The notes below the pieces were generated by a model. That model saw nothing but the letters and a program-made list of their open reading frames with translations. It ran no database searches and was not told the DNA's origin. A stretch of DNA of 64,000 nt, taken from the NCBI RefSeq assembly GCF_003573695.1, contig NW_020621603.1, positions 18,773,116 to 18,837,115 of the forward strand, written 5' to 3'. How positions within the stretch are numbered: the stretch's first letter is position 1; every line of letters starts with the position of its first letter. This document shows positions 1 to 64,000 of this stretch, piece after piece. The translations under genes were made by a program, and so were the position numbers. The stretch is from Papaver somniferum (lineage: Eukaryota; Streptophyta; Magnoliopsida; Ranunculales; Papaveraceae).

Positions 1-1500
1 TTCTATTTATCTATTTTCCATTTGTTCGAATGCAGGTACCACCAGTAGCCATCCAGGCACGTTAATTGCCCAGCTACTTCGGTCTTGCTTTGGCACATTT
101 TTCTCCATCTCTTCGGTAAGATATTGCCATAACTCACTTGAATGCAGGATGTTCTCGTAAATTGTTAGGCACAGTGATTGCCTACATGCTCTCGTACGGG
201 CGTATAATTTGCTGACTCAAACCTCTTGTGCCTGCGAATAACGAATGTACGACAATCTTCAGTGTACATGTTAACCGGCTATAGCTTTTTTTCATATATT
301 TCCTTTTGCTTCCTCTTTTATTGAAACATTTTACTCTTATTCTTGAAGGACATCTGTCAAAACACTTCGTCTTTGTTTTTCTCTTTTCTAGAAAAACATT
401 GCAACTATTTCCTTGACAAGCAAAACACTTCGTTTTTGTTTTTCTCTTTAATAGGAAAAAAATGCAAGTATTTATTTAATAAATACCTGCGAAGGTGCCC
501 TAAATTGTAATTATAAACTCGATTTATAATGTACCAATCGGTGAGGACTTACCTCCCTGGGCGTTCGTTCCTTCTACCTTAGCCGCCCCTATTACTTGCC
601 ATGATACTGAAAAAGATGTCTTCTATTGTTCGACTTCTTTATACAATTTTCTTTTGATTGCATGCTTGGGGTCACTTTAGCCACCCCCAATATTTGTAAA
701 AATATTCTCAAATAGAAAAGACGCCCCCATGTGAAGCAGGCACTAGATCTATTATATCCATTCCTCACTTGCTAGACGGATCTGCACTTATGATCAAGTA
801 TCTTTTCCGTTGACATCTTATTTCTGGTTCCATCGTGATTTTTCCTTTTGGAATCGCACTCAAGCGTGAGTAGAGACATTACAAGGACGCCCCCAACTGT
901 AATAACCTGCAATAAAATGTGCTCACGTGCTAGATGAGACTTTTTGCCACGTGGTGGACTTGTGATGTGATCCAAGGCTAAATATTGAAGGGTCTAGGAA
1001 ATCCTCATCTCGCACTCGATCATGTTGCTGATCACGAACCTCAAAACCGATTATGTCGTTATCCACAAACCTCGAACTCGATCTTGTTGTTGCCCCAAGT
1101 GCACATAAAAGTTTCTCGAACATAGAAATTTTTGCTTCCATGCTTTAGTGAATCGAAAGACGATTCAAATGAGCCAAAAATCACTCAATTCGGACTTAAA
1201 ACGAATAAGTTATTGGCGAAACAAGATTTGAATGAAACACGCGCTGAACAGCCTAAGATTACTGAGTCATGTTTTGTTGCACAAAAGAATTGGCAGCACA
1301 AAAGGTTGAAGGATGGAAGGTGCAACCTATAGGTCATGAGATCGATTCTTCGGTTCTTCCCTCATGAACATATTTTTCTTCTTTTTCTTGAAAGGAAGCC
1401 TAGCACACTATGCTGACGTGGCAGTCTATGACTGGGCCACTACTGTTGACGTAGCAGTGCAGTGCTGACGTTTCATCGCTTACTGGATTAATGTGCTGAC
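1..1500. other. Unassigned intergenic DNA
   Basis: No supportable gene. Open frames are short, overlap on both strands and resemble nothing I recognise. The only visible structure is an imperfect direct duplication of about 60 bp (roughly 358-414 and 419-473, both starting near CAAAACACTTCGT). Near 1400-1480 there are several scattered copies of TGACGT-containing text (TGACGTGGCAG, TGACGTAGCAG), which may be remnants of a short repeat. Confidence 0.5.
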
Positions 1501-1805
1501 GTGACATTACGGTATAAAATACACGGATTAATGTCATGGGCTGGATTAATGTCATGGGCTGGATTTACGGGCCTTCCGTGTATAAAATACACGGTAAGCC
1601 ATGTGGGTTTCCATAATAAACCCACCGATTTCCATAATAAACCGTATTTAGGCTTCCATAATAAGCCTTGTGGGTTTCCATAATAAACCCACCGGTTTCC
1701 ATAATTACCGTATTTAGGCTTCCATAATAAGCCTTGTGGGTTTCCATAATAAACCCACTGGTTTCCATAATAAACCGTATTTGGGCTTCCATAATAAGCC
1801 TTCTG
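1501..1805. repeat. Array of small hairpins with constant loop and co-varying stems
   Basis: From 1603 to about 1802 nine consecutive short inverted repeats share the central text CCATAAT. Their arms change in matched pairs: GTGGGTTT/AAACCCAC at 1603-1625, 1670-1692 and 1736-1758; AGGCTT/AAGCCT near 1650-1668 and 1716-1734; CGGTTT- or GGTTT-type arms near 1626, 1693 and 1760; GGCTT/AAGCC near 1784. The three stem types recur in the same order, giving a higher-order period of 66-67 bp. Just upstream is another hairpin at 1576-1594 (arms CCGTGTAT/ATACACGG) and a duplicated unit GGATTAATGTCATGGGCT near 1530-1560. Long open frames cross this block on both strands, but they are low-complexity products of the repeat and not credible proteins. 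Confidence 0.85.
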
Positions 1806-1855
1806 CAATACGCACGTACACTATTTGAATATGGTACAAACAACCAGATTCATCA

Positions 1856-2293
1856 GTGTTCTTGAGTCATGTGCTTTCATCTTCGATGCAAACAAAAAAT
1901 TATAGTACTTCTTTTTTTATTCTATCTTCAATTTATCAGGAGCATATCAGAGCTACCGGTGGTGGTCTAAGGTCCCTGTTGATGGTCGTATATCTGCTGC
2001 TGATTAACCAGGTAATACTACTGCTAGAGTTTTATATTCTGGTTGTTTTTGTTGATGAAAGTTTGCATACATTTATCAACTAGGGATTTGATTTCGCTGG
2101 ATTGGAAAGCACACTCGACGGAATTGTCATTTTGGAAGGTTTTGAAATTTGGACATGAGAAGGTCAATAAAAATTGTTTTCTTCAAATGGTAAGTAAAAG
2201 TATAAGACCCATGTTTCAAACTTTGTTTTTGCTGATAAGAATATGGATTTCTACAGGTTTAATGTGTATTGTAACATCTTCCGGAGCAAATGT
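1856..2293. other. Unassigned DNA left of the LINE
   Basis: No recognised gene. Short open stretches are followed by GTAAGT-like text near 2190, so exon debris is possible, but no family could be named. The right edge (2294-2308) is the left copy of the LINE target-site duplication, so this segment was originally continuous with the sequence that starts at 10504. Confidence 0.4.
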
Positions 2294-2430
2294 ATATTAT
2301 AACATCTTTTTTTTTTTTGCTCAATCACATTTTTTATTGAATTGAATAGACAAAGTTATACATCAAGAAACCAAAAGGACAGCAAATTACAGCTTACAAA
2401 AGGAAGAACTACATAAAAAAGCCAAGACAG

Positions 2431-5207
2431 TTATATATTAAGACTAACTAGCCTAGACGGTAGATTGAAAAAATTGATTATTTGAGAATCATAATCATGA
2501 GCCCATCTTTTACCTTGCATTATAATACCTCCTTCATGAACCACTTGAATAATTCTGCTTTTGAAACTATGAGTATTGATCCTTCCATTCTCAAATAGAA
2601 TTGAGTTCTTAAGAAACCATAATTCCTTCATTATTGCACAAGCTGCTGTGATCCATACCTCTCTTGTTAGTGGACTCTGATGTATTGCAGCTTAACACAC
2701 ATCTGTAAATAAGGATGGCTTAGGAAAAACAAAGACATAATATATCCAATTCCAAATTTGAATACTAAAGTCACAATTCCATAAAGTATGCTCCATGTTG
2801 TCTTGTTCTGCTACACACATACAACATCTGGAAGGCATTTCATAGCCTTCACTTCTCATTGTTTCATCATCTACAAATACACCTTGAAGAAGTTTCCAGA
2901 TATTGCAAGCAATAGAAGGATGTAAGAAATGTTTCCATATAACAGAAGGCCATACCAGTTGCTGCTGCTTGAATCTTAATTTTTCCACTGCAAGTGTTGT
3001 AGTGAAAATTCCATTTGTACTTCCACTCCATACTATGTTGTCAGCTCCACCATTAATTGCAGGCATGTTACTCAGAACAAAAATAGATTGCAATTCAGTT
3101 GGAATTTCCCATTGATTGTCTTTAATCAGCTCTACCACTTTCATCTGCATATTATTTTTAACAAGGTCGGAATATCCAATTTCATTTACCATTGGATATG
3201 TTTCATACCATGAGTCAAACCAAACTGAAATTCTAGCTCCATCACCTACACTCCATGTAATATCATCTTTTAGAGATAACCAAGCCCATTTAAGACCAGA
3301 ATACACAGAAGATGGTTTCCAGTTTTCAAACCATTGACCTTGTTTGTTCTTAAATTTTGCTGTAAAGAACAAAGCCCATTCATCTTGAGAATTCATCATT
3401 TTCCACATTATTTTCATAAGAAAAACCTTGTTAATAATCTTCAATCTCCTAATACCAATACCCCCTTCATTGTATGGTGTACAAACCTTCTTCCATGATA
3501 AAGTTTTGAATTTTCTAACTTCACTGTTGCCAGACCATAAGAAATTCCTTATAAGTTTTTCGCAAACTTTTATTACTGAAGCAGGCCATTTATAGACAGT
3601 CATATTGTATAATGGAATACTGCATAACACTGATTTGACAAGAACTAACCTTTCAACAAAAGATAATAATTTGCCTTTCCATTTTGCTAGTCTATGTTGA
3701 ATCATTTCTACCACTGGCCAGACCATTGCTGAAGTTACTCTTCCAGGAGCTAAGAGTACTCCTAAGTACTTATCACGAAATTTAGATAATTCCATGTTGA
3801 CCATCTCACATATTTGATGTTTCCTAGCAGGAGAGACTCCATCTATGAAACATTTACTTTTATCTTTATTGATTAGCTGCCCTGAGCTAGCTTGATAGTC
3901 ATCAAGTAAAGTGAATAAACTATTTAAGGATTTCTTGGCTCCATTTCAAAAAATAAAGACATCATCTGCAAAGAAGATATGAGTTGGATGAATACCATTT
4001 TTAATCACCATAGGAAGTATTTTACCTTGATTCACTAACTGAGAAATGTTTCTACTGAGAACATCTTCCATAAGCACAAAAAGAAGTGGTGATAATGGAT
4101 CACCCTACTTTAAGCCTCTTCCTATTGAAAAAAACCATAAGGTCCACCATTGATCATCACTGACATTCTTGCTGATTCAAATAGTGTAAGTAACCAATCA
4201 CACCATGAGGATGAAAAACCATATTTCTGCAGAATTTTAACAAGAAACTTCCATCTTACAGAATCATAAGCTTGAGAGATATCAAGCTTGAAAGCTACAT
4301 TACCTCCCCTTCTTTTCTTCTTCATTTCATTTACCATTTCTGAGGCAAGCAAAATTTTCTCATGAATACTCCTACCCTTGATGTAAGCTGCTTGTTGAGG
4401 AGATATCAATTTGGCCATAAGAGTATTCATTCTTATTGTAATGATTTTATTGAAAATATTGAAAAGAACATTGCTTAACCCAATTGGTCTAAATTGGTTT
4501 GCCTTTTTAGCTCCTTGACATTTGGGAAGAAGAACTAAGAAATTAGAATTCATTCCTCTTGGTATGAACCTTCTTTTCCAACAAAACTGAATTGCTGCCA
4601 CTAAGTCAGAGCAAATGATATCCCAACAGGTTCTATAAAAAACACCAGAAAAACTATCCGGACTAGGAGAACTTTCTGGATCCATTTGAAAAATGATATT
4701 TTTGATTTCTTCATAACTTGGCAGTGCATCCAACATTTCTTGGTCTGAAGTACTTACTAATGGAGGAATGACATCCAATAATTTCTCTGAAATATTAACT
4801 TCTTGAAATTCAAATTTTTGTTGAAAATGTTGAACTAAAGAATCAGCAATGAGAGAAGGATCAAATATGATATTACCATTGTTATCTTCAAGCTCACTAA
4901 TTAAATTTGTTGTTTTCCTTATCTTCTTCTTGGTATGAAAGAAATGAGTATTTGCAGCTCCTTCTTGAATCCATTTTTCTCTTGATTTTTGCCTTAGCAG
5001 CACATTAGCTTGTACTTCTCTACTGGGATGTTCATTTTGAGTTGTAACTAAATTCTTTAATGCTTCCTCATCAAAAGGATTCTCATCAGAATATTGCATT
5101 GCCACATTAACTTTTTCTTCTGCTTCCTTTATCTTAACTTGAACATTTCCAAAAACCTTCCAATTCCAGTCATTTAACTCCTTCTTTAAGGCATTTAATT
5201 TCTGCAT
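2431..5207 (-). pseudogene. LINE ORF2, reverse transcriptase and C-terminal part
   Basis: This is the RT half of LINE ORF2, which would copy LINE RNA at a nicked genomic site. Reading from 5207 downward there is a charged N-terminal linker, then RT fingers/palm (FRPIGLSNVLFNIFNKI, KLDISQAYDSV) in 5207-4122. Next is a frame break at an oligo-T run near 4125 and an in-frame TAG where families usually have a Gln before GDPLSPLLF. The catalytic Asp pair is in FFADDVFIF near 3955-3970. From 3804 to 2692 there is a 370-codon open stretch with the thumb/connection region and a zf-RVT domain (WKHFLHPSIACNIWKLL, then RCCMCVAEQDNMEHTLWNC). The last part (2631-2431) continues in another frame. RT and zf-RVT are confident; the copy is non-functional because of the stops, frameshifts and the upstream insertion. 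Confidence 0.92.
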
Positions 5208-5222
5208 AAAGATATAAGATGG

Positions 5223-8200
5223 TGTAGATGGTGGATTTTCGACAAGGGCTAAAATCGTAAACTCATAATTATACGAAGATCTGATCCAGCAATCAGACGC
5301 GAGTATCGAGATACGGGTCTCTCATCGAATTCTCAACGGAGAGTACTTTATCTCAGAGTACATGTAGATATGTAGTCTCACGACTGGACAACGGCATATC
5401 TCATGAATACTGAATACTTTCAGTGATTATTTCTATATAGTATCACGAGATGGACGGCTCCTAGACAGCTTGCTCTGCTAGTATAGAGCGATAACATCTT
5501 CAAGAACAAACAACGAGTTTATCCTGACTATATAAAGGATATGACTTACCGACAAGCTCATATCGGGATAATTAATGCTCCTAGACAGCTTCCTCTGCTA
5601 GTATAAAGCCACAAAGTTAATTATTCCTAATTACAATTGCTCCTATTCCATGGTCGAATCCACGACTGGTCCCATGGAATGGCAATAACAATTGTTCCTA
5701 TTCCATGGTCGAATCCACGACTGGTCCCATGGAATGGAAATAACAATTGCTCCTATTCCATGGTCGAATCCACGACTGGTCCCATGGAATGGCAATAACA
5801 ATTGCTCCTATTCCATGGTCGAATCCGCGATTGGTCCCATGGAATGGCAATAACAATTGCTCCTATTCCATGCTCGAATCTGCGACTGGTCCCACGGAAT
5901 GGCAATAAACAATTGTTCTGATTCTATGATCGAATCCACGGCTTGATCTCATAGAATAACAATAACTATATTATCTCATTACTCTGATTTCATGATCGAT
6001 TCCAAAACTGGTCTCATAAATGGTAATAGATAAATCTTAATTACTCCGATTCTATGGTCGAATCTACGATCCATGGAATGGTAATGCTCACTTTATTATT
6101 CTGAATTCGTAGTCGAATCCTCATCTGATCCTATGAATTAATAATAAACATCTTATTACTCAGTTTTGTGAATTATTCTCCACTGAATTCCACAATTAGT
6201 AATAAATAATCAACAACCGGGCGTCTGAGCTACCTCTAAGTAAGCCCCGATTCAAATGGTGAAAGTGTATTCAATGTTGATACACTAACAATCACCGCAC
6301 GAACGAGTATTTAAAAATACAACGAAACGATGAACCTATGTAAAATAGGGAAGAAAATAATAAATAATTAAAAATATTGACCTGGGTGCTGGGAGCACGG
6401 ACACACGACCGACCGACCGTGTCGTGGTCAGTTCCACGCCAATTTTTGTATTTTTAATACATTATTATTATTTTTCCATGATTTGATGAAAATTCTCTCG
6501 TTTGATCAAATCTCCTTCGTCTCGAGGAAACTCCTCGGTTTCATGGTATTTTCATAAATCCGTAAAAAAATAATATAAAATTAAGGAAAGGAGTGTGGGG
6601 CGTGACCATTGGCCAACCGACCCCACACCTCACGGTTTCTTATTATTTTATATTATTATTATTTCTCTAATTTCATGAAAAAACTCCTTGATTTCATGGT
6701 ATTTTTGCACAAATCATCAAATAATAAAATAAAATAAAATAATGAAAACTTATGGGACCGGGCCCCTAGCCGGTCCCACACGCCCCTTTGTTTTATTATT
6801 TTATTATTAGTTTTCCTTGAATTCATCAAATTCCTTGATTTCATGGTATTTCTCTCAAATTAGGAAAAATTCTCTCAATTCATCAAAAATACATGAAAAA
6901 TACACAAAAATTAGGGAAACTCGTGGGACCGGGCCCAAGCCGCCCGGCCATGCCTTCCACGGTCCCACACACCCTTATTTTTATTATTTTAATATTTTTT
7001 GCTTCCTTCAACTCATGAAAACTCCTTCAATTCATGGAAACTCTTTAACTTCATCAAATTTCTCAAAAATTCATGAATTTTCATAAAATCATCAAAATAT
7101 TATAAAATTAAGGAAAAGGCACCACGGGACCGTGGTCACGACCGGCCGATCATGCCTTGACCCACAGCTGTCCCACGCCTCCTCATTCCTTATTTTATAA
7201 TTATTTTCTATCATCTCATGAAGTTTCCCTCGTTTCAGCAAAACCCTAATTTTGGCATATTTTCTTGAATGAACGCTCAATTGCACGCCAGAAAATATCA
7301 AAATTCTCAGGACTGAGACGCGGACGCCTTGGGGATGCGAGAACGTTATCTTTACCTACCAAGATTATCTCTTTGGCTCACGGAAGCCGATCCCATCAAT
7401 TTTCATAGTTTTGACCTAATTTGCACAATTGCACGTATTAGGTCCAAAACTCTTCCAAACACTTTGGATTTTCATGAAGTGATCATCAGGCGGTCACGTG
7501 ACTACCCAGGGCCGGTTTCATGACCCCATGGTCGGTCCCTCACTCCGTCATAATTAATTAGGTTTTCTCACCTAAGGCTCAGACGAGCATTTTCGAATAA
7601 ATGATTAAACCATCATTTAATCATTCTTTTACCAACAAATCGTCAACTCTTTAGGAGTTCTTTGTATTTGCTCACGTGAGCATATGAACACCACATGGTT
7701 GATCCATGGTCCCATGTAGTCGCTCCCTCCTTCGTCCCATGGTTAAACTTCTGACGAACCATGAATTGATCATCAATTGATCAAATTAGGGTTTCTGAAT
7801 CCAAGGATCATCATTCCAGATTCCAACCTTAATAATTTTACGACGACCTCATGGTCATTAATTTTATTAATTATGCTCGGTTCAACGACCAGTATTTTAA
7901 TTAATATTTTTGGTATGCTTCCAATAATCCATCAGATAAGCAACACATGCTCAGCCGATCAAATATTCAACAATTCATCACATAAGCAACACTTTATCAG
8001 ATGATAAATATTTGCTCAAACCAAGGAATATTGGTTCGACAATCAATATTCAACGATCCATCGAATGAGCAATACTTGCTCACTTCATCGTAAGAATTAT
8101 ACCTCTGTCCCATGACATGTTAAATTCATGAGTTTCAGAACATCATGTTCAACTCAGCAACTACATGGACTCATCGTCCCATCAAAACACGAAATCATCA

Positions 8201-8909
8201 ATTGACTAACAAACCACGAGACGTCAATCGTGTCACTTTGGGGGGATATAACTTAGGGTTTTGGTCTGGCGGTCTACGGCACATGTGTTCAAACACACGA
8301 TGGAATGTGAGCAAGTCGTACAATCAAGTTGAAGGAATTCACGAGGTAGTGGGTGGAGAATCGACCAAGTCTCCACACGTTGAGCAACTGATTTCAAACA
8401 CAATCTCCACTTACCCACTCCTTGATTCCATCAACTGTCACACTTCATGGGATCATGGTATCTACAATTCCAGCAATATAAATAAGTCTCTGAATCATGA
8501 TTGAAGGACACACGAACAGAACATCATCAATCTCATGTCTCATCGACAACACGAGATCATCAACTCATCAATTGATCAACTACTCTCAATTGAGAAATTT
8601 CAATCATTCAGATCTTATCATATTCAGAATTCACACACCCACAATCTTTGATTACCATTGATTCCACACATTTCTCAGCTTCCCTCCTACAGATCAACCC
8701 ATCCTCTCTTGTGACCGAATTTACTCTGGAACGGTCATTGTCTTAATTTAGGCTGGAGTACTACAGATTGATCTCTCGAATCTAAAGTACCCCTTTTGCA
8801 GCGGTGCATGTGTGTGAGGTTTAACATTTCGCTCGGTTCGAGGAGTCTCCTCCGTATGGTCGTCTCCTCAATTCCTTAAAAACCAGCAAATCGTTTTTCC
8901 CCATCTACA
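5223..8909. mobile_element. Solo LTR, about 3.7 kb, inserted in the LINE
   Basis: The block starts TGTAGATGG and ends CCATCTACA, a perfect 9-bp terminal inverted repeat with TG...CA ends. It is flanked by GATGG (5218-5222) and GCTGG (8910-8914), a 5-bp TSD with one mismatch. Removing it restores the LINE ORF2 reading frame across the join, which supports the boundaries independently. No gag or pol similarity and no internal primer-binding site is seen, so it is best read as a solo LTR, probably Ty3/gypsy because of its length. It contains the 55-bp tandem array near its left end and a GC-rich motif (GGGACCGGGCCC and variants) repeated between about 6390 and 7170. Short open frames inside it look like noise. 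Confidence 0.8.
5633..6190. repeat. 55-bp tandem repeat with 9-bp palindromic arms
   Basis: Units start at 5641, 5696, 5751, 5806 and 5861, exactly 55 bp apart, then decay into three to five diverged units to about 6190. Each unit contains ATTCCATGG and, about 20 bp later, its complement CCATGGAAT, so each can fold into a hairpin. The array lies wholly inside the solo LTR. The spacer text between the arms is also conserved, so this is a minisatellite and not a CRISPR-like array. Confidence 0.9.
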
Positions 8910-8929
8910 GCTGGATCACCTAAAATATT

Positions 8930-9725
8930 TTTTGCCTAACACTCTTTTACAACTGATAAAAACTCAGGATGATAAATCCACATTTTCTGAAATTTTCTTG
9001 GACAATTATGAGGTTTAGGAATATTAGAAAAACCTCTCAATAGTGGTGCATGATCTGACACTATCCTTAAACCAACTTTATAACCCCAATCACCAAATTT
9101 CTGTAGCCATTGTTGATTAAAGAATGCTCAATCTAGAGTACACAAAATTCTGTTCTTGCCTTGCTGGCAACTTGACCATGAAAATTGTAACCCTGTTTTA
9201 GGAGCTTGAATAAGCTCACAATTGTCTAAACAAGTTGAGAATTCCAGCATTGAAGCTCTGTTAGGAGACTTACCACCCATTTTTTCATCAAGTGAAATAA
9301 CTGTATTAAAATCTCCCAAAGTTATCCAAGGTTTGTTTAACTCACTAATGATTTCCATCTCATACCATAAGAATCTTCTTTGAACTTTCTTTACATGAGC
9401 ATGAACTCCTGATACAAGAACTGTGATCATTTGAATCTCCAATACTTACTGTGATCATTTGACTAGAAACATAAATTACTTGAGGAGTTGAAATATTTTT
9501 ACTCCAAAACAACCAAATGTTACACTTATTGTCAGAGTAGAATTATGAATCACCATACTTTGCATTCCAGCTAAGTTTAACTTTTCACAAAAAGAAGCAC
9601 TGCATTTAACTTTTGATTATGCAATCCAAAAAGGAAGGACTAAATTGTTTAACAAAAGAACTTAATTTATCCTGAGCCCTAGGTCTTCTCAGGCCCCTGA
9701 TATTCCAATATACTATATTCATTTA
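8930..9725 (-). pseudogene. LINE ORF2, endonuclease domain
   Basis: This is the N-terminal APE-type endonuclease of LINE ORF2, which nicks target DNA to prime reverse transcription. Reading from about 9722 downward the start resembles the family pattern (IVYWNIRGLRRPRAQDKL). The segment 9442-9128 holds WITLGDFNTVISLDEKMGG, and a segment near 9050 contains VSDHAPLL, matching the GDFN and SDH catalytic motifs of the exonuclease-endonuclease-phosphatase fold. Frame breaks near 9440 and 9130 and a stop near 8940 disrupt it. It is separated from the RT half only by the 5223-8909 solo LTR. Confidence 0.88.
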
Positions 9726-9751
9726 AAAGGAGGAGGAGGATTTTTAGTACC

Positions 9752-10488
9752 TCATTTTCCTTGATTTTTCCTGAAATTATACTTATTATTTGCTGGAACT
9801 TGTTTAGTTACCTTTACTGGATCAGTTGGACTTGTAGCAGTTGATGAAGATGCTGTATTAGATACCATTTCCTTTTCAACTATTTTGGACCAAGAGGTCA
9901 CTTTAACAACTTCATTGAATACTTGACCAGTTTTTCCATTCACAAACTTAATAGTAGTACTTCCTAAACTGTTAACATTCTTTGGTGTTGTGACTATTGG
10001 AACTTCTTTAATGACAGCTTCATTAACTATTTCACCTTCTTCACATTCAATAGGACTGAATTTGCTTTTTTGTGACACATTATTTCCTGTAGTTAACTTG
10101 ATAACTTATGATTCATGAATAATATTATCTATGGAGTCCTCACCTGCTCTTTCTGATACATCTCAAATGTCAAATGGAATTTGCTGCTGCTTTGCTGGTG
10201 TAGTAAATTGCTTTTGAACATTCTCTTCAGCTGCATTATCAAATTTAGATTTATTCTGCTCAACTTTGCATTCAGTGGCTAGATGACCAATGATTTTGCA
10301 GTTATGACAAAATTTAGGACATACATGAATTGAAATATCTTGAAAAAATCCTCCAAACTTTGTACCAATCCATATTTTGTTAGGAATAGAATGAGCAAAA
10401 TCTATTTCAACTAAAACATTAGCATAATTACCTACTTCGCAATTTGCAGTAGCAATCTCAATCTTAATAGGAGTTCCGATTTCCTTAC
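9752..10488 (-). pseudogene. LINE ORF1 C-terminal part with CCHC zinc knuckle
   Basis: ORF1 of plant L1-type LINEs is an RNA-binding protein. From 10488 downward the frame reads KEIGTPIKIEIATANC... and reaches a zinc knuckle CHNCKIIGHLATEC (C-x2-C-x4-H-x4-C), here preceded by a stretch typical of DUF4283/zf-CCHC_4 proteins. A second segment (10078-9752) is Lys/Thr/Val-rich linker with no recognised fold. An apparent ATG at 10507 lies in flanking DNA beyond the TSD, so it is not the true start; the element is truncated inside ORF1. A stop separates the two segments. Confidence 0.85.
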
Positions 10489-10503
10489 ATATTATAACAT
10501 CTT

Positions 10504-12060
10504 GCAATTAAGCAGGTACGTCACTTTTTCATTATAAGGTTTATGTGTGATTCCTTCCCAAACCTGAAAAAGAAAGCTTTTCATTTATGCCCTTGCTTTA
10601 TGTTGGTTTGAAAATTTTATTTGGTTTAGACTTAGATAATTTTGGTTCTGTTTAGTGGTTTTTTTAAAGGATTTTTCTTAATTTTGTCGGTGTTGCTAAA
10701 TGCAATAATCAGGACTGTTCCTGTTCCATGGATGCTCCGACTAGAGTTTACAACATTCCGAGAGGAAAGAGCAAGAAAATTTTCAGCTCTATTGGGGCGG
10801 TTGCAAATCTTCTATTCACAATCAATTCTGGAATGATCATAGTGATACAGGTATGCTAAACATAAACATGATATATATTACCCAAGAAAAAAAACATGTT
10901 TTTAAAAAAGTTGACTCATGCATAACATGATGCATGGAGTTGTTTATGAATAATGGAGATATCAGTTCGGTTTCAGTGAGATGATAATTAAATCAACCTT
11001 AGTATTTTGTATCAAAAGGGTCGATCACCAGTTTCTGTTAGTAATTAGTATTATTAGGAATTCCTTAATACAGTAAGGCTTTTGTGGATTTGCTTATTTT
11101 GAACAGGCATGAAGATGTTTCTCGACTGTACTTCTAAGAATTTCAAGCTTCGAGTTCTTAATCATTTTCTCTACGTCTTTTTCTATGTTTGTATGTATAT
11201 TTTCTCTTTAAGACACAAGTTTTGGTGGAAATCAGAAACCTAGCTGGGGTAATTCAAACTCAAGATGCTGCGTAGCAATAACTAAGCATATCCTTGGAAT
11301 AAATCAAGGAAGGTCTAGATGGCAATGAACCCAATGGCCTGAAGGTAAGCATAACCCTACCAACTGTTTTATGTTCTATCTATCTGTAGTTTACCTTTAA
11401 TTGTTGCGCTAGGCCCTTATTAAGTAATTGTGTTTATGGAGCTTAGCAATATTACTACACAAGGATATATAGAAATTTCTGGCATTGTGGTATGATGCAA
11501 CACCTACGCAACCTTCTTTTTTATAAATCAGTGCATATGGCCCTCATATTTTAGCCGCAGCTACCTTTCTTAATCTTGCATAACTGATTTTTTACTTAGT
11601 ATAGGCTAACCATGCACAATGACTTCACTGCAGATACGAGAAAAAGCTTCGCTCGAGAATGCGTCCATAAATTGACGAATTAATGAATTTTGGATTGGAT
11701 ATTAAATATTAATTCTAGAGAAAGGAATATGTGAGCAGGTTTGTGCGAAAGTAAATATTGTTTTACCTTTTCTAGGTTTTTTGGTGTTAGCAATGATGCT
11801 AATTAGGAGGATAATATCAAGGTTTAACCATGATTTAGACATCGATCAGAAGAAAAAAAAAAACAAAAAAATCATGATTTAAATAAATATAAATTGGGTC
11901 TTCTTGACTTGTAGCCATGTATATATGTTAAGAAGACATTAATGACACACTTTTATCTTGGGTTTTTAATTTTTTTGCTCGGATTATGAGATAACAAATT
12001 AATAACTAATAACTTAAATACTTAAATTAATATATAGAGACAAACTTACATAACTACCCT
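10504..12060. other. Mostly unassigned DNA with one exon-like fragment
   Basis: Apart from the transporter-like exon at 10713-10850 nothing could be named. The stretch is AT-rich, has some intron-like text (GT...AG pairs, pyrimidine runs) and may be the decayed body of the gene that exon came from. Next-exon candidates were searched by eye to about 11350 without success. Confidence 0.4.
10713..10850 (+). pseudogene. Isolated exon of a GABA/amino-acid transporter-like (AAAP) gene
   Basis: A 138-bp in-frame stretch is bounded by an acceptor-like ATAATCAG and a donor-like CAG|GTATGC. Its 46 codons include YNIPRGKSKKIFSSIGAVAN followed by LLFTINSGMIIVIQ. From memory this matches the plant GABA/LHT-type transporter pattern in which a ...IPG...KIF..IGA.ANLVFAFNTGM.PEIQ segment spans two membrane helices. 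The usual Glu of PEIQ reads as Val here (IVIQ). No other exon was found, and the LINE inserted just upstream. It is likely a gene relic; family assignment is moderate and rests on a short stretch. Confidence 0.5.
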
Positions 12061-12686
12061 TCATGTTTATTAAACAACTTAAATATTTGGGTCCCACTAG
12101 TTATAAATATCAGACGGATTCAATAACAAAGTTGAATATTCTGTTCAAAGTAAATTTTTCAGTTCCAACAATTAATATATTTCCACGGTTTGTATTGATC
12201 GTGTGGCTTGCCTTTTCTTTATTTCTCCTCTTACATATCCTGCCGTTTGAAATTCTCCATTCTCTTCACTGTTTTTCTTCTCGAGTCTATTAACCCCAAA
12301 ATCGTTAGGAAGTGACATCTACCACTCCGACTGTTCATGATTCATGAAGCATTTTTTTTTTTTGTTTTTTCCCTAACTTTACAATCTTTGTAATTGTTAA
12401 CGATGTGTTTTTTGATAAACATTTTTTTTTCTGGTCAAATCTTTAGAAAAACATAAAAATACTAATTTGGCTACTGATAAAAAATATTTCGTAGCTGCCT
12501 CATATCACTTGACAACGGGTAAAATTATAAGCCATAGAAGTGAAACTACGAGTTAGTATTAAATTATCTAGTGATAAGGGTATAATTGGAATTGATATTT
12601 TATGAGAAACATGTAAACCAAGTTTCAAGGTAACAACAACCCCAATGTAATTTATCAAACTCCAAGAGAGAAAGTGAGTTATTAAT

Positions 12687-14234
12687 CCTAGCATTTTTAG
12701 GGGCCACCCAAAAGGAATTAGGGGCCAACAATAAGATAAAATAAGGTCACCCAAACCTAAATGAAAGCTAGCCCTTATCTCGCGTATTTCGTAATGGCAA
12801 AATTTCCCTTCCATAATCGGTAGTTAATACTACAATCGGTAGTAAATTGTGTTATTTTAACCTCCGAATATACTCAATTTTCGAATTTTAGTACTACTAT
12901 AATCGGTAGTAAATTTAACTTCCGAATGTATATTGGCCCCAAAATGAGATTTTGCCAAAATTCTAAGATTTTCAAGCTTTGGTACTACCATAATCGGTAG
13001 TAAAGTGTATTACTTTGACCTCCGAATATACTCAATTTTCAAATTTTAGTACTACCATAATCGGTAGTAAATTTAAGTTCCGAATGTATATTGGCCCCAA
13101 AATAAGATTTCGCCAAAATTCTAAAATTTTAAAACTTTGGTACTATCATAATCGGTAGTAAAGTGTATTACTTTGACCTCCGAATATACTCAATTTTTGA
13201 ATTTTAGTACTACCATAATCGGTAGTAAATTTAACTTCCGAATGTATATTGGCCCCAAAATGAGATTTCGCCAAAATTCTAAAATTTTCGAACTTTGGTA
13301 CTATCATAATCGGTAGCAAAGTGTATTACTTTGACTTCCGAATATACTCAATTTTCGAATTTTGATACTACCATAATCGGTAGTAAATTTAACTTCCGAA
13401 TGTATATTGACCCCAAAATGAGATTTCGCCAAAATTCTAAAATTTTCAAACTTTGGTACTATCATAATCGGTAGTAAAGTGTATTACTTTGACCTCCGAA
13501 TATACTCAATTTTTGAATTTTTGTATTGACATAATCGTTAGTAAATTGTGTTAATTAGTGATGCTTATTATCTATCGATTTTGTTCATGGCCGAAAATTC
13601 AAATTTTCAAAACTTAATAAAATTTCGAAATTATCTACTTTCACAATCGGTAGTTAATGGTGTTCATCATCTACCGGTCGTGCGTAACTTTTGGTACAGA
13701 GAAATTAAATTTTTTGAATCAAGAATAATTGATAGATAATGATAAATTTACCTACCGATTATACTGCAAATCCAAGAACATCAACCATAATCGGTAGCTA
13801 AAGTAAATTATTATCTATCGATTACGTTTCTGCTAGTGTAAATGCAAGAAAATTTTCGGATCAAAATTTTGATTTCAAGTAATCAAATCCTAATTTTGAA
13901 TCACAACTATTATCATCTATTCGTTTTGTTTGTTTAACTCCTTTTTTTTTTATGTTCTAAGTTTCAACTTTAAGGTTAATGAATTTTGAGTTTTAATTTT
14001 AAACAATCAATCAAAACATTTGTTTGATCGACGATCTTTGTTTTCAATCAAAACTAAAATGATGAAAAAATTTCAATGGGTAGAAAAGAGAAGAAGAAGA
14101 GAAATGATATGAGGGACATATGTTTAGATTTAGTATAAAGATAAAGGATAATATAGACATTTTACTATTTTTAAGACACCCTTTAACCACCTTCAATAAA
14201 TGGGAATAAAAAAATGGCCCCTAAAAATGCTAGG
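12687..14234. mobile_element. Non-autonomous TIR element with 8-bp TSD (hAT-like)
   Basis: The ends are CCTAGCATTTTTAGGGGCCA on the left and the inverted form TGGCCCCTAAAAATGCTAGG on the right, near-perfect over 20 bp. Identical 8-mers TTATTAAT flank it (12679-12686 and 14235-14242). An 8-bp TSD fits the hAT superfamily, although the TIR is not a standard hAT sequence. No transposase is visible; the interior is largely a 158-bp tandem repeat with further ATAATCGGTAG boxes to about 13830. Confidence 0.85.
12818..13545. repeat. 158-bp tandem repeat with two palindromic boxes per unit
   Basis: The landmark CCTCCGAATA (one copy with CTTCCGAATA) occurs at 12861, 13019, 13177, 13335 and 13493, exactly 158 bp apart, giving about 4.6 units. 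Each unit holds two copies of a box whose arms ACTACC and GGTAGT flank ATAATC. One box precedes TTAACTTCCGAATGTATATTG and the other precedes GTGTATTACTTTGACC. Degenerate boxes continue to about 13830. The array is inside the hAT-like element, so it expanded in or was carried by that transposon. Confidence 0.92.
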
Positions 14235-14299
14235 TTATTAATGACTCCTTAACATGTATATATGGCTACAAGTTAAGAAGACCCGTATAAATTTTATTC

Positions 14300-15210
14300 A
14301 TGGCATGTTGTGTACTGTATGAGGTTTGTACTACTGCATTGGATTAAGCGAGGCTGTTTTGTATTTCTCAAGGAAGAAGTTTTATCTATAACTAACATTT
14401 TTAGCCGTACGTACACAGACAATGCTTACCCTATCACCAAACAAAGCAAAGGGGAAGACAGTGTTGTGTTTTCCGGGGAAAGTGCGAAAGAGTCTGATAG
14501 GGACTGGAACTGAAAAGGGCTTATGGAGTTGCAGAAAATTAGTCTTCATAAGTAAGACAATTACCTAATGGGTTTTAATTTGATAGATTAGTTCAATTTG
14601 GTTTTAAAGAGTTCATTTTTTTCATTCAATTTTGTTGGATCTTCGGTACAAATGGAAATGACAGTGGGACCTTGACATTCTGTTTGGGGGTGAATTTCAT
14701 TTTAAATTTGAATTGGGTTGTTTTAGCACAGACCTTTCTTATTCTTGACATAATCTGTGTCTTAGCAGATAGCTTGGCGATTGAATTCTTTCATTGAGCT
14801 AAAAACAAGTATATTCACAGCGTGTGATCTTCATGGTTCTGGATTTTACCCTGATATCTCAGTTGTCACATAAGTTAAGTTGAGCACCTTTCAGCCTCGT
14901 TCTCGAACGAGTATGTGATATTATCTAGATTTCCTTTTTGGAATTATTCTAGATACGGAATCATGTTTCTCATGGGTCACGGTTTCGGTAGGGGTACAAG
15001 CCCATCAAGAAGCTATAAAGGTTACAGTTCGTGGACCTTCCTTCTTCTCTTCTTCGTTCGCGAGTGTATTCAATTGGTGTTCAGGGTTTCCGTACCGACT
15101 CCAATAAAATCATAATTGGAGGTCTAAGAGTGCGAAGTTGGCTATCATCTACAAAGGGGCTCATCAAGTAAGTTTCTCTTCTTATTACTTCTCTCAATTT
15201 TTTGTTTTGA
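14300..15210. other. Unassigned DNA, possibly inner Sirevirus sequence
   Basis: No recognised gene, repeat or RNA. The right end leads into the env-like ORF of the Sirevirus and contains a donor-like GTAAGT near 15170 and a pyrimidine tract before 15210, so an intron or leader ahead of that ORF is conceivable. No copia RT, RNase H or integrase similarity was seen here, so the element is 5'-truncated or degraded beyond recognition. Confidence 0.4.
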
Positions 15211-15216
15211 GTTTAC

Positions 15217-16269
15217 ATGGGGAGATTTAATAGTATTGGTGAGAATTCAAAAAGGATGTCTAAGAACCTTGCTTCATCCACTCTTATGGGTAAGAATATA
15301 CCAAGTGACCAAGATTCTATTAGAATTGTATTTATCAATGATTATAGTAGTAAGATCTTTGAAAAGATTTTTTTTTAGTGAATTCATCCTAGAGAAGAAA
15401 TTGGTAAAGTAAAGTGGTCATAAAGAAGATTTAGTGTGTTTTGAGAAGTATAATCTTGGTAACATTTTCAATGGTCTTGGTGAAGGATTTGACACTCTTA
15501 CAAGGATCTTTTATACTAACATCCATAATGTTAATCTTGATAGCTTAGTCTTCAAGGCTATGATAAATAGGAAAAAGATTCTAGTCGATAGAGAGTTAAT
15601 TTCAAAGATTACCAAAATTCCTTTGGGAAATTTTTATATTCCTAGACCAAATGAAGAAAACCCATCTTGTGAAACCATTTCCTATGGTCTTTGTCGCAAG
15701 AAGTTTGATTGGATTGAAGGGAAATTTCCTACCCAAGATCTTAGTATTGCTTTGAGGATCTTCGGAAAAATTGGCATTTATAATCTTTGTCCCTTCACGA
15801 TCGGGAACTCTCGATGGAGTCATGAATTTGCGGAGTTGGTCTATTTCCTTGAAATGGGTGCTCAAGGTCTTGATATTTGTGTATTTATCATTCTTCAAAT
15901 GGTCTTAATGACGTCATCCAACAAGAAGTTAGGTTTTTCATGATTAATTGGGAAACTATGTAGTGCACATTCCATTGCGCCCATTGGAAACTCTATTGGA
16001 ACTCCCAAACTGGTTCGTCCAAGTATTATCAAACGTATGAAGATGAATTAGTACAAAAGATAAAAATGTGATACTCTTGACGTTCTTGTGATCATACCAC
16101 GTTGAGTCTTCTTCAACAAATTCACAAGGGTGTTTGTAAGGTCAATTCCAAGGTAAAATGTGTGCAAGAACAATTATGTGTGATTGCTACAAAATTTCCC
16201 GAAATCAAGGAAGAAATGGATAAAGTTCAAGCCTCTTGGATGGATTCCGATGATAAAGATGATGCTTAG
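15217..16269 (+). pseudogene. Env-like / 3' ORF of a Sirevirus (broken)
   Basis: The frame opens with ATG at 15217 (MGRFNSIGENSKRMSKN...), breaks at a T-run near 15370-15380, and resumes as a 169-codon open stretch at 15434-15943. That stretch contains NLDSLVFKAMINRKKILVDR, then a segment resembling INRKLGLP-type text, and EFAELVYFLE. The pattern resembles the 'putative plant transposon protein' domain often found downstream of pol in plant retroelements. After another break it ends WMDSDDKDDA-stop at 16269 with a coiled-coil-like Lys/Glu/Val stretch before it. Its place between pol and the polypurine tracts is where Sireviruses carry an env-like gene. No signal peptide or clear membrane segment is seen, so a true envelope role is not supported. 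Confidence 0.6.
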
Positions 16270-17090
16270 CTTCTTTATCTATTGTCATTATTTTGTCTAG
16301 GAAACTTCTTATGATAATTTATTCTTGTGTTTAAGAAGGATAACTAGGGTTTGGCATAGGAATTATTGTGATTACACATAACTATTTCCAACGATTTTCA
16401 TCTTGCAATGTTTTTAGATTTATTTATTTAAATTCTAAGTTACTTGGAAGATGATTTTGCAATATTTAATCTTATTGGTTTCATATATTGCAAATGTCTT
16501 ATGAGATATATTGTGTTTACGTCCTGAACTGTGCTTATCTCATATATGCTCAAAATGTTAAGTCTATTGTCTTTATGCAAATATTGATAAAAGATAGAAT
16601 GAACTTTTTGAGGAAAATTTCGTAGTATTGATCTTTCCCTGATCCAGTTTTATGTGAAAATACTGTATGGCTCCGTAAGTTTTCTTATGTTGAGTGTTTC
16701 CGATTAAATTAATCTATAAGGTCTTCTTGTGATTAATTTATTCGAGTTTACTGGACACAAATCCATGTGATTTGTTAATGTCCAAAGAAATCCTTCTCTA
16801 CTCGTAAAAGTAAGGTCGCTCATGTTGTTATCTTGGGAATGACATCAAATGGGGGAGAGTTCTTAAATGAACTTGTGCTTAATTGTTATATCTTTGTGGG
16901 GAGTGCGGTTACGGAATTTGTAGGTGTTATCTTGTATCTTTATAAAATCCTTGATGAATACACTAAGTTTCGCTTATGTGAAATCAACGAAACCAAGTTG
17001 ATATGTTCTCTTTTAGTCATGAATTGTCTTTTTTGAAAATTTCATTATGATCCCATAGTTTTCGTACTTTTGCAAATTTATATTGAAAAA

Positions 17091-17470
17091 AAAGGGGGAG
17101 AATTATGTAAGGGGGAGTAGTTTTCATTCTAAGATGGAAGTATTGACTAAGGGGGAGCGACACATATCACCATAGTATTATTTCAAAGTTGTGATCCAAT
17201 TGGACTTTGATTCTATATAATAATACTACGACATTGTATAACAATGTTTGAGAACCTTCGTTTTCATATTGTTATGGCTACGGATCTTCAACAACAATGA
17301 TGCTGAGTTCAACACATTCATAATCGATGGAGAACTTGAAGTAACGAAGAATTAAAGGAGGTTGAAGATCTAAGGAAATCAAGCATGATGAATCAGAAGC
17401 TACAAATCTTATTTATGTTGTAATCCATATGTATTGATAGTTTTATCAGCAAAATTGACAAAGGGGAGAT
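17091..17470 (+). promoter_or_regulatory. Multiple polypurine tracts of the Sirevirus
   Basis: AAGGGGGAG occurs at 17092-17100, 17109-17117 and 17149-17157, and AAGGGGAGAT lies directly against the LTR start (17461-17470). The last is the expected primer for plus-strand DNA synthesis; the upstream copies are the repeated PPTs known from Sireviruses. Confidence 0.8.
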
Positions 17471-17511
17471 TGTTAGAGCACTATTCGGTCGAACTAGCGA
17501 GCGTTGATATC

Positions 17512-18989
17512 TGATTAAGACTTTTTTTCATTGTCGTTGTAATTGTAGTAAATAGGGATTCAAACTCTAAGACTTGTTAAGATTAATTTAAAGGAATAAA
17601 ATAGAGAGTTACTGGGTCTAGGATTCGGCCAAACTCATATCAAGAGGTTCAATTATTCATTCTCAAACAATTATCGCTCAATAAATAAAACAATATTGAC
17701 TCTTATTTTTGCCAAGGTAGATTCTATAAACATTAGTTATAAATCGTAAGCATGGGACATCAAACATCTAAGCAAGCATGACCCATCTAATAAAATGATA
17801 ACTAATTTTTTCAAATCATATTTCAATTAAAATTAATGCAAAAGTCTTATAAAGAATTAAATAATTTTACCCATGTATGAAATTCATCTTCCTCCGTCGA
17901 CCCAGTGTTGGGGTTTAGCTTCTCATGATAAATACAAACTCAAAAATATAATTTATACCTCAAATGGTGTTTTTATTAAAGAAAACTAATAATACAATGA
18001 ATCTGCAACGTTGTGTCGGCGTTACAGAAATCACTGTTACAACAGATGTTGCAAATACAAATTAAGCGTGCCAGACAGACTGTTACAAGTACTGTCAATA
18101 AACGACAGTTTCTTGCGACAGTCCGTAGGCGTCAAAGCTCTTCTTCTTCTTCTTCTTCTCTCCGCAGCAGCAGAGAAGTTGCTATGCAACTCTCTATTTT
18201 CTTCCCCAGACTCTCGACCTTCTCTCACTTCAATTTTACGTGTATTTATAGTGAATTGAGGCCAAAAATCCGACCATTGATTGCGTATATACTCTCTTTA
18301 ATTCGATTATTCCTCGCTGCCAAAAATAGAGAATAATTGCCATTTAAAGAATTTTCTCACGTCAACTTGCTTCCTGCACGCTCCCATTCGACTTATTCAC
18401 GCCTCAACACTCTTCCAACGCCAGCAGAACTCCCCCATGCACACAAGAACTTCAATTTTGCTCGTGTTACAGTACACGTGCTCTGTTTTGGGTGTGTGAA
18501 TCATACCGAAAATTCCAGCCAAATTTGATCGATCATGTCACCCATACTATGTTCCTTAACCTATATCACATCTCTATACCGAATTTCAGCCATTGAATCG
18601 ACCCATAACCCCTTCATTTTGACGATCGAAATTCTGCCAGAACTGTTTAGAAATTTCCCGCCAAAATCGTTTTTTTTTTTTGAATTTTTGAATTTGAGAA
18701 GAAGGTGCCCCTTATCCAGAGTGCTGGGGTGCGAATAGTAATTTGGGTGGAAATAGTAATTTTTCTGGGTTCCTCCGGGACATTTCTGGGGTGTTTCCGG
18801 TACATTTCTGGGGTGCCTTTAGTACTTCTCGCCGGGGTGTAAAACATCACTTATTGAGCAACTCTTTCTACACAAGGGTATTTCTCCAAAAATTACCTAC
18901 AAACACACAAAACACCATAATAAGGACGAAAACGAGTACTAACAGTACGAAACATTGAGGACAAATTAGACACAAAAATGTGTCTATCA
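17512..18989 (-). mobile_element. Solo LTR related to the 48.6-kb Athila-like element
   Basis: On the minus strand it starts TGATAGACACATTTTTGTGT and continues CTAATTTGTCCTCAATGTTTCG, almost identical to the LTR start at 48595 and 54279. It is flanked by perfect ATATC repeats (17507-17511 and 18990-18994), and removing it joins two pieces of the Sirevirus LTR in the same order as at 56111-56165. Inside, ACTATAAATA (TATA-like) and AGAAGAAGAAGAA-type leader text fit an LTR promoter region. Only the first 100 bp or so align well with the other copies; the rest has diverged, so it is an older or sister subfamily. Confidence 0.85.
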
Positions 18990-20405
18990 ATATCTCAAGT
19001 TTGTTTGTCAAGTTTAGTTGATCAAAACTATACACTTGGTTTCTAGTCTACTTATAAATATGTCTTAGATTATAATAGAAGTGTGTAGTTGAGCTTTAGA
19101 CTTCACGACGTTCACCAATCAAAGAAGAAGATCTACTGAGGAGCTTGGAGGAACTTCATCAACAAAAGGTATGTGGATACTAAAACTTATCTATCATTCA
19201 GAATTTTATTCTATTCTATCTTCTAACGAGACTAAGTATAGCTATGTAGACTTTTACATTATACACATTTGATATTTCAAGCCGAGTTTATCTCGCTTAT
19301 CTGTTTCTCGAAATATGTGTTGGAAACTTTTAGCTTTAGTTAAGTTCATCGTATTCTTGACGAGTTTAGTTGGAGACAATTTATTTGTAGGAAACTAAAT
19401 ATTAAGTCAAAGATGATCATGTGAAAATTACTTTGAAATATCTTATATGATTTAATGTCGACTTGGGAAGTTTCATATTGATCGATTAATCTCTTGAAAA
19501 TTACTTGAAGCTAGTGGTATCTGTGAGATTACCATCGTTGTCTTCCAAGGTTGTTTCAATGATTAAATAAGAGTTTTAGAACAATCATGTCTAGATATAT
19601 TACAAGTTGCATACTTTGTATGTTAACTATGTAAGTCTAGTTCAAGTCCGGTACTATAGTTTGCAAACTAGATTATTTGTGAAAAGGTCCTGAACTTCTG
19701 TTCGCGTACACTGTTTGCGAACTAGAAGATAAGGCCAAGTATGGAGCTGGCGTTCGCGTACGCTATTTGCGAACGGCTGGACAAAGCCAAAGTCCGGAAC
19801 TCTTGTTCGCGTACTCAGTTTGCGAAAAAAGAGGTTAAGTTCTAAATCAATAAAGTGTGTTTTTCATACTAAAGTCCCTGGAATTTGTGAACTCAGGTTC
19901 GTTTGCGAACAGTGTTTGCGAACTAAAGTCCATGGAATTTCAATGTATTAAGGAACGTAAACTAGTTTTACATACCGTGGCACATTATGTTCATGAATTG
20001 GTTCTTGTATAAGTTCTTTGTACAGTTACAAACCAAATCAATTTTTTTTTCAAATGGTTCATATACATATTCCTATAAGATGATGAACATTTGAACAACT
20101 TTCTTGGAACACATTTAGATTCATTTGATTATCTGTCATGATTGATTGATCGTCATATTTGATCTAGAAGTGTTAGATAAAAATGGCTAAGTGATAAGTG
20201 ATAATATAGCTAACTTCAATTAACTATTATTGAGCCAACCGAGTATACACGTTTGGGTACGGTCCAACCATATCTAAATATATGTATATTTCATTTGTGT
20301 GTATCAAGCTAATACCATCTAACGGTGGATATTGATTGCTTAATTTCTAAGTAGACTTAGCTTGAATCTTAAATCAGGAGTTCATCTAACGGTGAATATT
20401 GAATG

Positions 20406-21859
20406 TGATAAGTGCTTAATATACATGTTTAGAGTGTCAATTCCATACTTGTTTTAGCTATTATTCTTGCATATTACTTGTTATTATGATTATTTTCTAG
20501 TTTATATGTTATATCAGGTGAATCATCCGAAAAGGAGCTACAAAGTGCTTAAATGAGCAAGGAAGGTGGAGTCTATCAATGAAGGAAGGCCAAAGTCCAA
20601 ATTTAACTCACTCAAATCTAGGATTTCTCAATACTATCTTGAAGAGAACGAGAATACAAAAAGAACGCAAAAATAATGAGGTCATTCCGAGTTCGGACGA
20701 AGAAGTTATAGGCGAAACAAGATTGAAACTTAAAGTTACAGAAGGGGTTCGGCTGATAACTTCATCAGCACGAGTCAGCCGAACCTGGAGCTTAAAAATC
20801 AATATTTTTGAAGAGTATACGGGAGAGTGTTCGGCTCAAAAGCAATTTAATAAAGTGAGCCGAACCTGGTGATCGCCTGGAGTGAGTTTAACTTGTTAGG
20901 TTCGTCCGGGAAAGGTCGGGAAGTTATGAGCCGAACCTGACAACTTCCTCAGACATATTTGGACACGAAATTGACTTCTAACTCAAGGAAACACGGTCCT
21001 GGAAGGATTCTAAAGCCTAACTTTGAGAGTTTTATATAAGAAGACATCCAGAGCCTTAATAAAATATATCTCATCTCATATTATACTTTTGTTCTTCATA
21101 AAATATTCTAGGATTTACCCCTTTAGGGGGAAACCGGGTATTGTGTAATCATGAGAAGCTAAACCTTTGTTGCTTGAGGATGAATTCAATGTTCTAGCGT
21201 GAAGCTACATTATTATATAAATCTATTCAGATTTTTATCATCTTATCGTTTTTTTTCACTATAACTAGGGTTTATGATTGATTTCTAGATTGTTCAAGTG
21301 TATAATTGGATTAATCTATTGATCATTCTATTGCTAGTAAAGGGTTAGGATATCCATGTAATCGTTGAATAATCCTTACAAAAGTTGAGAAGGTGAGACC
21401 TCGCAGAGGGATTCTGTGGAGCAATCATGTGTGAAGACAACACTAGTAAGTGGACCTTGCGCTAAGAGTCTAACTGCTAGGATCAACCTAAGTTCACATA
21501 ACTTAAAGCTTCCGGTTGGGTTACACCTTGAGTGCGCTACTACTTGATGGTTCAGTTGGACAGAACTTGATATGCGAGCGCTTCGGTATCCGGTTACAAG
21601 AGGAACTTTGGGGATAACACCGCGCCAGCTGCTTTCCTACGGTTGTTTCTAACGAAGGATTCCTTGATCATCTTTTTTTTATTTGTTTCTTTTTATTTCA
21701 CTTTTAAACAATCCCCCTTTGTCTTTTATTTTATTTTACTGATCAAATAACCTATCAATTACACATCTCTTTGTGGGAACGATCTCTTACTACGGCTATA
21801 TTACCAGTTAATTAGTGGGAAACATCTTAATTAATTTGTTGTGGTCACAACACGCATCA
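20406..21859 (+). repeat. 5' LTR of element 1
   Basis: 1454 bp, TG...CA. It contains the motif AGCCGAACCTGG or close variants three to four times between about 20770 and 20940, and a block GAGGAACTTTGGGGATAACA near 21600. It aligns through its whole length with 26317-27826, with a few per cent divergence by eye plus one deletion. Confidence 0.92.
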
Positions 21860-21864
21860 AATTT

Positions 21865-21881
21865 TGGTGCCGCTGCCGGGG
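21865..21881 (+). promoter_or_regulatory. Primer-binding site of element 1
   Basis: TGGTGCCGCTGCCGGGG lies 6 bp after the LTR end. It resembles the TGGCGCCG(T)TGCCGGGG-type PBS common in Athila/Tat Ty3 elements, with one change in the first six bases. Confidence 0.8.
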
Positions 21882-21980
21882 AGCAGTTGCTAATTGATTT
21901 CTTATTTGTTCAGCTTGTTTTTTTTGTTTTTGTTTTTAGATTTTCTTTTCATTTTGATTTTTTATTTCTTATGAGTCATC

Positions 21981-23446
21981 ATGTTTCCTTACGGAAATAA
22001 CATGTACGGAGCACAAGATTACACATATGATTGTGGTAATCAATATGGTTTTCAATCTCATTCATATGAAAACTACCAACCATCATATAAGTATAATCAA
22101 AACCAATCTTTTGGCTATGATCAATATCCTACGAAACCTTATGGATATTCTCATACATGTCAACAACCTTATGACGGGATTGTAAGGGAACAATCACAAA
22201 GATGGGAGGATAGTTATACTTCTAATCGTTTATCTTCTAGATGTGAGCAGAAACTTGATTGGTTAATTCTTCAAATAACTGCCAGTTTATCCACGCCGGA
22301 ACCACTTAATGAACAACCAAGCATGGAGAACAATACATCAACCAGATCTTGCTACAATATATCTAACCAAACTCCTGATCGTTTTTATGATCATTCACCT
22401 ATTCAAAAGGAGGAGACTTGGTCTGGAAATCTTGGGGTGCATGAAAGTGCAGGTTCTGAAGGACGTCTTGACCAACTCATCTAAGCGATGGTGCAACATC
22501 AACAAGGATTGGACCAATATCCGCATAGTGTTGATAAATCACTCCAAGAACTTCAAGAAAGTGTCCAAAACTTAAGAACAGACCTTGATCAAATTAAAGA
22601 AGAACTTTGGTCTCAAAACCAAAACTATTCTGACATCTCCCTGGATAGTAATGAATACTTGATTGGTAATGATTATGAAGATGAGAAACCTTTAGAAAGT
22701 CCGTTCAATAATGGTAAGTTATTCCAACTCCGGATCATAATAATGATCACTTGCCTATTCAAAAGGAGGAGAATGGATATGACATAACTGTTGTTATAAA
22801 TGGTATAACGTACTCAAATAATGATTTTAAGATTTGCACCAATGAACTAGACTTCCTAGGAGAGGATTCCGATTTCGATGATGAGATTGTTGAAGAGATA
22901 GAGATTGAGAATGAAACCAAATAGATTGAAGTAGTGGAAGACCCAATTGAGCTTGTCAAGGAATATAACGATGTTGAGATTTAGGTTGAAGCAGAAATTA
23001 AGAGTTCGATAGAGGACCATGATATGCTTGAGGTAAATAATTCTCTAGAGTTAAAAGATGAGAATCCAAAACAAGGTTTCTCTAATCCTTTACATAATTC
23101 TATATCTATTGATCCTTTCCATCCAATTGAAGTAGATTCTCAAAGAGTTGTTAAACCAGCTTTTAGGAAAATAACTCACTTAGGATTGGAGTTATGTGCT
23201 TCCAAAGTTTTAACGGATTATTTTGCTTCTAAGTATCCACCACTTGATGTGTTTGATTCTAATAGTTTGCAGGTTCGTCATGCTGAAGAACCTTTTGAAG
23301 TTCCTGAATTTTGTGTTCTTTATCCACTTTCGAGTGTAGAAAGGACTAAGTGCTGGGGAAACTTCAATAAAGTGATAGCTTTAATATTTTTATCTTGTGC
23401 TAATATTTTCATGAAGCTGTTATTAGAATTGCAGATTTTTTTCTGA
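21981..23446 (+). pseudogene. Broken ORF of element 1, homologous to the intact ORF at 51172
   Basis: The function is unknown. It starts MFPYGNNMYGAQDY and has a Tyr/Asn/Gln-rich N-terminal region, a stretch that repeats HSPIQKEE and LPIQKEE (near 22390 and 22745), and a coiled-coil-like segment around 22500-22610. Next are an acidic middle, then the block LGLELCASKVLTDYFASKYP (23170-23250) and a hydrophobic C-terminus ALIFLSCANIFMKLLLELQI, probably a membrane segment. A single TAA interrupts the frame at 22482-22484, there is a frameshift near 22720 and further stops near 22921 and 22982. It shares motif order with the 564-codon ORF of the 48.6-kb element. The C-terminal membrane segment and 3' position of the conserved block resemble Athila env-like genes, but this is inference. 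Confidence 0.75.
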
Positions 23447-23495
23447 GCAGACTACCAGATTTTCAGATTGTTGGTGTATAGCAGATAACGAGAAG

Positions 23496-23658
23496 GTCAG
23501 GCTGAGGACGTTAAACTAAGCGCTGAATGGGAGGCAATGTATTTTCTATCCTTTTTATTTTAGTTTTCTTCATTTGCATATCATATTAGGATTTCCCACC
23601 TTGACTATACTTAGGACGAGTCAATAGGATAATGTAGAGTTTAGTTTGGGGGAGTGTT
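23496..23658 (+). promoter_or_regulatory. Conserved 3' blocks of element 1
   Basis: Two blocks shared with the 48.6-kb element follow the ORF. One is GTCAGGCTGAGGACGTTAAA ... GGGAGGCAATG (23496-23539), matching GTCTGGCTGAAGACTTTAAA ... GGGAGGTAACCC at 52882. The other is a purine-rich tract TTTAGTTTGGGGGAG near 23641, matching TTTAAGTTTGGGGGTG at 53040. They may act in RNA processing, packaging or plus-strand priming. Confidence 0.6.
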
Positions 23659-24584
23659 TGGATATTTTGCATATAGAGTTTTTAGCCTTTTGGAGTCGAT
23701 TTTTCAAAATTTGAATAAAAAAAAACCTCAAATTTGTAGAGATTTTAGATTCACTAGCATACTTCTGGGTATGTTTACATAGAGAATTCCGACTGACATA
23801 ACTGAACTTGGAAGTGTTAGGGAACTACGTTCGGATTTCTTGCTTGTTAGAGTGTTAAATAATGGATTTAATCATGCCGGTGATGCAAATTAGGAGCAGA
23901 GAGAAATGCATAATTAGAGTTGTTGATCAATCATTAGTGGAGACTACCTATTTTCATATCAACTGAGGCACCAAACCAGATTTTTTTGTATATGACCAAA
24001 GAGCTTTCTTTTGAGTGTGTGTCACCGTACGTCAATTCCGGGTAGAATGGTGATCTACCCAACCTCCCACCAATAGAAGCACTACTCTTTGATATCTTGA
24101 GTGCTAATTTCGTCAATCATGAGGGTGACGTCTATAGATGAAAGCCACCTTCTTGTAGTTTGATTTGCAGTTAGCACCATTCTCTCTCTCGCCAACAACA
24201 GGTCCATAGAAACATCATCATCATCAACAAGGGAGCGACATCAAAATCGACAAGGGAAGTTGAAGACGTTTGAGGTTTACAAGCAACAATACGAGTAAGA
24301 GCAAATTTCATATCCAAGTAAAGCAACATACAATGAGAAGATTTTTATATACATGTTGAAGACTTGCGTATAAGGAGCGGAATTCTATATCAAAGTGGAA
24401 GACTAAGTACAAGAGCGAAGAAAATCAAAAGATGAGAGTTATTGAAGTTTATGATATGAAGACGATACAAGTTGTGAAGAATCAAGCGGTAAAGTACTTC
24501 ACCATGACCATTTTCATTGTTATTTTTGTATTATTTTTCTTGTCTTTAAAAAAAAAAGGAAAAAAAAAAGTGAAAGAAAAAAAG

Positions 24585-25438
24585 CGCAGTCGATAATACT
24601 GCGCCCCCCCTTCTATGCACTCCTTGGCAATCACTTATTTGATGCAGTTAAGAAGAAAATACCTGTCCACTTTTCGTTATCTGCAAGAGACTCCATTCTG
24701 TGGCAATGCAACCGTGTCAAACACGCGCAAGATTACCTCCTAGCTGTTCCAATCAGTGGGTTGGATCAATGCCTTGGAACTAGACAGTTCAGAGCTGTAG
24801 TTTGTTATCGCCTTGGTATTCCCTTGTTTGTTGGGTTTGTTCTCCTGTTGTAATAAACCTATGGATATTTTTTGGGATCATGCGCTTCACTGTGCTAACG
24901 ATGTTGGACTTAAGTTTCGACATGACTTGGTTCGTGATGTAATTGCTGATATCTGCTACAAGGTTGGTGTACCTGCACGCAAAGAAGTTGCTCTAGGTTT
25001 TCTGTCTGATGATAACAGGGATTTACGTCCAGGGTACATCCTTGTTCTCAACTGGGAAAATGGCCAAGACGTGTGTATGGATGTCACAGGCGTTTCTCCT
25101 TTCACGGGCGAAGGGGTTCAGGATTTTATTCGAGGCCAGGCTATTTCGAAGGCAATTTCGCGTAAACATACTAAATACTTGGACGAATGTGTCTCGCACG
25201 GTTATGGTTTGGGTGTATTAGCTTTCACTACTTTATGGGAGCTTAGTGAGGATACTATTTGTTTTTTCAAGCGTTTGAAGAATTATTTAGTTAGTAAGGA
25301 TGATGGTAGTGGTCCAGGTAGTTTTATATTCCATAGATTGGGTGTTTCTATTCAAAAAGGGGTTGGTGCCCAGCTTGTATCTCGGCTGCCAACTAAAAGT
25401 GTAAAACTTTAATTTATTCAATTGAATCTTTTTCTCAA
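24585..25438 (+). mobile_element. 5'-truncated non-LTR retrotransposon nested in element 1
   Basis: The segment is flanked by perfect 13-bp repeats GAAAGAAAAAAAG (24572-24584 and 25439-25451) and is absent from the corresponding position of the related 48.6-kb element (around 53600), which gives an independent empty-site comparison. Coding similarity fills it almost completely and it has no poly(A) tail, ending TTTTTCTCAA. A long TSD and a 5'-truncated coding fragment indicate target-primed insertion of a non-LTR element. Confidence 0.8.
24607..25412 (+). pseudogene. C-terminal part of a non-LTR element protein with nuclease-like domain
   Basis: A first stretch (24607-24835, with a frame break near 24840) reads ...VKKKIPVHFSLSARDSILWQ and CYRLGIPLF. 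The main 199-codon open stretch (24813-25412) has CSCCNKPMDIFWDHALHCA, a Cys/His cluster, then GLKFRHDLVRDVIADICYKV, KEVALGF, RPGYILVLNW, DVCMDVTGVSPF and RKHTKY, ending GVGAQLVSRLP. I recall this as a widespread C-terminal module of plant non-LTR reverse transcriptases. The zinc-knuckle-like cluster followed by RHD, E, RP(x), DVT and K..KY resembles the restriction-enzyme-like (PD-(D/E)XK) endonuclease of R2-type elements. The Asp expected after RP is replaced (RPGY). The family match is fairly sure; the nuclease reading is inference. Confidence 0.65.
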
Positions 25439-26316
25439 GAAAGAAAAAAAGACGGGAAAAATTAGTTATTTTGTTTTTATTTATTTAATAAGGCCACGGG
25501 GAAGAAAAATATATAAAGAAGTTTCAAGCAACTAGGAATTTTAGGAAAAGAGTTACAAATTGTTAAAGTTTTGTGAAGTCAAGAGTTTATCATCAACAGT
25601 TGAAGACCGAAGACGAAGAAGATGAAGAAGACGATCTGAAGACTACGTTTTCATTGGATGCTGTGATAGTGGTGTTATCATCATCGCAAACAGATGTAAA
25701 GGTGGTAAGTACTCTCATCCTCGCAATAATGGTTGATTTCCTTTCTTAGAGATCATCAGAAAAATATCTTTATTTTCCACGATTTTGTGGAGTCTCCAGA
25801 AATAATTCGGAAGGTTTCCTTCCCACCATTCAACGTGTGTAGGATTTCTCTCTTCATTCCTACCTGCACACATGTGAGATCCATAAAAAACCGTCTTATT
25901 GAGTGCAATTATCATAAAATCCTTTTAAGTGAGGCAGAAGTCGAGGCGAAATGCTTATTGATTGCTCTCAAACACGCATTTTCTCATTATGGTGTGGTTA
26001 TTTCTCACTCAACATTTGAGAATGAGAATATGTTCTTTGGTATTTCTAACTTCTTATTACTAGCAAGCAGAAACTCTATGTCCTCATAGCTCTTTGGATG
26101 CTTGGGAAGCTGGAACGCTTCGAAGTTGGAGAAGTATTGTGGGTATATCTCTCGTAAGCCCTCACGAGACTATAACTCGTCCACTAGGGACACCTAGCGG
26201 TTTAAAAGCTTGCTACACATGCTAAGTGTGACCGTATCCTCGACGACATGGAGTTGTTGTATTTTATGATTAGGTAGTTTGCTCGAGGACTAACAAAAGC
26301 TAAGTGCGGGGAAATT

Positions 26317-27826
26317 TGATAAGTACTTAATTTACATGTTTAGAGTGTCAATTCCATACTTTTTTTTATCTATTATTCTTGCATATTACTTGTTATTATG
26401 ATTATTTTCTAGTTTATGTGTCATATCAGGTGAATCATCCGAAAAAGGAGCTCCAAAGTGCTTAAATGAGCAAGGAAGTGGAGTCTATCAATGAAGGAAG
26501 ACCAAAGTCCAAATTTAAATCACTCAAATCTAGGAGTTCTTAATACCATCTTGAATATAACGAGAATACAAAAAGAATGCAAAAAGAATGAGGTCATTTT
26601 GAGTTCGGACAAAGAGGTTATAGGCAAAACAAGATTGAAACTTGAAGTTACAGAGAGAGGTTTGGCTGATAACTTCATCAGCATGAGTCAGCCGAACCTG
26701 GAGCTTAAAAATAAATATTTTTGAAGAGTATACAGGAGAGTGTTCAGCTCAAAAGAAATTTAATTAAGTGAGCCGCACCTGGTGATCGCCTGGAGTGAAT
26801 TTAACTTGTCAGGTTCGTTCGGGAAAGGTCGGGAAGTTATGAGCCGAACCTGACAACTTTCTGGGACATATTTGGACGCGAAATTGACTTCTAACTCAGG
26901 GAAACACGGTCCCGGAAGGATATTAAAGCCTAACTTTGAGAGTTCTATATAAGAAGACATTCAGAGCCTTAAGAAAATATATCTCATCTCATATTATACT
27001 TTTGTTCTTCATAAAATATTCTAGGGCTTACCCCTTTAGGGGGAAACCGGGTAATTGTGTAATCATGAGAAGCTAAACCTTTGTTGATTGAGTATGAATT
27101 CAATGTTCTAGCGTGAAGATACATTATTATATAAATCTATTCAGAGTTTTATCATCTTATCGTTTGTTTTCACTATAATTAGGGTTTATGATTGATTTCT
27201 AGATTATTCAATTGTACAATTGGATTGATCTATTGATCATTCAATTCCTAGTAAAGGGTTAAGATATCTGTGTAATTGTTGAATAATCCTTACACAAGTA
27301 GAGAACGTGAGACCTCGCAGAGGGATTCTGTGGAGCAATCGTGTGCAAAGACAACACTAGTAAGTGGAACTTGCGCTAAGAGTCTAACTGCTAGGATGAA
27401 TCTAAGTTCACATAACTTAAAGCTTCTGGTTGGGTTACACCTTGAGTGCTCTACTACTTGGTGGTTCAGTTGGATAAAACTTGATATGCGAGCGCTTCGG
27501 TATCCGGTTACAAGAGGAACTTTGGGGATAACACTGCGCCTGCTGCTTTCCTACGGTTGATGATGAATGGTTCTAACGAAGATAAATAAGTATATTAATC
27601 CAGTTATCGCTTGGTAACGGCGAAGGATTCCTTGATCATCTTTCTTTTATTTGTTTATTATTATTCCACTTTTAAACAATCCCTTTTGTCTTTTATTTTA
27701 TTTTTCTGATCGAATAACCTATCAATTACACAACTCTCTGTGGGAACGATCTCTTACTACCGTTATATTACCAGTTAATTAGTGGGAAATATCTTAATTA
27801 ATTTGTTGTGGTTACGATACGCATCA
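26317..27826 (+). repeat. 3' LTR of element 1
   Basis: 1510 bp, starts TGATAAGTACTTAA directly after the purine tract TAAGTGCGGGGAAATT and ends GCATCA. It carries about 55 bp around 27557-27612 (GATGATGAATGGTTCTAACG onward) not present in the 5' LTR, so the 5' copy suffered a deletion between short GGTTCTAACG/GGTTTCTAACG-like repeats. Confidence 0.92.
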
Positions 27827-28935
27827 GAATGCTTTGATACTAAGCTATCTTAGGTTCGATTGTACGTAACCCTGATTTGAAAGGATATATAAGGGAGAAC
27901 TCTAGCATCTGGGAAACCTAATCCCGACACTTCCGTATGTCCTAGTTGCAAACTAGAGTTGATTCTCCTTTAACCTAGGTTTTTCCAAAAGCATTATTAG
28001 GTTAACGACTTGAAGACTTCATTTGGGATTCGTGAAGCCAAATCCAACTATTTTCTCTGTAGTTGTGTATTCTGATCTTACTTGTTCTATCATATTGAGT
28101 TTTATCTTCTCTAAGGTTCACTCGAGATTTATCTCCGATAGGTTAGATATAAAAAGTAATCACAATATTTCTTCGTCTCAGGATCTTGTGAAATTCTTTT
28201 GTTAATCAGTTAGGTTATTGTGAGGTGACTAATATTTCTAGGCTGCTCTCGGGAGTATAATACCGGATTATTAGTTGATTCCTGTTCACCTTGACCTTTG
28301 TATCAAAAAACGGAATAAAAAAAGAATAAAGGATGGACATATCTGTGGGAGACAGATTTGTTTATAAATCTTCGAATTTTGGGCGTAGCAACTCGTAGTT
28401 GTGAGTGAGATCAGCTAAGGGAATCAAGTGCGCAGAATCCGGCGTGGTTTTAGAGGCGTAAGGAACGCGACAGTACCTTAATCGGTGTGAGACTTGGTTA
28501 GGTCTCAACTACATTCTAGTCCGAAGTTAACTTGTAGTAGGCTAGAGTCTGTACCGGCTTAATACCATGTGGTGTTCAAAGCTGGACTAGGTCCCAGGGT
28601 TTTTCTGCATTTGCGGTTTCCTCTTTAACAAAATTTATGGTGTCTGTGTTATTTCTTTTCCACATTATATTTGTTTATATATTTGAAATATCACAGGTTG
28701 TGCGTAGTTCAATCACAGTTGATAAATCCGACCTTGTTTGTTGGATATAACTTGATTGACACTTGGGCATTGGTCTTTGGTACCGTCCAAGTTATTCTCA
28801 CATCAATCAGGCTCACATATTTCTATCAGTTCGATATGCTGATTGTATTGAGAAAGAGATAAATCTCGTTAATATCTTTCTTGATTGAGCTCGCTTTTAA
28901 GTTGGTGCTCTCGAAATTATACCCACCCTTTTTCA

Positions 28936-30279
28936 GAAGTAAAATGAGATACCCCTTAAACAACTATTTTCTCTAATGACTAATTTACTCTTGATTAATT
29001 AGTGTTAATTCGGTTTATTAATAGATATTTAATCTTATTAATCTAGAAATCAACTAATGTTTATTCATCACCAAAACACGATAAAAAAAAAACATTCTCC
29101 GAAACACTACCCAAAATCTATTTATTCATGCATTCGTAAACCGATTCTAGGTTGGTGTTTCGCTATTCACAAAAGATATTTAGAATCGGTTAACCTGCAT
29201 AGATAAAATCTGATTCTAACAATCGAGTTTTTCCTAGTCACATACAAACGGATTGTTTCACATAATCGGTTTATGTGAACATCCACATAATCTGATTGTA
29301 ACAAAAACATAATCCGATTCTAACAAGAAAAACATATACAGAAAAATGGATCTGTTCCATTCCATAATCGGTTTATGTGGGCATTAACTTTTACCAGTTA
29401 TCGTTTAATTGGGCATTAACTTTTACCAGTTATCTATCAGGACTTTTTTTTTGGGTCGTGTTCTAGACAAGTAACACCTGCGGCTGCGTTACATGACTGG
29501 TATAAACTCGTGTGAGTTTACTTACCTTGTTTCCATCGAGAGAAAGGAGAGAAGAAAAATCGAGAGAACACAGAGAAAACGAGTGTTGGTATGGAAGAAG
29601 AGGAAGACAACTCAGTGACCTAATTGGATTTTTTTTCACCATGATCAAAGTTGAAAAATCGAGAGAAAAAGGCTTCAATAGAGATCATGGATCGTCAAAA
29701 CGGGTAAGTTCTTCCAACCCACGCATCATTTTTCTCACCTATTTTTGGTTTAATGGCAACATTGAATTTATGGTTACTGAAAAATTGATATTAGGGCTTT
29801 GGGTTTGGTTTAATCATTCAAAGCTGTTTCTCATTTGATTTACTTATTGAGTACTACATTCGTGAATTTTGTCAACAAATTCAAAAGCTTCACCTAGTTA
29901 CTTACCACAAATGCACGCCCCCACGTTAATCACTATGCCAACTGTTGTGAATTGGACTTGCATTCTTTCTTAGCAAAGCATGACTTGTCTGTGGCAATTA
30001 TTTCGCATATCTTCGATAAATTTGTGAGTTTCTTCAACAAATTCAAAAGTTACATACTGGGAATGGACTTGCATTCTGAGTAAGCAAAACTTAATGCCTA
30101 ATGGAAACCTCACCCAAATGATAGATAGACGGTTAAATGGTTCCAAACCCATTAATTTTTTCTATCCACTTGTGTGCATATTCTCTGGCATTCTCTTTTT
30201 CTTTTTCAACTTAATTTGTATCATTTTTTAGATACACTTTTTTTTTCTTTCTTCCATTGGTTTGTTATGAACAAATGCT
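28936..30279. other. Unassigned DNA upstream of the peroxidase pseudogene
   Basis: AT-rich. Short motifs of type ATAATCGGTTTATGTG and CGATTCTAAC recur on both strands between 29150 and 29360, suggesting a decayed inverted-repeat element. The text GGGCATTAACTTTTACCAGTTATC is duplicated near 29377 and 29411. A purine-rich stretch at 29530-29700 ends in a donor-like GGGTAAGTT after a short ATG frame, but no following exon was found. Confidence 0.45.
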
Positions 30280-30286
30280 ATAAATT
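30280..30286 (+). promoter_or_regulatory. Candidate TATA box of the peroxidase
   Basis: TATAAAT lies 62 bp before the ATG at 30348, leaving room for a start site and a short purine/AC-rich 5' UTR (...CACACAGAGAGAAAGA). Position and sequence fit a plant TATA box; no other core element is evident. Confidence 0.5.
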
Positions 30287-30347
30287 TGATGACCTTATTG
30301 TGAAGATATACACAACCACTTGAGAGATATACACACAGAGAGAAAGA

Positions 30348-32062
30348 ATGGGTGGTGTGGTTATGATCATAGTGTTTGTTTTGTTCAATATTTCTTCACT
30401 TTCATTTGTGAATTCTGTTTCTTCATCATCTCTTTCAGTGGGGTTTTATGATGAATCATGCCCTCGAGTTGAGGATATTATATATGAAGAACTTGTGAAA
30501 AAGATGTCTCCAATTCCTCGCAACGTCACCATACCGGGTACTCTTAGGCTGTTCTTCCATGATTGCTATGTTCAGGTGTATATATATTTATATTTCTCTG
30601 TGATTTGCGTGTGGTTTTGTTCGTTGTTGTGATTTGCAAATTTGAATGTCTTTCTCCCGCTTTTGACAGTATTGCACCTGAATGTTGCATTTCTGGTTAT
30701 TTTTTCAGAGATTAGTAGACCAATTTCTCATTTGGGCACATTATATTTTCAGTCACATTATATGGCAGAAGTTATAATGTAGTTTGTTTTGAATATATTG
30801 TTCTAATAAGTTCTTAATATACTGAAAACTGTTGTATACTTCTAGTACAGTGTCCATAGAAAATCTATCTGTAATTGAAATTCACAAAGAAATTATCATG
30901 AATGAAAGAGATATTTTATCAAGACCTAACATTATTAAAACCTTGTACACCGTTGTAGACGAACTTAAAACCTTGTATACCGTTGTAGACGAACTAAACA
31001 GTCTGTGGCAGTAGCGGAGCTTACAGGACTAAATGTGTATTTTGAACTGAATGATGTTATAGATGTTGATATCAATCCATGATGTGAATCGAATTCAATG
31101 AACAATGGCTTCTTTTTTCAACTTATCTGTCTAGCTTGTAAAAGTGAAACTTACAAATGAGTGCTTCTTTTGTAGGGTTGTGATGGTTCTGTTGTGATCT
31201 TACCAACAGATGACAATAATTCTGAGAGAAACGCATCTATCAACCTTTCTTTAGCTGGAGATGCATATGATATTGTTGACAAGGCTAAGGCAGCGTTGGA
31301 AAAAAAATGTCCGGGGGTGGTCTCATGATCGGACATCCTTGCTATCTTGGCACGTGATGTCGTACACTGGGTAAGTTATCTGCATCTCCTAATGCTAATA
31401 AACAACATTGATTCAGTTTTATGTTGCAACTTGCCCAACATTAGTTAAAGGCAAAATTGGCGTGGCAAAGATGCTAAAGGATCTGATGTGTGATTTCTTT
31501 GTTGTGAATAGTGGGAAGGTCCGCACTGGGAGGTTGAGAAAGGAAGAAGAGATGGACTCATCTCCAATGCAACAGAAGCTCAACTACTCATGCCAAAGTC
31601 TGACGAAAACATAACAACTCTCATCCGTTGATTTGAATCTATTGGACTATCAACTGCCAATCTCGTCACATTATCTGGGGCACACACAATAGGTTTCACA
31701 CATTGTATAGAATTTGCTAGTCATATCTTCCACAACCACAGCACATTGAACTCTACAATAAGAGAGAAGGTAACTTTTTGCTGAAGCACTTGATCCAAAA
31801 TTCTGAGTTTGTGTTTGATAATAAGTTTTTTAAGAGCTTGCGGCAAAGGAAAGGCTTGCTCTTGACAGACCATGTATTGGCTTTTGGTGAAAATGATCTC
31901 TCTCGTAAATTAGTTTATAGGTACTCCAAAGACCAAGAATTGTTCTTTCAGGAATTTGCAAAAGCCATGGTGAAATTGGGAAGAGTTGGTGTTAAGACTG
32001 GAAATGAGGGAGAAATTAGAATGATTGCAAGAAATTCAACTGATTTTGTTGTATTTGGATAG
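30348..32062 (+). pseudogene. Class III peroxidase pseudogene (PER31/41-like)
   Basis: This would be a secreted haem peroxidase oxidising phenolics with H2O2 in the cell wall. Exon 1 (30348-30575) gives a signal peptide (IIVFVLFNISSLSFVNSVSS), FYDESCP and the distal motif LRLFFHDCYVQ. Intron 1 is 600 bp with GT...TGTAG. Exon 2 (31176-31370) has GCDGSVVI, SLAGDAYDIV and CPGVVS-stop-SDILA: the conserved Cys codon reads TGA. Intron 2 is 141 bp. Exon 3 (31512-31769) has EKGRRDG, LIR-stop-FESIG (TGA again) and the proximal-His motif LSGAHTIGFTHC. Exon 4 remains from FDNKFFKSLRQRKGLLLTDH to GRVGVKTGNEGEIRMI and a stop at 32062. Its start, with intron 3 and the Asp/Cys region before FDN, is deleted, leaving only 39 bp after a donor-like GTAACT. 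All introns keep GT/AG and phase 0, so inactivation is recent relative to the surrounding elements. Confidence 0.93.
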
Positions 32063-32255
32063 ATTTATCAATTACCATGTCACTGTGGGCATAATAAGAG
32101 GGTAATTTTTATTGTTTGATAGGAGCTAATACATGTGGATTTCCCATCTATTGAATTTAACACCTCTCCATCAATGAATTGAACACCTCTTCATCCGTTT
32201 TTGTACATGGTATTCTTTAAATTTCACCAAAATGCAACTTAGACGGACTGTAATA

Positions 32256-33067
32256 GATTTTTATTAAAGGGAGAGCAAAAAGAGATCCGAGGAGAGCAAA
32301 AACTGTAGTCAACTCATTAACTAGGAAAGATTCAATACAATTGTGCGAGCCGGACTTAATTACCCTGCGATCACACAAATTTCTCACACACATCGAGCAT
32401 CACCTCTCATCGTCTTCTCAAAAATCCTAACATGTAAATAACACCATTACTGAAAACCAGTTCAAAATAGAATATCCTGCAAATTAATCTACGTAAAAAT
32501 ATTAGTCGTGATAGTTGTCGATTTAAGGATTGCTAGTGCACAAACAATCATAATCAATTTTCTAGTATTTGTCATTGTTAAGAAAATTATTGTCCATGGT
32601 ATGATGAGCATTTATCTTTTTTTCGTTTGGTAGTGGAATTCAGCCGGAGCTCACAAGCACGTTCCTACCAACCCATTTGTACATGTATCATCTGGTGATA
32701 TTTGAATTCTCTATCTGTTAACACGGGTTATTCATTTGTTTTTGGATGCTTTTGTGGATTTAATTTCTATATGCTTGTCAACAGTTTTGTCTTACTTGTT
32801 ATCACATTGCCAAGACCCAAATTCCCCTCCATTAATGGAAGTTTAAGTTGTCGTAACTGTGATTAGCTAGGGTTAGGAAGAAGAACAAGACGCAGAAGAT
32901 TAGGTTTCATTTCGATGATGAATCGGTAGGCATGTGAACAATTCATGTGGTTAGAAAGGGTACTTTGGTCCGAGTCGATGATATATATATAACCGGCCGT
33001 GACTAGTGAGTCGACTACGATTTTTGCTCTCCTCAGGTCTCTTTTTGCTCTCCATTTAACAAAAATC
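32256..33067. mobile_element. MULE-type MITE with 9-bp TSD
   Basis: About 60 bp at the left end (GATTTTTATTAAAGGGAGAG, CAAAAAGAGATCCGAGGAGA...) recurs inverted at the right end (the inverse reads GATTTTTGTTAAATGGAGAG...), near-identical. The flanks carry the same 9-mer ACTGTAATA (32247-32255 and 33068-33076). Long TIRs plus a 9-bp TSD fit Mutator-like elements. 812 bp, with no transposase frame and nothing recognisably captured inside. It lies about 200 bp after the peroxidase stop. Confidence 0.88.
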
Positions 33068-33121
33068 ACTGTAATACTCCAACGACGATGAATTGTAAAT
33101 TGATATTTCGATGATATCTTC

Positions 33122-33239
33122 TTCTTATAAAAAATTATATTCCTATAAAAAATGAGTATAATTCGAGACTGCTAACACCATGATTTAGCACTTTTCAAAT
33201 TATACTCATTTTTAGTAGGAATTTTAGGACTTATAAGAA
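33122..33239. repeat. Small foldback / MITE
   Basis: The two halves are inverse complements: TTCTTATAA ... ATTCCTA.TAAAAATGAGTA at the left and its inverse ending TTATAAGAA at the right, arms about 43 bp, spacer about 35 bp. No clear TSD could be assigned. Confidence 0.75.
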
Positions 33240-33426
33240 AAATATATTATCAAAGATATTAACTTTAGATTTTTGGTGACTTAAATTTTATGGAGAAAAT
33301 GATACTAATCATGCAAGAGTCCATAAATCCAGCCAGCCCCCTTGGGCTTTGGCAACTTAGCCCTTACTTGGAATTTCTTTTTTAGCAAACCTGTTTTGAG
33401 GCATATTGAATTTTTTTGAGGCATAC

Positions 33427-34396
33427 TCAATGCCTGTTTCCAGTGTATTTTCTACGATTTGGGAACTCATTAGCAAAGTGACCAAAGCCTTTACACTTGA
33501 AGCACTGTGGCATATCCTCATCATCACTGTGGACAATAACCCTATTTTTAGGAGGAATACGATCATGGGGCTTAACTGATGATCTAGGTTTATCTCTGGT
33601 GAACTGTTTACTTCTCTTCAAAAGAAGATCTCTAAACTGTCTTGTGATCAAGGAAAATGAATTGTCAAGATCTTCATCTGCTGATTCAGTTTCAATAGGA
33701 TCATCCAAAGAGTTGCCAACACTTTTACTTTTATCAAGTAGTTTAGTATTATTTTGTTCTTTGAACAACATCCTTTCCAGTTTTGGATAGAGGTTCATGA
33801 TTAGAGATCTTTAACTTTCCAACAAGAGTATTCCTTGAAAGAGTTTCAAGGTTATTCCCCTCAACGATGGCATGCTTCTTAGAATCGTATCTAGCTAGTA
33901 GAGACCTGAGAATTTTCATCACAATGTCCTTTTCAGGAATAGAATTACCCAGTGCAAAAGATGCATTAAAAATTTCAGAAACTTTCTGATTAAACTTATC
34001 AAATGAATCTCCATCATCCATACGAAGGTTTTCCCAATCAGAATTTAGGTTTTGAAGCCTAGATTCTTTCTCAAAGGTAATCCCTTGGAATACGGTTTCT
34101 AAGATATCCCAAGCATCTTTAGCTTTAGTGCACGTAGTCACATGGTGCTGAAGATCTGAGGTAATGGCATGGATGATAGCATTTAATCCATCAGGATTTT
34201 TCTTTGCAGCACTAATCTCGAGTTCATTATATCTATCAATATCCTTTGCAATGGTTAAACTGTCTACTATAACCATTGGAGAATCATAGCCATTAACAAC
34301 ACGAACCCATGATTGAAAATCACGTGCTTGCATAAAAGCACGCACAATAATTTTCTACCATAAGTAATTCGATCCATCGAAGACTGGCGTTTTCAT
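33427..34396 (-). pseudogene. Copia (Sirevirus-like) gag, broken
   Basis: Gag packages element RNA in virus-like particles. The frame starts at 34396 (MKTPVFDGSNYLW) and is stopped by TAG right after that Trp. It then runs open from 34345 (FMQARDFQSWVRVVNGYDSP, NAIIHAITSDLQHHVTTC, KAKDAWDILETVFQGI, KILRSLLARYDSKKHAIVEG), a classical UBN2-type Gag. A frameshift near 33775 leads to a second stretch with ESADEDLDNSFSLITRQF and the zinc knuckle CFKCKGFGHFANEF, in which the final Cys of C-x2-C-x4-H-x4-C reads Phe. The stop, frameshift and lost zinc ligand together show a dead copy. Confidence 0.85.
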
Positions 34397-34486
34397 TGGT
34401 ATGGATAACACTTCTGTCCATATAGTCAGATTGCTACAAACACAGACTTATGAGGTCTTAGTATGTTTGCCTGATATGATACCAAT

Positions 34487-36249
34487 TGAAAACGCGGGGG
34501 TATAACAACCACACCCAATATTTCGTTCGGCAATCTTTATGGACTAAACTCTAATATAATTCCGAGAGCACCAACTTAAAAGTGAGACTCAATCAAGAAA
34601 GATATAAAAGACCTTTATCTCTTTCTCAATAAAATCATTAAATCAACTAGATATAAATCCTTGAGACTGATTGATATGAGAATAACTCGGATGGTACCAA
34701 AGACCAATGGCCAAGTATCAATCAAGTTCTATCCAATAATCAAGGTCGGATTTATCAACTGATTGAACTACACACACCCCGTGATATTTCAATTACATAA
34801 ACAAATATAATTCGGAAAATAAATAACACAGACACCAGAAATTTTGTTAACAAGGAAACCGCAAATGCAGAAAAACCCCGGTACCTAGTCCACATTTGAA
34901 CACCATACTGTATTAAGCCGCTACAGACACTAACCTACTACAAGTTAATTTCGGATTGGAATGTGGTTGAGACCTAACCAAGTCTCACACCGTTTTAGGT
35001 ATAGTCGCATTCCCTACGCCTCTTGAATCCCAGCAGGACTCTGCGCATTTGATTCCCTTAGCTGATCTCACCCACAACTAAGAGTTTCTATGACCCAAAG
35101 TCGAAGACTTATAAACAAATATGTCTCCCACAGATATGTCTATACTTTATTCTTTTTGTTCCGCCTTTTGATACAAAGATCAAGGTGAACAGGAACCAAC
35201 TAATAATCTGGTCGTAGACTCCCGAAGAGCAGGTTAGAAATATTAGTCACCCGAGTCATAATAACCTAACTGATTAACAAAAGAAGTTATTGCGGAATCA
35301 CAAGAGTCTGAGACGAAAAACTGTTGTGATTACTTTTTATATATTACCTATCGGAGATAATTCTCGATTAAATCTTAGAGAAGATAAAACTCAATACTAT
35401 ATAACAAGTAAGATCAGATTACGCAACTACAGAGAAATAGTTGCTTGAATCTAAGCAAGTTCGTGAGTTATTCCCTTTTACTAAGACTCTCCTTATTTTG
35501 AGAGTCTTTCCTAAGTTACAACTCTTTCATAAATAGTTAAATAAATAATTACTTTAGCATAAATTGTATTTTTGTAAACTAATTTACAATTTAACTTAAG
35601 AAGGAGTTTAAAAACATCACACACACTTTAAGTTTGCAATTGTGTGCGGAAGAATAGCCATCTTACGTAGATAATGAAACATCAAAACTTGACCAAAAAA
35701 GGCATCTAGTCATGTTTGCACGCTCAAGCCCGTGAACCGTTAAAAACAGTTCGTGGAGTGCCTATTCACGAGTTGCTTTAAGAAATTACTGATAATTTCT
35801 TTGTTATAACTAGGAATTGAGTGATTCTTGGCTTGTTGAATTTGTATGTTCATTCACTACAACATGAGGACCTTTCCAGGGATAATGGTCATATCACTAA
35901 AGTCATGGCTCAAATATCCTTAAGTCCATACATAAATGCATGTTTACCGTCATATGAATTGCTCCGTAGAGTGAGCACTTGTTTCGATATATTAGAAAGG
36001 TAGAATTGAACAGGAGTCCAAATAAAATCAGTCACCACATACCTTTTTTGATGAAGTCCTCGCTTAATCTCCAATCTTCAATATTCAAAGGTTTTTAGGT
36101 GATTTTTGATATTCAACTACACACTTCTAATCCTAGTCTGAGACTTGACTTTAGTAGACTAGATATCAAGATATAGTTTTGTTCATATAATATTGAAAAC
36201 AAGATTGAGATAGAAAAATTTGTGGGTTAAACCTAGTATTTATCTAACA
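34487..36249 (-). repeat. LTR of the second Sirevirus
   Basis: On the minus strand it starts TGTTAGATAAATAC at 36249 and ends CGCGTTTTCA at 34487, next to the PBS-like text. It aligns, inverted, with the LTR pieces at 18995-20405 and 27832-28935. It is shorter (1763 bp), lacking much of the motif-rich middle part. Confidence 0.75.
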
Positions 36250-37780
36250 GTATCCCAAAAACTTTGATACATATATTTGTTGCTCATTAGAAGACAACCT
36301 TGGTCATGAAAATATTTCATACTTTGATGATCTGTTAAAATCTTAAAATGTCGACCAAGCAAATAAGGACGCCATTTCTGAATGACATATACAACAACAA
36401 ACATTTTGTTGTCAGTTGGAAGATTCAAATGCTTACGAAAGACCATTACTAACAGTTTTACCATATTGCATCAATGTATCCCCTATTCCATTACCCGAAA
36501 CATCAGATCAATAACAAATTCTTTAGAGCCTGTTTGGTTCAAGGAATTGAATTCTTGGTAATCCAGTTATGGGGGAATGTGACCAATTCCTTGAACCAAA
36601 CAGTATGAATTAACTCTATATAATTGAAAATTTTGATTCCTATGAATCCAATTCTCTCCAAAATAATAGATTTCCATTATATTGGTCTAATAGTGCAATG
36701 GAATTTGATTCTAGGGTAAAAGAAAAAGTAGTTGGATTACCTCAACCAAACACTATTATTTTGGATTTGAATTCAATTTCATAGAATTCAATTCCAAGAA
36801 TTGGATTACCCCATAATGGAATTCCTAGAAATCTAATTCTTCCAACCAAACGATGTTTTAGAAAAATCGGGAAATGGTAGAACTGGAGTAGTAGATAAGG
36901 TTGTTTGTGATTGTTTAAAAGCTTTAGTAGCTTTATCAAACAACATCTTGGTCAATGGCACACTTATTTTCCAATAATTCTTAACAAATTTATGGTAATA
37001 ACCAGCTAACCCTAAGAAACCTTGAAGATCCTTAATTGTGGATGGAATAGACCAGTGAAGAATACTGGAGATTTTGTCATCCTCTACAGAAACACCATCT
37101 GCTAAAGCGATATTCCCAAGATAGCTTATCGACGACCTAGCAAAATCACACTTTGATTCCTTTACAAGAAGGCAATTAGCACGAAGTATTAGAAATACAT
37201 TGGATAATGATATATGATCTGAATTAGAATGACTATAAACCAATATGTCATCAAAAAAGATAAGTACAAATTTTCAAAGGTAAGGTCAAAAAATATATTC
37301 ATCAAACTCTGAAAAGTGGCTAGAGCATTATATAACCCAAACGACATAACCAAAAATTAGTAATGACCATCATATGTCTGAAACATTGTTTTGTGTATAT
37401 TAGCATCGTGAAGGAAGATTTGGTGGTACCCTGAACGCTGATCGAGCTTAGAGAAAATTATAGCACCGTGCATCTCATTAAGTAATTCATCAACCATTGG
37501 AATAGAGAATATGTCCTTGACAATTAGCGAAGCACGGGAAACAACACACATACGTCAATAACCGTCTTTATTACGAACTAACAGTATCGATGAAGAGCAA
37601 GGACTAGGAATGGGACGAATCAAACCTGTTTCAAATCAATTCAGCAAAAAACTTCTCAATTTCCACATTTTGGAAGTGAGGGTACCTATATGGGCAAATA
37701 TTGACCGGGGAAGAATTGGGAACTAGAGGTATATGATGATCATGAGAGCGTCGAGGAGGTAAGGACATGGGAGATCCAAA
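36250..37780 (-). pseudogene. Ty3/gypsy pol fragment (RT and RNase H)
   Basis: On the minus strand, from about 37770, it has LPPRRSHDHHIPLVPNSS and NICPYRYPHFQNVEIEKFFA, then RT text. This includes MVDELLNEMHGAIIFSKLDQ, RSGYHQIFLHDANIHKTMFQ, and FFDDILVYS in a shifted frame near 37235. The thumb/connection follows (SSILHWSIPSTIKDLQGFLG, LAGYYHKFVKNYWKI), and after the MITE an RNase H piece with QKWRPYLLGRHFKILTDHQS. At least three frame breaks and the MITE disrupt it. The 5' part (gag, protease) is not seen, and the 3' part is cut by the Sirevirus LTR at 36249. Confidence 0.88.
36527..36856. mobile_element. 330-bp MITE inside the Ty3 pol fragment
   Basis: The left end AGCCTGTTTGGTTC and right end AACCAAACGATGT are imperfect inverted repeats. 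The interior contains several inverse AATTCCAAGAATTGGATT-like words, so the whole can fold. TTTAG occurs on both sides (36522-36526 and 36857-36861). It interrupts RT/RNase H similarity exactly here. The superfamily is uncertain; the AGCCTGTTTGG-like end resembles common plant MITEs. Confidence 0.7.
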
Positions 37781-37924
37781 AATATATGTACCCTTAAATC
37801 TGTAAATTCACTTGTCTTATCTAGTACAACTTGGTTGGTACAACACTTTCTTTGACTGATATTAGACCCGTATGATTAATTTTCATGATTACTAATCTTA
37901 TGGTCAATTCTGGTACAAGATATA

Positions 37925-38474
37925 TGTTGGGTAATAACAATTAAAACTGAAAAAAATCAAATAACTAATCAATAAAAGAGGCACTTATCTGATTTTCGTG
38001 TGTTCTCCTTAGTCAACTGTTAATGTCTTGAATATCCTGCTAAACACCATGGAAACAAGAAAAACGGTAATGGTAGATTGAGACGCATGTTCAACATACT
38101 GTCCTTAAGACAAGAATGCCCGGCTACACTCTGAAAAAGATGATGCTATAGCCCTACGGGTACATCTGCCTCCAAGATACAACAATCTTAACAAGCTTGA
38201 ATAGCACATTCAAACTTGTCCTTCTAGAACTTGGCAGCGGAAAACTCACGAATCGTTAGCACTTAGAACCCTCGTATCAAACATCGAAAAAACGAAGAAG
38301 AAGTACTAAAAATCTTAGGAGATATAAGAGAGGTTTTTCTATATATCTATACAATAAAAAAATTCTTCATATATATAAAACCCTAACCCGATAAAATCAG
38401 GAAGGTGTTTTTATTTTTGGAAAAACCTTTTTATTAGTAATTTTTATTCACATAAAAATGTATTTTTTCCAACA
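37925..38474 (-). repeat. LTR (3' in element sense) of the gene-capturing element
   Basis: 550 bp. It differs from 45348-45898 at only a handful of positions by eye (for example CATAAAAATG against CATAAAACTG near the end), so roughly 99% identical, suggesting a comparatively recent insertion. It contains TCTATATATCTATAC and TTCATATATATAAAACCC, TATA-like in either direction. Confidence 0.93.
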
Positions 38475-40422
38475 ATCCCCCACATGAATAAAAATACGAT
38501 AAAACACGGAAAACAAGAAATATCATGAATAGGCATAGGTGTCCATAAGGTCTTGAACCTTTGCTTAGTGAGAGGTTACCTGAACTACTTATTAGCCAGT
38601 GTCCATTAGGTCTTGAACTGTCTAACATTTGGTGTAACTCGCGATAACAACCACACATGATATCTCCACGGTTGCTGCCAAGCTCCGCCGTTGTGTCCAT
38701 TTTGGCCCTGGACGTCTTGTTTCTCAGAATGCTCTAGAGAATCAGCTCATATTCTCATAGAAAGCGACCCACTTCCTCATTCAGATAGGTGAGTTCCATT
38801 AAGAGTGTTCACTGCTACACCCCACTTCAATCTTAAATTGAAACTATGGAACTCATTAAGACTTATTAAAGTCACCCTTCACATGCAGTCACACTATCAC
38901 ATCTACACCATAGGGAAGGGACAGAGAGAATATAATCCTCTGATAGTGTTTACCTTTACCTACCATAAATTAGTTGTCTCATTCGAAACCTTGATCTTGG
39001 GATCTCCAGTCAGCAAGGTTGAGTATCCTTCATGGCAAGTTTATTTTATATGAGCTTAAGTCCCATTCCCCCTCGATGTATAATTACGAACTATCTCTTT
39101 AGAAAATCCTTTCGTCAAAGGACCACTAATTTTTCTATTGACTTCCCTAAGTCTGTGAGGTTCTCTTTTGACTTTACATGTCTACTGAGACCTCTTTTTG
39201 ACTTCACGAATCAACTAAAATTACTTCATTAAAGAGTATAGTTGTCTTACCGAATTTGCCTTCTTCGAGTATGTCTAGACTTTGTCATTGCTCATTTACT
39301 TTAGACTCACATAGTCAATTGAGTTTCTGCAATGATGGCCACAGGCTTCGGTCACAGAGGAATATCTTCTAAGAAGCATCTTAGTAATCATTCATCTTCC
39401 TCTTATGCTTGAATTAAAGCACACGAACTTTGATTTCTTCAATATACAAGTTCATCTTGTCCGTTTTAAGGACTTCCTTAGACAGACACTCCTTAAGAGG
39501 ATACACACATAGGCTAAGATTTATCCATAGCCTGAAACAACAACATCTCTTAAGGTCAGTACAATATGTATTACATACACAATTTAAGATGTACCTCAAG
39601 TATCGCAAATATCTAATCAGATCATCCAGTAATTCTCTTGAGATACATGGGTATTTGTATACATCTGATATACTGCACATTTACAACACACATTAAACGC
39701 ATCGAGTTTGACAAAAACCATTTCCTTCAGAATTTCTTCTGGATCCTTTCGATCATTTAGATCATATCAGCCATCTTGGTCTTTCAGTCAAATCATAAAC
39801 ATATCACATATTTCATAGGTGGTTGTAAAGCATATATCACATAATTGAAATTAATTATGTACCTCATGCATTCCAATCTCTGGTCTTCTAATCAGAGCAT
39901 CCCTGTGTTTTCCCAGATTAAACGCGGATATGCACATCTATTTTGCAACACGTACTAAACACGTTAGACAGAAAATAAAAAAAATAATAAAAATATATAG
40001 TTACCTACTGATCCTTTAGACCATGTCAACCGCATATTAGTTTCCTGTCAAATCTGAAGTGGTCCATAATCACGTGTCTTTCTTATATTCTTCAAGGTTG
40101 TTTAATGCATTCATCATATACCTCTCATCCTTGATGGATTGCAAGATCACATTTCTTATCCCCCACATTTAAATACTTCTCTTAAGAATTATTTAAAACT
40201 TAGCTCTTGGTTTGAGCAAGTGCATGAATATGTGATGCTCTTCCCCTGAAGCGAGCTCCACTATACCTTTGCATGCTTATTCAAAAGAATTGGTAAATTA
40301 ACTTTCTCATACCGACGAGTACCGTTGTACCTTCGCATGATTTTATTGATGGAGAACACACTTTGATTCGCACAATCTAGTGATTCCAGTTCCCGCATAC
40401 ATCGCTTCGTCTTTGCACGTAA
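38475..40422 (-). other. Untranslated 3' region of the gene-capturing element
   Basis: The polypurine tract (inverse of ATCCCCCACATG) is at 38475-38486. The rest has no credible long frame; open frames at 39414-39696 occur on both strands over the same bases and are noise. Text such as GTGTCCAT(A/T)AGGTCTTGAAC is duplicated near 38549 and 38601. A stretch at 40261-40420 is open on the minus strand in continuation of the channel piece but does not resemble a channel. Confidence 0.55.
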
Positions 40423-41067
40423 AACAGATGTGAAAGTTGTAACAGACCAATAAATCGATGTAACATATCGAACTCCTAGACTCTCATCAAGCAAGTCACC
40501 AAGCTACGTTCGTTCTGGATGGCTTCTACGTGCAGCGATAGTATAATAAACACATGCAGCACAGTGAACGTAGAATATAGTCAGACAGAAAAGCCTGACG
40601 CACCTCACCCAAAAGTAGTTGAACTTGATGTTTTTTCTCCATTGCGGAAAGCAAAGAACACACTCTACGAAGACGCCAGAGACGAAGCATGATGCTCCAA
40701 GCAATTTCCCAATGGTTGTCAACGAATACGTAAGATTCTCTGTCGCGTAGCCAATGAAGAAGGTGATGAAGATATCTATCAAGAAGATTCCATCGATGAC
40801 AATATACGCGATCTCCAGTCCTCGAACTGGTTTGAAAAGAAAACCATATTGGAAAGGAGCCATCAGTGCGGTGTATACGACTAGCAGAAGGAGAAAGTTC
40901 TTCCAGATTTTGTAACTTCGATCATCAGGTGAAATTACTGATCGCTTCATGACTCTAGGGTAACTCCTCCTAGCACCACCAACTAATCCAGAATGGCTGC
41001 TTCCATGGTTGGAAAAAAAAAACATCAACTTGTTCAATGTCCTTCTCGAGCTCAAATCCACCACCAT
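40423..41067 (-). pseudogene. Captured fragment of a plant Shaker-type K+ channel
   Basis: Plant Shaker channels (AKT/KAT group) are voltage-gated K+ channels of the plasma or inner membranes. From 41067: RVMKRSVISPDDRSYKIWKN, then S1 (FLLLLVVYTALMAPFQYGF) and S2 (IDGIFLIDIFITFFIGYAT). S3 is missing. In another frame near 40630-40695 comes LRLWRLRRVCSLLSAMEKN, the S4 arginine segment and linker. The first frame then resumes with IKFNYFWVRCVRLFCLTIFY, S5, and RYVTSIYWSVTTFTSV, the start of the pore helix. After a TAG near 40505 the similarity stops just where the TxGYGD selectivity filter should be, so filter, S6 and cytosolic domains are absent. No ion conduction is possible. Family identity is secure; which subgroup is not. 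Confidence 0.85.
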
Positions 41068-41507
41068 CTTTTAATCAGTAGCAGACCTTCTCCCACTCTC
41101 AGCATCTTCATGACACTGCCAAGTTTCAAACTCGATGTACACTGCCTTCAACAGCAATCAATCCATTCCCAGGCATCGTGAGTAGCATCACTGATCAAAC
41201 TAGCATCATCACTGCCAACTCCATTGGTAATGGCAGCAGCACCTTGATCTTCTCCGTCACAGCTCCATTAACACCAGGAGTATTGCATCTCTATATCGAT
41301 AATGGCATAGACCAAGTCAGCTTTATCTCCTCACTGTCATTGTTCTGTTTTGCTCGTTCAACTCCTAAATATCACCGCCATTAGAATCGCTAGCAGTTAT
41401 CGTCTACTGCAATAAATGGCTCGAGCAGCAGCCAACAACTTCATTCTTTCGATCAGTCACCGTTAAACCTTCTCGATACTCTGCTCGACTTCTATCTAAG
41501 CCATATG

Positions 41508-41623
41508 TGATTCAATAATTGGAAGACGCACTGCAACAAGTTCAGAAAACAGCTCAAGAATCTCTTGTGCATCCATCATGTTCTCCTCCCGAATGATATG
41601 CTCGACCCGATGACGAAAGTGCA
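41508..41623 (-). pseudogene. Captured fragment of an IST1-like (ESCRT-III-related) gene
   Basis: IST1-like proteins act with ESCRT-III in multivesicular-body sorting. From about 41609 down the minus strand reads RVEHIIREENMMDAQEILEL, then FSELVAVRLPIIES, followed by HMA and a stop that do not belong to the family. The text corresponds to the helix region of the Ist1 domain in which (R)VEHIIREENM.AAQEILELFCEL.AVRLPIIE is nearly invariant in plants. About 36 residues survive, perhaps one exon. Upstream it ran directly into the F-box piece before the solo LTR split them at the AACTT target. Confidence 0.8.
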
Positions 41624-41628
41624 AACTT

Positions 41629-43949
41629 TGTAATATCCATCCCAAATTCAAGGGTATTTTTGTCTTTTACTAAAAGGGTATTTTTGTAATTTACTTAAGA
41701 GAGTATTTTGGTATTTTTAAATTATGGTTCACGTGACATGTCAAATTTATATCTTACTTGTTAAATCTAAAATTGACACTTGTCCACATAGTATTGGTTT
41801 TTTTTTTAAGAGTATTATAATTATTTTTTTTGTTATTTTTTTTTAAATTTAATGGCCTTCTTGTTTTAGACTTTTAGTGGAATGGAAATTAGGTGTGGTT
41901 AGACTCACACAATCAGTGGACCGAACAAAGGAATTTGAGCTTCTCTTTTTATTTTATTTTTACTTCTTGCCATGTGTCATTATTTAATAGGGCACGCATG
42001 ACATTCCTTGCGGTAAATCTTGTTTACATTTCGTTGGTGAAAATTCATGTGTGCGTGTAAACAGTGTATTTTGGTTGACTTAGAAAACTCTGACCGAGTT
42101 GTTCGTATTAGCTTAAAAATGTATATTTAATGCTAGGTGTCGCTACATCATTAGTTAAGAATTATTAGGGTTTAATGAATTTTGGCTATATATATCAAAC
42201 AAGAGGAGGTCCGGCAGTCGTGGAAGTTTTAGAATAAAAAAGTTTAAGCCTCCGTTCAATGCCTAGGTTTCCATATTCGTAGAAGAAAAAGAAAACGAAA
42301 CTGATTTGGCTACTTTAAAATTATTTTTATTATATCATACAAATCATCAAGGATAGTTGGGAGATTTTTTTAGCACCAGCTGGTTTGGAGATTTCAGAAT
42401 TCGTGCTAATATTACTAGCGTTTGAGGTATGCGCAACACAATCAAAAACCTTCTTTTATTTAAGTTTCTTTTAATTAATTTTATTTTGAAAGTTTTGATT
42501 CATATATGAATGATAATCGATGTTGTGAGTATGATTATGTATGTTGGGCTGCGGTCCATAGATTGTGATTCTTAAAAACAACTATGATGGGATACGAGAT
42601 ATCCTTGGGAACGGTTTTGTTCCCTAAACCCACGTGGGGCTCCCTAGGGCGAGCGGATTTTATGTGATTGATTTGATTGTTCTTATGGATGTGGTGTTTC
42701 CATGTATTTGTGATGCTATTAACCATGCTAGTTGTTTTAAAAAGAATTGAAAATGTTTGATAAAATGTTTTGTTGCTTCTTTTTCTACTGGGTGTCACAA
42801 CTCACGTCGTTTAATGACAAAAAAATTCCATATTTTATGGCACCACAAGGAGTTAATGGCGGAAAAGCGTAGAGATCGGTTTTGGTGCTATTATTAGTAG
42901 TTTGCATAGGATTTATGATTGGGATTGTAATAAAATATCATCAACTCTTTTAGATGATTTAATTAGTTAGTTATTGGTTATTAAAGCTTTAAAGATTATT
43001 GTATTAATGTATAACCAAAGAAAACAATGCTTTGCTTAGACTACTCTATTTGATTGAATAATGGAAATTTCTGGATCATGTCAGTTTGACTGTCTATCAT
43101 AATTATTATATAATACGTTTTTGTATCATTTTTTTATTTTACATGTAAAAATCTCTCAATATGTACATATAAAAATTTCATAATTTTCTGAGTTCCATAA
43201 GTATTTTTAAATCAATTGTTTTCACTGTACAAGGATCAGACGTTTTCTGTCAGATTCAATTTTACTGAAGTTGTCTATTTTTTTTAAATATTCTATGTCA
43301 TGTTTTAGCCTTTAGAGTCTACTGCAAACTCAAAGATGGTTCTTTTATCTTTTCATAATGATCAACCAAAGAAAATTTGAAGTTGTGAGTGAATTGATAT
43401 GATTTTTTCTAAAAAGAATCGTCACTGTTGTACGTTTCTGCAGTACTGGTCAACTACTCGTTTGACTATGGTCAAAAGGTATTTAAGATAAACTAAAAAT
43501 CCTAGAAATTTTATTACTGGAAAGGAGATAAGTTAGGATTCAGAATATATAATTATAATAATTTATGGATTCGTATTGGACTCAGTAAAAATTATTTGAG
43601 TGACCTGGCGTCAGTTTCTGTTTTATGAATCTTTCTTAAAAACGTAATTATTTTGGATTTAATCTGGAACTTTTAACGGTGAAATTAATTTTTCTGATAA
43701 AGTATATTTCTTTAGGGTTCATGAAAATTAAAACTCACGTCAAATTAACGGTTAGATGTTCCGAAAAGAATTTTTATGTATCCGCTGCAACAGAATTTCT
43801 GAATTAAACATAAATAAAGATTAAACAAAGAATTAGTCGTTTGGACTTGGGCCAAGTATGGAAGTCAGGGCCTGATATTTAAGGTAGCATTTTGGATTTT
43901 GGGTTTTGGATTTGGGTTGAAATCCAGGCCCGAAAATCGGGGTGTTACA
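41629..43949. mobile_element. 2.3-kb solo LTR inside the gene-capturing element
   Basis: It starts TGTAATATCC and ends GGGTGTTACA, an imperfect inverted repeat with TG...CA ends, and is flanked by AACTT on both sides (41624-41628 and 43950-43954). TGTAA...GTTACA ends with a GGG(G)TGTTACA finish are common in chromovirus-type Ty3 LTRs of plants. No coding similarity is present; it is AT-rich with no internal gag/pol, hence a solo LTR. It post-dates the capture event because it separates two captured pieces. Confidence 0.85.
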
Positions 43950-43954
43950 AACTT

Positions 43955-45082
43955 CCACTTAGCGAATTCCTCGACAGGAAACTGCAGTTTCTTCTGTATG
44001 CGAGGACCACATAGGCTTCAAATATCTAGAGTTGTCCGTAATCTTATGGGATATGGTATAACGCTTACTCCAAGATTCTCTCTTGAGGTAATCTTTGATT
44101 ACCCAAATTTCAAAACCGATGACAGGATTACCTAAAAGCACGCATAGACACCCATCCAACACACCAATATGCCGATATGTATAGTTAACGACTTCAGAAT
44201 CGTCTGGTTGTAGGATTTCTCTGGTAATCTCATCTGTTATATCCAATGCAACTAATACTTCGGGTGAAACTACTACTTTGGAGGTAGAAGATGACCGACC
44301 TGATTTGGACAACGCAAACGAATGAAGAGCCCCATTACAAAATACCCAGTACTCTTGTGATTTAAAACTACACATAATATAAGGGATATTTCGAATTCGT
44401 TTCCATGCATTCGATCTAAGTGAATAAACGACAACTTCAGACTGGTTGAAGTTTGAATAGCTCTTAATTCATACGAAGTTGTATTCATCACACTTCGAGT
44501 TATAACCGAACCCATGTCTGGTCGATAGGTAACCAAGATTCGGCTTACGAGACATATCATCAAATTCAGGTGGTGGTCTTGCCAGAAGTTTGTATTCAAC
44601 CCATTACATGAACCCACAAAAGAACTTTCAGCATTCACCAGCTGTTTGCTAGCGGGCGAAGATTCTATCTTTTGAATCGGCACTTGATTAATACCATCAC
44701 CATCAAGTAATGGTGATGTAAACGAATCATCATCTAAAGTGTTATATACTTCGTTGGCACCCTTTGGTGGCAGGATTCCAAAGATAAAAGAAATCCCTTT
44801 CCTGATTCCATAAGCGTAAGCAAAGTATGCCATTACAAGAACCAACCAAATCAACCAAACAGTATACATATGTGGATTTCACTGGTAGCCTTGCGAGGAT
44901 CTCAGGATAGAGATCTTGCGGAATGCTTGACATTGATCCTTTTCTCCGTTGGAGTTATAGAGCGAGCATAAACCCAGGGTTTGCATCCGGAGGTCGGATT
45001 TATACACCTCTGTGGTTGCATCTACAACGATCTTTGAACCACCAAACGATTCTGTAACACCTAGTCGCGGACGCTTCAACAT
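43955..45082 (-). pseudogene. Captured F-box / F-box-associated (FBA) gene fragment, rearranged
   Basis: F-box proteins recruit substrates to SCF ubiquitin ligases. From 44933: MSSIPQDLYPEILARLPVKS, the first half of an F-box, then VGSCNGILCLRLWNQERDFF and YLWNPATKGCQRS, typical of the first FBA blades. A second partial copy follows out of normal order (LDDDSFTSPLLDGDGINQVP ... FVGSCNGL), then in changing frames the rest: YEL.., MCSFKSQEYWVFCNGALHSF, LVALDITDEITREILQPDDS, IGVLDGCLCVLLGNPVIGFE and KDYLKRESWSKRYTISHKIT. It ends around 43965. The F-box lacks its second half, SCNG occurs twice, and there are at least four frame changes. A 67-codon frame upstream (45082-44879) is open but not recognised. 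It is a gene relic inside a retroelement and not a working gene. Confidence 0.85.
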
Positions 45083-45347
45083 CTACAATAAGCACATGGT
45101 CCAACAGCTTTACTGGCGTGATTTATAACGAGTATTATCAGATTGACCCGCCGAAATTAGAGGATATACAAGATATCCCATATAGGCCCCTGACTGAAGC
45201 ACATATTAACCAGTTAGGTTCATCACGATCACATGTAGACTTAAAAAAGAAAACCAGTCGATGTGTATAGTACGAGAGCTACTGATCAAACCCAATTCGA
45301 TTCTTTCTTAATTGCTATTCTAATATATATAATTCTTGTCTTAAGAT

Positions 45348-45898
45348 TGTTGGGTAATAACAATTAAAACTGAAAAAAATCAAATAACTAATCAATAAAA
45401 GAGGCACTTATCTGATTTTCGTGTGTTCTCCTTAGTCAACTGTTAATGTCTTGAATATCCTGCTAAACACCATGGAAACAAGAAAAACGGTAATGGTAGA
45501 TTGAGGCGCATGTTCAACATACTGTCCTTAAGACAAGAATGCCCGGCTACACTCTGAAAAAGATGATGATATAGCCCTACGGGTACATCTGCCTCCAAGA
45601 TACAACAATCTTAACAAGCTTGAATAGCACATTCAAACTTGTCCTTCTAGAACTTGGCAGCGGAAAACTCACGAATCGTTAGCACTTAGAACCCTCGTAT
45701 CAAACATCGAAAAAACGAAGAAGAAGTACTAAAAATCTTAGGGGATATAAGAGAGGTTTTTCTATATATCTATACAATAAAAAAATTCTTCATATATATA
45801 AAACCCTAACCCGATAAAATCAGGAAGGTGTTTTTTATTTTTGGAAAAACCTTTTTATTAGTAATTTTTATTCACATAAAACTGTATTTTTTCCAACA
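45348..45898 (-). repeat. LTR (5' in element sense) of the gene-capturing element
   Basis: 551 bp, partner of 37925-38474, starting TGTTGGGTAATAAC on the plus strand and ending TTTTTTCCAACA, followed by the TSD ATATA. Confidence 0.93.
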
Positions 45899-45903
45899 AT
45901 ATA

Positions 45904-48200
45904 TCGGCCCCCACATTTTCATAAAAAGGATTGCTTGCTGAAAATCATCTTTAAGGTGCTAATTCTAAAAGCACTATCAGGTCGTGCATTTATATCACAC
46001 ACCCCTATATTTTGATGAATTCATCATTATAACAACTCTGTTATATGACATACACCCTCACAATCCATACAATGGTTATGCAATCAGTATCCATGCTTCA
46101 TACTCATAAAAGAAATACAGTTTCTAATGAGTTCTTCACTGATCATGTGTATCAGACCCCTCAGTCTGAATTCACCCCTTCACATTCGGTTTGTTTCACA
46201 AGAATATATTAAGTACACTGTATACTTAATGTAACCCCAACCTATACCTTAGGGTTAATTATTTCTCTTATACATAAAGAGCTACAAATTTGTACTGTAA
46301 ATATTTTATCACTATAGATAAAATCAAGCACTGTTCAAATATTGCACCATCACCGAGTTTCTTAAACACAATGGATAGTTGTACAGTCTTATTTGGGAAG
46401 AAGACAAGGCTAGAACTGATTTGGTATTTAAACATCGCTTGTGACTATTGGAGTTTTGAATTGTATAAGTTATGTGACTGTGCAAACTGGGTACTTCCGG
46501 GAAGACGGGAACAAGTCTGGCGATATACTTTTCTATCATCCTAATGACTTATGGATGCAAATGCAATCCTTTAGTTATAAAGAAATCTGACTTAATAAAT
46601 TTGAACAGCTTTGTTTAAGTACGATCTTGTGGAGGGCTTGTGCCGTAAGGATTGGTGTGTGCATGTAGACACAGGTTCTACAAGACATAGATGTTCGGAC
46701 GGACGATTTCAATTCTACCTGTAAGTGTCGGTTGAATTTATCTTGGAATTTAAAATTGAAAAGTGTAATTTGAAAAGTCACGACCCTTCACAATCCAACC
46801 ATCTTGTGGAATCCTATGTTAGATTTGCTAGTATGGTTCGGATATGGTGATGACGCATGATCATGAATCTAGTAAAGATTCCGATTGAGTAGTTAATCAC
46901 TAAATAAAAGGAATTTCGTTTGGTCAAAAGTCTATTATTGAAGCCCATTAAAATCTTAATGGAAACAAATGGAAATAAAGTTGGAAGCGACCAGCTAATT
47001 CTAAATCACAAATTAAGCGAGTTTCTGTCAGTAAACAATCTAAGGCCAAGTGATTAGCCCTAGATTATAAACCACTCAAGAAAGTCTCTAAATTCTCAAA
47101 GTATTGTATGCGTACGGGGCAAGGCATCAGAAGAGACCTAAGGGTGTTGTTACTAATGGTCCATAAAGTCTATAGTAAACAACCAAATATTGTGCATTGT
47201 AGATTTTAGTTACTTTTGTCAACTATATTTTTGGGTGTTTCACAGTGATACTATTCTTTTAGAGAAACAGATCATTGTAGTATGTTTGGTAACTACTTCT
47301 GTCTGTTATTAAGGTCCATGGGAGAAGATTTTTAGATTAGTCTTCATGGAATTCAAACCAATAAATCATTTTGGAGAAGAAAATGATTGAGAACATCATG
47401 AGGACATGAATTGTATATGTCTATGGAATCTGGTTCCCCGAAATGCACATTACATACCAATATGTACCATTATCCATTGCTTTAGGATAATCTTCGTTAT
47501 CGATTTCGACAATAATACATCTCTAGTGTTATCTTCCTCATTTCATTACAATACTGTAATAATGGGCTTCATTTAATTTAATATTACAACTCCTGTTTAC
47601 TTAGTTACCAAAACGATAAAACAAGAGAAGAGAAACATAGAAAGAGATAACCAATCTAAACAAAATTTAAGAAAAATTACTTGGATGTATTGAGATGAGT
47701 AATCTCTTTACTTAAGACATTTAATGCCGTGTACATAATGTCGTTGCAGTATATGACATATGTCTTCAGCATAACAACACCTTTGGTGTTCTTCGCAGCA
47801 CTTCGAGGATCACCAAACGTCGAACTTAAATAGATGTAGCAAAAACTCTTCTTTAACTCTTGAAAACAATATGCAAACTATAAAATTCTAGTACTAATTA
47901 TGGCTCTAAAACACACTTTTGCAATGGAGAGTGGTTGGGGTTTATATAGATGCAAGGAGACTCTTTGAAAGATCTTTCCGTGAAGAGTCGCATCCTTTTG
48001 TGGAGAATCAGATCCCTTGAAAGAGTTTTAATTGAAATGGTTTATATGAATAGACACAACCCTTCAAAATTTAGTTGTAACTAACTTAATTTCTATTCAA
48101 ATTTTTCCAACAAAAGATCTTATAGCCGAATTTTCATGATATAAGATACATATCTTAATAATTGCATAGTGATGTAGAATAGGTGTGGCACCAAATTCGC
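45904..48200. other. Unassigned DNA between two LTR elements
   Basis: No gene, RNA or element could be named. Open frames are short and mirrored on both strands (for example around 46290-46544). The text directly right of the TSD (TCGGCCCCCACATTTTCATA) looks like the inverse of a polypurine tract, so the target of the gene-capturing element may itself have been a retroelement. A tentative LTR-like AT-rich stretch runs at 47640-48110. Confidence 0.4.
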
Positions 48201-48289
48201 CTATTTTCTCGAACTTCTTTTATGGGCTCAAACATTAAAAAAAAATGCGACCAAACATAAATCTATTTTACTTATTAAAAGAATGTCAT

Positions 48290-48485
48290 GTGAATTAAAA
48301 TAGGCTTATTAGTGAGTAGCTCATATTGTGCGGCCTAGAAATTTCTTAGTACCCACACTAGACTTCACGACACAAAATCTTGATTGTCCATAAAAAATTT
48401 AGGCGTGACTAAAAGTTTATATAGCCGTCACCCATGCCACTCTAACTGAACTCGTAGCTCGAAATATGCGTAAGAATCCAAAATT
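48290..48485 (+). repeat. Dispersed repeat, copy 1
   Basis: This stretch (CATGTGAATTAAAATAGGCT ... CACGACACAAAATCTTGATT ... GTAGCTCGAAATATGCG) reappears at about 56238-56510, and its last part also at 56175-56220, at roughly 80% identity. The two copies bracket the Sirevirus remnant that holds element 2, so they probably belong to the Sirevirus LTR/3' region or an older element around it. Confidence 0.6.
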
Positions 48486-48594
48486 TATTGGATTATTGTT
48501 TATAGGTTTTACTTATATTGTAAAAGAAGAATGTATTGTCTAAGGAAGAGAACATATCACCGTAGTATTGCTTCAAAGTTATGGTCCAATTGAA

Positions 48595-50100
48595 TGATAG
48601 ACGCATTTATGTGTCTAATTTGTCCTCAATGTTTCGTATTGTTGGTACTCGTTTTCGTCCTTACTATGGTCTTTTGTGTATTTTTAGGTATTTTTGGAAA
48701 ATAAATATTGTTGGAAAAATTGGCTCGAAAAATCACTCGGAACACCCCCGGAGGACACTTGCTATACGGAGCCCAGATTTTGTTAAGGGGCACCTCAATT
48801 ACTAAGGGGCACCCCCAAAAGGCAGCTGCTATTAACACCCCACAGCTGGTTAGGGGGACACCATCTTCTTCATTTGAAACTTAAAAATTGACGGGAAAAA
48901 TGTGGCAGCTCTCTGAGAATGTTTTGATCGAAATTTGAAGATTTTCTAGGTGGACTAAAGGGCTGAAACTTCATGGGTAGTTGTGATATGTCATAAAAGA
49001 GCTGGTATGGGTGTTTGTTTCGATCAAATTTGGCTGGAAAATCCGTGACAAGGAATCAGGGCAGCCCGTGCATGAGAAGAATAGTTCACGGGTTTTGGAA
49101 GATTTATGCGTGTTCTGCTCGTGTATGATGACTCTAGCAACACTCTAGACCGTGAAGAAGATAAATGAGGAGATTTTGCAGCTGTAGAAACACGTGAGAA
49201 GCTAAAACAGGAAAGAAAATATTCCCAGAATATTTTTCTTCACTGCCGAGTTTAATGAAAATTTGTGAGAGTTATGACGTGATATTTTGCTGTTGTTGAG
49301 TATATATAGGGTGAGGGGATCATAGAGAAGGGAGACGGACAGATTGGGAGAGAAAAAGAGCACCACAGAGCGAAAAAATCAAATTTGCAGAGCTGCCATT
49401 TCTGCTGCTGCAAAACTGAAGAACACGAAGAACGGACCTGCACCAGCAGTCGTTTTTGAACAGTGACAGCAACTCATTCTGTGGGTCGCAGTTTACAGGA
49501 AGACTTAAAAACGCAACAGCAACAGTAACGGCTCTTTGTAACGGTTTTTGCAACAGTTATAAGCGTTGAAAACCCGATTTTTATTATAATTCTCCCTTAT
49601 TCATCATTTGTAACCTTTTGAGCATAAATGAAATCAACTTTTGAGCGTGTTTCCAACATGATGAGCGGCTAATTCTCTCGTAACCAAGGCAATGGATGAA
49701 GCTATTCACACATGAACAATGGGTAACTATTTCATTTTCTCTAATATTTAATTATAATTCACTCAATCACTTCTTTTGCAGAGTTCTTAAAAGTTTACAT
49801 AATTTTCTTCATTAGTTGTGATTCAATTAGATAGGTTATGCTTTGGTTAGATAATCTATGCTTAGGGGATACAATTAATTTTTGAGAATATGTCTGATTA
49901 TTTGTGAATTAAGAAATAAAGGATTAAAAGGATAATTAGAGTTATGAAATATTTGACATCATTCATGTGTACTAGTGGATTCTAGTGTCTTGCTTATTTT
50001 CCAATCACCTGAAATCAATTTTGAGTTAAGTTTTCTATATTTTTAAGTTCTATTAAGTCTAGAATTCATTGCCTTCACAAGCCTCAACGAACTCTTTTCT
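48595..50100 (+). repeat. 5' LTR of element 2
   Basis: About 1.5 kb with TATATATAGG (49301-49310) as a likely TATA box, followed by a purine-rich leader (GAGAGAAAAAGAGCACCACA). The right edge is uncertain by about 10 bp because alignment with the 3' LTR stops at GAACTCTTT and the next text is unique before the PBS. Confidence 0.9.
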
Positions 50101-50106
50101 ATATTT

Positions 50107-50123
50107 TGGCGCCGCCGACGCGG
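50107..50123 (+). promoter_or_regulatory. Primer-binding site of element 2
   Basis: TGGCGCCGCCGACGCGG follows the LTR. TGGCGCC-type sites pair with the 3' end of a tRNA ending GGCGCCA and are typical for Athila/Tat Ty3 elements. Confidence 0.85.
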
Positions 50124-50562
50124 ATTTGTGCTTAGATAGAATTTTTAGTTTTTTTTTATTTCATTTGTTCTTTTTACGTTTCTTTGGGTGTGTCTTTGTA
50201 TTACAGGTTTGAAGTTGGATATTAAAGACTTGGAATCAAAGCTTAAAGCCAAAAGATAAGGAAAAAGACAAAGCAAAAAAAATAAAAATAAAAAAGAGCG
50301 AAAGAAAAATTTAAAAAAAAAAGAAGAGAGATTTTTTTTTGTAGAGACCTTCCATTTTTTGTAATTATTATTTTTTTATTTCTTTTCTTTTGCACTTTGT
50401 TTGGACTTTGGACTTGGACAATTTTTTTTTAAACCTTAAGGAAGGGTACATTAAATATAAAACTGTTTGCAGGGAAGGACGACGATTACAATATCGTCTC
50501 GGCCCCTCGGGTTCGCACATGACATAGGAATCGTGGCCCGAGTTGACTTCAGCGGTTCTGCG

Positions 50563-50618
50563 CCCGTCTGGTACGGGAGGTAAGCTTTCGAAACACCCGC
50601 GAATCCCCTGTCAGCGGG
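50563..50618 (+). promoter_or_regulatory. Twin GC-rich hairpins in the element 2 leader
   Basis: CCCGT (50563-50567) pairs with ACGGG (50573-50577), and CCCGC (50596-50600) with GCGGG (50614-50618), 19 bp apart in an AT-rich leader between PBS and ORF. The place fits an RNA packaging or dimerisation signal. I recall similar text in other plant LTR-element leaders, but this is not verified. Confidence 0.5.
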
Positions 50619-51171
50619 TTTATTGTATGCCTTAAGGTGAATATATGCTGAGGATTTGAATATGGTTGTTTTAATTTCCTAGTAAAGGGAAAGGCCTGGC
50701 CAAATTAAGATAAGGACTCGGATTTCATCACCGTTTCCTTCTTGCCCGCCTTAGGAAAACGAAACCAAACGCGAACCTAAGCTTAAAATTTTGACTAGAA
50801 CGAGACCTATAGGGTAACGAGCTTAATAGGAAAGTCGTCCGAAAAATATTGGTTACTCTTTTGAGCATACTTTGAAGTTCATGATGGTTTCTGCGAGTTG
50901 AATGCGTGACTGCGCCGCCTTATAATACCGGTGAGACCTTGGGTATCAAAGCTCCTCGCATCTTCCCTCGTCTGAATTCAACTTACTTAAACTCGGATTG
51001 ATTCCAGAGAGGTTTTCTCAGATTGTAACGAATTCCTTTTCGAAAGATTAGAAGCTGGTCTAGAAACAATCTAAGTGGAGCCATCATGCTTGTTGTTTGC
51101 TAGATTTTATAGGTTTGATTTGGTCGAGTCAGCCTTGTTTGTGATTGTGTAGAATTCCCTTGCAATTAAGA

Positions 51172-52866
51172 ATGTCGAACTGGTATGATAGAATCCAATA
51201 CAATGATTATCGACCTGAATTTGAATATGGACATCATCCTTTTTATGACCATGTTGGGAATAATGGTTGGGAACGCCATCCTTTGGAAGGATATGGGTCA
51301 TACCCTGGTGATCCCAATTACTATCCACACATGCATCAGTCTTACGAGCAAGAAGATTATAGTACTAGTTCTTCGTCTCTAGAGGATACAATCAAACTAT
51401 TGAAAAGTAGTCCTTTTTATGATCCCTTTGTTCCTATTCCTCCTTTAGAAGAGTCCCTTAGGAAGTTAGCTGAGTCGACGCGTAAGTTAGCTGAGATGAA
51501 TATTATAATTATAGACGAAAAAACTACAATAATGAGTGAACCTTCTTTAGAAGACCACCTCAAGCGGATAGCTGAGACGAACGAAAGAATTGCTCGAAAT
51601 TACTTGAATTTCCAATATAGTGTATCCAATAATACCCTTGAGAATGAAGATAGTTATTTACATAATCAAGATAACAAGGTTAGAATTGGTAGCACTACTT
51701 GTTTTGATGAGGTTCGATCTTTTTCATGTTATTATGATGAGGATAGTGTTGATGGAGAATCATACTTATGTAAGAATAGTGATCAGGAAATGGATACTCC
51801 AATTGAGCTTTACAATGATAATATTATATCTATTTCAAATCCAAATAATTTTAATAATTATTCACCTATTCAAAAGGACGAGGATTTGACTAGAGATACC
51901 CTCGTTTTAGACGATGTAGTATTTCCTGTTTACAAAGCCGATAATGATTTAGAGGAACGAGTTTATTCTGAGAATAATGTTTTAGAGTCTAGCGATTTAG
52001 AAACAATAGTCTTAGACGAAGAAGATGAACTCGTAGAGATTTTAAATATGAGTGAGGATGCATCACCTGAGTATAACCTAACAGAAGCAATTGACCATTT
52101 TCAGGATTCCGATGATCTAGAAATTAGGGAAATTGTAGTTAGTCTACCTAGAGACACACAAAACTCTAAGTTTGGGGGTGATTATCATTCTCCCTGTGCT
52201 TTATCTTTAACTCTTAGAAAGTTCCCTCGTGTAGGGCTTGACATTTGTGCCTCAACCATCGTACAAGATTATCTCCATACACGTTTTCCCGAACCTAATA
52301 ATGTCCAGAAAGAAGTTCAGTCATTAGAAACCCATCCTCTGGTTGATGTGGTTTGCCCAGGCTATGATACCCTTATTGACTTTGTTTTCCCACCAAATAG
52401 TTTTCTTCCAAATGTGGGAACGTTTATATTTCAAATGTGTCGAATATTTAGTTGTGAGACTAAACCTAAATGCTTTAGGAAATTAGAATCAACACATTTT
52501 CTTAAGAATGACTACTACCCTCACTATGGTCAATTTTGTAAGTCAAACCTGATTGACTTAGAGGATCCTCAATTATTTAGGTTATTATTATGTGCTTCTA
52601 AATTTTTATTTGAGTTTTTACAGACTCTAGGACCTAATAATTCGAATCTCACTTTTGAGGAGTTGCAGCCTAAAGAAATATATTTAGATCCTTTTATAGA
52701 ACCTGAACATGAACCACAATTAGATGTAGTTGTCTTAATCAGGAAACTAGGTAAGGGCATGCTAGTATTGTTCATTTTCTTGGTTTACTGCAGTTTTCTT
52801 TGGTCAGCTCTATTTGGTTTTGAAGACCCACAGTTATTCCGGCTACTATTATACTGTTCGAGCTGA
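51172..52866 (+). CDS. Intact 564-codon retroelement ORF of unknown function
   Basis: The start at 51172 (MSNWYDRIQYND) is preferred over an ATG 27 bp upstream because it aligns with the Tyr/Asn-rich start of the element 1 ORF. The N-terminal 60 residues are Tyr/His/Gly-rich. Two near-repeats follow (EESLRKLAESTRKLAEMN and LEDHLKRIAETNERIARN), coiled-coil-like. The middle is strongly acidic and includes NYSPIQKDED. The conserved block is VGLDICASTIVQDYLHTRFP near residue 360. The C-terminal third has a motif pair FEDPQLFRLLL / LEDPQLFRLLL near the end and about 60 residues earlier, and a hydrophobic segment LVLFIFLVYCSFLWSALFGF, a likely membrane anchor. No zinc knuckle, protease or polymerase motif exists. 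The hydrophobic C-terminus and the 3' neighbourhood suggest an Athila env-like origin; its place right after the leader could instead suggest gag. An unbroken frame this long in a non-autonomous element hints at selection or youth. Confidence 0.7.
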   Translation: MSNWYDRIQYNDYRPEFEYGHHPFYDHVGNNGWERHPLEGYGSYPGDPNYYPHMHQSYEQEDYSTSSSSLEDTIKLLKSSPFYDPFVPIPPLEESLRKLAESTRKLAEMNIIIIDEKTTIMSEPSLEDHLKRIAETNERIARNYLNFQYSVSNNTLENEDSYLHNQDNKVRIGSTTCFDEVRSFSCYYDEDSVDGESYLCKNSDQEMDTPIELYNDNIISISNPNNFNNYSPIQKDEDLTRDTLVLDDVVFPVYKADNDLEERVYSENNVLESSDLETIVLDEEDELVEILNMSEDASPEYNLTEAIDHFQDSDDLEIREIVVSLPRDTQNSKFGGDYHSPCALSLTLRKFPRVGLDICASTIVQDYLHTRFPEPNNVQKEVQSLETHPLVDVVCPGYDTLIDFVFPPNSFLPNVGTFIFQMCRIFSCETKPKCFRKLESTHFLKNDYYPHYGQFCKSNLIDLEDPQLFRLLLCASKFLFEFLQTLGPNNSNLTFEELQPKEIYLDPFIEPEHEPQLDVVVLIRKLGKGMLVLFIFLVYCSFLWSALFGFEDPQLFRLLLYCSS

Positions 52867-52881
52867 CTAATCCTTTCCTAA

Positions 52882-53056
52882 GTCTGGCTGAAGACTTTAA
52901 ACATAGCACTTCTTGGGAGGTAACCCATGCTCATGCAACATGGTAATATCTTTCCTTAACTCTTTTTCTTCAAGTGGTAACAGTTTCTCCTTGTTCATGC
53001 TTTTAATTTTATCTTTAGAACATCGAGGACAATGTTAGATTTAAGTTTGGGGGTGG
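52882..53056 (+). promoter_or_regulatory. Conserved 3' blocks of element 2
   Basis: Just after the ORF stop lies GTCTGGCTGAAGACTTTAAA ... TTGGGAGGTAACCC (52882-52925), and at 53024-53056 CATCGAGGACAATGTTAGAT followed by TTAAGTTTGGGGGTG. Both have counterparts in element 1 (23496, 23641). From memory, GGGAGGCAACCC and GAGGACAATG...AAGTTTGGGGG occur behind env-like genes of many plant Athila elements. Confidence 0.65.
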
Positions 53057-53059
53057 GGA

Positions 53060-54278
53060 AGAACTTTTTAGTTGCACTTTTGAAACTTCTAGCGTCACAT
53101 GGTACCCGGTTAGCTAAGTTTACATACTGTTTCTCACCGAAAAGATAGAAATTGGAATGTTAGGGATAACAACCTTTTGAGACATTAGAGAAAAAAACAT
53201 TGAGATCCTTGAAATTCAGGAGAGAACTTGTTCCTTTTAGAGGGTAACCGTGATGGACCTAACCATACATGATGGAAAGGCAAGTAGGTCAGGAAATGCC
53301 AGAAAGACAAAGCAACCTCACAATGTAGTCTTAGTTACTGGATTGCGACTCTCTCTCAGTAGAAACTTATCATCATCAACAAGCGGAGCGACATCAAAAT
53401 CTATGAAGAAAGTTGAAGACGTTTTAGGTTTAGAAGCAACAATAGAAAAGAATAATTCAAAAATCAAAGTTGAAGTTATAAGAGCAAATGATATAAGTTG
53501 TTAGAATCCATGATACCAAGACATCACAAGTTGCGAAGGTCCAAGTTTTGAAAGTCCTTTTCTCATGACCATGTAAATTGTTGTCTTGTAATTTTTGTTT
53601 CCAACAAAAAAAATGAAAAAATGAAAAAAAAAATGAAAAATGAAAAAAATCATCGTTACGTTTTGTTCAATAAGGTCACAGGGAAGTAGAAATTTATAAG
53701 TCAAGCAAGAAATCAAATAGAAGAGTTAATTGTCAAGGTTTTATGAGGTTCGATAGTTTATCATCAACAGTTGAAGACCGAAGAGGACGTTGTTTCTACT
53801 GAGCACTATGAGAGAGTCGAAGAAAGATACATTTGGTTGTTTTGTTAGTCCGCTTCCCATCTGGCACAAGATATTTCTAGCACTGGTTCAACTGATCACA
53901 CGTAATTAGTCCAGCTGTGTAGCAGATGTCCCTCTCATCTTTATCTCTCTCCTAATCTTATCCAGTTGTAAAGCAGCGGACGCATCTTACAATGTTTATC
54001 TAGCTGTGTAGCGGATATCTCTTTATCTAGCAGTGTTGCGGATGTGTCTCCCCTTTTCTTCAGTCAGCTTTAGAGCTGGCACCTTTAATTTCTCTGGCAT
54101 TCTAGTTACTTGGAGATAGGTTGAGAATATGTATGTCCTCATAACTCTTTGGATACTTGTGACCTATTAGAAGTCATGGTTTTGTGGGTACACCTCTGGT
54201 AAACCCTCCCAAGATTAACTCGGTTTTATTTTTATTAGTTTTGCTCGAGGACTAGCAAATAATAAGTTTGAGAGTATT
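53060..54278 (+). other. 3' untranslated interior of element 2
   Basis: Non-coding. It shares blocks with element 1: CATCATCATCAACAAG.GGAGCGACATCAAAAT (53366 and 24210), CATCAACAGTTGAAGACCGAAG (53761 and 25591), CCTCATA.CTCTTTGGAT (54140 and 26080) and TTTGCTCGAGGACTA (54240 and 26278). An A-rich low-complexity stretch at 53605-53650 is the position where element 1 carries its nested non-LTR fragment. Confidence 0.75.
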
Positions 54279-55791
54279 TGATAGACGCATTTATGTGTCT
54301 AATTTGTCCTGAATGTTTCGTATTGTTGGTACTCGTTTTCGTCCTTATTATGGTTTTTTGTGTATTTTTAGGTATTTTTGGAAAATAAATATTGTTGGGA
54401 AAATCGGCTCGAAAAATCACTCGGAACACCCCCGGAGGACACTTGCTATACGGAGCCCAGATTTGGTTAAGGGGCACCTCAATTACTAAGAGGCACCCCA
54501 AAAAGGCAGCTTCTATTCGCACCCCACAGCTGGTTAGGGGGACACCATCTTCTTCATTTGAAACTTAAAAATTGGCAGGAAAAATGTGGCAGCTCTCTGA
54601 GAATGTTTCGGTCGAAATTTGAAGATGTTCTAGGAGGACTAAAGGGCTGAAACTTCATGGGTAGTTGTGATATGTCATAAAAAAGCTGGTATGGGTGTTT
54701 GTTTCGATCAAATTTGGCTGGAAAATCCGTGACAAGGAATCAGAGCAGCCCGTGCATGAGAAGAATAGTTCACGGGTTTTGGAAGATTTATGCGTGTTCT
54801 GCTCGTGTATGATGACTCTAGCAACACTCTAGACCGTGAAGAAGATAAATGAGGAGATTTTGCATCTGTAGAAACACGTGAGAAGCTAAACGGGGAAGAA
54901 AATATTCCCAGAATATTTTTCTTCACTGCCGAGTTTAATGAAAATTTGTGAGAGTTATGGCGTGATATTTTGCTGCTGTTGAGTATATATAGGGTGAGGG
55001 GGTCATAGAGAAGGGAAACAGAGAAATTGGGAGAGAAAAAGAGCACCACAGAGCGAAAAATCAAATTTGCAGAGCTGCCATTTCTGCTGCTGCAAAACTG
55101 AAGAACACGAAGAACGGACCTGCACCAGCAGTCGTTTTTGAACAGTGACAGCAACTCATTCTGTGGGTCGCAGTTTACAGGCATACTTAAAAACGCAACA
55201 ACAACAGTAACGGCTCTTTGTAACGGTTTTTGCAACATTTATAAGCGTTGAAAACCCGATTTTTATTATAATTCTCCCTTATTCATCATTTGTAACCCTT
55301 TGAGCATAAATGAAATCAACTTTTGAGCGTGTTTCCAACATGATGAGCGGATAATTCTCTCGTAACCAAGGCAATGGATGAAGCTATTCACACATGAACA
55401 ATGGGTAACTATTTCATTTTCTCTAATATTTAATTATAATTCACTCAATCACTGCTTTTGCAGAGTTCTTAAGAGTTTACATAATTTTCTTCATTAGTTG
55501 TGATTCAATTAGATAGGTTATGCTTTGGTTAGATAATCTATGCTTAGGGGATATAATTAATTTTTGAGAATATGTTTGATTATTTGTGGATTAAGAAATA
55601 AAGGATTAAAAGGATAATTAGAGTTATGAAACATTTGACATCATTCATGTGTAACAGTGGATTCTAGTGTCTTGGTTATTTTCCAATCACCTGAAATCAA
55701 TTTTGAGTTAAGTTTTCTATATTTTTAAGTTCTATTAAGTTTAGAATTCATTGCCTTCACAAGCCTCAACGAACTCTTTACTACAACAACA
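54279..55791 (+). repeat. 3' LTR of element 2
   Basis: 1513 bp, starts TGATAGACGC after AAGTTTGAGAGTATT, ends ACAACAACA, then TSD TTGAA. A TATATATAGG box lies near 54985. Confidence 0.93.
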
Positions 55792-56237
55792 TTGAAAATA
55801 CCATCATTGAACTTTGAGGAAGGTAACAATACTATATATGTTTCTGTATAACACCAATGAGTAGAGTGGTTACCTTGTTCCGACAAAGCTCTTTTTGAGT
55901 ATTCTCATAAGTTGTTATCGTTACAGATCTTCAACAACAAAGGTGCTAAATGAACACATGAAGAACCATAGAAGAATATGAAGTACGAAGAATTCAATAT
56001 GTTTGTTGAAAAACCAAGGAAATCAACCATATTGGATTGTGAGCTGAAAAGTTTATTTATTTTGAATCCGTATGTATTGAATAGTTTTGTCACTTGACAA
56101 AGCGGGACATCGTTAGAGCACTGCTCGGTTGAACCCCACAAGTTTTGTTGCCTCAAGTTTGTTGTCCATTCAAACTTGACTCGTAGCCCGAAATATGCAC
56201 TAGAATCCAAAATTTATATGTAAAAATTAGATAATTA

Positions 56238-56510
56238 CCATGTGAATCAAAATAGGTTTAGTCACCAAAAATTGGAGAATACCGAGAAAATCATGTTGTG
56301 ATCCGAGAATTATTTCGTGACTCAAGATTTCTTTTGTAACCCGAAACTATCTTGTCCATAATAATTCGTATAATTTGACCTAGAAATTCCTTGGTGACTC
56401 AGACTAGGCTTTGCGACACAAAATCTTGATCGTCCATAAAATTTTCGGGCGTGATTAAAAGTCTATAATATAGCCAGCCATGCCGCTCAAACTGGACTCT
56501 TAGCTCAAAC
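56238..56510 (+). repeat. Dispersed repeat, copy 2
   Basis: Partner of 48290-48485 (shared CGACACAAAATCTTGATCGT, CCATGCCGCTCAAACTGGAC-type text). A further partial copy of its end (CGTAGCCCGAAATATGC) precedes it at about 56180, so copies are arranged head to tail here. Confidence 0.6.
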
Positions 56511-56519
56511 TGTAATTAG

Positions 56520-57380
56520 TGCTCCAAGAACGGGACTATACAGTGTGACGAAATCTCCACAAATTTGGTTTGATGGCGCAAAATGGCCCTCATGGTGTAG
56601 AATACCCAGTCCAAACGCCAATCTTTAGGAAATTCCAGGTTTCAACCGTGCCAAAACGTGCCAAAACGTATGGCCCCAAACTAGTAGTAAATAAATATAC
56701 GGGTGAAAAGCAAAAAACAAGATAAAAGCATTTTAGGTCAGGGTGTGTAAACTTGGGGATCGTCGTCTCTCTCAAAGTCTAAGCTGCTTTTCGTTCAAAA
56801 ATCATCCCTGCTACTTCAATGGCTGGAAAGCAAATGATCATCTACTACTGTTATTATCTTATTAACGGATCTAATTGATGATGCAAATCCTAAATTAAGT
56901 TATTTGCGAAGGATTTCATTTTATGAAACGCTATCTATGTCGTTCAATTTTTTGTCGTTAGTTTCGATATGAAACCCTATTTTTGTCTTTAGTTGCAATT
57001 TGAAACCCTAAGCTGGATTTGTAGTGGTTTTAATGAGAAAGAAAAATTGATTAAGAATTATAGCCGAATTAGTGGAGCATATTAGACTAAATTTGACCAA
57101 AAGGTGAAATTCCAAATCATTGCCACTTTTGATATATGTAGTCTGTGTTTGAACTACAGTTTTTCTCCTTGCTGATATTTTTCCTGTGCTTCCTTTATTT
57201 TGACCTCTTTAAACCTGTATGTTACCTTCAGTAGCATAAAATTATATTGCAATGATGAGAGCTCAATATTCACATTTAATCTTAAGACATTTCCTGCAAC
57301 TTCCATTGTAAACATGTCTAGTTGAAGGTAGCAGCTTCAACTAGCTGGTAGGTAGAGAAATTAGGCTGCCGGTTGCTCTT
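56520..57380. other. Unassigned DNA, possible promoter/intron of a small gene
   Basis: No gene could be named. AAACCCTAA-type telo-boxes occur (TTGAAACCCTAAGC near 56990 and GAAACCCTAT nearby), a motif frequent in the 5' regions of plant housekeeping genes. Together with the acceptor-like site at 57420 this could be the 5' part of a host gene, but no earlier exon is recognised. Confidence 0.35.
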
Positions 57381-57420
57381 GTGCTGATTTTCTCACACCT
57401 GCGTGCACTATGGTTTACAG

Positions 57421-57689
57421 GCAAAAGAAACAAGCTCGTCCAAGGTTACTCGCAAGTCGACTCTTGGAAGTTCAAAGGTCGGAACCCTCCGGCCTATCAG
57501 GCTAAACTCGATGCTGTGTATCGACGACTCGAGCGTCGACTGGCTGAGAACCAGCAAGTGATTCAGTACCAGGAGCAGCCCCAGCAACAACAAATTCAGT
57601 ACCAGGAGGAGCCTGCTCTTGAGCTGATTGATTACCAGGTACAGGCGCCAGTCATCGGCGGGCAGTATGCTGATGAGTCTAATGATTGA
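57421..57689 (+). CDS. Possible terminal exon of an unidentified gene
   Basis: After TGGTTTACAG (acceptor-like) an open frame of about 90 codons runs to TGA at 57687-57689. It reads KRNKLVQGYSQVDSWKFKGR, then AYQAKLDAVYRRLERRLAEN, a helical charged part, then a Gln/Glu-rich tail with QYQEQPQQQQ and QYQEEP repeats. It is clearly more GC-rich than its surroundings and has the codon look of real coding sequence. I do not recognise the family; a decayed retroelement gag or the last exon of a host gene are both possible. No upstream exon was found. Confidence 0.35.
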
Positions 57690-59128
57690 GGATGGATACC
57701 AGGAAGATGTGTTCAGGGTTCATCACAAAGAAAAACTCCCTGACCCCATTGAGCTGTTTCCTTTCCTGTTCTCTTATGTTTAGAATTTTATCTCTGTGAG
57801 ACTTTTCTTTTGTGGAGATTAAAAATACCGTAGATTTCACTCTGTGTCATTCAATTTTTCTTCATCTGCAGATCAAAATTGAAATTCATGTTAGATCAAG
57901 TTACCCAAAAATCAAAATAATAAGAGGCATAGATTTGAAACAAAAAAAAAGACTCGAAACCAGTGACACACGGTTTATCTGTAATCAGATCTAGTCGTAA
58001 GAAACGGAGGAGGAAAGTTGGGTTCTAGCCGGTGAGAGAATCAGATCAAGATGGAGGAGGAAAGTTGGGTTGTAGCCGGTGACAGAAAGACTCTCTTTTT
58101 TTCGTCTCTTCAGTTTATATAAGAGGGAGAGGGAGATGGGAAAACCTTAACCTAATCGTGATTAATTAACTCTTAATCGCCTGTTTAATTACCATTACCA
58201 CCCTTTCCTTACTTTACGCGTGTATTAAGATGCAAATATTATGTTACCGAATTAGTTAGCGTCTGTTTCCTAAAATTTCCTCTTCCACCAAGTTGTTCAC
58301 TGCCTAATTAACATCATTCACTAGTTTGATTTTTTGGATTCATGTGGATGAATCTTCCGAAAAAGTTGATTAAACTGGTGATTTAATCTCTTTTTCCGTG
58401 TGCTTATGATCTGGGTTTGATTTTCTAACTCTACATCTCTTTCTTCTCTTTCTTTTTAGTTTATTTCTATTTTTCCGTTTAACTATCCATCTTTCTGTTT
58501 ATTATGGATTACTAGTATCTTTGTTACAGCTTTCATGTTTACTAATCATCTGTAAGTATAACAGTGGTGTTTATGCCAGTAGGGGTTCTTCAGCAAACAT
58601 TTGTGTCCGAATCAATGTCAGCAGTGGTGTTATCCTAAGGCAGTTGTGCACCCTCCAGCAGTTGTGCATTCTAAGGAAGTTGTGCTTTCCATCACCTCCA
58701 TAATGGTATTATCAAGGTTGTCAAAGTTTGCTTCTTATCAGAATAGTTCTAAGTTTTCAGAAAACTTTTCATTATCCCTCAAACTCGTCCATCATCCTGT
58801 TCCGTTTTCAAAAATCCAAATGTTACAAAACTCTTCGTTGCCTATGCAGTCAAACGGTTACTGTCGTTTCAGTAACTCTTGGCGTAATTCTAGCCGCAAG
58901 AAATTTAATTACAGGCTTAATAATTTCCGGTAACCAAATCATCAATATCCAATATCCGTTACTTGTTTTTGGGAAGGGAATAGCTTTCTGCAAGCCAAAT
59001 CAAGCTTACTCTCTAGGGTTAATTCTATTATAAATAATCCGTTCTCCTTGCATCTTTCTCATCTCAAACAATCCAAAGTCAAAACCATTTCCATTATTCA
59101 TTCAAACCTGTTTTCTCAATACCTAGAA
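57690..59128. other. Unassigned DNA with a short tandem duplication
   Basis: At about 57997-58083 a unit of roughly 48 bp containing GGAGGAGGAAAGTTGGGTT.TAGCCGGTGA is present twice. A cluster of AGTTGTGC repeats lies at 58640-58690. The right end (59040-59128) is CT- and AAC-rich and probably the 5' UTR of the LINE that starts its ORF at 59129. Confidence 0.45.
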
Positions 59129-59667
59129 ATGACGACCAATCCACAGATTCAAGTATCTAGAATCACTTCGCAAATGTAAAACACTAAGATTGGTACTGCT
59201 AAGTCTCAAAGAAGAACTCTAGGGTCTGCACAAGTTATCAATACTGCTGCAGATGAATGGACCAACAGTGTGCTTGGTAAAATCATTTGCTCCGAGGTTT
59301 TGGAGGTTAGAGAAGTTCAAGAAGAAATCGATGAGATCTGGAAGAAATACAAAAACAGGGAAACTAAAGTTATGGGTCCTAATCTCTTTGTTTTCAAGTT
59401 CAACAGTCCCAACGAACAAGAATAAATAATCAAAAAATCTCCATGGACTGTGAAAGGATGCTTGCGGTGGAAAAATACGATCCAAGGATTCCATTGTCAG
59501 AGCATAAGTTCATTCACCAAATATGGACGGTGAAATTCAGGAACTTACAATTGGAGCATTTAAACGTATCTCTGGTGGATGAGATCATTCAAGATTTAGG
59601 CGAAAAAATTGAGATAGATCCCCCTAATGCTCATCCAAGGATTGGAAGAATGGTCAAGGCTAGGATC
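59129..59667 (+). pseudogene. LINE ORF1 N-terminal part (DUF4283), cut by the copia element
   Basis: It starts ATG at 59129 (MTTNPQIQVSRITSQM, then a stop). The family pattern follows with AADEWTNSVLGKIICSEVLE, EIWKKYKNRETKVMGPNLFV, FKFNSPNEQE-stop, KKSPWTVKGCL, and after a frame change near 59460 VEKYDPRIPLSEHKFIHQIW, ...GEKIEIDPPNAHPRIGRMVK. This is the DUF4283 region that precedes the zinc knuckle in plant L1-type ORF1. The next residues would be in LINE sequence beyond the copia element, outside the window. Two stops and one frameshift show decay. Confidence 0.8.
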
Positions 59668-59952
59668 TGTTGGAATTTAATCTCAAACATAAGTTAAGTT
59701 TCTAATTTTTCTGTTTTTGAATAAGTCACAGTACTTGATCTTTGTTATACCAAGTAATTAGGAGAAATTGTTTCAATCTTGTTAGCACTACTGGCTAGTC
59801 CTTATGTAAACACCTATAAATAGGTGGAGTTCTTTGTCTTCTACACTGAGAACTGAAGTTTAAATATCAATAAACATTCTTATTCTTCAATTTGATTTCT
59901 TCTTCAATATCAGTTCTTATTGCAGGTAGACTAACAGTTGTCAGATCCTACA
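59668..59952 (+). repeat. 5' LTR of the copia element
   Basis: 285 bp with TATAAATAG at 59815-59823 and AATAAACATTC near 59868 (poly(A)-signal-like), i.e. U3 promoter and R region. The right end is set two bases before the PBS. Confidence 0.85.
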
Positions 59953-59954
59953 TT

Positions 59955-59966
59955 TGGTATCAGAGC
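59955..59966 (+). promoter_or_regulatory. Primer-binding site of the copia element
   Basis: TGGTATCAGAGC, the canonical copia PBS complementary to the 3' end of initiator tRNA-Met. Confidence 0.93.
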
Positions 59967-60033
59967 TAGTGCTCGATCCTTAAGTTTCCGATGTTTAAAG
60001 TCTTGCAGATTAGGTGTTTGATAAAAGGATACA

Positions 60034-63000
60034 ATGAAAGATTCAGTACAGACCCAAGTTCCACAGTTTAGTGGGAAGAATTATGATCGATGGAGCATCC
60101 AGATGAAGGTCTTGTTTGGTTTTCAGGAGCTTACGGAGATTGTTGAGGCTGGTTTCTTCGATGTAGATCCGGCAGTTGGTGCAGCTCTTCCTCAAGCCCA
60201 AAAGGATGATTTGAGAGAGAACAGAAAGAAGGACAAGAAGGCCTTGTACTTCATACATCAAGCCCTTGATGACGAAGTTTTTGAAAATATTTCAGCTGCG
60301 AAAACATCTAAGCAAGTGTGGGATATCTTGCAGAAAGCTTACAAAGGCGATGACAAGGTGAAAAGTGTAAGGTTGCAAACCTTACGAGGTGAATTCGAAT
60401 CTCTATCCATGAATGAATCTGAATCTATTTCCGATTATTTTTCTCGAGTTCAAGTTGTTGTGTATCAGTTGAGAGTTAATGGTGAAACTCTAGCTGATAA
60501 TCATGTAGTTGAAAAGATTATGCGATCATTGACAGAAAGTTTTGATTATGTTGTTGCTACAATAAAAGAAGGAAATGATATGTCTACTCTAACCATTGAA
60601 GGTTTAGAGGATTCACTGTGTGCTTATGAGTACAGGATGAAGCAGAGAAAGACAACTTCTTTAGAGCATGCTTTGAAAAGCAAGGCCGTTATCACTGACA
60701 AGGGAAGCTCCAGAAAAGGAACATCATCAAGTCCAGGCAAAAATGGCTCTCCGCACAAGAAAGATAAGTACAAAGTTGAATGCTACCACTGCGGCAAACT
60801 TGGACATTGCATCACTAATTGTTGGTTTAAGCCGAATAAGAAGTCGGAGAAGGCAAACTTTATAGAGATTGAAGAACCAGAAAAATTGTTCTTTGCTTGC
60901 AGTATTTCGCAAGAAGACGATCGCAGCAAGAATACATGGTTTTTGGATTCCTGTTGCAGTAATCACATGTGTGGTAATAAGGAGTTATTTTCCCAACTTG
61001 ATGAATCTGTTTTTGGAGTAGTGAACTTCGGAAACAAGGCCAAGGTTCTTATTTTGGGTAAAGGTAAAGTGCTTGTCGCCTTAGCAGATGATTCTCATCA
61101 TTGTATTCGCGATGTTTTTTATGTACCAAGCTTACATTGGAATTTATTCAGTATGGGTCAATCATCCATGAATGACCTTCGTTTTGTCATTGATGATGGT
61201 TTTTGCACCATTCAGAATCGTAAGAAGGAGCTGATTGTTACGGTTAGAATGACTAAGAGTCGTTTATTTCCTTTACGTATAAAAACTGAAATTGTGTGTG
61301 CTTTCGGTAATATTGTCCTAGATGAAAATTTGTTATGGCACTTCCGACTTGGTCATCTTAACTTTAATGGACTGCATTCTTTGGCGAAGAAAGAAATGGT
61401 TACAGGGATGCCACTGTTGGAAGAAGTTAACCGAGTTTGTGAAGGTTGTCTCATTTGCAAGCAACATAGGCATCTGTTTCCTGTAGGAACGTCTCGCAGA
61501 GCAACAAAGCAGTTGGAGATTGTATATTCAGATCTTTGCGACACAATGCAAACTGTATCACATGGAGGTAATCGTTATTTCCTTACTTTCATTGATGATT
61601 ATAGTAGAAAGACTTGAATTTATTTCCTAAAGAAAAAGTCTGAAGCTTTTGAAACTTTTAAGAATTTCAAAGTTTATGTTGAGAAGCAAAGTGGAAACAG
61701 TTTGAAGATACTTCGCACAGATAGAGGGGGAGAGTACAACTCCAAGGCTTTTGGATATTTTTGTAGAATGCATGGAATTAGACACCAACTTACATCCAGC
61801 TATACTCTACCGCAAAATGGCGTTGCTGAGAGGAAGAATAGAACTATAGCTGAAATGGCTCGTAGTATGTTGCATTACAAGAATTTACCGAAGTTATTCT
61901 GGGCGGAGGCAGTTGCATGTGCTGGTTATATTCTAAACCGGTGTCCCACCTCAAGTGTTCCCGACATGACTCCCGAAGAAGCATGGAGTAGTTACAAACC
62001 AGATGTTGCATCTCTTCGTGTGTTTGGGTGTGTTGCGTATGCTCATGTACCGTATGAAAAACGCCAAAAACTAGACGAGAAGGGTGAGAAGTGTATCTTC
62101 TTGGGATACAGTGATCTAACCAAGGGTTACAAGTTATTTAATCCTATCACCGGCGCTGTTATTGTTAGTAGAGATGTTGAATTCTTTGAAGATGAAGCAT
62201 GGCAGCGGACAAGTGCATAGAAGGTACAGATGGGTATCGAGTTAGAAGTCATCGAGAATGAAGAACCATAGCTCGCACCAGCAACACCTGCAGTACCGGA
62301 CAATCCTACTATGCCTGATGAAAATACTTCTGAATCTGATTCATCTCCAGAAGAAGCCCCAACAACTCGTGTCTCTACACGAACTCGTTCTCTCCCTGTT
62401 TGTTTTCAGAAGTTTTACATAATATTTTTGTTGATTGTGATCCTATCACTTATGTAGAGGCAGTACAAGATGATGGTTGGGTTCGTGCAATGAATGATGC
62501 AATTCATTCAATCGAGAAGAATGGCACTTGGGAGCTGACCACTCTTCCTCCAGAAAAGAAATCAATTGGAGTTAAATGGGTATACAAGACGAAGTACAAG
62601 CCTAATGGGAGTGTGGACAGACTTAAGGCGCGACTTGTTGTGAAAGGTTATAAGCAAAAGCCTGGAATCGACTACTATGAAGTGTTCCCACCAGTAGCTA
62701 GAATGGACACTATTCGTCTTGTTATTTCCTTGGCTGCTCAAAAGAAATGGAAGATTCATCAAATGGATGTTAAATATGCGTTTCTTAATGGTGTACTCGA
62801 AGAGGAAGTTTATGTAGACCAACCATTTGGTTATGCTAAGAAAGGTGAAGAAAATAAAGTACTCAGGTTGAACAAGCAGATGGATATATGCTCTCTACGG
62901 GCTTAAACAAGCACCACGAGCCTGGTACACTCGTATCGATTCCTATTTTCTTCAACATGGTTTTTAGAAATGCCCATATGATCCTACTTTATATATCAAG

Positions 63001-63981
63001 ACTACAACAGATGGATATATGCTTATTGTCTGTTTGTATGTAGATGACTTGATTTTCACTGGAACTAATTCGAGTATGATATCTGAATTCAGGGATGCTA
63101 TGATTAGTAATTTTGAGATGACTGACATGGGTCTCATGTCTTATTTTCTTGGATTGGAAGTTGTGCAGGAAGATAACGACATATTCATATCCCAAAAGAA
63201 GTATGCTGCTGATGTGTTGAAGAGGTTTAAGATGGATTATTGCACACCTATAAAGACACCAGTGAAAGCTAGAGTTCAGTGGGAGAAGACATGTAATACT
63301 GAGTTAGTGAATCAAACTGATTACCGCCAACTGGTTGGGAGTCTACGCTACTTAATAGCGACCAGGCCTGATATTGCATTTGGAGTTGGTTTAGTTAGTA
63401 GATTCATGGAGGCACCTAGTCAAGCTCATTTACAAGCTGCAAAACGGATTCTCCGCTATGTAAAAGGTACACATGTTGATGGTATCTTTTATGCATCATC
63501 TAATAACTCTGAACTGCTTGGTTATACGGACAGTGATTGGGCTGGTGATCATTTAGATCGAAAGAGTACTTCTGGTTTCTTGTTTCTTATGGGTTCTAGC
63601 GTAATCTCTTGGTCATCAAAGAAACATCAAGTAGTTGCTCTCTATACTGCCGAAGCGGAATACATAGCTGCTAATGCTACGACATGTGAAGCCGTTTGGT
63701 TACGACGTGTACTTGAAACCTTGAATATCATTCAAGCATCAGCAACAAAGATATATTGCGACAACAAGTCTGCAATAGCTTTAACCAAAAATCCAGTGTT
63801 TCATGGAAAAACCAAGCACATTGATATCAAGTTTCATAAAATACGCGAGTTTGTGCAGAGCAGCGAGATTGAACTGGAATTCTGTGAGTCACAAAATCAA
63901 ATTGCAGACATATATACTAAACCATTGAAAGCTGAAGCATTTTACAAGATGAAAAGGCTTATGGGTGTTTGTACTATTTGA
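60034..63981 (+). pseudogene. Copia gag-pol polyprotein, several lesions
   Basis: Gag starts MKDSVQTQVPQFSGKNYDRW and ends with the zinc knuckle CYHCGKLGHCITNC (60781-60822). The protease motif is WFLDSCCSNHMCG; the usual Gly of D-S/T-G reads Cys. Integrase has H/C zinc residues (HFRLGHL...CEGCLIC), FIDDYSRK, then a TGA at 61615 in place of the expected Trp, and RTDRGGEYNSK ... PQNGVAERKNRT (61702-62220). Stops at 62218 and 62269 and a frameshift near 62400 precede RT ([40 protein letters not shown]). A 13-bp insertion at 62877 shifts the frame within LNKALYGLKQ, and a TAG lies at about 62967. The catalytic YVDDLIF is at 63040. RNase H (LLGYTDSDWAGDHLDRKSTS, YCDNKSAIALTKNP, KHIDIKFHKIREFV) ends at 63981. 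All domains are present but there are at least five inactivating changes. Confidence 0.93.
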
Positions 63982-63984
63982 GCT

Positions 63985-64000
63985 TAAGGGAGGCTGTTGG
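63985..64000 (+). promoter_or_regulatory. Polypurine tract and start of the 3' LTR
   Basis: AAGGGAGGC followed by TGTTGG (63995-64000) at the very end of the window. The same six bases open the 5' LTR at 59668, which fixes the LTR start. Confidence 0.85.

Follow-up and report, generated by a model that had tools for sequence, protein, structure and literature searches.

Sense-oriented fragments of several host genes within a non-autonomous LTR retrotransposon family of Papaver somniferum

The window analysed here is a stretch of 64,000 nucleotides from Papaver somniferum (contig NW_020621603.1, positions 18,773,116 to 18,837,115), and at 37925–45898 it holds an LTR retrotransposon whose sense strand is the minus strand. 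The near-identical LTRs, the target site duplication (TSD) ATATA and the minus-strand polypurine tract reported by the initial annotation were all confirmed, the two LTRs differing by 4 mismatches and one gap over approximately 551 bp (K2P 0.0073). The features of the element are as follows.

37920–37924, no strand: left TSD, ATATA, 5 bp
37925–38474, minus: 3' LTR, 550 bp
38475–38486, minus: polypurine tract adjoining the LTR, sense CATGTGGGGGAT (letters read)
38487–40417, minus: 3' tail of the family, common to subfamilies with different cargo (sequence matches)
40423–41006, minus: AKT1-like K+-channel piece (Ion_trans and AKT1 matches)
41002–41357, minus: repeat-like piece, no frame free of stops (79% identity to C8:53034307-53034626)
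41345–41504, minus: 160-bp piece of a low-copy family without a recognised gene (at least 8 other loci, 90–95% over the full length)
41506–41607, minus: IST1 exon piece (protein and DNA match)
41629–43949, no strand: nested TG...CA insertion of 2,321 bp, with its own TSD AACTT at 41624–41628 and 43950–43954
43985–44760, minus: F-box gene piece with FBA region (FBA_3 similarity and DNA identity)
44742–44954, minus: possible amino-terminal F-box remnant (read by eye)
44988–45332, minus: leader (sequence matches)
45333–45347, minus: candidate primer-binding site directly after the 5' LTR, ATCTTAAGACAAGAA (conserved motif)
45348–45898, minus: 5' LTR, 551 bp
45899–45903, no strand: right TSD, ATATA, 5 bp

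The polypurine tract CATGTGGGGGAT is identical in 14 of 17 other family loci, the remaining three having a single change, and the candidate primer-binding site ATCTTAAGACAAGAA is identical in 15 of 18, with a single change in L015, L017 and L049. Primer-binding sites usually start with TGG, from which this one departs, and no matching tRNA was identified for it. The leader part 45290–44988 recurs at no fewer than five other loci with 94–95% identity, one of which (C7:14014380) lies approximately 2.3 kb from a family tail, and at further loci with lower identity.

As in the initial annotation, no gag or pol was recognised: a Copia and a Ty3 pol set, used as tblastn queries (E up to 0.01), had no match in the element or in 22 family loci (three of them solo LTRs and one partly masked), whereas their source loci did match, as did a Copia copy in another part of the window. 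An autonomous partner, sought indirectly as pol in the family loci, was not found. Among the 11 sister copies, the interior is 4,266 bp long in L010 and approximately 4.57 kb in the other ten; an interior of several kb is the size criterion of the LARD-like class. With an interior of that order and no gag or pol found, the window element is a non-autonomous LTR element.

The nested insertion, probably a solo LTR, is missing from all 11 sister copies and was acquired by the window copy after the chimera had formed. As it is a separate insertion, the element proper amounts to approximately 5.65 kb; 37925–45898 had previously been taken for a single element, and both this insertion and the 12-copy subfamily described below had been overlooked.

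The three host gene pieces that had been proposed (F-box/FBA, IST1 and K+ channel) are indeed present, all in sense orientation, in a single LTR element. The interior is, in addition, a mosaic of more pieces, including two without a recognised gene (41504–41002), and 41002–41357 shares 13 and 5 bases with its two neighbours. FBA_3 similarity (E 0.036 in the window, 0.015 in sister copy L009) is in each case below Pfam's cut-off; the assignment is backed by 89% DNA identity of 44760–44078 to an F-box-like locus, C1:1767695-1768394 (among the best 40 of 187 candidates), in which the matched stretch has no intron. No Pfam F-box match was obtained for 44742–44954. The IST1 piece matches over 35 residues (E 2e-5), and its 102 bp are 96–97% identical to C2:41890776-41890877 and C3111:516471-516572 (best 40 of 55 candidates). 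It starts no more than one base from the exon start, or splice acceptor, read in C2, and stops approximately 3 bases short of the exon end, away from the splice site. The channel piece scores 26 bits for Ion_trans against a cut-off of 25 bits, and matches AKT1 with an E-value of 2e-34. It lacks an 81-bp stretch that begins with GT and ends with AG in both relatives, and which is missing, as judged by length, in all 12 copies. Since the AG is shared, three placements of the gap are possible, and we estimate that one of them would fit by chance in about 1% of cases. On the minus strand, the three longest frames of the cargo measure 201, 188 and 169 amino acids; stops and frame changes interrupt the pieces, which do not form a single fused, translated frame of the kind found in maize Bs1.

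A genome search with the LTR, which the initial annotation had recommended, gave at least 40 matches at 94–100% identity (best 40 of 521 candidates) and revealed related elements both with and without the gene pieces of the window. Copy numbers are lower bounds, because the best 40 of 521 (LTR), 233 (NOT1), 187 (F-box/leader) and 55 (IST1 region) candidates were scored; for the phosphatase and the tail these were the best 40 of 154 and of 4,210, and for the channel piece all 23 of 23. The F-box/IST1/AKT1 chimera constitutes a subfamily of 12 copies, the window element and 11 others, on 9 contigs and with 98–100% identity in the channel piece. The family is thus dispersed and multicopy, with paired TG...CA LTRs, and a perfect 5-bp TSD flanks 14 of 17 paired-LTR elements (the window element and 13 of 16 others); it is absent in L011, which has a truncated LTR, and in L015 and L020. 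These individual TSDs indicate separate integrations, and segmental duplication is rejected on the same grounds. The copies bear out the earlier suggestion of a mobile element that moved after capture.

Sister subfamilies have the same LTRs, leader start and 3' tail and carry other genes. One, with pieces of NOT1 and EF2, has at least two copies, and its tail is 97% identical to that of the window, with unrelated cargo; another, with a purple acid phosphatase, occupies at least eight loci. Cargo is also present in family loci L023–L025. In L048 and L049 one segment departs from the order seen in L013, which indicates that DNA rearrangement has been at work as well. All six recognised gene pieces (F-box, IST1, AKT1, NOT1, EF2 and phosphatase) are sense-oriented, and the donor relatives lie at separate genomic places. 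The relatives of the three genes of the window in particular were located at separate loci (23 of 23 candidates for the channel, best 40 of 187 for the F-box, best 40 of 55 for IST1) and were not found together in the same order outside the LTR family.

The sister subfamilies supply the strong evidence for intron loss. The phosphatase cargo aligns with C7:265906107-265910204 as five collinear pieces with 96–98% identity, separated in the donor by four gaps of 88, 140, 1387 and 736 bp that are not in the element; these come from match coordinates only, and the edges of the first (88 bp) are blurred by a 25-base overlap. The NOT1 cargo lacks a 108-bp GT...AG intron of C1 and shows an exact exon-exon join when the letters are read, and the exons matching this cargo are 27 kb apart on C5. 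Donor introns are therefore absent from the phosphatase piece by coordinates and from the NOT1 piece by letters. For the cargo of the window copy the picture is mixed and the evidence of an RNA-level origin moderate: the 81-bp GT...AG gap and the exon start of the IST1 piece point to spliced RNA, but the two nearest AKT1-like genes lack introns, as does the F-box relative in the matched stretch, which makes intron loss uninformative as a test for the AKT1 and F-box pieces. Taken over the family, there are signs of RNA-level capture, as the initial annotation had supposed; the template switching that it named is our inference. Most probably, a non-autonomous family, mobilised in trans, has on repeated occasions acquired spliced host mRNA through template switching and then amplified.

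It is unlikely, by comparison, that processed pseudogenes, produced by a LINE or other element, landed in or beside an LTR element, which then incorporated them as DNA through insertion, deletion or recombination. Intronless DNA templates do exist in the genome, as the nearest AKT1 relatives demonstrate, and the out-of-order segment of L048 and L049 speaks for DNA-level or repeated rearrangement. The AKT1, IST1 and NOT1 pieces are, however, internal parts of their genes, no poly(A) run was seen at the AKT1/tail join (the only one examined for this), two joins share just 5 and 13 bases, and the recognised pieces have one orientation throughout; successive insertions would also have to spare the LTR, the leader start and the tail in several subfamilies. 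It is very improbable that the gene pieces were put together by a Helitron or Pack-type DNA transposon that later entered an LTR element. Such elements have the better record in maize, where, in the available part of the survey, captures by Helitrons (1194) and by others (462) exceed those by LTR elements (PMC2774510), but the missing phosphatase and NOT1 introns are unexpected for capture at the DNA level and largely refute it, a repeat search of 37000–47000 detected no inverted-repeat pair of at least 30 bp, and the same frame is retained while the cargo varies by subfamily. Chance similarity or an assembly artefact, to which the 34,283 contigs of the assembly, the position of the window on a secondary contig and the sub-threshold FBA_3 match taken alone might lend some colour, has a negligible probability and is refuted by twelve copies on 9 contigs, nearly identical in the channel piece and most with individual TSDs.

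Under the preferred reading, RNA-level capture by a non-autonomous family, the window element would be a young insertion built on a conserved frame of LTR, primer-site-like motif and leader start, 3' tail of approximately 2 kb and polypurine tract, for which reverse transcriptase and integrase would come from elsewhere. During reverse transcription the enzyme would have left the element RNA for spliced host mRNAs and returned to it where short stretches match, the number and order of such switches being conjectural, and would thereby have replaced the middle of the element with sense-oriented host gene pieces. Successful chimeras would then multiply into subfamilies (F-box/IST1/AKT1, NOT1/EF2, purple acid phosphatase and others), the nested insertion entering the window copy afterwards. 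More tentatively, the family may possibly be a general-purpose mRNA-capturing vehicle, in which a fixed frame of LTR, leader and tail repeatedly exchanges spliced host mRNAs at the RNA level within a short time.

Bs1 of maize is a low-copy element. It carries pieces of three host genes (PMC13317346, as far as the available text goes), rather than the single captured gene formerly ascribed to it, and so resembles the poppy element in having several unrelated gene pieces in one LTR element. It forms a fused, translated gene according to the same text, whereas none was seen in the poppy element; the poppy family, for its part, has several subfamilies with one frame and different cargo, includes most of a spliced phosphatase mRNA, and has been amplified to 12 and at least eight copies. 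The maize survey of Baucom et al. (2009) reports, in the part available, 425 gene-bearing LTR elements representing at least 189 captures, none of the 425 combining fragments of two or more standard nuclear genes (PMC2774510); those elements likewise hold captured gene fragments, and the poppy element differs in having several genes. LTR elements of rice and sorghum also contain captured fragments (Jiang and Ramachandran 2013, PMC3726574), the available text giving no count of multi-gene elements. In pepper, NLR genes within LTR elements lacking gag and pol have been ascribed to captured spliced mRNA, and the accessible portion of that report does not describe multiple unrelated genes or exchange of cargo in one frame (PMC5664825). 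Abnormal template switching has similarly been invoked for new sequence in Veju and BARE-2 of the Triticeae, where the addition is unknown DNA or another retrotransposon and not host mRNA (PMC13317346, available part). With Bs1 as precedent, what is new here is the replacement of cargo within one conserved frame in several subfamilies.

Our understanding of host gene capture by plant LTR elements has so far been based on few cases. With its young subfamilies, mapped joins and lost introns, its donor relatives of approximately 89–98% identity, and copies that do or do not carry a given cargo, this family makes the order and mechanism of capture directly testable. It also points to RNA as a way by which multi-gene chimeras, otherwise mostly credited to Helitrons and Pack-MULEs, may arise, and to a source of intronless gene fragments which annotation may take for genes. 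If the family is indeed a vehicle of the kind suggested, one non-autonomous retrotransposon would continually generate multi-gene chimeras, in some cases with the greater part of an mRNA.

The window element is an LTR retrotransposon whose sense strand is the minus strand. That orientation, the LTR pair (four mismatches and one gap between the two), the target-site duplication (TSD) and the polypurine tract, all described in the initial annotation, were seen again in the sequence, and the features of the region are as follows.

37925-45898, minus strand as sense: LTR retrotransposon
Both sides of the element: TSD ATATA
Adjoining the 3' LTR: polypurine tract
Adjoining the 5' LTR, where a primer-binding site is expected: conserved motif, candidate primer-binding site
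41629-43949: nested insertion, TSD AACTT
36833-37554, minus strand, immediately outside the element: Ty3-type reverse transcriptase remnant (named by eye)
60505-63714, plus strand: similarity to Copia-like gag/integrase, RT and RNase H, picked up incidentally in the pol search

The candidate primer-site motif, which does not start with TGG, recurs without change at 15 of the 18 other loci with the leader displayed and with one change at the remaining three. The interval 41629-43949 was recognized as a nested insertion because the stretches beside it (37925-41628 and 43948-45898) are contiguous in all 11 sister copies, L010 having a tail deletion; its final 777 bp recur in locus L048 at 88%, with an identical terminus. 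The element may have inserted into an older Ty3 element or next to one.

The genome (2.715 Gb, 34,283 contigs) was searched with the LTR, giving at least 40 matches at 94-100% (40 scored of 521 candidates). Twenty places were fetched: 16 paired-LTR elements, three (L021, L022 and L027) taken as solo LTRs, there being no family interior alongside, and L028, whose sequence covers one LTR. Counting the window element, 14 of 17 paired elements have a perfect 5-bp TSD, the exceptions being L015 and L020, which lack one, and L011, whose LTR is truncated. The two LTRs of the window element diverge by 0.0073, and those of the other 15 paired elements by 0.0018-0.0149, L011 being left out. The family is larger than this sample, since its tails also occur where none of these cargos is listed (e.g. 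C1:65398337, C4:58891592, C7:231064519, C5:203998326).

In sense order, the window element and its sister copies carry the leader, an F-box gene piece, an IST1 exon piece, a 160-bp piece of a low-copy family, a piece resembling a repeat, an AKT1-like channel piece and the common tail; neither the 160-bp nor the repeat-like piece is recognizable as a gene. The initial annotation had claimed three unrelated host gene fragments, and relatives of the three genes indeed lie at separate loci: F-box at 1.77 Mb of C1 (89%), IST1 at 41.9 Mb of C2 and also on C3111 (96-97%), and AKT1-like at two positions of C2, 62.9 and 218.0 Mb (91-93%). Among the places scored, the cargo joins were seen in the 12 elements only and partly in C21857, a 1-kb contig with an additional partial match. 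Capture of this cargo appears, from the sequence comparison, to have preceded amplification, because the mean divergence of the F-box, middle and AKT1 pieces among the 12 copies is 1.1-1.6%, lower than their divergence from the donor relatives. Locus L041 (1638-7835) holds three tandem copies of one sequence, spaced about 3.08 kb, with 57 bp in common with cargo piece 41056-41000.

Other subfamilies carry other cargo. L013 and L019 have their LTRs, the opening segment of the leader and the tail in common with the window element (tail mean difference 1.3% over 14 sequences from both groups), and their cargo is NOT1 (CNOT1_TTP_bind, E 2e-52) plus EF2 (E 5e-24). Among the matches listed, the EF2 end of the query occurs at about 10 other places (83-90%), two of which, L048 and L049, have the family leader without the NOT1 piece; part of that end recurs over a shorter length at further places (76-82%), which may include EF2 genes. 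The NOT1 cargo is 94-96% identical to C5 and 90-92% to C1; EF2 looks like the older cargo and NOT1 the younger. L028 carries a purple acid phosphatase (Pur_ac_phosph_N, E 3e-14) found, L028 counted, at no fewer than eight loci at 99-100%, six of the eight matching the full query or from its third base. When places from separate searches are joined, the C11 copy has an LTR 70 bp from the cargo start and the C4 copy has the tail followed directly by an LTR. L023-L025 carry cargo to which no gene was assigned. An 81% stretch in the leader (44990-45046; L023:4984-5040) is common to two subfamilies and contains a similar open frame in both (...VDATTEVYKSD... in the window, ...IDATKEVNKSD... in L023); it is perhaps an older captured gene.

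Several observations point to spliced host mRNA as the template. The phosphatase donor (C7:265906107-265910204) matches in five collinear pieces, and its four gaps (88, 140, 1387 and 736 bp, from coordinates only) are absent from the element, the edges of the first being blurred by a 25-base query overlap. The C1 relative of NOT1 has a 108-bp GT...AG intron where the element, read by letters, has an exact exon-exon join. The IST1 match begins at most one base from the start of a donor exon, and all six recognized gene pieces are in sense orientation. The AKT1 piece lacks 81 bp that begin with GT and end with AG in both relatives; none of the 12 copies retains them, since the piece is 583-584 bp in every one. 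The expected absence of donor introns was seen for NOT1 and phosphatase in sister subfamilies; AKT1 is uninformative on this point, its closest relatives being already intronless genes. Two such related loci, L039 and L040 (the latter with an 875-aa open frame), each lie next to a phospholipase-D-like gene (named by eye), and are perhaps an old retrogene duplicated together with its surroundings. The main rival, capture of intronless DNA copies instead of mRNA, is retained because the RNA-level evidence in the window copy taken alone is moderate, two of its cargo pieces are not recognizable as genes, and one segment in L048/L049 is out of order.

None of 425 gene-bearing maize LTR elements had more than one gene (PMC2774510), and mRNA capture by non-autonomous LTR elements is described in pepper (PMC5664825). 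Bs1, treated in the initial annotation as a single-gene case, is a multi-gene capture according to a review (PMC13317346), and the present family resembles it in this. Among the matches listed in the open-licence literature, no paper named this family or described any LTR family that serially exchanges unrelated mRNA cargo, and the apparent exchange of cargo within the present family is tentatively regarded as new. The same review names template switching inside particles as the route to such chimeras, and this would be the capture step in the present family.
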